Below the pieces are notes generated by a model. That model was given only the letters and a program-made list of their open reading frames with translations. It did not search any database and was not told the origin of the DNA. The position numbers were made by a program, and so were the translations under genes. DNA of 36,296 nucleotides. Source: Marine Group II euryarchaeote MED-G36. GTDB taxonomy: Archaea > Thermoplasmatota > Poseidoniia > Poseidoniales > Thalassarchaeaceae. Location: positions 1 to 36,296 of the forward strand of contig NTJR01000006.1 in assembly GCA_002457595.1 (NCBI GenBank), in the 5' to 3' direction. Of the stretch, positions 1-36,296 are shown piece after piece; the first letter of the stretch is position 1, and each line of letters starts with the position of its first letter.

Positions 1-231
1 CCAAATGACCCGGAAGCAGAATTAATCGAAACTTGGAAAATAGGGGATTCCCTAAAAGGATCGCATCAAGGTCAAATGGATGTTACTGGGGGCATCTTTC
101 TCAAAGTCAATAGTGCAGAATTAATTGCGCGAAGCGTTGAAGAAGTTTGGTTAATTGATGGAAGAAAGCCCGAGCGAGTAATTGAACTCATAGAAAATGG
201 CATCACAGTCGGCACTAGAGTGACCGCATAA
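1..231 (+). CDS. ipk: Isopentenyl phosphate kinase, C-terminal part (partial)
   Basis: The window opens inside a gene; frame 1 gives 76 residues to a TAA stop. The fragment contains D-V-T-G-G-x-x-x-K (residues 27-35 of the fragment) and I-D-G-R-K-P-E-R near the end. These match the C-terminal nucleotide-binding part of amino-acid-kinase-fold isopentenyl phosphate kinases, which convert isopentenyl phosphate and ATP into isopentenyl diphosphate in the archaeal mevalonate routes. The catalytic N-terminal half, including the diagnostic histidine, is outside the window, so the substrate cannot be proved from here; other amino-acid kinases are the alternative. The next gene, 48 bases downstream on the same strand, uses the predicted product (Idi-GGPP synthase), which supports the call. 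Confidence 0.8.
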   Translation, partial: PNDPEAELIETWKIGDSLKGSHQGQMDVTGGIFLKVNSAELIARSVEEVWLIDGRKPERVIELIENGITVGTRVTA

Positions 232-279
232 CTTCCATTTCGATTATATGGTGAGTTCCCCTCGCCTTGATTGACTTCT

Positions 280-1962
280 ATGACTAGTGATAAGCAGCGC
301 CTCAATGATTATGAGGAAACTCAGTCGCTGATGATGGAAGAAAAATGCTTACTTGTTGATTCTAATGATAATGTAACAGGTAAAATCTCAAAACTTGATT
401 GTCATTATGCAGAAGGTTCACTTCATCGTGCATTTAGTGTTTTAATTTTCGACTCGGAAGGCAAGTTACTTATCCAACAAAGATCTAGTGAAAAAATCAC
501 ATTTCCAGGTGTTTGGGCAAATTCTTGCTGCAGCCATCCTCTTGATATTGACGGAGAAAATCAAGATGCAGTTGATGGTGTTAAAGAGGCGGCCCGAAGA
601 AAACTAGAACAAGAACTTGGCATATCAAGAAATGTAACCAATAGTTGGGATTTTCATCACATTGGACGTTTTGAATACCAATGCCGTTGGAATGATGAAT
701 GGATTGAACGTGAAATAGATCATGTCATGATTGTAAAGGCCGATGTTGAATTGAATTATAATAGAAATGAGATTCAGGCTGCTGAATGGATAAGTCGAGA
801 GGAGTTGGCAAACATGATGGAACATAAGGGACGCTGGAAGAATCAATTGATTGCACCCTGGTTTGAGCAAATTATTGCTAACTTTTTCCCAAATGGCAGT
901 AGCATCGATGACATTATCAAAAACCCACAACCAGATATTATCAGGTGTGGTGAATTGTCTGTTGCACATCCTGATGATTCTGCTGCTAATGTCCTTGCAG
1001 CACTAACTCAGCATAGAGATAGAGTTGAATCTGAAATTATGGAAAGTTTGAGTCGTATGGACCAAAAAAATCTCCATGATGCTATGGTCCATCTTTTCCA
1101 AGGGGGAGGGAAGAGAATGAGGGCTATTCTTCCCCGTTTAGTTGGAGAGGCAGTTGGCAAAGCACATGATGGGCATTACACCTTAGGTGCGGCTATCGAA
1201 ATTATTCACAACTTCACACTTATTCATGATGATATCATGGATCAGGACCCCATTCGTAGGGGTCTAGAAGCAGTTCACATTCATTTCGACGAGCCCACTG
1301 CTATCTGTGCTGGTGATGCAATGTTAGCGATAGGTTTCGAAATGCTTGGGGAATCAAAACACATACCTGGCTCGAATCTTGCCCGAATTATCAGGGCAAT
1401 TGGATATATGGTCCGAATGGTTGCAAAGGGGCAACAAGAAGATATGGAATTCGAATCCAGAAGTCATGTTAGTGAAGATGAATATATTGAAATGATTAAG
1501 GGGAAAACAAGTGCGATGTTTGAGATTTGTTCCGAAACTGGTGCGATACTCGCCGGTGCTGATGATGAAACAATCGAATTAATGGCCTCTTGGGGCCTGA
1601 ATCTTGGTCTTTGCTTCCAAATCATGGACGACTATATCGATATGACTAGCGACACTGAAACTCTTGGCAAACCCGCTGGTTCAGACATTGTACAAGGGAA
1701 GATGACTCTGATAGCAATTCATGCTCTAGAAAGTGGCGCAGATATGCCAAATTTCAGAAAGTTGTTTGGAACTAGAGAAGATAGTGATGAGTTGGATTTA
1801 GCAGTCAGAGAACTCAAAGAGAATGGTTCAATTCAATACGCTCTCGATAGAGCACTACACCACCACAAGATGGCACATGACTGTCTAGATTCTCTAGAAC
1901 AGTCATCTGCGGTAGACATCTTACGAGATATGACGGATTTCCAACTAGTCCGCATAAACTGA
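280..1962 (+). CDS. Fused type I isopentenyl-diphosphate isomerase and polyprenyl (GGPP/FPP) synthase
   Basis: A bifunctional protein of 560 residues from the ATG at 280; a TTG nine bases upstream is an alternative start. Residues about 20-205 are a Nudix-fold type I isomerase. The catalytic cysteine lies in N-S-C-C-S-H-P (about residue 84) and the glutamates in W-I-E-R-E-I-D-H (about 143 and 145). After a short linker, residues about 235-560 are a trans-isoprenyl diphosphate synthase, with G-G-G-K-R near 278, first Asp-rich motif D-D-I-M-D near 317-321 and second motif D-D-Y-I-D near 450-454. A phenylalanine five residues before the first motif suggests a short C15-C20 product. The protein would isomerise IPP to DMAPP and condense them to the archaeal lipid precursor. 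Most archaea use the unrelated FMN-dependent type II Idi. The chain length and the flow between the domains are inference. Confidence 0.93.
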   Translation: MTSDKQRLNDYEETQSLMMEEKCLLVDSNDNVTGKISKLDCHYAEGSLHRAFSVLIFDSEGKLLIQQRSSEKITFPGVWANSCCSHPLDIDGENQDAVDGVKEAARRKLEQELGISRNVTNSWDFHHIGRFEYQCRWNDEWIEREIDHVMIVKADVELNYNRNEIQAAEWISREELANMMEHKGRWKNQLIAPWFEQIIANFFPNGSSIDDIIKNPQPDIIRCGELSVAHPDDSAANVLAALTQHRDRVESEIMESLSRMDQKNLHDAMVHLFQGGGKRMRAILPRLVGEAVGKAHDGHYTLGAAIEIIHNFTLIHDDIMDQDPIRRGLEAVHIHFDEPTAICAGDAMLAIGFEMLGESKHIPGSNLARIIRAIGYMVRMVAKGQQEDMEFESRSHVSEDEYIEMIKGKTSAMFEICSETGAILAGADDETIELMASWGLNLGLCFQIMDDYIDMTSDTETLGKPAGSDIVQGKMTLIAIHALESGADMPNFRKLFGTREDSDELDLAVRELKENGSIQYALDRALHHHKMAHDCLDSLEQSSAVDILRDMTDFQLVRIN

Positions 1963-1989
1963 TGTGATTTCAGAATAGGATTGCGAACT

Positions 1990-2559
1990 ATGAAAGAAAC
2001 AACTCGTTGCTTTCTCACCAATGATCCATTGTACCAAGAATACCATGACAAAGAATGGGGTACTCCAAACTATGATGGACGAAGATTATTTGAAAAAATT
2101 ATCCTCGAAGGAGCTCAAGCTGGATTATCGTGGATTCAAATTCTTCGTCGGCGGGAAAATTATCGAGCTGCCTTCGATGGTTTTGACCCTAGTATAATTG
2201 CCAATTACGATGATGAAGATGTTGAACGGCTTGTAAGTGATATTGGAATCATTCGTAATCGGGCCAAAATCAAATCTGCAATCAACAATGCTCGCGTCTT
2301 TATCGAGCACTTCGGAACAGATGAGGATGCCTTTGCTACTTTCCTCTGGTCCTTCGTTGATGGAGAGCCTATCATTAATCACAGAGAAAGATGGGAGGAT
2401 GTTGAAGTTACGACGGATTCAAGCATTAAGATGAGTAAGGAACTCAAGAAACTTGGATTTACCTTCATTGGTCCAACAACATGCTACGCAATGATGCAAG
2501 CCGCCGGCATGGTAGATGATCACCTAATTTCTTGCTTTAGACATACAAAGCATCGTTGA
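1990..2559 (+). CDS. tag: DNA-3-methyladenine glycosylase I
   Basis: 189 residues from the ATG at 1990; an in-frame TTG at 1981 is possible. The protein is collinear with bacterial Tag: R-C near the N-terminus, H-D-K-E-W-G around residue 19, and L-E-G-A-Q-A-G-L-S-W with the base-recognition glutamate near residue 38. The likely zinc ligands are Cys7, His19, His178 and Cys182. Tag removes 3-methyladenine from alkylated DNA through a helix-hairpin-helix glycosylase fold. It lies 27 bases after the Idi fusion on the same strand, so co-transcription is possible. Its stop is only two bases from the stop of the convergent fusA. Tag is common in bacteria and patchy in archaea, so it may have been acquired by transfer, but nothing in base use stands out by eye. 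Confidence 0.93.
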   Translation: MKETTRCFLTNDPLYQEYHDKEWGTPNYDGRRLFEKIILEGAQAGLSWIQILRRRENYRAAFDGFDPSIIANYDDEDVERLVSDIGIIRNRAKIKSAINNARVFIEHFGTDEDAFATFLWSFVDGEPIINHRERWEDVEVTTDSSIKMSKELKKLGFTFIGPTTCYAMMQAAGMVDDHLISCFRHTKHR

Positions 2560-2561
2560 AA

Positions 2562-4769
2562 TCAATCTGAGTAGTAATCTTCACCAGGGACTTCTGCTTT
2601 GAGTCCCTTTCGCTCACGGATTTCAGAAATAATTTTTTCGAACAAACTCATTGGAAGAATATCAAATCCGGCATTCTCAGTATTCCAAATTGCGCGTCCT
2701 TGGCTTGCTGCGCGAATATCATTAGAGAAGCCGAAGCCTTCTGCTACTGGCATCTTACCAATTACAGAAGCAGTTGCACCATCAACAGGCATGTCTTCTA
2801 TGACCCCGCGTCTATTGGTAACTTCTCGGGTAACACCGCCAATTACATCGTTAGGCGCGTCGATTCGAATGTTCTGTATTGGCTCAAGAATAACTGGACG
2901 GGAGCGGATGAGAGCACCACGGCAAGCACTACGAACAGCAGGAATTGTTTGAGCAGGGCCACGGTGTATTGCATCCTCGTGCAGCTTAGCATCAACTAGC
3001 CGCATCATAACACCCATCAATGGCTCTTCTGCAAGCGGGCCTTTCTTACATACCTCGTTGAATCCCTCAATAATTAATTCACGGGTTTCGTGAAGATTCT
3101 GAATACCCTTTGTATCATTGACAAGAACATTGGTCCCATGGATAGCGTATATCTTTCGCATCAGATCCTTATTCATGCCAAATTCAGCAAATTTGTTCCC
3201 TGTTTCTTTAGCATCTTTATTTCGAACTGTTCCATCGCCAAAATGACCGTCTCTGAGTGCTTGGACTACTTCATCAGGAAGTGGTTCAGCCTCAATATAG
3301 AATCTGTTATGCCGATTTGGAGACTTACCTTCGAAAGCACGACCCTCGTTATTAGACTGGATACATTCGCGGTAAACAACGATTGGCTCGCTTACATGCA
3401 CCTTGATTCCTTGTTCTTCTTCAAGTCGGTACACGGTAATCTCAAGGTGGAGTTCACCCATTCCAGCAAGTAAAGCCTCACCAGTTTCAGAATTTGTTGA
3501 AACTTGTAGAGAAGCATCAGACTTAGCAAGGCCACGTAACGCATCAATGAACTTCGGTAAATCCTTCATTGCCTTGGGTTCAACAGCGACAGTAACAACC
3601 GGTTCGGAGTAGTGTCGTATTGCTTCGAAAGGCTCGGCATCTTTGTCCCTAGCGATTGTTACACCAGCAGCTGCACTGCGGATACCTGTAATTGCAGCAA
3701 TGTTACCAGCAGTAACTTCGGGAACTTGAATTCGGTCGCTACCGACCATCATACTAACTTGTTGAACACGTTCTGCTTTGCCGGCTCCAATTGCCCACAA
3801 AGATTCTCCATGCTTTATCGAACCAGAATATACGCGCCCGACTGCAACTTCACCTGCATGAGGGTCCATCCAAATTTTAGTAATCATCAATGATAGAGGG
3901 CCTGAAGAATCACAATCCATCATTGCCTTACCTTCAACAGACTCTAGATCGCCCTGCCAGATATTAGGAATTCGATATTTCTGTGCTATAATAGGAGAAG
4001 GGAGTTTATCAACAGACATATCCAATAGGACCTCGTGTACTGGTGCTTTCTTAGAGAGAGCTTTTTGGTCATCAGCAGCACAATGCTCGTAGATGTCAGT
4101 GAAATTCAACCCTGTCTTTTGCATATATGGAACAGACATCCCCCAGTTGTAGTAAGCAGAACCAAAAGCCACTGTTCCGTTTTGAACAGACACCTTCCAA
4201 TCCTTACGGACATCTTCTGGAGCAAAGGTATCAATCAATTTGTTGACCTTAAGAATGATTTTCTCAAACCTTTTCATCATTTCAGCTCCATCAATCTGAA
4301 GTTCATTGATTAATCGATCAACCTTGTTGATGAAAAGTACTGGTCGTACTTTTTCCTTCAAGGCTTGACGAACTACAGTCTCAGTCTGTGGCATAGTACC
4401 TTCAACAGCACAGGCTAGAATGATGCAACCATCAACAGCACGCATAGCACGAGTTACATCACCGCCAAAATCGACGTGTCCAGGTGTATCAATCAAATTA
4501 ATGAGATAATCCACCTCGCCAACTTTGTGAACCATCGATGCACTAGCTGCGTTAATTGTGATTCCACGAGCACTCTCTTGCTCGTCGAAATCCAGAACTC
4601 TTGACTTGCCGGCCAAATCTTCAGACATCATTCCCGCTCCGGCAATCAAATTGTCGGACAGAGTTGTCTTACCATGGTCAATATGAGCTGCTATTGCGAG
4701 GTTCCTAACACGCTCTCGCTGATGCATTACTTCTTTGGCTCTCTCAATGTTATCTTCCTTACGGCCCAT
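2562..4769 (-). CDS. fusA: Archaeal translation elongation factor 2 (aEF-2)
   Basis: A 735-residue GTPase that drives ribosomal translocation. The G1 motif A-H-I-D-H-G-K-T-T lies near residues 28-36, with D-T-P-G-H and N-K-V-D following, and the family domains continue to the end. Near the C-terminus, D-A-I-H-R-G-P-A-Q contains the histidine (about residue 602, bases 2964-2966) that archaea and eukaryotes modify to diphthamide. I chose ATG 4769 over GTG 4775 because a GAGGT Shine-Dalgarno at 4777-4781 sits seven bases before it. The gene follows rpsG on the same strand across a 103-base gap. That gap has a TATA-like box and a perfect palindrome, so fusA may be transcribed on its own as well as from the rpsL promoter. 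A Dph6 gene for diphthamide completion lies at 15300. Confidence 0.98.
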   Translation of the reverse strand: MGRKEDNIERAKEVMHQRERVRNLAIAAHIDHGKTTLSDNLIAGAGMMSEDLAGKSRVLDFDEQESARGITINAASASMVHKVGEVDYLINLIDTPGHVDFGGDVTRAMRAVDGCIILACAVEGTMPQTETVVRQALKEKVRPVLFINKVDRLINELQIDGAEMMKRFEKIILKVNKLIDTFAPEDVRKDWKVSVQNGTVAFGSAYYNWGMSVPYMQKTGLNFTDIYEHCAADDQKALSKKAPVHEVLLDMSVDKLPSPIIAQKYRIPNIWQGDLESVEGKAMMDCDSSGPLSLMITKIWMDPHAGEVAVGRVYSGSIKHGESLWAIGAGKAERVQQVSMMVGSDRIQVPEVTAGNIAAITGIRSAAAGVTIARDKDAEPFEAIRHYSEPVVTVAVEPKAMKDLPKFIDALRGLAKSDASLQVSTNSETGEALLAGMGELHLEITVYRLEEEQGIKVHVSEPIVVYRECIQSNNEGRAFEGKSPNRHNRFYIEAEPLPDEVVQALRDGHFGDGTVRNKDAKETGNKFAEFGMNKDLMRKIYAIHGTNVLVNDTKGIQNLHETRELIIEGFNEVCKKGPLAEEPLMGVMMRLVDAKLHEDAIHRGPAQTIPAVRSACRGALIRSRPVILEPIQNIRIDAPNDVIGGVTREVTNRRGVIEDMPVDGATASVIGKMPVAEGFGFSNDIRAASQGRAIWNTENAGFDILPMSLFEKIISEIRERKGLKAEVPGEDYYSD

Positions 4770-4819
4770 ATTCACAACCTCTGGATGCCCGGCCGACCTG
4801 ACATTGGTTCATAAAGCGA

Positions 4820-4840
4820 TTGTATCACTACGTGATACAA
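4820..4840. repeat. Perfect 9+3+9 palindrome upstream of fusA (operator or hairpin candidate)
   Basis: Arms TTGTATCAC and GTGATACAA are exact reverse complements around the three bases TAC. The element lies in the rpsG-fusA gap, about 50 bases upstream of the fusA start. A TATA-like box (4848-4855 on the minus strand) would place a transcription start close to base 4825, inside the palindrome, which is a common position for a repressor operator. As RNA it would instead form a 9-base-pair stem with a tight three-base loop. No T-run follows it, so a terminator is less likely. Confidence 0.7.
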
Positions 4841-4847
4841 AAGTCTA

Positions 4848-4855
4848 GAATATAG
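4848..4855 (-). promoter_or_regulatory. Possible TATA box for fusA
   Basis: CTATATTC on the minus strand, about 80 bases upstream of the fusA ATG and just beyond the rpsG stop. With the usual archaeal spacing of about 25 bases, transcription would begin inside the palindrome at 4820-4840. Call based on pattern only. Confidence 0.4.
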
Positions 4856-4872
4856 ATGAAAAGAGTTTCCGA

Positions 4873-5478
4873 TCATCTTGCAGAAGCAGCGATTCGCTCA
4901 ATTTCATCCTTCTTTCCAACAGCAAAGGAACTTACATCTCCAGCAGCTGCTTTGTTTATCTCTGAAATTATTCCTTGCTCAAGAGTCCTAGTACTCTTTG
5001 CTGTGGCTGAGGCACATCCCATTGAGAGATTTCTTAGTGCTACGTCTAGACGACGACTAGGTGATGAATCCACAGCCTTAGGCTGACTAACTGCTCCGAA
5101 CTTAATGCGAGTAGTTTCTTCACAAGGAGCAGAGTTCACTATCGCATTGATGAAATGTTGCAGGGGATTTTCTCCAGTACGATTTGCAATACTGTCTAAT
5201 GCTGATTCGAAGGCCTTTGCACAGTGCTGTTTCTTCCCACTAAACTTTCCACTGCGCATTAGATTATTGATGAAGCGTTCAATTACTGAGAGTTTAGCCT
5301 TACCAAACCAAGCATTTGCATGACGCCCACCACTGTGTGGCGTTCCAATTGTTGTTAAATTAATGTAAGGAGCTAATCCGGGGTCACCACATACAACTTC
5401 TGTAGCATCCCACTTTCCAAAAACCATAGTGCCAATTCCGGCAATAGGCGAAGCTTGTTGAGGTTCTTCGTCGGACAT
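4873..5478 (-). CDS. rpsG: Small ribosomal subunit protein uS7
   Basis: 201 residues from the ATG at 5478. This start is chosen over an upstream in-frame ATG at 5523 because GGTGATC, complementary to the 16S rRNA tail, ends two bases before it. The longer version would also overlap rpsL. The sequence has the archaeal S7 layout: an acidic N-terminal extension, then Y-I-N-L-T-T-I-G-T-P-H-S-G-G-R-H, a basic central part, and a C-terminal segment ending in E-I-E-R-I-A-A-S-A-R. uS7 binds the 3' major domain of 16S rRNA and starts assembly of the small-subunit head. It follows rpsL after a four-base gap and precedes fusA, the classical str order. The usual archaeal upstream partners (RNA polymerase subunits, eL30, NusA-like) are absent here. 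Confidence 0.96.
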   Translation of the reverse strand: MSDEEPQQASPIAGIGTMVFGKWDATEVVCGDPGLAPYINLTTIGTPHSGGRHANAWFGKAKLSVIERFINNLMRSGKFSGKKQHCAKAFESALDSIANRTGENPLQHFINAIVNSAPCEETTRIKFGAVSQPKAVDSSPSRRLDVALRNLSMGCASATAKSTRTLEQGIISEINKAAAGDVSSFAVGKKDEIERIAASAR

Positions 5479-5482
5479 GAGA

Positions 5483-5923
5483 TCACCTAATTGGTTTCTC
5501 CTTTCGTCCACGAACCATTTCATCTAAAGATACGCCGTTTACCTTGATTACCTTGTACCTTACACCAGGCAAATCACCGTAGGAACGACCCATGCGCCCC
5601 CCGATACCCTCGACGAGCACCTCATCGTGCTCATCAATGAATGAAATAGCCCCATCACCCGGAGCAAAAGCAGTGAGTTTATTGCCTGTACGTATTAGTG
5701 AAATCTTCACAGCCTTACGTATTCCTGAGTTAGGTTGTTTAGCCTCAATTCCAACCTTTTCAATTACGATTCCTTTAGCTTGTGTTGAGCCACGAAGTGG
5801 GTCATGTTTCAATACGCCTCCTTGGCGACGCTTTAGTTCACGAGTCTTGAATTTACGCTCATTCCAGCGAAACCTATTACGGTCCTTCTTCATCTTTGGT
5901 CCAGAGAATAATCCACGACCCAA
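5483..5923 (-). CDS. rpsL: Small ribosomal subunit protein uS12
   Basis: 146 residues using a TTG start at 5923. A longer reading frame exists to 5989, but a perfect GAGGT (5931-5935) lies seven bases before the TTG. From there the protein begins L(M)-G-R-G-L-F-S-G, the normal start of archaeal S12, and has the normal family length. The conserved [10 protein letters not shown] and [12 protein letters not shown] segments of the decoding-centre protein are present. uS12 sits at the A site and helps fidelity. It is the first gene of rpsL-rpsG-fusA, with a TATA-like box at 5962-5970 that would give a short leader of about 20 bases. The TTG start is unusual for such a highly expressed gene and is easily missed by automatic start calling. 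Confidence 0.96.
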
Positions 5924-5961
5924 GCACAGCACCTCGAATGAACGCCCCGCCGACCTACCTT

Positions 5962-5970
5962 CCATATAAG
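5962..5970 (-). promoter_or_regulatory. Probable TATA box of the rpsL-rpsG-fusA operon
   Basis: CTTATATGG on the minus strand. With archaeal spacing the transcript would begin near 5940, giving a leader of roughly 17 bases that contains the GAGGTG Shine-Dalgarno at 5930-5935 before the TTG start at 5923. The 132-base rpsL-ubiD gap holds no other clear element; I could not pick a TATA box for the plus-strand ubiD. Confidence 0.5.
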
Positions 5971-6055
5971 AGCGTGACGGACTCACCATAGGTGGAGGGC
6001 TCTACTGCTCCTCTTTCACTAACATTGAAGCAGAAGATGCTACGGGCTCATTACA

Positions 6056-7327
6056 ATGGCATTCAGGGACCTACTCTCTGGCGTAGAAATCATTGACGAT
6101 GAAGTTAGTGTAAACCATGATATGTACGACCTCTCAATTTCATCTGGCAATAGCCCTATGATTTTCACATCCATCAAAGAATCGCCGGGCCATTCTGCAG
6201 TGATGAACGTACTGGCAAGAGATCGCTTGTGCGAATTATATGATTTGACACCAGGTGAATTGATTGATATTCTCGCATGGGCTATGAAAAACCCAGTTGA
6301 ACCAGTTTTGATTGATAGAAGTAAAGCCGCTGTGCTAGAAAACACCCAAAAAGATGTAGATTTAACAAAACTCCCAATTCCTTGGCACTATAGAGAGGAT
6401 AGAGGTAGATATCAATCTGCATCTGTCATAATCGCTCAATACAACGGCATTCGGAATATGTCATTCCACCGTCAATTCCTTCGAGATACAAACCATTGCG
6501 TCTCACGATTTGTGCCTCGACACCTCCGTACAATGACAGACAAGGCAAAAGAAAATGGAGATGATGTTGATATCGCTGTAGTTAATGGCCCAGATGCTCT
6601 TGTTCTTCTTGCTGCCGCAATGTCATTCGAACATAATCTCGACGAATTATCTGTAGCAGCTGCTTTGTATCAACGCCTTTATGGGAACCCACTAGAATTG
6701 GTTGAACTATCAAATGGCATACAAGTCCCGGCTGATGCTGAATATGCTATGGAAGCCCGTATTACTTTGGAATGTGATGACGAAGGACCTTATGTCGACA
6801 TTACAGGGACAGTTGACGATGTACGTCAAGAATCAGTAATTGAATATGATGCAGTTCATCATCGAAATTCGCCTCTCTTCCATGCCCTGTTACCCGCTCA
6901 AGTAGAGCATAGAACTCTGATGGGGTTACCAAGAGCTCCCACAATCAAGGCGGCTGTAAATGAAGTAGTACCCTGTACAGACGTATACATGACTGATGGA
7001 GGCAGTGGGTGGCTATCCGCAGTAGTTGCAATAAGACCTCAAGAAGAGGGGGATGGAATCAAAGCCATACATGCAGCGCTAAATGGCCATAGATCTATGA
7101 AACAAGTAACTATAGTTAACGAGGACATTGATTGCTCAGACCCTGTTAGAGTAGAATGGGCATTAATGACAAGGTGGCAACCGGACAAAGACACAGTTAT
7201 TCTTTCAGGACAAAAAGGGTCCAGTCTTGACCCAAGCAGAGATTCTAATGGTCTAACAAGTAAAATTGGAATAGATGCAACAATCCCCCCAAATATTGAC
7301 CACACACCATATGAAAGTGTTCTGTGA
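6056..7327 (+). CDS. UbiD-family decarboxylase, possibly anhydromevalonate phosphate decarboxylase
   Basis: 423 residues from the ATG at 6056. UbiD enzymes use prenylated FMN to decarboxylate acrylic or aromatic acids. The motif N-M-S-F-H-R (Arg139) corresponds to the cofactor-contacting arginine. D-E-G-P-Y-V-D-I-T-G-T (Glu243, Asp248) corresponds to the E-G-P-F-G-E segment of fungal and bacterial enzymes, with the last acid replaced by Asp, as I recall from archaeal UbiD proteins. One archaeal UbiD clade makes isopentenyl phosphate from trans-anhydromevalonate 5-phosphate in the modified mevalonate pathway. The isopentenyl phosphate kinase at the left edge makes that role attractive, but it is inference. 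It is the first gene of a plus-strand set; the next gene starts nine bases later. Confidence 0.85.
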   Translation: MAFRDLLSGVEIIDDEVSVNHDMYDLSISSGNSPMIFTSIKESPGHSAVMNVLARDRLCELYDLTPGELIDILAWAMKNPVEPVLIDRSKAAVLENTQKDVDLTKLPIPWHYREDRGRYQSASVIIAQYNGIRNMSFHRQFLRDTNHCVSRFVPRHLRTMTDKAKENGDDVDIAVVNGPDALVLLAAAMSFEHNLDELSVAAALYQRLYGNPLELVELSNGIQVPADAEYAMEARITLECDDEGPYVDITGTVDDVRQESVIEYDAVHHRNSPLFHALLPAQVEHRTLMGLPRAPTIKAAVNEVVPCTDVYMTDGGSGWLSAVVAIRPQEEGDGIKAIHAALNGHRSMKQVTIVNEDIDCSDPVRVEWALMTRWQPDKDTVILSGQKGSSLDPSRDSNGLTSKIGIDATIPPNIDHTPYESVL

Positions 7328-7336
7328 GGTAAAAGA

Positions 7337-8314
7337 ATGGCTGGCTCCAACATAGGTGCAAGATTACAGCACCCTCGCAGAAGTTTAGGTAATAGACATC
7401 GCAGCCAGGCAGAGAAGTTTCTTACTCTTTCTAAAACTGACTCTTCTAATCTAAAATGGGCTGAGCAGAGTGCAAGGCAGGCTGTACTTCACGATTTTAC
7501 TCAACCAGAAAATTGGAGAATTCTTCTAGAAACTAAACTCGCAAATAGCGATAAAATTGGAATGAGGGCTGTATTAGATGAATTGTTCATTGTTTTAGGC
7601 CGAGATCCTGAATTGCTCCAACAATTAAATGAAGTTGATTTATTAATTTCAGGAAGAAATCTGATGGATGCTGCGTTCTTAATTGACCCCATAGACCCCG
7701 ACAAATGGTGGGAAAACACCCAGAGTAAGGAAGAAGTTGAAGCATTTATTTCAAGAGTGCGAGAATTAGACTTTACTGATGCTAGAGCAAATATTCTATT
7801 CGCAAGAAGAATGGAAAGACTTCTTGAGAACGGATATGAAGAGGAGTATCTAGAATTAACAGCAAAATTACTAGCCCAACGCCCGTCAAATCATGAAGCT
7901 TGGACGAAAATGGGTCGTTTGCACGAAAGACGAAAAGAATCAGATAAGGCTTGGTTCTGTTATGATCAAGCCCAAACTCACATGCCTTCAATCAAAGTAC
8001 GTGATGAATTCAAACAAAGAATGAGTGCGAGAATTGATGGCCAAGACGCAAAACCTTGGAATGCCCCCGATATAGACGACAGAGTTGAATTTCTTAGGAG
8101 AATGCAGATTCTGGCCGCACCTGCATCTGCGAATACAGAAGATATTGAAATGGATATTTTATCCAAAGAATCAGAATTTAATCGCGCTAAACGTTTATAC
8201 AAAGGTGGCAGAATTTCTGAGGCTTTCTTTATTGCAAGAAGGCTCGCGGCTGAAGGTGACTCGGAAGCCCTTGACTTAGCAAACCAGATTAAAGGTGAAA
8301 TGAATGAAGAATGA
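7337..8314 (+). CDS. TPR-like helical-repeat protein, function unknown
   Basis: 325 residues, not recognised as a named family. GAGGT at 7326-7330, overlapping the ubiD stop, lies six bases before the ATG, so translation is probably coupled. The sequence is soluble, charged and alpha-helical. A stretch around residues 170-220 (N-H-E-A-W-T-K-M-G-R-L-H-E-R and D-K-A-W-F-C-Y-D-Q-A) has the alternating small/aromatic pattern of tetratricopeptide repeats. A further repeat-like pair of helices lies near the C-terminus (F-N-R-A-K-R-L-Y-K-G-G-R-I-S-E-A). No signal peptide, membrane helix or catalytic motif is visible. It sits between ubiD and a Nudix gene, whose start it overlaps. A scaffold or adaptor role is a guess. 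Confidence 0.75.
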   Translation: MAGSNIGARLQHPRRSLGNRHRSQAEKFLTLSKTDSSNLKWAEQSARQAVLHDFTQPENWRILLETKLANSDKIGMRAVLDELFIVLGRDPELLQQLNEVDLLISGRNLMDAAFLIDPIDPDKWWENTQSKEEVEAFISRVRELDFTDARANILFARRMERLLENGYEEEYLELTAKLLAQRPSNHEAWTKMGRLHERRKESDKAWFCYDQAQTHMPSIKVRDEFKQRMSARIDGQDAKPWNAPDIDDRVEFLRRMQILAAPASANTEDIEMDILSKESEFNRAKRLYKGGRISEAFFIARRLAAEGDSEALDLANQIKGEMNEE

Positions 8315-8711
8315 TAAGGGGAATTGGGTAGTTGCTTGGGTGATTCCAAACGCTGATATGGAATCTCCTTGTTGGTTAATGGTAAAACATTCTGAAAGAG
8401 GATGGGAGTTACCCGGTGGAAGTTTACAAGAAGGTGAGAGTCATGAAATTGCCGCTCTTCGAGAAGTGTACGAAGAAACTGGCCTATTAGGAATTGCTAC
8501 AGCCATAGACTCTGAGCTCCTTGAAGAAGGTACAGTAGTCAAAGTCACAGTTAGTGATGAACCTGGACCATATGGATGGGATTCGGAAGACCAAAAAATC
8601 GAAGAAGTGGGATGGTGCATAGAACCGCCAGGTGAATTATTCTGGGGTGTAAAAGAAATTCAGAAGTTAATTAATCACGACTGGAGTGCTTCAAGAAGCC
8701 TAGAATCTTGA
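8304..8711 (+). CDS. Nudix hydrolase
   Basis: 135 residues. A complete Nudix box begins with the glycine of P-G-G-S near residue 39: G-x5-E-x7-R-E-V-Y-E-E-T-G-L. This makes it a metal-dependent hydrolase of a nucleoside diphosphate linked to another group. The substrate cannot be read from the sequence; house-cleaning of damaged nucleotides or a sugar-nucleotide substrate are both possible. It starts inside the end of the preceding gene (11-base overlap), with GGTGA at 8294-8298 five bases before the ATG, so it is probably translated with it. Its last 37 bases overlap the end of the convergent gene at 8675-9571. Confidence 0.9.
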   Translation: MKNDKGNWVVAWVIPNADMESPCWLMVKHSERGWELPGGSLQEGESHEIAALREVYEETGLLGIATAIDSELLEEGTVVKVTVSDEPGPYGWDSEDQKIEEVGWCIEPPGELFWGVKEIQKLINHDWSASRSLES

Positions 8712-9571
8712 ATTAAATTAGAATGCTTGGAAATTCGATTAATCCATGATTTTTCGCCAAGCACCTCAGCAGCGTCAATAATTAACCCAAGGTCATTTCT
8801 TTCATCACCTGACACATCTGAAGTTAATATTGGAATTAAATGTTCTACAACATCCTTGACATCTTCCGGATTAGATGCAATCCAAGAGTTGCCCGGTACT
8901 GGACGAGGTGTAGCTGTCTCTATTCTGTGTAACATTCTAGGAGCAGAAGAATCAACCTCTTCAAGTGCTAGATCCAACCATTCCAAACCAGCAACTATCG
9001 CTTCTGCAGTCAATTCATATTCAAGGAAAATTACTCGAGCGGTCCACAAATGTCGCATTGCGGGATCAAAGTCAGAAAGGGCAGCAAGCATCCTAGCAAC
9101 CTCTATTCGAGAAAGACCTCGGATTTCAGGAGGATGGCCACTGTTTTTACTTATGTCAGAGTGAACGGCAAGAGACATCATTATCTCGCCATTATTCGCA
9201 TGCCATGCAGCCAAATTAAGAATAGAAATTCCATGGAGAGAAGAACCGGGCATCATAGCATTAAGTCGGTCAGTACACCACCTCAACTCTAAACCCGATT
9301 TATCATTACCATCGGTGGCTAGTAGTGCCCTTTCAATTCTTATCCTAACTTCAACTTCGGCATCTCTTTCGGATGATGAACGTGAACGAGAAAGAAGCTC
9401 TTCTGAGATTGTAACAGCTTGCGCTAATTTCCCTTTGAGTAGCAATTGTTGCATAGAAATTAAATCTCTTTGCAGTGGAGTTAAGCGGGCAAGAATATCA
9501 TCAGGACCTTCTGCTCCATCAATTAAAATGGCTGAAGCAATAGAAAACAATTCATTATCAGGAATATTCAA
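8675..9571 (-). CDS. Helical (TPR-like) protein of unknown function, last gene of the exosome superoperon
   Basis: 298 residues; no family recognised. The start is probably the TTG at 9571, which overlaps the stop of the DHH gene as TTGA and so suggests re-initiation after termination. The sequence is rich in leucine, alanine and acidic residues, with paired amphipathic helices (for example L-N-L-A-A-W-H-A-N-N-G-E-I and A-R-M-L-A-A-L-S-D-F-D-P-A). This resembles helical-repeat scaffolds, without a clear TPR consensus. There are no membrane segments or catalytic motifs. It is the tenth co-directional gene after psmA. Its end overlaps the convergent Nudix gene by 37 bases, so one of the two C-termini is constrained by the other. 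Confidence 0.75.
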   Translation of the reverse strand: MNIPDNELFSIASAILIDGAEGPDDILARLTPLQRDLISMQQLLLKGKLAQAVTISEELLSRSRSSSERDAEVEVRIRIERALLATDGNDKSGLELRWCTDRLNAMMPGSSLHGISILNLAAWHANNGEIMMSLAVHSDISKNSGHPPEIRGLSRIEVARMLAALSDFDPAMRHLWTARVIFLEYELTAEAIVAGLEWLDLALEEVDSSAPRMLHRIETATPRPVPGNSWIASNPEDVKDVVEHLIPILTSDVSGDERNDLGLIIDAAEVLGEKSWINRISKHSNLIQDSRLLEALQS

Positions 9572-10551
9572 TTCATCAACTCCGTAGATAAGGCCGCAAG
9601 AACACTAGATTCAAGTTCAACAGGATGGACTTCCCCAGACCATCCAGCAGCACCAGGGTGACCTCCACCTTCGCCACCTAATTTGCTCACTAAGTTAGAC
9701 ATGACAACACCAAGATTGACTCCTTGGTTTGTGGCAGTTCGACTGGCTCTTCCAGTAATACGCATACCTTCTGGAATTTTCTTTTGCACAAAGGCAACAT
9801 GAGCTCCCGCCCCAATTAATGCATGTGCAACTACTCCTTCATGCGTACTAGCCTTAGTAGTAGCTACAATAATTCCAGCAACATCTTGAGAGTTAGAATG
9901 ACTTACTGCCTTCAGGATTCCCATTCTTTGTGAATAATTCAAATCCTTACTTTCCATCTTTTCAATTACATCGACAGGGTCAACCCCACTAGCCTCGGAA
10001 ATTTCTTCGACACGTCGGTAACAACCAGGTCGTGCGTGTTTAAATCGACCTGTATCAGAAATTATTGCTGCAAGTAACAGAGTAGCAGATGATGAATTCA
10101 ATTCTACCGTCCTAATTTTCATCCACTCCCAAACCATTTCAGCTGTAGAAGAAGCATCTGCTTTGAAGATTAGAGCATCTTTTGACCACTCTTCGGAAGC
10201 AGATGTGTGATGGTCGATGACGCAAACAGGTACTGAATCGGGCAACTCAAACCCAATTTGCCCAGGTGAGGCGGAATCAACAACAATGATTCCACCAAGC
10301 GAACGGGGGAGAACTGGACGGTTAGGATCCAATATGTGGAAGCCATAATCCATATCAGATAACATTCTCTTAGCTAAAGAACCAATATTCGTACCGCATG
10401 CCCTGGCTTTAGGCCCTATGGCTTTTGCAATTACCAGAGCAGAACCAATTGTATCCATATCTCCATTTTTATGTGTAATAACAGCGACAGCACCTCTTTC
10501 AGTCGCTGAATCTATCCAATTAGAAAGTTTGGAATAATCAGGTACACTCAT
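9568..10551 (-). CDS. DHH-family phosphoesterase (RecJ/NrnA-like)
   Basis: About 327 residues from the ATG at 10551; a GTG at 10560 is also possible. The N-terminal DHH domain has H-K-N-G-D-M-D for the first metal site, V-V-D-S-A-S-P, and the name-giving D-H-H in I-D-H-H-T-S-A. D-T-G-R-F-K-H-A follows. The C-terminal DHHA1 domain ends with the glycine-rich G-G-E-G-G-G-H-P-G-A-A-G substrate loop. Such proteins are manganese-dependent exonucleases or small-oligonucleotide/phosphate-ester hydrolases (NrnA, RecJ-like, cyclic-di-nucleotide phosphodiesterases). With the exosome upstream, degradation of very short RNA left by the exosome is a sensible hypothesis but not shown. It follows prefoldin beta with a gap of only a few bases. 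Confidence 0.88.
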   Translation of the reverse strand: MSVPDYSKLSNWIDSATERGAVAVITHKNGDMDTIGSALVIAKAIGPKARACGTNIGSLAKRMLSDMDYGFHILDPNRPVLPRSLGGIIVVDSASPGQIGFELPDSVPVCVIDHHTSASEEWSKDALIFKADASSTAEMVWEWMKIRTVELNSSSATLLLAAIISDTGRFKHARPGCYRRVEEISEASGVDPVDVIEKMESKDLNYSQRMGILKAVSHSNSQDVAGIIVATTKASTHEGVVAHALIGAGAHVAFVQKKIPEGMRITGRASRTATNQGVNLGVVMSNLVSKLGGEGGGHPGAAGWSGEVHPVELESSVLAALSTELMN

Positions 10552-10564
10552 GGAAATCACAAGC

Positions 10565-10870
10565 TCATTCTAAATTTTCAGCGACCCTTGCGTATTCGGC
10601 CCTAATCTCAGCTTCTCGCTCATTCAATCTAACGAGATGTGGTTCAATTGTTTTTTTGGATTCTTCCAAATCTTTACTGAGTGCATCTCTATCTTCTACC
10701 TCAAGTAATATTGCACCCAATGCGCGATATACGGCTCTATCTTTAGATTGAGTTTTCAAGGCCTCAACTGTAAGAGAAATTTCATTCATCTGAGATGTTA
10801 ATGACTGGATTTGGCCTCTGATCATCTGAAGTTCCTGTACTAGAGATTGTAATTGCTGCTGTTCGGACAT
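10565..10870 (-). CDS. pfdB: Prefoldin beta subunit
   Basis: 101 residues forming two long heptad-patterned helices joined by a short hairpin segment containing G-A-I-L-L-E-V-E-D-R-D-A, as in archaeal prefoldin beta. Prefoldin is a hexameric jellyfish-shaped chaperone (two alpha, four beta) that captures unfolded chains with its coiled-coil tips and hands them to the thermosome. GAGGTGA lies four bases before the ATG, a strong Shine-Dalgarno. It follows pcc1 by nine bases, the same neighbour as in the exosome superoperon of many archaea. The alpha subunit is not in this window. Confidence 0.93.
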   Translation of the reverse strand: MSEQQQLQSLVQELQMIRGQIQSLTSQMNEISLTVEALKTQSKDRAVYRALGAILLEVEDRDALSKDLEESKKTIEPHLVRLNEREAEIRAEYARVAENLE

Positions 10871-10879
10871 GTATTCACC

Positions 10880-11110
10880 TCATTGTTGGATACTATTCAA
10901 TGCCTCGTCTGCAGCAGATATACCTCGAAGCACACTATTCCAGCGGGCTCGCATGTCTACAAAAGTCTCCGAATTTTCTGAAATTGTGACAATTTCACCA
11001 TCTCTAGTTACATTAGCCTCAGTAATCATAGCAGCAGCCAAGGCTTCTGCCTTTGCATGTTTAACTCGAAGAACAAGAGAAACGGGCTCACTCTTCTTCG
11101 GAGTCAGCAC
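10880..11110 (-). CDS. pcc1: KEOPS complex subunit Pcc1
   Basis: About 76 residues. I choose the GTG at 11110 because GGTGA (11116-11120) lies five bases before it; a GTG at 11119 is also in frame. The small alpha/beta sequence ends D-M-R-A-R-W-N-S-V-L-R-G-I-S-A-A-D-E-A-L, similar to the C-terminal helix of Pcc1. Pcc1 dimerises the KEOPS complex, which makes threonylcarbamoyladenosine-37 in ANN-decoding tRNAs. Such a short divergent protein would be hard to name alone; its position between rpl37ae and prefoldin beta, as in other archaea, carries much of the call. Its start overlaps the 3' end of rpl37ae. Confidence 0.8.
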   Translation of the reverse strand: MLTPKKSEPVSLVLRVKHAKAEALAAAMITEANVTRDGEIVTISENSETFVDMRARWNSVLRGISAADEALNSIQQ

Positions 11111-11456
11111 CGATTTCACCTTCAGCTATTTTACGCTCGTAATCGAGTGCAGCCTGCTGTGCGATGACTGTCATGTCAGTAGCTGTTGCGCCCTCCATAC
11201 CACGGCGGATGACGCGATTGTTAGCATCGGTTGCGCGTGTGAAAGGTTCCCACACACCTCCTGTGAAAGTGTGATTGCACTTACGGCATTCCCAAATTCC
11301 TGCTACTTTACGAGAAACCTTCTGATATTGACAGACTGGACAAGTGTATTGACGGGACTTCTTTTTCAGAGCAGAACCAGCACGGCGGCGTACACTAACA
11401 CCATAGCGTGGACCGAACCTTGCTGTTGCTCCAAGTTTCTGAGTTCTCTTTGCCAT
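11088..11456 (-). CDS. rpl37ae: Large ribosomal subunit protein eL43 (L37Ae), C-terminally extended
   Basis: 122 residues from the ATG at 11456, where the protein begins M-A-K-R-T as is usual for the family and GGTGAG lies just upstream. The zinc ribbon C-P-V-C and C-R-K-C is complete, following a basic R-F-G-P-R-Y-G segment that contacts 23S rRNA. The family normally ends soon after the ribbon, at about 80-95 residues. Here about 30 extra residues, turning acidic at the end (A-D-S-E-E-E), run into the start of pcc1. The position after rrp42 is the conserved one. Confidence 0.95.
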   Translation of the reverse strand: MAKRTQKLGATARFGPRYGVSVRRRAGSALKKKSRQYTCPVCQYQKVSRKVAGIWECRKCNHTFTGGVWEPFTRATDANNRVIRRGMEGATATDMTVIAQQAALDYERKIAEGEIGADSEEE

Positions 11457-11457
11457 T

Positions 11458-12249
11458 TCACTCACCTTCTATTGCCTTATCCACGAGATCCCGAAGTTCT
11501 GCACACCTTGAGCGAGCCTCATTCATGATCTCAGCGAATTCGGCCGCTGTGAAGATTCCCTTTAGACCCTTCTGAAGTGAGTGGACGTGATCGTCGTCAC
11601 CAAGGGTAATGTGAATACGCTCATCTCCGCCAAGTTCTTCTCTCCTATCAGCATCGTAAACAAAACGTCCACCGACCTTGTGATAGGAGCACATTATAGG
11701 AGTCTTTGACACCTCTAAAGGCATGTCTTCACCGGCCTCAAAACGTTCTGCTGGGATGGTTGCACTCTTCAATGCGGCAATTGCAGCCAAGGCGAATGCG
11801 TCGAATAAATTACCATCATCAGATACTGCGAATAGATCTAGAATTACTTGCCACGCCTTTTCGCCTGGAATAATGCACAAATCTTCTGTATTAATACAGC
11901 CAGATTCACGGATCCCTCTATCAACCACACGGCCTAACTCAATAGATTGAGGGCTAGGTGGCCCAGGTTCCCATTGGCGCCCAGCTACTGGCCTGACTTC
12001 TGCACTACACATCAAACCGCCCTGATTAGGCCGGTCTGGGTAAGGCGTCATAATTTGGAACTTGACGCCTGCAAATACAATTGTATCACCCATCCTTACT
12101 CTCGCTGATCCTTCAGCACGAGTTAAACAATCAATTTCCAATTCAACATCACGACTTTCGAAGCGCCCGCGACCATCATGTCGCATGTCTTCCGCGGCTA
12201 ATTCAGCCAAATGAGCACGCAATAACTTAGGAACAAGTGGAATTGCCAT
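11458..12249 (-). CDS. rrp42: Exosome complex component Rrp42
   Basis: 263 residues of the RNase PH fold, with D-G-R-G-R-F-E-S-R-D near the N-terminus. Rrp42 is the structural partner in the archaeal exosome hexamer ring. It lacks the phosphorolytic residues but contributes RNA- and phosphate-binding surface next to Rrp41. It normally carries S-x-x-P near the middle, seen here as L-E-V-S-K-T-P-I-M-C. Its ATG overlaps the rrp41 stop (TAATG), with GAGGTGAG just upstream. L37Ae starts two bases after it. Localisation is cytoplasmic. Confidence 0.95.
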   Translation of the reverse strand: MAIPLVPKLLRAHLAELAAEDMRHDGRGRFESRDVELEIDCLTRAEGSARVRMGDTIVFAGVKFQIMTPYPDRPNQGGLMCSAEVRPVAGRQWEPGPPSPQSIELGRVVDRGIRESGCINTEDLCIIPGEKAWQVILDLFAVSDDGNLFDAFALAAIAALKSATIPAERFEAGEDMPLEVSKTPIMCSYHKVGGRFVYDADRREELGGDERIHITLGDDDHVHSLQKGLKGIFTAAEFAEIMNEARSRCAELRDLVDKAIEGE

Positions 12250-12965
12250 TATGCCTCACCTCGCTTTAGAGCCTCGACCATATGCTTGTGAACAACTTTG
12301 GCTGCTTCCATATTGTAGTCCCAAGCCTCTTGGAACTGGTCTGGAGACAAGTCTCCATCCATTTGGAGGAATACTAATTCACCAGAATTTGGAAGAATTC
12401 CCATTGGCAAATCTGCCTCGCCATAATTGTCCTCTTCTTTGTTAAGATCACAAACCACAATGTCGTGTACCTTGCCACTGGCAACAGACACAACAAGATC
12501 AGTCATTGGGATTCCCGCATGTGCAAGAGCCACGGATGCAGCGGTAATACCAGCACATCTTGTTCCTGCCTCGGCACAGATAATCTCAATCTCTACTCGA
12601 ATCTTGCTCCTAGGGTATAATTCAGTAAGGACTACACTTTCTAGAGCCTCAGCAGTTACCTTGGATATCTCACGACTGCGTCGATTGAATCCAGGACGGA
12701 TTCGGTCTGTGGTTGAGAAAGGGGCCATATTGTAGCGTACATCGAGAACGGCTCTATCTTGACGCTGAATCTTACGTGGATGGGCCTCCATAGGGCCATA
12801 CACTGCCGCAATAACGTCGTTTAGACCCCACGTCATACGAGCTGAACCATCGGCAACGGGAACGACTCCAACTTCTATCGACATAGGTCGAACCTCGTCT
12901 ATTTTCCTGCCATCTAATCTGATTCCGTTCTCATCTATACATTGTACATCTCCGTATCCACCCAT
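12249..12965 (-). CDS. rrp41: Exosome complex exonuclease Rrp41
   Basis: 238 residues of RNase PH type, the catalytic subunit of the exosome. It carries out phosphate-dependent 3'-5' RNA decay and, in reverse, heteropolymeric tailing. The N-terminal D-G-R-K-I-D-E-V-R-P-M is standard, as is the C-terminal E-E-D-N-Y-G-E-A-D-L-P active-site strand with its catalytic acids. R-P-G-F-N-R-R-S-R-E-I-S contains RNA-binding arginines. The ATG overlaps the rrp4 stop (TAATG) and is preceded at seven bases by GGAGGTG, a near-perfect Shine-Dalgarno. The overlap and spacing indicate balanced translation with Rrp4 and Rrp42, which assemble in a fixed ratio. Confidence 0.97.
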   Translation of the reverse strand: MGGYGDVQCIDENGIRLDGRKIDEVRPMSIEVGVVPVADGSARMTWGLNDVIAAVYGPMEAHPRKIQRQDRAVLDVRYNMAPFSTTDRIRPGFNRRSREISKVTAEALESVVLTELYPRSKIRVEIEIICAEAGTRCAGITAASVALAHAGIPMTDLVVSVASGKVHDIVVCDLNKEEDNYGEADLPMGILPNSGELVFLQMDGDLSPDQFQEAWDYNMEAAKVVHKHMVEALKRGEA

Positions 12966-13675
12966 TAGGCAACACCTCCATATTCAGCAACTTTTGCCTT
13001 TTCAAGCAGATCGTTGAGTTTGTTTCGAGCCTCGATTATTCCACCGAGATCGCCGTCGATCCAGACACGTCCATTATCGCCAGCGATAACTCGACATTCT
13101 GTCTCTTCCTTCAATTGACGAAGATTATTTCCACCACGTCCGATTAATCGACCTAGAAGATGAGGATCTATTTCCTCAACACTACCTGATCTAATTGCAC
13201 GCAGACCCATTCCTTTCATTGTGACGACACTGGAATGGTTTTCTTCGACTTCCTGTACTCTACACAAAATCGCATCACCAATATCCAATACTTTGCGAAT
13301 ACCACCAAATTCAGCCTTAGATGGGCCGAGACTCATTGGTAGTATGGCATTGAACGGAGCACCGATATCAATGAACCAGATATTACTGGTACATCCTTCG
13401 ATATATCCGATTACCAAATCGCTAGGCCGCGGGACATAAGCAGTACGCCGCGGCTCAATCGAAACAGTACCGTCTCGATTATTCATTCGTCCTTGTTTCA
13501 AAGCTCGAAGTCGGCCGTCCATGACGAGAACGCCATGACCTGCATCGAACTCCCCAGAATCGCCCAGATCGTCTCCGGGGGCAACAAGCAGGGGTGCTTG
13601 TTGAGATCTGCGCGGTCCGTCCGCGCGGTTGTCTCCACTCATATTATCGGGCCGCGCGACCAACCACCCCTTCAT
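12965..13675 (-). CDS. rrp4: Exosome RNA-binding subunit Rrp4
   Basis: 236 residues if the ATG at 13675 is used; ATG 13642 (225 residues) is equally possible, because the family N-terminal domain only begins at L-L-V-A-P-G-D. The order is an N-terminal barrel domain, an S1 domain (Y-I-E-G-C-T-S-N-I-W-F-I-D-I-G), and a KH domain with the loop L-I-G-R-G-G-N-N. Rrp4 forms the cap over the RNase PH ring and feeds RNA to Rrp41. Neither start has a clear Shine-Dalgarno, unlike the two genes that follow. A small palindrome sits just upstream at 13689-13703. Confidence 0.95.
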   Translation of the reverse strand: MKGWLVARPDNMSGDNRADGPRRSQQAPLLVAPGDDLGDSGEFDAGHGVLVMDGRLRALKQGRMNNRDGTVSIEPRRTAYVPRPSDLVIGYIEGCTSNIWFIDIGAPFNAILPMSLGPSKAEFGGIRKVLDIGDAILCRVQEVEENHSSVVTMKGMGLRAIRSGSVEEIDPHLLGRLIGRGGNNLRQLKEETECRVIAGDNGRVWIDGDLGGIIEARNKLNDLLEKAKVAEYGGVA

Positions 13676-13688
13676 AACCGTTGATGTA

Positions 13689-13703
13689 TACACCTACGGT
13701 GTA
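13689..13703. repeat. Short palindrome upstream of rrp4
   Basis: TACACC and GGTGTA are exact reverse complements around TAC. The element lies between SBDS and rrp4, 14 bases before the first possible rrp4 ATG. It shares TA-N3-CTACG-N3-TA, in the same orientation relative to its gene, with the palindrome ahead of fusA. Function unknown; operator or mRNA hairpin are both possible. Confidence 0.5.
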
Positions 13704-13727
13704 ATTGAAATCGATGTTTGAAGCGAG

Positions 13728-14417
13728 TTAATCGAGTTCCTTTACATCAAGCCCAGAAGATCTCTTAGCTACTTTACTAATCAAATCTGACTTCATTCCG
13801 CCAGGACACTCGACAATGCAGGCCCAAGAGCCGTTTTCAAGCCATTCTTCCTTCTGAATCATGTCCCTTAACAGTTTATTGACGCCCCCGTAATCCTTCC
13901 CAGAAACTCGGAAAGCAAGACGTACTGTAATGAACTGAAGAGGGATTAGGGAGCGTATGGCTTGAACGGCGTCAGCAACCTGTCTCTCAACCGAGAGGAA
14001 CGGATCAACACTAAATCTTGCTTCATCAAGTGCATGTTCTATTCGAATAGGTGGGTGAGGGCCCCGAGTTTTGGGGTCTGTAGCTGTTGAGGAAATTGCA
14101 TGAATGATTTGTTTACGTTTATCGGAAACCATTTTCTTACGTTGAGCTGTTGTAAGTTGTATTGAGCCATCGGTCAATATTTTTTCAACACAAGTTCGTA
14201 ATTCTGTTGTGCCAAAAATATTCATCAATGCATCTCCTGTAGGTCTATCTCCTGACTTAACATCCGACCAAACTTCATCAGTAGCAAGCATTTCTTCGAA
14301 ATTAATAGAATCAGGATTATCTTTCCACTTAGTAACTAACTCAGGATCTACAAGAATCTCATAGCGATTACCACCCTTTTCGAGGCGGGCTATAACCGCA
14401 TCATCTAGGCTGACCAT
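13728..14417 (-). CDS. Ribosome maturation protein SBDS (Sdo1 homologue)
   Basis: 229 residues. It has the three-domain SBDS layout: an N-terminal FYSH-like domain (V-I-A-R-L-E-K-G-G-N-R-Y-E-I-L-V), a helical middle domain, and the conserved D-P-F-L-S-V-E-R-Q-V-A-D-A-V segment leading to a ferredoxin-like C-terminal domain. In eukaryotes Sdo1/SBDS releases the anti-association factor eIF6 from the 60S subunit; the archaeal protein binds the large subunit and probably has a similar role. It lies between psmA and rrp4, as in many euryarchaea. Confidence 0.95.
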   Translation of the reverse strand: MVSLDDAVIARLEKGGNRYEILVDPELVTKWKDNPDSINFEEMLATDEVWSDVKSGDRPTGDALMNIFGTTELRTCVEKILTDGSIQLTTAQRKKMVSDKRKQIIHAISSTATDPKTRGPHPPIRIEHALDEARFSVDPFLSVERQVADAVQAIRSLIPLQFITVRLAFRVSGKDYGGVNKLLRDMIQKEEWLENGSWACIVECPGGMKSDLISKVAKRSSGLDVKELD

Positions 14418-14471
14418 GCTATGCGAGTTGCAAAGCCGGATTTAGAGTAATGGGGAGTAGCCTCAAAACTT

Positions 14472-15182
14472 TCAATTCAATTTGTCCAGATGCTTGACTG
14501 TATCATCACGAGACAATTTTTTGTATCCGTCACCATTGACTACAGCGATTTCGACTGCTTCCCGATTAAGGTCTTCATCTATAGATTCCCTCAATGCTTC
14601 TAATCCCAATTTGATTGCCGCATTCTGAGTCATTCCTTCTTTCCAATTAGCCTCAAAGTGGTCAACAACTACAGATCTACCACGACCTATTGCTCCAGCA
14701 TGATAAGACTGGTATGCACCAGAAGGGTCGGTCTCGAAGAGATGAACGCCCTCTGCATCAACTCCCGCAATAAGTAGAGCGACTCCAAACGGGCGAGCAC
14801 CGCCATATTGTGTGAAAGACTGCATGTAATCACACATCTTCTTGACTAGGGTAGTAACAGGTACTGAGTCGCCATAAGTCATCCTGTTAACTTGACACTG
14901 TACTCGAGCACGGTCAACAAGTTGACGAGCATCAGCGACTAAGCCAGATGTTGTGAATCCGACGTGGTCATCAATTTGGTACATCTTCTCGATTGAATCG
15001 ATAATAACCAACTTACTAGAAATCCTCTTATCAACAATTAATACAACACCATCTCGGAACTTCAAACCGACTGTAGTAGTACCTCTTTTGACAGATTCTC
15101 GAGCGTACTCGACCTGATACAATCGTCCATCTGGCGAAAAGGTCGAAACCCCATGGTCATATCCACGTCCACTCGGCTGCAT
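14472..15182 (-). CDS. psmA: 20S proteasome alpha subunit
   Basis: 236 residues from the ATG at 15182, where the protein reads M-Q-P-S-G-R-G-Y-D-H-G-V-S-T-F-S-P-D-G-R, the normal alpha-subunit start. An upstream in-frame start at 15218 would add an unusual leader. The N-terminal gate segment and the proteasome alpha signature through L-Y-Q-V-E-Y-A-R-E-S are intact. The alpha subunits form the outer rings that gate entry and bind PAN or similar ATPases. No Shine-Dalgarno precedes the ATG, and a weak TATA-like TTGATAAG lies about 30 bases upstream, consistent with a leaderless transcript heading the superoperon. It is divergent from dph6, with a 117-base gap. Confidence 0.97.
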   Translation of the reverse strand: MQPSGRGYDHGVSTFSPDGRLYQVEYARESVKRGTTTVGLKFRDGVVLIVDKRISSKLVIIDSIEKMYQIDDHVGFTTSGLVADARQLVDRARVQCQVNRMTYGDSVPVTTLVKKMCDYMQSFTQYGGARPFGVALLIAGVDAEGVHLFETDPSGAYQSYHAGAIGRGRSVVVDHFEANWKEGMTQNAAIKLGLEALRESIDEDLNREAVEIAVVNGDGYKKLSRDDTVKHLDKLN

Positions 15183-15299
15183 GATAACGAAGCCGAAGCC
15201 AAGCCGGCCTCTTATCAACCTTAGTCGATGCGAGTCGAGAGAGGGAGGGTAATTGAGGTAAAAGAAAAATCTCGTAAGTAGGGGATTACTCGGGAAGGT

Positions 15300-16061
15300 A
15301 TGCGCGTAGCAGTCCTATCTTCGGCGGGGAAGGATTCCACATATGCCTCATGGTGGGCAAAAATGCAAGGATGGGATGTTGTTAGCCTTGTCACAGTACA
15401 CATCACAGGCAACGATTCCATGATGTTCCAGATCCCCAATACTGCTCTTGCCGGATTACAAGCTTATTCGATGGGCACTAATTGGCTCCCCGTACTTTCT
15501 GATGGAACAGAGGAAGATGAAATTATAGATCTAGAAAATGCACTTAGTGGCAATAGCGATTCATTGGATGCATTTGAACGCATTTGTATAGACTATCCGA
15601 CTGTTGAATTTACCTCTAATATGCCTATACAGCAGGGAAAAATGGAAATTGATGCTATAGTAGTCGGCGCACTACGTTCCGACTACCAAAAAACTCGAAT
15701 AGATCGGATGTGCGAACGACTAGGTCTCATTTCCTACAGCCCGTTATGGCACAATCCATCTGAAGATTATATGACAGCATTAATTGAGCATGGTTTTGAT
15801 GTTCGAATAGTTAGCGTATCGACAGAGGGTATGGACGATGAATGGTTAGGCATCAGACTAACAAATGAAACCTTGGAAAAATTGCTAGAATTGTCTTCAG
15901 TACATCGATTTAACGTAGATGGAGAAGGTGGAGAATTCGAAACTATTGTAGTCGCTGCCCCACATATGAATGATGTGATAGAAACTGATGGAGAATCTAT
16001 GTGGGATGGCACAAGAGGAGTCTGGAATCTCACTTCTGCACGCTTGAAGTCTATCCGCTAG
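15300..16061 (+). CDS. dph6: Diphthine-ammonia ligase (ATP-PPase family)
   Basis: 253 residues. The N-terminus has the PP-loop S-S-A-G-K-D-S (residues 7-13), an S-G-G-K-D-S variant that binds ATP pyrophosphate. The family-specific G-E-G-G-E-F-E-T lies near residue 210. Dph6 amidates diphthine to diphthamide on EF-2, the final step of that modification; the target protein is encoded at 2562-4769. It heads a plus-strand set with purB starting 42 bases later. No convincing Shine-Dalgarno precedes the ATG. Confidence 0.92.
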   Translation: MRVAVLSSAGKDSTYASWWAKMQGWDVVSLVTVHITGNDSMMFQIPNTALAGLQAYSMGTNWLPVLSDGTEEDEIIDLENALSGNSDSLDAFERICIDYPTVEFTSNMPIQQGKMEIDAIVVGALRSDYQKTRIDRMCERLGLISYSPLWHNPSEDYMTALIEHGFDVRIVSVSTEGMDDEWLGIRLTNETLEKLLELSSVHRFNVDGEGGEFETIVVAAPHMNDVIETDGESMWDGTRGVWNLTSARLKSIR

Positions 16062-16103
16062 CCTCAAGGGGGGTAGTCAAGTCGCCTGAACACGGGGAAC
16101 GTA

Positions 16104-17450
16104 GTGACAGTATCACCGCTAGACTACCGTTATGGTCGACAAGAGGCAAAAGACATCTGGTCGAGAGAAGGCCGCCATGGGCGACAATTAGATGTTGAAA
16201 GAGCCTTAATTTGGGCTCACTGCCAACTTGGTAAAGTCAGTGCTGAGCATTACGACATTATCGCTGATATCGCAGACCCTGGTATAGTAACAGCAGACAG
16301 AGTAGAAGAAATCGAAGCTGAAACTAGACATGACATAATGGCACTAACCAAGGCGATGGCAGAAAAAGCCGGAGAAGCCGCTTGGTGCATTCATCTTGGA
16401 GCAACCAGCAATGATATTGTTGATACTGCTGTTGCTCTACAAATAAGAGATAGTATACGAATTCAGCGAAAAATGCTGAAAATTCTCCTCAACACCCTTT
16501 GTGACTTAGCCGAGAGAGAACGAGATACGGTAATGCTAGGACGCACGCATGGACAGGCAGCAGTCCCCATAACTTTTGGTTTGAAAATCGCAGTTTTTGT
16601 AGATGAATTCAGGAGACAATTGGAACGCCTCGATGAGCTTGAAGCCCGCGCTATTACTGGGAAATTTCTCGGAGCTGTTGGGACAGGGGCGGCGCAAGGA
16701 GAAAATGCAAAACAACTACAAAAATTAATTCTTAATCATCTTGGACTTTCAGTTCCTGTTGCCACTACGCAAGTTGTAGGCAGAGATCGATATATCGAAT
16801 GGGTGGGATGGATGGCTAATGTGGCAACCTCAATCGAAAAACTGCTTCAAGAAGTGAGAAATTTACAACGCAGTGAAATCGCGGAAGTTGGAGAATGGTT
16901 CGATACAGAAAAACAAGTTGGCTCATCCACAATGGCTCACAAAAGAAACCCCATTACTGCTGAAAACGCATGTGGACTTGCTAGAATCGTTAGATCAATG
17001 ATTATCCCCTCTTATGAAAACGCCCTATTATGGCATGAAAGAGATCTTGCTAATTCCTCAAGTGAGCGCTTCACATTATCTCACTCAATGATTCTTTTAG
17101 ATGATATTCTGGCCAAGTGTGACCGAGTAATGGGCAAGTGTGTCGTTGATGCTGAACGCATGAAAGCTAATATTGAGTCACAGAATGGACTTGTTATGGC
17201 TGAAAAAATGATGTTAGCACTTGTTGATTCGGGTATGCACCGAGATAATGCCCACGAAGTTCTACGTGGCGCATCCATGATAGCAGTTGCAGAAGGACGT
17301 CATCTAAGAGAAGTATGTGGTGAAAATTCAGAAATTACAGATGCTTTCGATTCGGACACCTTGGATTCGCTCTTCGACCCAATGAGTCACCTAGGAGTAA
17401 GTGGCGAAATTGTTGATGAGGCTGTAGGATTGACTCGCAGCATTCTTTGA
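16104..17450 (+). CDS. purB: Adenylosuccinate lyase
   Basis: 448 residues with a GTG start, reading M-T-V-S-P-L-D-Y-R-Y-G-R, typical of archaeal and Gram-positive PurB. The fumarase-superfamily motifs are present: the catalytic histidine region in G-R-T-H-G-Q (about 146-151), G-A-T-S-N-D (99-104), and the flexible signature loop G-S-S-T-M-A-H-K-R-N-P (273-283). It splits fumarate from SAICAR and from adenylosuccinate in purine synthesis. The next gene starts 63 bases downstream. Confidence 0.97.
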   Translation: MTVSPLDYRYGRQEAKDIWSREGRHGRQLDVERALIWAHCQLGKVSAEHYDIIADIADPGIVTADRVEEIEAETRHDIMALTKAMAEKAGEAAWCIHLGATSNDIVDTAVALQIRDSIRIQRKMLKILLNTLCDLAERERDTVMLGRTHGQAAVPITFGLKIAVFVDEFRRQLERLDELEARAITGKFLGAVGTGAAQGENAKQLQKLILNHLGLSVPVATTQVVGRDRYIEWVGWMANVATSIEKLLQEVRNLQRSEIAEVGEWFDTEKQVGSSTMAHKRNPITAENACGLARIVRSMIIPSYENALLWHERDLANSSSERFTLSHSMILLDDILAKCDRVMGKCVVDAERMKANIESQNGLVMAEKMMLALVDSGMHRDNAHEVLRGASMIAVAEGRHLREVCGENSEITDAFDSDTLDSLFDPMSHLGVSGEIVDEAVGLTRSIL

Positions 17451-17513
17451 ATCTGTATTAATTCACTACAAACAGTAGTAATCCTCATCCACCTTGAACA
17501 TACGCATTGAACC

Positions 17514-18095
17514 ATGCTCGACTTAGATTCAGGGCCTATCCATCTTTCTGTGGAAGCAGGAATAGGCGGAACTACACTTGCTTTGAGTCTGGCAGCAAAG
17601 TTATTACAAGAAAAATCTCGCATTGTTTGGTTTGGCAGAACTATTCCAAATGGAGAAAGAATGTCACAAATTTTTTCAGACTTAGATAATTCAAAACTAG
17701 AGAAATTCTATGCAATTGAATTTGGCGAGAATTTATTGATAAAAACAAAAGAGATGAAACCTCTATTGTCCCATTTAACAAAAGATGACCTTGTTGTCGT
17801 TGATGATTGGTGCCCTTCGCAGGGTAGAGTTCCCTCTTCAGATTTTGAAGCAATGAAAATGATAATTGATAGCACAAATAGTACTCGAGTTCTGTTTATT
17901 TCAAAGGCTTATGAAAATCCCTCAAATGAAGGAATGAATTGGCAGAGCAGAGGAGGGGAATTAACTAATTTAAGGCAAGTTTGGTTACTAATGAAAGATG
18001 ATTTGCAAGATACTCGTATCATAATTGATGGAACGAAAGAGATAGAACTGAAATTAGATAATAATGGGTTTTCATTAGCTAATTTTCCCAATTAA
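17514..18095 (+). CDS. Degenerate RadB/RecA-like P-loop protein
   Basis: 193 residues. The Walker A position reads E-A-G-I-G-G-T-T-L-A-L (about 14-24), so the invariant lysine before the hydroxyl residues is replaced by glycine. A Walker B-like strand V-V-V-D-D-W follows near residue 97. The order of strands, the R-I-V-W-F-G-R-T-x-P-N-G-E-R segment after Walker A, and the ending with R-I-I-I-D-G and N-G-F-S-L resemble archaeal RadB, a Rad51/RecA-fold accessory protein. RadB is normally a little longer and keeps the lysine, so ATP binding here is doubtful. It may be an inactive structural relative. The gene overlaps the convergent small membrane protein gene by 17 bases. Confidence 0.65.
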   Translation: MLDLDSGPIHLSVEAGIGGTTLALSLAAKLLQEKSRIVWFGRTIPNGERMSQIFSDLDNSKLEKFYAIEFGENLLIKTKEMKPLLSHLTKDDLVVVDDWCPSQGRVPSSDFEAMKMIIDSTNSTRVLFISKAYENPSNEGMNWQSRGGELTNLRQVWLLMKDDLQDTRIIIDGTKEIELKLDNNGFSLANFPN

Positions 18096-18330
18096 CGTTT
18101 TCATCTTCTAATAATTGACTCAATTCCGTCAACGCTTCGTCATCGAGGCGCATTAATTGTTCAGGATCTCTTGCTTCACCACTATAATGCTCAATATTAG
18201 ATAAAGATGCAATAATTCTTTTCTGACGAAGGCGAAGAATCAACCAAACCAAAATTAGTGCCGAAAACGAAAGGAGCCACTGAAAAATAGTCTCCCATTC
18301 AATAGCCATGTATCGCCATAGCGGCTCCAT
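18079..18330 (-). CDS. Small single-pass membrane protein, unknown
   Basis: 83 residues with one hydrophobic helix at about residues 15-33 (L-L-S-F-S-A-L-I-L-V-W-L-I-L), followed by R-L-R-Q-K-R, which predicts a cytoplasmic C-terminal tail. The tail is acidic and helical. The ATG overlaps the tiaS stop as TAATG, which argues that it is a real translated gene. Its last 17 bases overlap the convergent RadB-like gene. No family is recognised. Confidence 0.65.
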   Translation of the reverse strand: MEPLWRYMAIEWETIFQWLLSFSALILVWLILRLRQKRIIASLSNIEHYSGEARDPEQLMRLDDEALTELSQLLEDENVNWEN

Positions 18331-19610
18331 TATTGACTCTTAGCAGGAGTTGGGATACCTCTATGGAGTGGTTTAGCAAGATGTCTGCGATTAGAAGGAG
18401 ATGGCTCTACCCACCCATTTTGAGGGGGCTTGTAATCGGTTTTTTGTTGAATTAACCATGCCTTTTCAATAGAATTCCCACAAACCAAACATCTGAGAGG
18501 TTGCTCATTACCAGCACTCCTCATACTCTTCCCACAACAAAGAGGCCGAGAAGAAAGTCTTGGTGTTGCATTAACTAACTTCAACCTCTCTAAATGGTAA
18601 TCTCCATCTGGCGAAAGAAGCCCTACCCAATGGATAACGTCACCAGGCTTCAAACTTCTAAGTAATTGATTTACACCACCCGATTCTGCAAATGCAACAA
18701 TAGTTGAGTGTTGATTATCTTTGATAATAGGAACGCTCGCATGACCACCTTGAATTTCTAGAGGCGAATTCAAAACCACAGATTCATAGTACCCTACAAC
18801 ATGATCATCAGATACCTGATTAGTTCGATGTAATGCAAACCTATCAGATGACTCGACTGAATCATGACTTTGTAACCATTCATGAGCTTTTACTAATTCA
18901 TCAGCATCATCTCCACGGATTCCGTATAGTACTGGACAGTTTGTTCGAGGTGAAATTAGAGTACGGCCAGTTGTGGGGTCTCTATTTGCGAAAGTTGTTG
19001 GGAATTTATCAGAAAGAGATTGGATGACGGAAGCAGAAATTCCTCGCTCAGAGCCAATTAACTCCACATCCCGCCAAGATATCAATTCCCATGTAGAATT
19101 ATCATTTGATTCCCAAGAAATCGCTGCAGAAGCCCCGACAATCCCAGTTTTACCTTCAGGAAAACGAATAGTAGTATCAGTGAACTTGGACAAGTCATTG
19201 ATTCGAGAAGATGGCGCAACCATTTGACGTACTGAAGACCAATACCAATCAGGAGGGAATTCGTTAGTTGTGTAAACAAGGCAAGGGTTTGGTGAATCCC
19301 CGCTAGTAGGGCAATAAGATTTAATTTCGTTACAAAGTTCATCAAAGAAATTACAAATTATAGATTCGAAGAGTGAAAAAGAATTAGAATTTACTGAACA
19401 AATAGCACCCAATGCAGCATTACCACGTGTCCGTTCAGGAGCGAATGGCCATAAACGAACAAGTCTACGTTCAATGATTTCGAAAGAAGGAATATTTTCT
19501 AATAAAACCTGTAATAAACGATCAAAGTGTTCAGTAGTACAAGCATATTCTGTATGATCCGTGTCGTCCAATCCAATACGGACGACCTTTGTGTTATCGG
19601 TGTCGCTCAC
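18330..19610 (-). CDS. tiaS: tRNA(Ile2) 2-agmatinylcytidine synthetase
   Basis: 426 residues with a GTG start. The N-terminus has G-L-D-D-T-D (about residues 13-18), the family's catalytic-domain signature, followed by R-L-V-R-L-W-P-F-A. An OB-fold-like segment lies near residue 320. A C-terminal zinc ribbon is formed by C-C-G-K and C-L-V-C-G. TiaS attaches agmatine to C34 of the AUA-decoding tRNA in archaea, so it is essential for reading isoleucine AUA codons, which are frequent in this AT-rich DNA. Its start codon overlaps the gmhB-like stop as GTGA, and this tetranucleotide is the loop of a perfect 8-base-pair hairpin (see 19599-19618). Confidence 0.93.
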   Translation of the reverse strand: MSDTDNTKVVRIGLDDTDHTEYACTTEHFDRLLQVLLENIPSFEIIERRLVRLWPFAPERTRGNAALGAICSVNSNSFSLFESIICNFFDELCNEIKSYCPTSGDSPNPCLVYTTNEFPPDWYWSSVRQMVAPSSRINDLSKFTDTTIRFPEGKTGIVGASAAISWESNDNSTWELISWRDVELIGSERGISASVIQSLSDKFPTTFANRDPTTGRTLISPRTNCPVLYGIRGDDADELVKAHEWLQSHDSVESSDRFALHRTNQVSDDHVVGYYESVVLNSPLEIQGGHASVPIIKDNQHSTIVAFAESGGVNQLLRSLKPGDVIHWVGLLSPDGDYHLERLKLVNATPRLSSRPLCCGKSMRSAGNEQPLRCLVCGNSIEKAWLIQQKTDYKPPQNGWVEPSPSNRRHLAKPLHRGIPTPAKSQ

Positions 19611-19618
19611 GCGACACC
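19599..19618 (-). promoter_or_regulatory. mRNA hairpin enclosing the gmhB stop and the tiaS start
   Basis: On the minus-strand mRNA the sequence is GGUGUCGC, loop GUGA, GCGACACC: eight perfect base pairs capped by a GNRA-type tetraloop. The loop is exactly the overlap of the tiaS GUG start and the gmhB UGA stop. The only Shine-Dalgarno-like bases for tiaS (GGUG) lie within the 5' arm. Ribosomes finishing gmhB would melt the stem, so tiaS translation should depend on gmhB translation. The structure is read directly; the regulatory role is inferred. Confidence 0.65.
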
Positions 19619-20257
19619 CCCCAGTATTGTTTCAATAACATCCGATACTCCTAAATTGGAATCACAACGTAAACCAAGAACACCAAATTCTGAGGCAGCG
19701 CCCATATCAACACCTCTATCACCAACCATAACTGAATTGGACTCATCTGGCCTATCTGTCCAGTCTCTGTCATACAAAATGCTAAAGTTTTCAAATTGTA
19801 GATTCCGTTCAGCTGCCTCTATCAATTGGCGCCCGGCTTCTAACATGCCAGGATTTGGCTTGCGAGACCAAGCACCTTCCCAGGGCGCATAAGGAGAATA
19901 AAGAACCAGATCTAATATTGCATCTGAATCTTGTTCGAGAAGTAATTTTCTAATTTCTTTGTGAATTTCGTGTAAATTATTTGCATCCCAAAGACCTCTC
20001 CCCACAGGTGATTGATTAGTAACTACTACAATTCGAAATCCATCTCTTCTTAATCTCCCAATAGACTTGGCAGCATCGGATAGTAAAACTACTTCATCAG
20101 GAGAATTAACATAATTCTCAGAACCCAAATTAATGACTCCATCGCGATCTAGATAAGCTATTTTACCCAACCAATTAATTCCATTAGGTAGTGGTTGCAA
20201 TAGTAATTTGTCATTAAGCGCCGCACCATCACGGTGTGGCTCTAACATGGCAATCAC
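19607..20257 (-). CDS. GmhB-like HAD phosphatase (heptose-bisphosphate or histidinol-phosphate type)
   Basis: 216 residues from a GTG at 20257 that overlaps the preceding stop as GTGA; ATG 20248 is an alternative. HAD motifs: A-Y-L-D-R-D-G-V-I-N (nucleophile Asp37, acid Asp39), V-V-T-N-Q-S-P-V-G-R-G, R-K-P-N-P-G-M-L, and V-M-V-G-D-R-G-V-D-M. These match GmhB, which removes the 7-phosphate of heptose 1,7-bisphosphate. Two points are odd. There is a roughly 30-residue N-terminal extension. The zinc-binding cysteine/histidine loop usually found before R-K-P is absent (Y-S-P-Y-A-P-W-E-G-A-W-S). Together with the SIS protein upstream, a role in making an activated sugar for surface glycans is plausible. 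Confidence 0.85.
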   Translation of the reverse strand: MIAMLEPHRDGAALNDKLLLQPLPNGINWLGKIAYLDRDGVINLGSENYVNSPDEVVLLSDAAKSIGRLRRDGFRIVVVTNQSPVGRGLWDANNLHEIHKEIRKLLLEQDSDAILDLVLYSPYAPWEGAWSRKPNPGMLEAGRQLIEAAERNLQFENFSILYDRDWTDRPDESNSVMVGDRGVDMGAASEFGVLGLRCDSNLGVSDVIETILGGVA

Positions 20258-20823
20258 AATCCACGCTTGGCCTTCGATGCTTCCTTAACAATATGATTGA
20301 TAATCAACTGTAAATCTTCGATTCTTTCCATGGATTGAGTAGGAACTACGACTGCCACATCGACTAGACCTACTAATTGGCCACCAGCACCATCATTGTA
20401 ATTTCCAGTAACTGCTGCTGTTCGGCAACCAGCGGAAATAGCTGTCTTGATGCCGTTCAAAACATTGGATGAATTACCGGAACCTGAGTAGGCAATAACA
20501 AGATCTCCTTCTTTAGCAAAAGTCGAAAGTTGGCCTGCAAATACATTGGCATAATCAGTATCGTTTGCCCAGGCTGTAAAGGAAGAAATATTGTCAGTAT
20601 GAGCAATTGTGCGGATTTTGAGTTCTTTACTCCAATCACCAGCACTGTGAGAGGGGGTAGCGGCACTACCTCCATTACCAATCATGTGAATGCTTCCACC
20701 CCGTGTACCAACGTCCTCAACTTCAGACCACAGTGCCTCGATATCGCTGCGAGAAACTTGACTTAGGGTGCGCTGTAGATCATCTATATACGAATCTGTA
20801 AACGACTCAAAGTCGAAACCCAT
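20254..20823 (-). CDS. GmhA-like SIS-domain sugar-phosphate isomerase
   Basis: 189 residues from the ATG at 20823, preceded at six bases by GAGGTG (20830-20835). An upstream ATG at 20856 has no ribosome site. The SIS fold is shown by I-G-N-G-G-S-A-A-T-P-S-H-S-A-G-D-W and by Y-S-G-S-G-N-S-S-N-V, the sugar-phosphate loop. The C-terminal L-I-I-N-H-I-V-K-E matches the catalytic histidine helix of GmhA, which turns sedoheptulose 7-phosphate into D-glycero-heptose 7-phosphate. The next gene is GmhB-like and overlaps, supporting a heptose pathway. No kinase (HldE/HddA) is in the window, and another sugar substrate cannot be excluded. Confidence 0.85.
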   Translation of the reverse strand: MGFDFESFTDSYIDDLQRTLSQVSRSDIEALWSEVEDVGTRGGSIHMIGNGGSAATPSHSAGDWSKELKIRTIAHTDNISSFTAWANDTDYANVFAGQLSTFAKEGDLVIAYSGSGNSSNVLNGIKTAISAGCRTAAVTGNYNDGAGGQLVGLVDVAVVVPTQSMERIEDLQLIINHIVKEASKAKRGL

Positions 20824-20871
20824 CACCTGCACCTCAGGACGAACCGGAGACGGCATCCTATTTACGAGTTA

Positions 20872-21861
20872 ATGGCCCGAGTCGTAATAATGCAGGAGCC
20901 CATTAGTGCCGCTATTGCCACTATTGCAGAGTTACTTGACATTAGTAGCGAGTCAGTAAGATTAGTTTTAGGGATATTAGGAATGGTACTTCTCGCCATC
21001 TCTTTTAGAGATGCAGAAAAGCCAAGAGGTGCTAATATTGCAGCACCAGGATGGATTCTACTTGGCCTCTTTGTATACCTTCAGTCATCTTATTACATCA
21101 AAATTGAAGACCCCGTGTTAATTTTAATGACTGCAGCGGCACTTCCTGGAGGCATAGTTCTTGCAATAATAGAAATTCAAAAGAAGTCTACTGATGAATC
21201 ATTAATTTGGTTTAGAGGAATGGTTGCTTGGTCAATAATCCCTTACCATATTGTCTATTTAATCCCGTATCTCAATATTGGCCTTGTTCTATTCACAGCA
21301 CATAGTGCCGAATGGATGCTAGAATTTGCTGGATTGGGGTCTTATTCAATAGGAGAGATGATGGTTAGCCTTGAAGGAGGAGGGGAGGTATCTCTTTCAG
21401 ACTGGGAGGGAAATTTGTTCTTACTGACTCAGCCATTGGGGGAGAGTGGATTCTTTGTTCCTATGTATCATTCTAATGGTGAAGAAGCCAACATTAGTTT
21501 CATTCTAAGTTGCTCAGGACTTCAATCAATGATAATTTTTGTTGGAGCAATTTGTGCTCTTCGCTCTGTACCATGGAATAGAAGATTAAGAGGATTAATG
21601 ATTGCAATACCAACTATACATGTATTGAATACATTCAGAAATGCAGGGATTGTTTGGCTAACAGATACATACTCGAATTGGGCGATTGGAGGCATTGGTA
21701 TGTTTGATTTTGCACATAGTTATGCGGCAAAAGTGGCGAGTTTGTTTGCAATGTTTTTGATGGCTATTGCTTTGTTTGATTTACTACCTGAAATGCATAA
21801 TCACATTATGCGATTACTACCCCTAAAGCAAAGAAAAGATGAATCTGATTCTGTGAATTGA
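20872..21861 (+). CDS. Archaeosortase/exosortase family transpeptidase
   Basis: 329 residues with about seven to eight hydrophobic helices. The family triad is visible: Cys214 in L-S-C-S-G-L-Q-S-M, Arg256 in H-V-L-N-T-F-R-N-A-G, and His282 in F-D-F-A-H-S-Y. This pattern is closest to archaeosortase A, which cuts C-terminal sorting signals (such as PGF-CTERM) and links surface proteins to membrane lipid. No protein with such a signal is encoded nearby. An alternative ATG is at 20890. It is divergent from the gmhA-like gene across only 48 bases, and its stop directly abuts the stop of lhr. Confidence 0.9.
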   Translation: MARVVIMQEPISAAIATIAELLDISSESVRLVLGILGMVLLAISFRDAEKPRGANIAAPGWILLGLFVYLQSSYYIKIEDPVLILMTAAALPGGIVLAIIEIQKKSTDESLIWFRGMVAWSIIPYHIVYLIPYLNIGLVLFTAHSAEWMLEFAGLGSYSIGEMMVSLEGGGEVSLSDWEGNLFLLTQPLGESGFFVPMYHSNGEEANISFILSCSGLQSMIIFVGAICALRSVPWNRRLRGLMIAIPTIHVLNTFRNAGIVWLTDTYSNWAIGGIGMFDFAHSYAAKVASLFAMFLMAIALFDLLPEMHNHIMRLLPLKQRKDESDSVN

Positions 21862-24800
21862 TTATCGTGTTCTAAGTCTCTCATAGAATTTACCTTTCAA
21901 TGGCATATCATGCTCCCATGCAAATTCTTTCATTACACGTAAAGCCTCTTTCTCGAGGTCCGAGTCGCCGACAAAATCAGTAATATGAATCACACCTTCA
22001 CGCGTATTTGCCTTGAATGCAGCAACAGGCTCCTCACGATGGAAAACAAGGTAAGCGGAACCATAACCGAATCTCTCTCTAAGAAGACTACCATAATAGT
22101 GTATTAACGGATCAGAAGGAGGAATTACGAGATCTCTTGAACGAGATAATGAATTGGATTCATCAAGTAAGTCAAGACGTCCCCAACAGACGTCATGCAT
22201 ATCATCGACGAGGAATCCTTTGATTAGAGTTCCATCATCTTCAAATTCTCTCATCACATCACTAATTTCTTCAGCAGAGAAAGGTGAACCAGCCAATCTC
22301 TCAACTTGCTTTAGAGTAATGACTGGATAATCCTTAACTAAATCTCTTAGGTAATCTCGTTTGATTTCCCACAAATCTGAGTTTCTAATCGGCTCCACAG
22401 TCTTGAATCCGCCTCTGTAATCTTGGATAAGATGTCCACTCCTCATTAGTGGAGAAATTAATTTACGGAATTCAGCTCTTTTCATGGCATATCTTTCCAT
22501 AAATATAGTGGGGTCGTGATGTTCTCTGAAGAACTGTAAGATATCTTCATCTTCTTCGGGGGCTGAAACATTTCGTATAGTCAAAAGTTTTTGGAAATGA
22601 GACATTCGAGCCCAAACTAAGTGCCCACGAAGATTTGTTCCTTGATGGAGTCTATGGGCGGCTGCCATTGACTTTAAGTCAACGCGATACATTTCACAAC
22701 GACCACGTAATGCAAAATCATCTCTTAATTCATTTAGATGTTCAAGAGCCATGGTTTCATTCTCATGACGGCTTTTTTGATGGAGAGAATGATGGTGGAA
22801 TATACTACGATTTATTTGTTTACGTGGCATTGGTTGAACTACTCCGCCACGGATATATCTATCACCATCCCCCATTGATTCGAAACCAAGGTCGGAAAGA
22901 ATCTGTTGGACATTCTCGTCGCAATCATGAACAGGTACTCCATTGAATGCATGAATTACAGAAACATCCACGAGGCGGTCGCGGTAATTCTCTAATAATT
23001 CGTTAAATGTAACTTTGAACTCATCAAGGTAAGAATGCGGGATATTGATATCTTTAATTTCTAAGTAATCATTGACAACGAACATAAGAATCCGCCCAAC
23101 TGGATCAACTCCTTTGAATACAGGATGATACCAACCCTGTTTCAATATTAGTCGTACTTCATGAATGAATCGGGAACAGAATGGATCTGATTGAGAAAGG
23201 ATACGCATTGTGCGATCTTCTGCCATAGGAGATAGCAACTCTTCAGCATCTCCGTGACTAGAATAATAATCAGTTGGATCTGGTTGAAGAGCGACTACGC
23301 GAACAATTTTTCCAGAGTTCTCTAAATCTCGTAGAGTTTCCGCTAACTCTTCCACGGGACGAGAAACAAAGAATCGTAGTGTGTGTAGTCGCACTGGACC
23401 AATTCTTTCTATTAACGACTTCACTGCTTCATCAAATTTCATCGGTTTGACGCGCTCATGAATCCTATGGAATATCGCAAGAGAGCGTTTGCGGTTTGGT
23501 AATTGAACATACTTCTTACCTATCAAAAGTTGTCTTTCAAGATTCCCCAAGGCACTTTTCAATGAACGTTGAATGTGTTGATTGTCCTTGCCTTTTGGAT
23601 AACCTTCGAATAATTCTGCTCGACTCATTCCCTCCTTCGGAATTTTCTCAATTAGTTCTTCTTCTAAAGAACCAAGCCAAGGATCTCCACGAAGCCCTAG
23701 AACAAGTGGTATTTGGTCCTCCATTGTATAACCAACCCTGTTGTGCAACAATCTACCATTGATGATATCTTGATCATGCTTGATGTCTTTCCAATCTCGA
23801 AATCGATAATCCTTGACTCGATGAAGCATCTCGTCGCGTCTTTGAACTAACAATAAATTTCGGATTGCATCTGCAGGTTCGTCAAATTTACGAAACGATT
23901 TGTGGAGAATATGCGTCTGAAGAGTTCGGTAATCCACAACTTCGACCTGGCCTCCTGTGATTCGGTATTCATCAACTCGTAGAATGTATTCTCCATCCTC
24001 TGTTTGAGTGAAAAATCCTATTGAAACCAGATTTCTCATTTCTAGTTCTTGAAGGACTGCTTCAACCTGACCTTTAGGGAATGGCAATCTTTCAACTAAG
24101 TCCTCTAACTTTCGAGGCCCTTCAGAACCAAGCATATCGATTAACTTCAAGCGGAGACAATCTATAGGATCTGAAAGATAAGTCTCTTTCCATTTTGATG
24201 GAATCCCATTTGAAAAATTGACACCCATCTCATAGGTCAAACCCCCAGTGTACAATTCTCTAAGATCTTCCATCTCGGAAGCGCCAGAAACTGCAAGGCA
24301 ACCTAAAGTCCCATGAACTCCTGCCATCCTTTCGGAGAACCATTTATCATCAATCTTAGAATGACCCGTGTTTCGCACCTTGGTTATTAGACCACGTTCG
24401 GCTAATTCATGCACCCAACCTCGTAAATTATCAAAACCGATAGATTTGAGTTTCTCACTATACAAGGGATGAGTAAGAGATTTTTCAAGACCCCCCCCCA
24501 TATCCATGAGTCTTAACAGCCCTGTGGCTGAATTAGGAACAGCTACTTTATCTTGGTAATACTTGGCTAATCTCTCCCTATCTAAGTCGGTTGCTAAAGA
24601 ACGCGCACCGAGTAGACGACGGAGGATTTCAGGATCTATATCTTTAATCAGATAAGCACGAGTTCTTAGACTCAACAAATCCTCGAAAGAAGACATGAAT
24701 AGAGTCATTCCTAGAGGAGAAGGCATCTTCACTTTCCGATGGACTAAGCGGACATCCTCTGAATCCATACGTCCTATGAAATCGGCTAATTGCTCCATTT

Positions 24801-27159
24801 CCAAATCCGAATTCATTATCTCATTCATTGCCTCACGAATGACGACTGACTCTTCCATCTGACGATGTGCCCTAAGAATTTGTTCCGCTCTATTCTGGAA
24901 TTGCTTAGGACTGACTTCATCAGCACCAATTCTTCGCGGATTTAGCATGCTTCGGCTAAAAACCTCTCGGAATCTTTTCGCAAAAAGTTGTGAATCAAGC
25001 ATATATCTTTTCAGAACTTCTCTACTTGAATCATCCTTGAATAACTCAGGAATCTTCTTAATTTCCACCTCATGACTGAGTTTTATCATGAAGCCATTTT
25101 CATCAAAAGATATTTCATTTACAATGATGTTATCTCGAACTGCAATTCCAGCGAATAGATAACCCAGTGCTAAATTGAATGCCCTTCCTCGGCACGTAGT
25201 GACAATATACGTTGGCAAGGGTGAAGTTACAACCTGTTCAATTAGAATTCGATCGCGCGAAGGAACTTGGAACGTTGTTGCACAATGTTCGTCGAGATAG
25301 TTCGCTAAGGCATTGGAAACTGGTTTGTTAAGTTTGTATACATCAGTCAATAATGTCCTAACATCAAAATTCATACGATTCATTGTTGATGCGTGTTCTA
25401 GAATATCAAGAACCTCGTAACTCAATTCATTAGAGCGACTGTTTGCTTCGCCTGCCCAAGAAGGTATTGTAGGTCGGTATCCTGTAGCAGGAGTGACATT
25501 TACACGTGTACCTTGAATGGTGGAAACACGATATGTTGAACCTCCAAGGAGGAAGACATCACCATTCCGCATACTTGCTACGAATCCACTAGATAGTTGA
25601 CCGACCATAGTTCCATCCGAAGTGAAAACAAGGTAGTTATTGTCCGGAGCAATAGTTCCAACATTAGTGTAATATATCATTTGAGCATAACCACGTTTCC
25701 CGAATCTATTCTCTTCCCAATCAACCCAAACTCTTCGCTCTTCTTCAAGAAGATCTAGGACTTCGATATAATCATCATAAGGAAGATTTCTATACGGCCA
25801 TGCTGCAGTTACTAACTCATACCCTTCATCGATATCCCATTCTCTGATGATTGTCAATCCTATCATAAATTGGGCAAGCACATCAAGACCATTCTGAGGG
25901 AATTTGAGAAGATCCATTGAACCCCTTAGAATCCCATTTTGAAGTGCAACTACTTCTAGAAGATCTTGAGGTGAAGTAGGTAAAAATCGAGCCCGAGGCA
26001 ATCCTCCTACCTGGTGACCAGCACGACCGATTCTTTGGAGTGCCGTCGCTATTGAACCCGGGCTGCCTACCTGGACGACGCAATCAACAGAACCAATATC
26101 AATACCCATTTCAAGACTGGAGGAAGACACTACACAACGAAGACGGCCGTTCTTGAGACGTTGTTCGACATCCAAACGAATTGATTTATCCATCGAACCA
26201 TGATGACCCTCGACACCTTCTGTACCGGCAATTTTCAGTTTCTGAACAACAGTTTCAGTCATTTGACGCGTATTAACGAAAACTAGAGTTGTTGTGTGAG
26301 CTTCTACTATCTCTTTAATTCGGTCAACATTATGCTCAAGAATATCCTTGACAGGGAGTGATGAAAATCTTGGAGTTGGTAAAATAATATCTAAATCTAG
26401 TTCTCTAGAACCCGATACTTTAGCAATTGAAACACTTTGAGGCTCTGAATCACTCTCTCTAGTATCACTAGCCACCAAGAATTCAGCAACCGCCTCAAGA
26501 GGCTCCATCGTGGCAGATATCCCTATTCTTTGAACATCAGACTCAATTACTGTGTCCATTAAGGCTAGACTCAAAGATAGATGAGTTCCCCTTTTAGTTG
26601 GGACCAATGAATGCAATTCATCCATAATCATCCATTTCAGATTATTTAGAAGCGGCCTGAAGTGTTTGGAGGCAAGAGCTAGAGCCAATGATTCAGGAGT
26701 AGTGATTAGAATATGAGGAGGATTGCGGAGCATCCTTTGACGCTCTTTCTGTGGTGTGTCACCCGTTCTTAGTCCAACCTTGATTTCTTTCGCTCGACCT
26801 GGTAAATACTTCTCTCGGATTTCCGTAAGTGGACCTATGAGATTCTTTTGAATATCATTAGCAAGAGCCTTTATTGGAGAAATATAGACGCACTGCACCG
26901 ATTTACTTTCAAGAGTACCATCCAGCGACCTCCTAACAAGGTCATCAATTATTGAAAGAAAGGCAGTGAGAGTTTTTCCGGAACCTGTAGGAGAACAAAG
27001 CAGAATATGCTCTCCATTCAATATTCTTGGTATCGCAAGTTTTTGAGGGTCTGTGAAGTCGGGAAACTTGTCTTTAAACCAATTTCTAACTGGCGGACTA
27101 AGACGCTCTAAAAGCTGCTCAGTTTCCCAAGGATCTTCAATATACTCTATTCTAGGCAT
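21862..27159 (-). CDS. lhr: Giant Lhr-family ATP-dependent helicase
   Basis: 1765 residues, a superfamily 2 helicase. Walker A is S-P-T-G-S-G-K-T (56-63), motif II D-E-L-H (180-183), motif III S-A-T (215-217), and motif VI Q-R-I-G-R-A-G-H (375-382). The Lhr winged-helix and barrel domains follow. Archaeal Lhr proteins are commonly about 850-950 residues and bacterial long forms about 1500, so this one has a large C-terminal half. That half is rich in winged-helix-like segments and ends in a basic tail. Lhr proteins unwind RNA:DNA hybrids and forks and are implicated in repair. A run of nine cytosines (24491-24499) encodes three glycines. The gene is monocistronic and divergent from glyS. Confidence 0.95.
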   Translation of the reverse strand: MPRIEYIEDPWETEQLLERLSPPVRNWFKDKFPDFTDPQKLAIPRILNGEHILLCSPTGSGKTLTAFLSIIDDLVRRSLDGTLESKSVQCVYISPIKALANDIQKNLIGPLTEIREKYLPGRAKEIKVGLRTGDTPQKERQRMLRNPPHILITTPESLALALASKHFRPLLNNLKWMIMDELHSLVPTKRGTHLSLSLALMDTVIESDVQRIGISATMEPLEAVAEFLVASDTRESDSEPQSVSIAKVSGSRELDLDIILPTPRFSSLPVKDILEHNVDRIKEIVEAHTTTLVFVNTRQMTETVVQKLKIAGTEGVEGHHGSMDKSIRLDVEQRLKNGRLRCVVSSSSLEMGIDIGSVDCVVQVGSPGSIATALQRIGRAGHQVGGLPRARFLPTSPQDLLEVVALQNGILRGSMDLLKFPQNGLDVLAQFMIGLTIIREWDIDEGYELVTAAWPYRNLPYDDYIEVLDLLEEERRVWVDWEENRFGKRGYAQMIYYTNVGTIAPDNNYLVFTSDGTMVGQLSSGFVASMRNGDVFLLGGSTYRVSTIQGTRVNVTPATGYRPTIPSWAGEANSRSNELSYEVLDILEHASTMNRMNFDVRTLLTDVYKLNKPVSNALANYLDEHCATTFQVPSRDRILIEQVVTSPLPTYIVTTCRGRAFNLALGYLFAGIAVRDNIIVNEISFDENGFMIKLSHEVEIKKIPELFKDDSSREVLKRYMLDSQLFAKRFREVFSRSMLNPRRIGADEVSPKQFQNRAEQILRAHRQMEESVVIREAMNEIMNSDLEMEQLADFIGRMDSEDVRLVHRKVKMPSPLGMTLFMSSFEDLLSLRTRAYLIKDIDPEILRRLLGARSLATDLDRERLAKYYQDKVAVPNSATGLLRLMDMGGGLEKSLTHPLYSEKLKSIGFDNLRGWVHELAERGLITKVRNTGHSKIDDKWFSERMAGVHGTLGCLAVSGASEMEDLRELYTGGLTYEMGVNFSNGIPSKWKETYLSDPIDCLRLKLIDMLGSEGPRKLEDLVERLPFPKGQVEAVLQELEMRNLVSIGFFTQTEDGEYILRVDEYRITGGQVEVVDYRTLQTHILHKSFRKFDEPADAIRNLLLVQRRDEMLHRVKDYRFRDWKDIKHDQDIINGRLLHNRVGYTMEDQIPLVLGLRGDPWLGSLEEELIEKIPKEGMSRAELFEGYPKGKDNQHIQRSLKSALGNLERQLLIGKKYVQLPNRKRSLAIFHRIHERVKPMKFDEAVKSLIERIGPVRLHTLRFFVSRPVEELAETLRDLENSGKIVRVVALQPDPTDYYSSHGDAEELLSPMAEDRTMRILSQSDPFCSRFIHEVRLILKQGWYHPVFKGVDPVGRILMFVVNDYLEIKDINIPHSYLDEFKVTFNELLENYRDRLVDVSVIHAFNGVPVHDCDENVQQILSDLGFESMGDGDRYIRGGVVQPMPRKQINRSIFHHHSLHQKSRHENETMALEHLNELRDDFALRGRCEMYRVDLKSMAAAHRLHQGTNLRGHLVWARMSHFQKLLTIRNVSAPEEDEDILQFFREHHDPTIFMERYAMKRAEFRKLISPLMRSGHLIQDYRGGFKTVEPIRNSDLWEIKRDYLRDLVKDYPVITLKQVERLAGSPFSAEEISDVMREFEDDGTLIKGFLVDDMHDVCWGRLDLLDESNSLSRSRDLVIPPSDPLIHYYGSLLRERFGYGSAYLVFHREEPVAAFKANTREGVIHITDFVGDSDLEKEALRVMKEFAWEHDMPLKGKFYERLRTR
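24491..24499. repeat. C9/G9 homopolymer inside lhr
   Basis: Nine consecutive C on the plus strand (G on the coding strand) encode Gly-Gly-Gly near residue 888 of Lhr. The frame is intact here. It is the longest G/C homopolymer I noticed in the window and is prone to slippage or sequencing error. Confidence 0.85.
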
Positions 27160-27245
27160 TAGTTCGCCTCATACTACGGAGATAGAGCGCGTCGATGCCG
27201 TAAATGAATACTTCGCTCCTTCAATTAATAGATAATACTGAAAGG

Positions 27246-27263
27246 GACATATGAATATATGTC
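27246..27263. repeat. Palindrome in the lhr-glyS divergent gap
   Basis: GACATAT and ATATGTC are exact reverse complements around four bases (GAAT). The 210-base gap also holds a second, looser inverted repeat at 27291-27310 (ACAATA and TATTGT, eight-base loop) and a TATA-like TTTATTG near 27319-27325. This is the longest gene-free stretch in the window; I see no small gene or tRNA in it. Operator function is possible but unproven. Confidence 0.5.
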
Positions 27264-27369
27264 AATATCATACTTAATTTGGCAAAGTCCACAATATAGA
27301 GGATTATTGTTCTGTCACAATTTATTGAGGATGGTTTGAAAGATAGGAACTAATCGCAACCATGTTACG

Positions 27370-29085
27370 ATGTCTGATGAAGGCCGGATGGATAGGCTCA
27401 CCTCGATGCTTAGGCGACGAGGGATAATACTTCCAGCCTTCGAAATTTATGGTGGAGTATCAGGTCTAATTGATTACGGACCCGTGGGTGCATCCATCAG
27501 AAGAAGAGTTGTACAAAGTTGGGTTGACCATTGGCTTAGTCATGGAGATATAGTTGAGATAGACTCGCCAACTGTAACGCCAGAAACTGTGTTAATTGCT
27601 AGTGGCCATGTTGGTGAATTTAATGACCTAATGACTGAATGCAAATCATGCAATTCCATATTCAGAGCTGACCACCTTGTTGAAGAACAATACCCTAATG
27701 CTGATTCCTTATCCGCTGAAGAAATTGACAAGTTACTAGGAAATGGTGCTAATTGCCCCAATTGCTCAGAAAATACTTGGACTCCTGCCAAGCCAATGAA
27801 TCTAATGTTTAGTACTAAAATTGGTGCAATGAGTGCAGGAAGGACTGCCTACATGCGCCCTGAAACCGCTCAAGGAATGTTCATGCTATTCCCTGCCCTA
27901 TACAGGCATTTTAGACAAAAATTACCTTTCGGGGCGATTCAAACGGGTAAAGGATACCGAAATGAAATTAGTCCCAGACAAGGTATGATTAGATTACGAG
28001 AATTTAATATGGCAGAGTTAGAGTATTTCATAGATCCCGAAAAACCACCTGCTGACGACCTAAACAGAAGAACAGAAATCGTCTTACTGGTTCCAGACCC
28101 CGATGGACCTCATTCAGGAGAAACAAGAATGGGGTTTGGAGCGGCTTTAGATTCGGGGATTGTCAGACACCCTACAGTTGCTTGGTTTTTAGCACGCACA
28201 TGGGATTTTCTTGTTAATGTCGGGATTGATCCTGAAAGGATAAGATTTCGCCAGCATGCAAGTACAGAAATGGCTCACTACGCAGAAGATTGTTGGGATT
28301 GTGAAATTTATGGAGAACATGGTTGGATTGAATGCGTTGGAATCGCAAATCGAACCTGTCATGATTTGTTAAGTCATGAGAAAAAATCTAACTCCAAAGG
28401 ACTTAGGGCATGGAGACAATTCTCAGTTCCAAGAAGTCAAAAAATAGACCGTCTCACTGCAATTGGTTCTGTCATCGGACCTTATTTTAGAGGTGAGGCT
28501 GGTCTAGTCACATCAGCTCTAGAGGAACTTTCGGATATTCCAGAATTTTTCCCATTTAAGCTTACACTATCGAACGGAAATGTTGTTTCAATAGATGAAA
28601 ATATGGTTGAGAGAAGAAAAGAAGTAGTCAATGTCAGTGGAGAATGGTTTACTCCACATGTAATAGAACCTGCATTTGGAATTGATAGAATAATTTGGCA
28701 CATTTTAGATCACTCATATCAAGAATCTAAAAAGGAAGGTGAAGACTACACATTCCTTCGACTTCCTGAAGGAATTTCTAGTGTTGATTGTGTTGTCTTA
28801 CCATTATTTGATAAAGACGGAATGGGAGAATTGGCAAGTGAAATTACCAAGGCAATCAATTCCTTACCACACAGAAGTGCAGAAATGGATTCAAGCAAGT
28901 CAATTGGACGACGATACGCTAGAGCCGATGAGATAGGTGTACCTTGGGCACTTACAATCGACCACACGTCCCTTGAAGATGGAAGTGTGACAATTAGAAG
29001 AAGAGATGACCAAGTCCAAGTAAGAGCTTTTGTTGATGAAATCATTTCGAATCTATTAGCCGGCACGATGCACTCACTGTTCTAG
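27370..29085 (+). CDS. glyS: Glycyl-tRNA synthetase (class II, alpha2 type)
   Basis: 571 residues. It begins with the family N-terminus R-R-G-I-I-L-P-A-F-E-I-Y-G-G-V-S-G-L-I-D-Y-G-P. It contains R-P-E-T-A-Q-G-M-F, the motif 2 region F-G-A-I-Q-T-G-K-G-Y-R-N-E-I-S-P-R, and motif 3 E-P-A-F-G-I-D-R. A C-terminal anticodon-binding domain follows. It charges tRNA-Gly. Two C-x-x-C pairs (C-K-S-C and C-P-N-C, about residues 95-140) suggest a small zinc site in the insertion. No Shine-Dalgarno precedes the ATG. rfcL starts 35 bases downstream. Confidence 0.97.
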   Translation: MSDEGRMDRLTSMLRRRGIILPAFEIYGGVSGLIDYGPVGASIRRRVVQSWVDHWLSHGDIVEIDSPTVTPETVLIASGHVGEFNDLMTECKSCNSIFRADHLVEEQYPNADSLSAEEIDKLLGNGANCPNCSENTWTPAKPMNLMFSTKIGAMSAGRTAYMRPETAQGMFMLFPALYRHFRQKLPFGAIQTGKGYRNEISPRQGMIRLREFNMAELEYFIDPEKPPADDLNRRTEIVLLVPDPDGPHSGETRMGFGAALDSGIVRHPTVAWFLARTWDFLVNVGIDPERIRFRQHASTEMAHYAEDCWDCEIYGEHGWIECVGIANRTCHDLLSHEKKSNSKGLRAWRQFSVPRSQKIDRLTAIGSVIGPYFRGEAGLVTSALEELSDIPEFFPFKLTLSNGNVVSIDENMVERRKEVVNVSGEWFTPHVIEPAFGIDRIIWHILDHSYQESKKEGEDYTFLRLPEGISSVDCVVLPLFDKDGMGELASEITKAINSLPHRSAEMDSSKSIGRRYARADEIGVPWALTIDHTSLEDGSVTIRRRDDQVQVRAFVDEIISNLLAGTMHSLF

Positions 29086-29120
29086 CCAATCTTCATGAGG
29101 CTCCATGATTAGAGACACTT

Positions 29121-30665
29121 GTGAGTGCAACACAAGGCATTGAGGATTGGACGGAAAAATATCGTCCGATGAAGATGTCTGAAATGGAGGGAAACGACTC
29201 ACAATTACGCAGAATTAGTCAATGGCTTGACCGCTGGACGAAAGGAACAAATCCTGAAAAACGTGGATTGTTATTATCTGGACCTCCTGGTGTAGGTAAA
29301 ACAACCCTGGCTAAAGCAGTCGCGAAAGAGAGGGGCTGGACCATCATTGAACTCAATGCTTCCGAAGAAAGAAATGCTGCATCAATAAGACGTGCTGCGA
29401 CTCGTGGAAGTCAGCACATATCACTCGATGCTTTTGCAAGTGGCAGAGAAAAGGATTCAAAAACTGTAATTTTATTGGATGAAGTTGACCATCTATCTGG
29501 CGGTTTTCGACAAATTTCAGAAGAAAAAATCAACAAAATATTATCGCCAGAGGAAGAGGAAGCCGCCACTATTAGAGGAGACTCCGGGGGCAAAGCGGAA
29601 TTACTTAATTTACTCAAAAATACTGAACAACCGGTCATAATGACATGTAATGATCCAATGAGGCTGTGGGGTAGTGGAGGGAGTTGGCGTAGTAATCGAG
29701 ACCGTGTTATGAGAATGGCTGAGAATATTCAATTCAAGAGAGTCGGAAAATTGCATATGCGTAGAATTTGTCATAGAGTTCTCGATGGTGAAGGATATTC
29801 GATGGACCCAGAGGCAGTAGAAGCATTAATTGAAGGGAATCCTGGTGATTTAAGGGCATTAATTAGAGATCTACAGGCTGTTTGTGCTAATTCAGATAAG
29901 AATATTGATCTAACCACAGTAAAATCTTTGTCGGAAATTTCAGAAAGGGATTCTCAGATTGATGTGTTTAAGGCACTAAGAGAGGTATACAAATCAAGAT
30001 CTGGAAAAGAGGCAAATCAATTACTTATGAATTCAGATAAAGACCCTGATGAAATGCTTGCTTGGTTTGCATGGAATAACCAATCTGTTTTTGCGGGCAA
30101 AACCCTATCAGAGATATCCAATGCCATGCTTCTTGCAGATAGAGCATTGGCTACTAAGTTCACAAATAGAGCCTATCGTTCATGGTATTGGGGGTCTGTT
30201 CTAACATCTCAAGCTGCAGTTTCAGGAGATCTCAAGGACCCGGCATCTGACCAATACATCGCATACCCTAATTTCCTAAGAAGAGGTAATGAGGCTTGGA
30301 GAACAGCTAGTGTAATAGAGAAGATGGCTGAGAATTTAGGCTCAAGTAAGGCATCTGTGAGAGAAGATTTGTGGCCTAATATTCTAGCTGTTCATGATAA
30401 AGAGTTAGGTGGTGAACCAAACAACTTCTCTTTAGCAATGAGACTGAATCTATCTGGAGAAGAACATCTAGCTCTGCATGGAATTCCAAAATCCAGAAAA
30501 GAAGCAAAAATAATTCTCAAGGCATTTGATGATGCTGTTGGAAATACAATAATGGATGAGGTTTTTGAACCACAAGGAAAAAATGAAAATCATATCCAAA
30601 AGGAGGAGTCTAGCCCTCAAACATCAGATGACACAGGAACTCAATTTTCTCTAGATTCATTCTAA
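29121..30665 (+). CDS. rfcL: Replication factor C large subunit
   Basis: 514 residues with a GTG start, reading W-T-E-K-Y-R-P near residue 10, the RFC-box start. Walker A is G-P-P-G-V-G-K-T-T (54-62) and Walker B is L-L-D-E-V-D-H (118-124). After the AAA+ module and collar comes a hydrophilic tail. RFC-L with the small subunit loads the PCNA clamp onto primed DNA. The last residues, Q-F-S-L-D-S-F, fit the PCNA-interacting Q-x-x-L-x-x-F pattern. The stop overlaps the stop of the convergent trkH by four bases. Confidence 0.96.
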   Translation: MSATQGIEDWTEKYRPMKMSEMEGNDSQLRRISQWLDRWTKGTNPEKRGLLLSGPPGVGKTTLAKAVAKERGWTIIELNASEERNAASIRRAATRGSQHISLDAFASGREKDSKTVILLDEVDHLSGGFRQISEEKINKILSPEEEEAATIRGDSGGKAELLNLLKNTEQPVIMTCNDPMRLWGSGGSWRSNRDRVMRMAENIQFKRVGKLHMRRICHRVLDGEGYSMDPEAVEALIEGNPGDLRALIRDLQAVCANSDKNIDLTTVKSLSEISERDSQIDVFKALREVYKSRSGKEANQLLMNSDKDPDEMLAWFAWNNQSVFAGKTLSEISNAMLLADRALATKFTNRAYRSWYWGSVLTSQAAVSGDLKDPASDQYIAYPNFLRRGNEAWRTASVIEKMAENLGSSKASVREDLWPNILAVHDKELGGEPNNFSLAMRLNLSGEEHLALHGIPKSRKEAKIILKAFDDAVGNTIMDEVFEPQGKNENHIQKEESSPQTSDDTGTQFSLDSF

Positions 30666-32233
30666 TTGCTACTACTCCAAGTTCTTGGATGTAATAGAAC
30701 GAGAACTGTCAGAAGTTCAAGACGCCCGAGCCACATTAAAATCGTCGATACAAACATCGATAACGGATTCAAATCAGACCATGTAGAGGCTGCGTTAGCA
30801 GGACCGAAGGAACCCAATGCTGGACCCGTATTACCCAATAGAGATATGGATACGGAAGATACATCGGTTAGAGACAGGTTTGGCTCAAGGAAGGAAATCG
30901 TCAACATAGATGCGGTCACCAAAACCATCCAAGAGCTAACCATACCGAGAATAATCCAGATTCGTCTCTCGTCGACCACATTTTCATTAAAACGAATCGC
31001 GATTACCTTCTTTGGCTGAATGATTCGAATGACCTCACGCTTTGCCAATTCGAAGGCGATACGTATCCTAAGTACCTTCAGTCCACCACCAGTTGAACCA
31101 GCACTAGCTCCAATTATCATCAATAAAAGGAGAACAAATTGGCTGAAGACTGGCCATTCAGAGAAATTTGCACTTGAATATCCAGTACTTGATATCGAAA
31201 TAGACTGGAATAATGAGTGGCGTATAGATTCTGTCAGAGAGTAATCTGTGGCTCTACTGAGGTTGAATGCCATAGCAAGCCAAGCGACGAATATAATTAG
31301 CAGATATGTGCGGAGCTCTTCGTCCTTCCAAACCTCACTCCACCTTCCTGAAATTGCAAAATATAGGAGACTGAAATTGATGCAAGTAAGTATCATAAAA
31401 ACCATGATTATGGATTCAATCAATGAATCATCAAAAGCCATAATCCCCATATCACTGGTTCCAAAGCCACCAGATGGCATCGTAGTCAAGGCATAATTCA
31501 AAGCGTCAAAAGATCCCATGTCTGTAAATTGGTAGAGCAGTAAACCTTCGATTACTGTCAGAATGATGTAAATTGCCCAAAGTTTGCGAGCGGTTCCCTC
31601 CAAGGTAGTACTCAGATTAGATACGGTTGGACCAGTCAATTCCGCTCTCGCGAGAGCCATCCCTCCACCTAGAGCCTTAGAGAAAATTAGCAAACCTAGC
31701 ATAATTACTCCCATTCCACCAATCCACTGTGACAATGAGCGCCAAAGTAGCAGACTGCTCTTCTGACTGCCCACACAATCTCCGTCAAATTCTCCGGAAC
31801 AAACTGGGCTAGTTGAAGAATCAATTATGGATGCGCCAGTAGTTGTGAATCCTGACATCGATTCGAACCAAGCGTGTAAAGCCCCGCTCATCATTTCGAT
31901 AAATGTCGCTTCATCGGCTATGAACTCGAACGGGCCGTAGAACATGCCACCTAGCCAGAAAGGAATTGCCCCCAGCAAAACTACCGGAGGCCATCCAAGC
32001 GCCACCGCTGCGAATGCTTCCCTATCCCTTACTCTGCTGCTTACTTCGAAACCAGATGACTTAGAAAATAACCACTGACTCAACCCAAAGGCGATTAATA
32101 ACGCGATTGCATAGGTGTTCAGAGCATAATCCCATCCATCAGAATAAATCGAATATGCTCCTACGACAGCCAAAGGAATGGAGAAAATTCGTAGCGTCCA
32201 GCCGATTACGAGGCCGATTACGTCCCAGCGCAT
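30662..32233 (-). CDS. trkH: Trk potassium uptake channel subunit TrkH
   Basis: 523 residues with about ten membrane helices. The four pore loops are recognisable: G-F-T-T-T-G-A-S-I, M-P-S-G-G-F-G-T-S, S-I-S-S-T-G-Y-S-S and L-G-N-T-G-P-A-L-G. Each carries the central glycine of the K+ filter. TrkH imports potassium under control of the TrkA ring. It starts three bases after trkA on the same strand, so the two are co-translated. Fits a saline habitat. Confidence 0.96.
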   Translation of the reverse strand: MRWDVIGLVIGWTLRIFSIPLAVVGAYSIYSDGWDYALNTYAIALLIAFGLSQWLFSKSSGFEVSSRVRDREAFAAVALGWPPVVLLGAIPFWLGGMFYGPFEFIADEATFIEMMSGALHAWFESMSGFTTTGASIIDSSTSPVCSGEFDGDCVGSQKSSLLLWRSLSQWIGGMGVIMLGLLIFSKALGGGMALARAELTGPTVSNLSTTLEGTARKLWAIYIILTVIEGLLLYQFTDMGSFDALNYALTTMPSGGFGTSDMGIMAFDDSLIESIIMVFMILTCINFSLLYFAISGRWSEVWKDEELRTYLLIIFVAWLAMAFNLSRATDYSLTESIRHSLFQSISISSTGYSSANFSEWPVFSQFVLLLLMIIGASAGSTGGGLKVLRIRIAFELAKREVIRIIQPKKVIAIRFNENVVDERRIWIILGMVSSWMVLVTASMLTISFLEPNLSLTDVSSVSISLLGNTGPALGSFGPANAASTWSDLNPLSMFVSTILMWLGRLELLTVLVLLHPRTWSSSN

Positions 32234-32236
32234 CGT

Positions 32237-33655
32237 TCAACTCCCCAGAGTTTTCTCCACATATTTCATGTCATCACGTTTAAGGAAAACAAGTACTTTA
32301 TCGCCCGCATTTAATATATCCACATCTGAGGGATTTAGAATTTGGATAATTCCAGAATCATCTTCTTTCTCAACCATGACAATCCTGCAACCTAGTTTTT
32401 TCTCCGCCTCCTGAATAGTACGACCAATAAAATAGGATTGATGACTGATGGCGGCGGAAATCGAAATGATATCTGGGAGCTGTGGGATAACTTGGTAAGC
32501 ACCAGGGACATTCATGTGGATTGACTTCAATATTGAAATGACAGTGACATGCCTTCTACTAACAGGACGCGTCAAACCTATTCTCTGAACTGCCTCAACA
32601 AGTGCTCTGTCTTTGAGAATCAATCCTGTTCGAGCAACTCCCTTATCCTTGGCTCGCATAGAAATAGCTATGTTCAAATTATCGTCTTTTAGAGCAGCTA
32701 TTGCAACATCATACGTATCTATACTTAATTCCCTAAGGAGTTCTTCATCTTGAGGATCACCATGAATCACATCTAGACGTTTACTATTGCCTGTAGTTGA
32801 GCCCACCAACTCATTTGCGGAATCAAGATCGGGTTCTATTACAACAACTTCAGCCCCACTCTCCAAGTAGTGAGACGCCAATTTCTTTCCGAATTTAGTA
32901 GCGCCGAATATAGCAACCAAAGGAGATTCAGGCCACTCTGGATCTTGAAGTCCAGAACCTGTTGTAATTGTTAGGAACTCTTCAGTAGATCGGGCTACAA
33001 AACACAACATATCGCCTTCCTGAATTACTTCACTACCACTAACCAAAATACCTTTATCTTCACCTGACTTAATCCCATAAACAGAAGGGATATTGACTAT
33101 CCATTGGTCTACTTCCCCTGTAGTTTTACCAATTAAAGCTGAATTTGGCATTACTTCAGCGACAGCAATCCAAGCATTGTCACCTAGAGGTAGTATTTCT
33201 TCAACAGAGGGCGCTAGAAGACCTGCAGCTAACTGTTTGACAATATCATCAGAGGCACAAACAACATGATCGGCCCTAGTCCATCTTTCTAACGGACCTG
33301 CACCTCTATTTTTATCTAGTAAAGTAGGATCACGGATTGTAGCAATAGTTGTCAACCCTCGAGTAGCCCTATCACCAACTTGTTCGGAATAAACTCGCTT
33401 AGCAAAAGCACAACCTAGAAGATTGACCTCGTCGTTATTGGTACAGAGAACAACAATCTCTGCGTCATTAATCCCGGCTCTCAATAATGAATCACGAGAA
33501 AGGGCGTTTCCAGTAATCAGTAAACAATCAATTGATTGAGATTCGTTAATCGCTACAGGGTCAGGATCGACTAAAGCAACCTGTCTTTTTTCTGCTCGGA
33601 GAGCCTTGGCAACACCTCTTCCAACTTCACCAGCACCAGCTATGATGACTCGCAT
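32237..33655 (-). CDS. trkA: Trk potassium uptake regulatory subunit TrkA
   Basis: 472 residues with two RCK-N/RCK-C repeats. The first Rossmann motif is G-A-G-E-V-G-R-G (6-13) with an acidic end at V-D-P-D. The second is G-A-T-K-F-G-K near residue 230 with V-I-E-P-D, so both halves look able to bind nucleotide. TrkA_C domains follow each. TrkA binds NAD(H)/ATP and gates TrkH. A TATA box about 30 bases before the ATG and no Shine-Dalgarno suggest a leaderless mRNA. Confidence 0.96.
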   Translation of the reverse strand: MRVIIAGAGEVGRGVAKALRAEKRQVALVDPDPVAINESQSIDCLLITGNALSRDSLLRAGINDAEIVVLCTNNDEVNLLGCAFAKRVYSEQVGDRATRGLTTIATIRDPTLLDKNRGAGPLERWTRADHVVCASDDIVKQLAAGLLAPSVEEILPLGDNAWIAVAEVMPNSALIGKTTGEVDQWIVNIPSVYGIKSGEDKGILVSGSEVIQEGDMLCFVARSTEEFLTITTGSGLQDPEWPESPLVAIFGATKFGKKLASHYLESGAEVVVIEPDLDSANELVGSTTGNSKRLDVIHGDPQDEELLRELSIDTYDVAIAALKDDNLNIAISMRAKDKGVARTGLILKDRALVEAVQRIGLTRPVSRRHVTVISILKSIHMNVPGAYQVIPQLPDIISISAAISHQSYFIGRTIQEAEKKLGCRIVMVEKEDDSGIIQILNPSDVDILNAGDKVLVFLKRDDMKYVEKTLGS

Positions 33656-33678
33656 TGTACTAATTCCTCTAGACGGGG

Positions 33679-33689
33679 GATATAATTAT
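33679..33689 (-). promoter_or_regulatory. TATA box of trkA-trkH, leaderless spacing
   Basis: ATAATTATATC on the minus strand, centred about 29 bases before the trkA ATG at 33655, the spacing expected if transcription begins at or just before the start codon. A short palindrome CTTCTTCAGAAG lies just upstream at 33692-33703. The remaining part of the 97-base gap shows nothing else. Confidence 0.6.
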
Positions 33690-33752
33690 GACTTCTTCAG
33701 AAGCCATTTATCAATCAATGAGGGACTGAGTGGCTAATTTCCAGAAGAGTTT

Positions 33753-34544
33753 TCATTCTTCTTCATTAACTCTCTGGCCACGTTTTCTTTTTGCTGCTGC
33801 ATCGGCATGACGGCTTGATCCTCTAACCGTTCTACGATATGCTTGCTTAGCAGATGGTGTCAACCCATCTGCAAGCCATTCCTTCTGTGATTTCTCCCAA
33901 AATAAAGGAATTGCAGGAGCTACTAAAAGAAGCAATAATGGATTAAATACAGCAAATACAGTACCTAATATCAGTAGAACCCGTGCCAATGAAGAAGTGA
34001 AGAAAGTTCTTCCACGCTGGTTTTCGACAATTCTCGAGCCTTGCCAAGCTGCTATCATAGCATGTCCAAGACAAGCAGTAATTGTGATGAGAAAAGCCAC
34101 AAGGACGTTAATCGGATCAAAGCCGGTTACGCCCCACGTCTGGTCGTCAAATAAACGGACATTGAGATAAGCTGCACGCATGGACCCGATTCCTAATCCG
34201 AGCGTCCATCCATAAGGAGCACTGGCCCGCAGACCTACTGTTTTTGGGCGTCCCAAAAGGAATAATGTAAATGCAGATTCTGCCATGGCAATCAATAATG
34301 CAATGAATGATATCTCAATGATATTAAGTTCCTCATTTCGAATGCTAATTAGAATTAGAGCGTCTATTGCTGCTGCAGCAAAAGCTCCTGAAATAATACC
34401 AATAACAAGAGATTTGAATGCACCTGAAAGATCGTAAAAACCTGTCATCCGAGCCATGGCCCCTCGCCAGCCAAAGTAAATGCCAGCGAGCCCTATTGCA
34501 AATGCTAACTGCATCTGAAACATAGGAAGTGGCACTCCTGCCAT
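33753..34544 (-). CDS. Polytopic membrane protein, unknown
   Basis: 263 residues with about six to seven hydrophobic helices, including A-F-A-I-G-L-A-G-I-Y-F-G-W near the N-terminus and V-L-L-I-L-G-T-V-F-A-V-F-N-P near residue 200. A strongly basic C-terminal tail (A-A-A-K-R-K-R-G-Q-R) ends N-E-E-E. The tail is predicted cytoplasmic. GGAGGT lies just upstream of the ATG, rather close to it. I recognise no family or active site. It is followed on the same strand by trkA, but the promoter before trkA argues against a single transcript. Divergent from srp54. Confidence 0.8.
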   Translation of the reverse strand: MAGVPLPMFQMQLAFAIGLAGIYFGWRGAMARMTGFYDLSGAFKSLVIGIISGAFAAAAIDALILISIRNEELNIIEISFIALLIAMAESAFTLFLLGRPKTVGLRASAPYGWTLGLGIGSMRAAYLNVRLFDDQTWGVTGFDPINVLVAFLITITACLGHAMIAAWQGSRIVENQRGRTFFTSSLARVLLILGTVFAVFNPLLLLLVAPAIPLFWEKSQKEWLADGLTPSAKQAYRRTVRGSSRHADAAAKRKRGQRVNEEE

Positions 34545-34608
34545 GAACCTCCCAAGGCACGTATCATTTCAGTCCAACGGGTGAAAACATAACACAGTAC
34601 ACCGAATC

Positions 34609-36015
34609 ATGCCCTCTACGTCCGATAACGTTCAAACCACACGCATAGCACCACACCACATGGCACTTGAGGGTCTGAAGCAACGAATCCTCGGTTCGGT
34701 TGGTCTTCTCAGGGGAAAAAGAGAAGTTGACGAGGAAACTGTTCGTGAATTATCTCGTACACTAAGACGGGCTCTTTTAGAAGCCGATTTCAATGTACGT
34801 CAAGCAAAAGAGCTTACAGAACGTATTGAAAGACGTCTGATTGAAGAAGAGGCTCGTCCAGGAGTAAAACTCGAAACTCATGCAATGAACTTGATTTACA
34901 CGGAATTGGTTAGATTACTAGGACCTGCACGAGAAATAAGGCCGCATAATGAAACCGTCCTAATGGTTGGTTTGTATGGACAAGGTAAGACTACGACCAC
35001 TGCAAAAATTGCAGAGTGGTGGAGAAAGCATCACGGAGTCAAAGTTGCTGTAATTGAAGCCGATGTACATCGCCCTGGTGCCTATGCTCAACTACAACAA
35101 TTGTTAGAGGATTCACCTGTTGAAGTATATGGTGAACCTGATGAGAAGGATGCTACTAAGATTGTGCGTAACGGAATCAAAGCTGTGGGGACGGCTGACG
35201 TTCTGATTATCGACACTGCAGGCCGAGATAGTCTCGATGAAGAATTAAGGGACGAACTTGTGCGAATTGCTGAAATCGCAAATGCCACAGAAAGATTCCT
35301 AGTTATTGATGCACAAGTAGGACAGGCCGCAGGACCAGTTGCGCAAACATTCCACGAACTTGTAGGAGTCACGGGAACTATTGTTACTAAACTCGATGGA
35401 ACTGCTCGAGGCGGGGGTGCACTTAGCGCAGTAGCAACAACAGGAGCTCCTATCGTTTTCGTCGGAGAAGGTGAACGTGTTCAGGATCTTGAGAAGTTTG
35501 AGTCAGATAGATTCATCTCAAGACTTCTAGGAATGGGCGATATCAAAGGTCTGATTGATTTAGCACCTGAAGACCTTGACCAAGAAGAAGCAATTCGATT
35601 AACTCAACGTTTGATGTCAGGGAGATTCACCCTTACAGACATGTATACTCAAATGGAAATGATGAGCAAAATTGGAACGGTTGACCGTATACTTTCACAC
35701 CTACCAGATGGCATGTTCGGAATGGGTTCAATGTCTGCGGGACAAAAGAAACAGATGCAAGGTAACCTAGCAAAATACCGAGTAATTATGGATTCCATGA
35801 CCCAAGAAGAGAAAGATGAACCTCAACTTCTCAAATCACAGCGTATCAGAAGAATTGCAAGAGGTTCGGGTACTTCAGAAAAAGATGTGAAAGAACTTCT
35901 GAACCAATGGAATCGAAGTAAGAAGATGATGAAGGGGATGAAAGGCGACCGAAGAATGCGCCGACAGATGCAGTCAATGATGGATGTAGATGACATCGAC
36001 CTTGGCATGGGCTGA
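34609..36015 (+). CDS. srp54: Signal recognition particle protein SRP54
   Basis: 468 residues. The NG domain has G-L-Y-G-Q-G-K-T-T (121-129), D-T-A-G-R-D near 205 and T-K-L-D-G near 264. The methionine-rich M domain that binds 7S RNA and signal peptides runs to the C-terminus. SRP54 targets nascent membrane and secreted proteins to FtsY. The family N-terminus aligns best from an internal ATG at 34660, but the ATG at 34609 is in frame. An A-rich AAAACATAA lies about 25 bases before 34609, which would suit a leaderless start there. Neither start has a Shine-Dalgarno. trmY begins four bases after the stop. Confidence 0.97.
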   Translation: MPSTSDNVQTTRIAPHHMALEGLKQRILGSVGLLRGKREVDEETVRELSRTLRRALLEADFNVRQAKELTERIERRLIEEEARPGVKLETHAMNLIYTELVRLLGPAREIRPHNETVLMVGLYGQGKTTTTAKIAEWWRKHHGVKVAVIEADVHRPGAYAQLQQLLEDSPVEVYGEPDEKDATKIVRNGIKAVGTADVLIIDTAGRDSLDEELRDELVRIAEIANATERFLVIDAQVGQAAGPVAQTFHELVGVTGTIVTKLDGTARGGGALSAVATTGAPIVFVGEGERVQDLEKFESDRFISRLLGMGDIKGLIDLAPEDLDQEEAIRLTQRLMSGRFTLTDMYTQMEMMSKIGTVDRILSHLPDGMFGMGSMSAGQKKQMQGNLAKYRVIMDSMTQEEKDEPQLLKSQRIRRIARGSGTSEKDVKELLNQWNRSKKMMKGMKGDRRMRRQMQSMMDVDDIDLGMG

Positions 36016-36019
36016 TTGT

Positions 36020-36296
36020 ATGAATCGGCGCTTCGCCATTATTGGCCATCTTGCACCTAGTTCGGGTAAGTTGAATCTAAATGATTTAGCCGGTGATTCC
36101 GGTAGAATGGATGTTCTAATCCGTGCCATTAATTCTGTACTTTTTGTATCGCATGGAATTAGGCGAGATTCCGACATTATATTGCACCTATGCGGAGGAC
36201 CTGGTCCGGACAGAAGAATATGGTTCAACGGAGAGAGACTAGCAGGAGTTCGCCCTGATGAAAGATCCATTGGGGGACAAATCAAAGCTATTCTAA
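36020..36296 (+). CDS. trmY: tRNA pseudouridine-54 N1-methyltransferase, N-terminal part (partial)
   Basis: The ATG at 36020 opens a frame that is still open at the window end (92 residues). It reads M-N-R-R-F-A-I-I-G-H-L-A-P, then G-R-M-D-V-L-I-R-A-I-N-S-V-L-F-V-S-H-G-I-R-R-D and R-P-D-E-R-S-I-G-G-Q-I. These are characteristic segments of the archaeal TrmY family (SPOUT fold). TrmY methylates pseudouridine 54 in the tRNA T-loop. It starts four bases after srp54, so co-transcription is likely. The SAM-binding knot lies beyond the edge. Confidence 0.88.
   Translation, partial: MNRRFAIIGHLAPSSGKLNLNDLAGDSGRMDVLIRAINSVLFVSHGIRRDSDIILHLCGGPGPDRRIWFNGERLAGVRPDERSIGGQIKAIL

Follow-up and report, generated by a model that had tools for sequence, protein, structure and literature searches.

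The start codon of tiaS in the window, a stretch of 36,296 nt from a Candidatus Thalassarchaeaceae (Marine Group II) genome (assembly 888 kb, 57% complete), is displayed in the loop of a short hairpin, H1 (19599-19618, minus strand), which is a real RNA element selected beyond coding. Together with a second hairpin inside tiaS, H2, we take it, with a probability of about two in three, to be a selected mRNA element that acts in cis and gates the translation of tiaS by structure-gated coupling to the gmhB-like gene upstream. H1 reads GGUGUCGC-GUGA-GCGACACC in the RNA (GGTGTCGC-GTGA-GCGACACC as DNA, minus strand 19618-19599) and has 8 bp; its arms (19599-19606 and 19611-19618) are 8 nt each, 100% complementary and 4 nt apart, just as the initial annotation had described a perfect minus-strand hairpin of eight pairs with a GUGA tetraloop. 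The loop (19607-19610, minus strand) is made up of the tiaS start GUG (19610-19608) and the gmhB stop UGA (19609-19607), and the ends of the two reading frames, 19610 and 19607, confirm that it coincides exactly with the stop/start overlap. The two genes lie on the same strand and share the 4-nt GTGA at 19607-19610, an overlap of the termination-reinitiation type, and the gmhB frame spans the 5' arm of H1 and terminates within the loop, so that a ribosome on the upstream gene enters the structure.

The tiaS gene (18330-19610, minus strand, GTG start) was assigned to the tRNA(Ile2) 2-agmatinylcytidine synthetases from profile matches in family scans (TiaS_FLD 2e-25, TiaS_TCKD 2e-10, Zn_ribbon_TiaS 1e-6); the match to NF040849 has an E value of 6e-46, yet reaches 157 bits against an equivalog cut-off of 600. 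The codons of its N-terminal tail, MSDTDNTKVV, carry the 3' arm of H1. The protein of the upstream partner (19607-20257, minus strand, where ATG at 20248 may replace GTG at 20257 as the start) clears the HAD-IIIA cut-off (69 vs 44.6 bits) and, narrowly, that of the histidinol-ppas domain (85.0 vs 84.15), lies under all GmhB-specific cut-offs, and is on these family scans predicted to be a HAD-IIIA phosphatase resembling GmhB. The overlapping chain to which both genes belong (18079-20856, minus strand) opens with a gmhA-like SIS-domain gene (20254-20856, minus strand), which shares a 4-nt GTGA with gmhB, where no hairpin was found, and closes with an 83-aa ORF (18079-18330, minus strand), which overlaps the end of tiaS by 1 nt in TAATG. 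This ORF gave no family match in the family and domain scans and overlaps a convergent gene (17514-18095) by 17 nt. Divergent from gmhA lies an archaeosortase A-like gene (20872-21861, plus strand; TIGR04125, 93 bits vs a cut-off of 75), and as the two start codons are 15 nt apart, the transcripts must be leaderless unless one of the genes contains the promoter of its neighbour.

A Shine-Dalgarno-like GGGGGGUG (19615-19622, read 19622-19615 on the minus strand) precedes the tiaS start and can pair with the 16S tail of the genus, GGAUCACCUCCU (loci L135 and L136), one of these pairs being a G.U. The Shine-Dalgarno-like bases had been placed in the stem, which is correct for the last four, GGUG, in the 5' arm of H1, but not for the four G immediately outside it. 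The start codon, the spacer and a part of this motif are thus enclosed by H1. The spacing from GGUG to GUG is 4 nt, equal to that at other 4-nt overlaps in the genus, e.g. GGAGGTGATGA-GTGA.

As background we used 436 kb, made up of the window and sampled same-genus stretches with simple ORF calling, which hold 24 four-nt NTGA overlaps, two of them gmhB-tiaS junctions. At these two, 8 and 9 contiguous pairs flank the overlap, versus 0-2 at the other 22, and H1 as a general trait of the 4-nt overlaps of the genus is thereby ruled out. A GUGA overlap as such is ordinary (9 GTGA, 9 ATGA and 4 TTGA among the 22), so that of the GNRA cap proposed in the initial annotation the GUGA loop remains, but its GNRA identity follows mostly from the joining of GUG and UGA. 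No known Rfam element (riboswitch, leader or thermometer) matched by covariance model at E<=1 in 19300-19900, and a covariance model of the junction element searched against the same-genus genomes gave nothing under E 0.08 outside the tiaS locus.

The codons of the two proteins, GGVA at the end of GmhB and VSDT at the start of TiaS, might simply happen to be complementary, and shared ancestry would then have spread the result. When both proteins were held fixed, synonymous codons drawn and the local folds compared, about 0-0.8% of draws folded as well as the native sequence (P<=0.008) in 14 of 15 genomes, the exception being G004 (locus L013; P=0.19). An 8-pair stem with wobbles allowed is less rare under this recoding, arising with a chance of 2-17% per genome, so coding favours the stem to some extent, and phylogeny is needed for a decision, the more so as close relatives are not independent. 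The phylogenetic evidence given below, the coupled replacement of Val by Thr or Ala in GmhB with Asp by Gly in TiaS, and the lack of such a stem at any other sampled overlap all speak against a by-product of coding and shared ancestry, which we regard as very improbable.

Among 18 genomes of the same genus, tiaS and gmhB were found in 15, and H1 is present once in each of these; the three genomes without H1 are also without gmhB and tiaS. All eight pairs and the GUGA loop are kept in 14 of the 15, while the most divergent genome, G005 (L014), has a UUGA loop, six pairs and no H2; it and G004 are the weaker cases. The arms occur as GGTGTCGC/GCGACACC, GGTACCGC/GCGGTACC and GGTGCCGC/GCGGCACC. With the outer two positions of G005 (G/A) handled as gaps, every one of the 118 aligned cells is a standard pair, versus 24-50% when one arm is slid by 1-3 columns, and the covariation score (0.326 vs 0.219) was matched by none of 500 shuffles. 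On a tree built from gmhB and tiaS with the junction left out, pair 21-32 goes from C-G to U-A twice, on separate branches, with the two partners changing together each time, and the branch of G002, G012 and G017 carries four joint substitutions that convert GGTACCGC/GCGGTACC into GGTGTCGC/GCGACACC. When the 16 stem sites were simulated independently along this tree, the observed pairing was reached in 0.05% of runs (P=0.0005). Recoding and tree nulls thus both reject coding alone as the source of the stem, as the initial annotation had argued while granting that the codons constrain it, and the compensatory changes that it had proposed to look for in an alignment of the junction are found. 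Changes without compensation, which it had named as contrary evidence, are absent within the genus save for the two outer pairs of G005. The stems of G000 type and G002 type are identical and their neighbouring bases nearly so, and a short recombination tract could therefore explain one switch; the other stem changes stand despite this.

The same alignment bears on whether the inverted repeat acts as DNA, for example as the site of a dimeric regulator, which an inverted repeat with a 4-bp spacer does resemble. H1 has nine non-Watson-Crick cells, every one of them G.U when read on the mRNA strand and none A.C, a bias that a DNA site leaves unexplained and that indicates an RNA on the gene strand. 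The position inside an operon and at a codon overlap is likewise unexpected for a palindrome acting as DNA, and we reject this reading as practically negligible.

A second hairpin, H2, overlooked in the initial annotation, occupies tiaS codons 9-16 (19563-19586, read 19586-19563 on the minus strand) as GUCGUCCG(8-nt loop)UGGACGAC, 12 nt downstream of H1. Its helix is predicted by RNAalifold on 15 same-genus sequences, it is longer by further pairs in G002 and others, and one of its pairs covaries (A-U, G-C, G.U). The protein segment at this place is VVRIGLDDT, a motif conserved in TiaS; with the protein held fixed, no more than 0.2% of synonymous recodings fold as well (P<=0.002) in 11 of 15 genomes. 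When gmhB and tiaS of nine genomes were scanned in codon-aligned windows, following the own frame of each gene and therefore not centring on H1, the H2 window came out strongest (mean z -3.8 vs -1.5 for the next non-overlapping one). The spacing between H1 and H2 is nearly constant, and most of these genomes therefore carry two selected hairpins in tandem. A switch between the two, in which the 3' arm of H2 would pair with the 5' arm of H1, was considered and set aside, as it is possible in the window but lost in relatives with GGTACCGC.

A different role for the pair would be to set the stability or processing of the gmhA-gmhB-tiaS mRNA, as a barrier or a cut site, without touching initiation. 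An RNase could plausibly be stopped by a stable hairpin between two genes of an operon, and H2, being in the coding region, need not affect initiation. We find such a role rather improbable, as the element lies inside translated sequence and would be unfolded by ribosomes, the middle of H1 coincides to the base with the start/stop overlap, and there is neither bulge-helix-bulge splice geometry nor the U-run that should follow a terminator.

Folding of the mRNA, another check that the initial annotation had proposed, predicts the tiaS start codon to be unpaired in the loop (probability ~1) and the Shine-Dalgarno region to be mostly paired (unpaired probability 0.02-0.53). To clear -18 to +16 would, by prediction, take 15-26 kcal/mol at the H1 junctions (median 23.2), whereas the other 22 overlaps have a median of 12.4 and none exceeds 18.6 kcal/mol. 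From such costs we infer that tiaS would hardly be initiated de novo, a free 30S subunit being presumably unable to melt the site. A ribosome translating gmhB, on the other hand, would melt the stem while decoding the last Gly-Val-Ala codons and would halt with its A site on UGA, which is one nucleotide away from GUG. Either this post-termination ribosome, or one that loads on the newly opened GGGGGGUG, would then initiate tiaS, and the output of TiaS would be proportional to the translation of GmhB and otherwise small. The initial annotation spoke of ribosomes that read through gmhB; the event should be described as termination on gmhB followed by reinitiation or unfolding. That coupling takes place is our most likely reading; that it is strict, as the initial annotation predicted, or that it limits TiaS, is conjecture. 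Against the coupling reading are the four G of the Shine-Dalgarno-like motif outside the stem and the start codon that is shown unpaired. H2 starts 25 nt into tiaS, approximately where a ribosome that has stopped on the overlap would have its leading edge, and our guess is that it might hold the post-termination ribosome at GUG or serve as a second lock. In work of Chemla et al., as cited in PMC12548453, structure just 3' of the upstream stop correlates with weaker coupling, on which basis H2 would be a damper and not a helper.

The high opening cost and the GUG start could also mean that the stem does no more than weaken the ribosome-binding site and so keep tiaS expression low, essentially irrespective of gmhB translation, and a modification enzyme may indeed be needed in few copies. 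We give this little credence, because known archaeal overlaps of the same type are coupled (PMC6728339), and independence from gmhB would be surprising given that the ribosome that finishes gmhB has to unfold the stem and comes to a halt over the start codon. The stem variants found in the 15 genomes could serve directly as test constructs.

Across the family, gmhB lies directly upstream of tiaS in nearly all junctions read. In the genus g3 (L084, L086-L091), tiaS has lost its gmhB neighbour and a different frame seems to reach its start. Relatives with the same gene order and no stem had been named as contrary evidence; there are none within the genus of the window (g1), but the order is kept without an H1-like stem in g4-g7, g9 and most of g10 and g11. 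H1 is therefore a genus-level feature that is not required for coupling in general, and its conservation across the family is ruled out, the mean z around the gmhB stop being -0.15 to -0.93 in the other genera with several loci, versus -2.87 in g1. Most other genera also have unremarkable opening costs. Matches of the covariance model there include tiaS loci, and we suspect that shared coding sequence drives these scores. In several genomes of g7, g9 and g10 the tiaS frame contains a single in-frame TAG or TGA (G066, G078, G099, G100, G105 and G114; loci L040, L036, L094, L099, L103 and L044).

Nine gmhB-tiaS junctions of g8 (L101, L104, L106, L107, L108, L110, L141, L142 and L143) have a covarying 7-bp stem with a 3-nt loop directly after an ATGA overlap, two pairs of which changed on both sides (GTCGAGG/CCTCGAC, GTCGGGG/CCCCGAC and GTCGAGC/GCTCGAC), and their median predicted opening cost is 19 kcal/mol. 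This hairpin (GTCGAGG-NNN-CCTCGAC) resembles H1 in gene pair, start region and covarying stem; it differs in its unrelated sequence and in its position, the stem beginning 6 nt past the A of ATG and leaving the start codon outside. In the g10 genome L065, a stem TCGGC-TTGATT-GCCGA surrounds the TTG start of tiaS and is accompanied by a hairpin like H2; this arrangement may have diverged from the H1/H2 element or converged on it. Repeated, unrelated hairpins at the tiaS start (H1 and H2 in g1, those of g8 and of L065) would, if true, point to convergent selection for structured control, which we treat as a lead, the background sets covering g1 alone.

The hairpins of the other genera also enter into the question whether H1 and H2 form a site for a trans-acting factor that controls the translation of tiaS at an incidental overlap and could be TiaS itself as an autorepressor, a different RNA-binding protein or a small RNA. 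Two selected tandem hairpins at near-constant spacing, a start codon displayed in a GNRA-type loop, the RNA-binding nature of TiaS and the different hairpins at the tiaS start elsewhere are all in line with it. The stem, however, drifts in sequence while pairing is kept, codons account for the conservation of the loop, no known Rfam family is resembled, and the non-homologous hairpins of other genera favour structure over a specific protein site, so we consider such a site unlikely. A wider view, doubtful but open to consideration, is that H1 and H2 constitute a dedicated tiaS cis-regulatory RNA that senses ribosome traffic or a trans-factor (e.g. TiaS) and tunes AUA-decoding capacity. Mimicry of a tRNA by the element was also considered; no tRNA-Ile2 was found in the sampled stretches.

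The anatomy of gmhB-tiaS fits that expected of structure-gated translational coupling, a known phenomenon. Hairpins over a downstream ribosome-binding site silence genes until they are translated through, including in phage f1 VII-IX with its 4-nt overlap (PMC12548453), and local structures have been proposed to block de novo initiation at E. coli overlaps (PMC6728339). In Haloferax volcanii, where tiaS is essential according to a report cited in PMC5178350, downstream genes are strictly dependent at short overlaps (PMC6728339); these pairs couple with no reported local hairpin, the argument being that Shine-Dalgarno motifs there do not recruit 30S de novo (PMC6728339, PMC10666635). Hairpin-gated coupling has so far been argued mostly from a few bacterial and phage cases, to which an archaeal case with compensatory evolution would now be added; if the coupling reading is true, RNA structure can harden the coupling at an overlap, and an AUA-decoding enzyme is tied to translation of a sugar-metabolism gene. 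As in phage f1 VII-IX, MS2 coat-lysis and E. coli atpHA (PMC12548453, PMC6728339), H1 would be a structure covering the ribosome-binding site that is melted by upstream translation, and with f1 VII-IX the junction also shares the 4-nt overlap. Unlike these three, H1 is short and local, with a tetraloop that is exactly the stop/start overlap, a second selected hairpin follows within the gene downstream, and it is covariation in archaea, rather than experiment, that supports the case. The termination-reinitiation overlaps of H. volcanii and E. coli (PMC6728339, PMC10666635) likewise have NTGA, an intragenic Shine-Dalgarno-like motif and normal spacing, while g1, in contrast to those of H. volcanii, adds a conserved hairpin. 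What sets this case apart is that the overlap forms the loop, that a second hairpin follows in tandem and that archaeal covariation provides the evidence.
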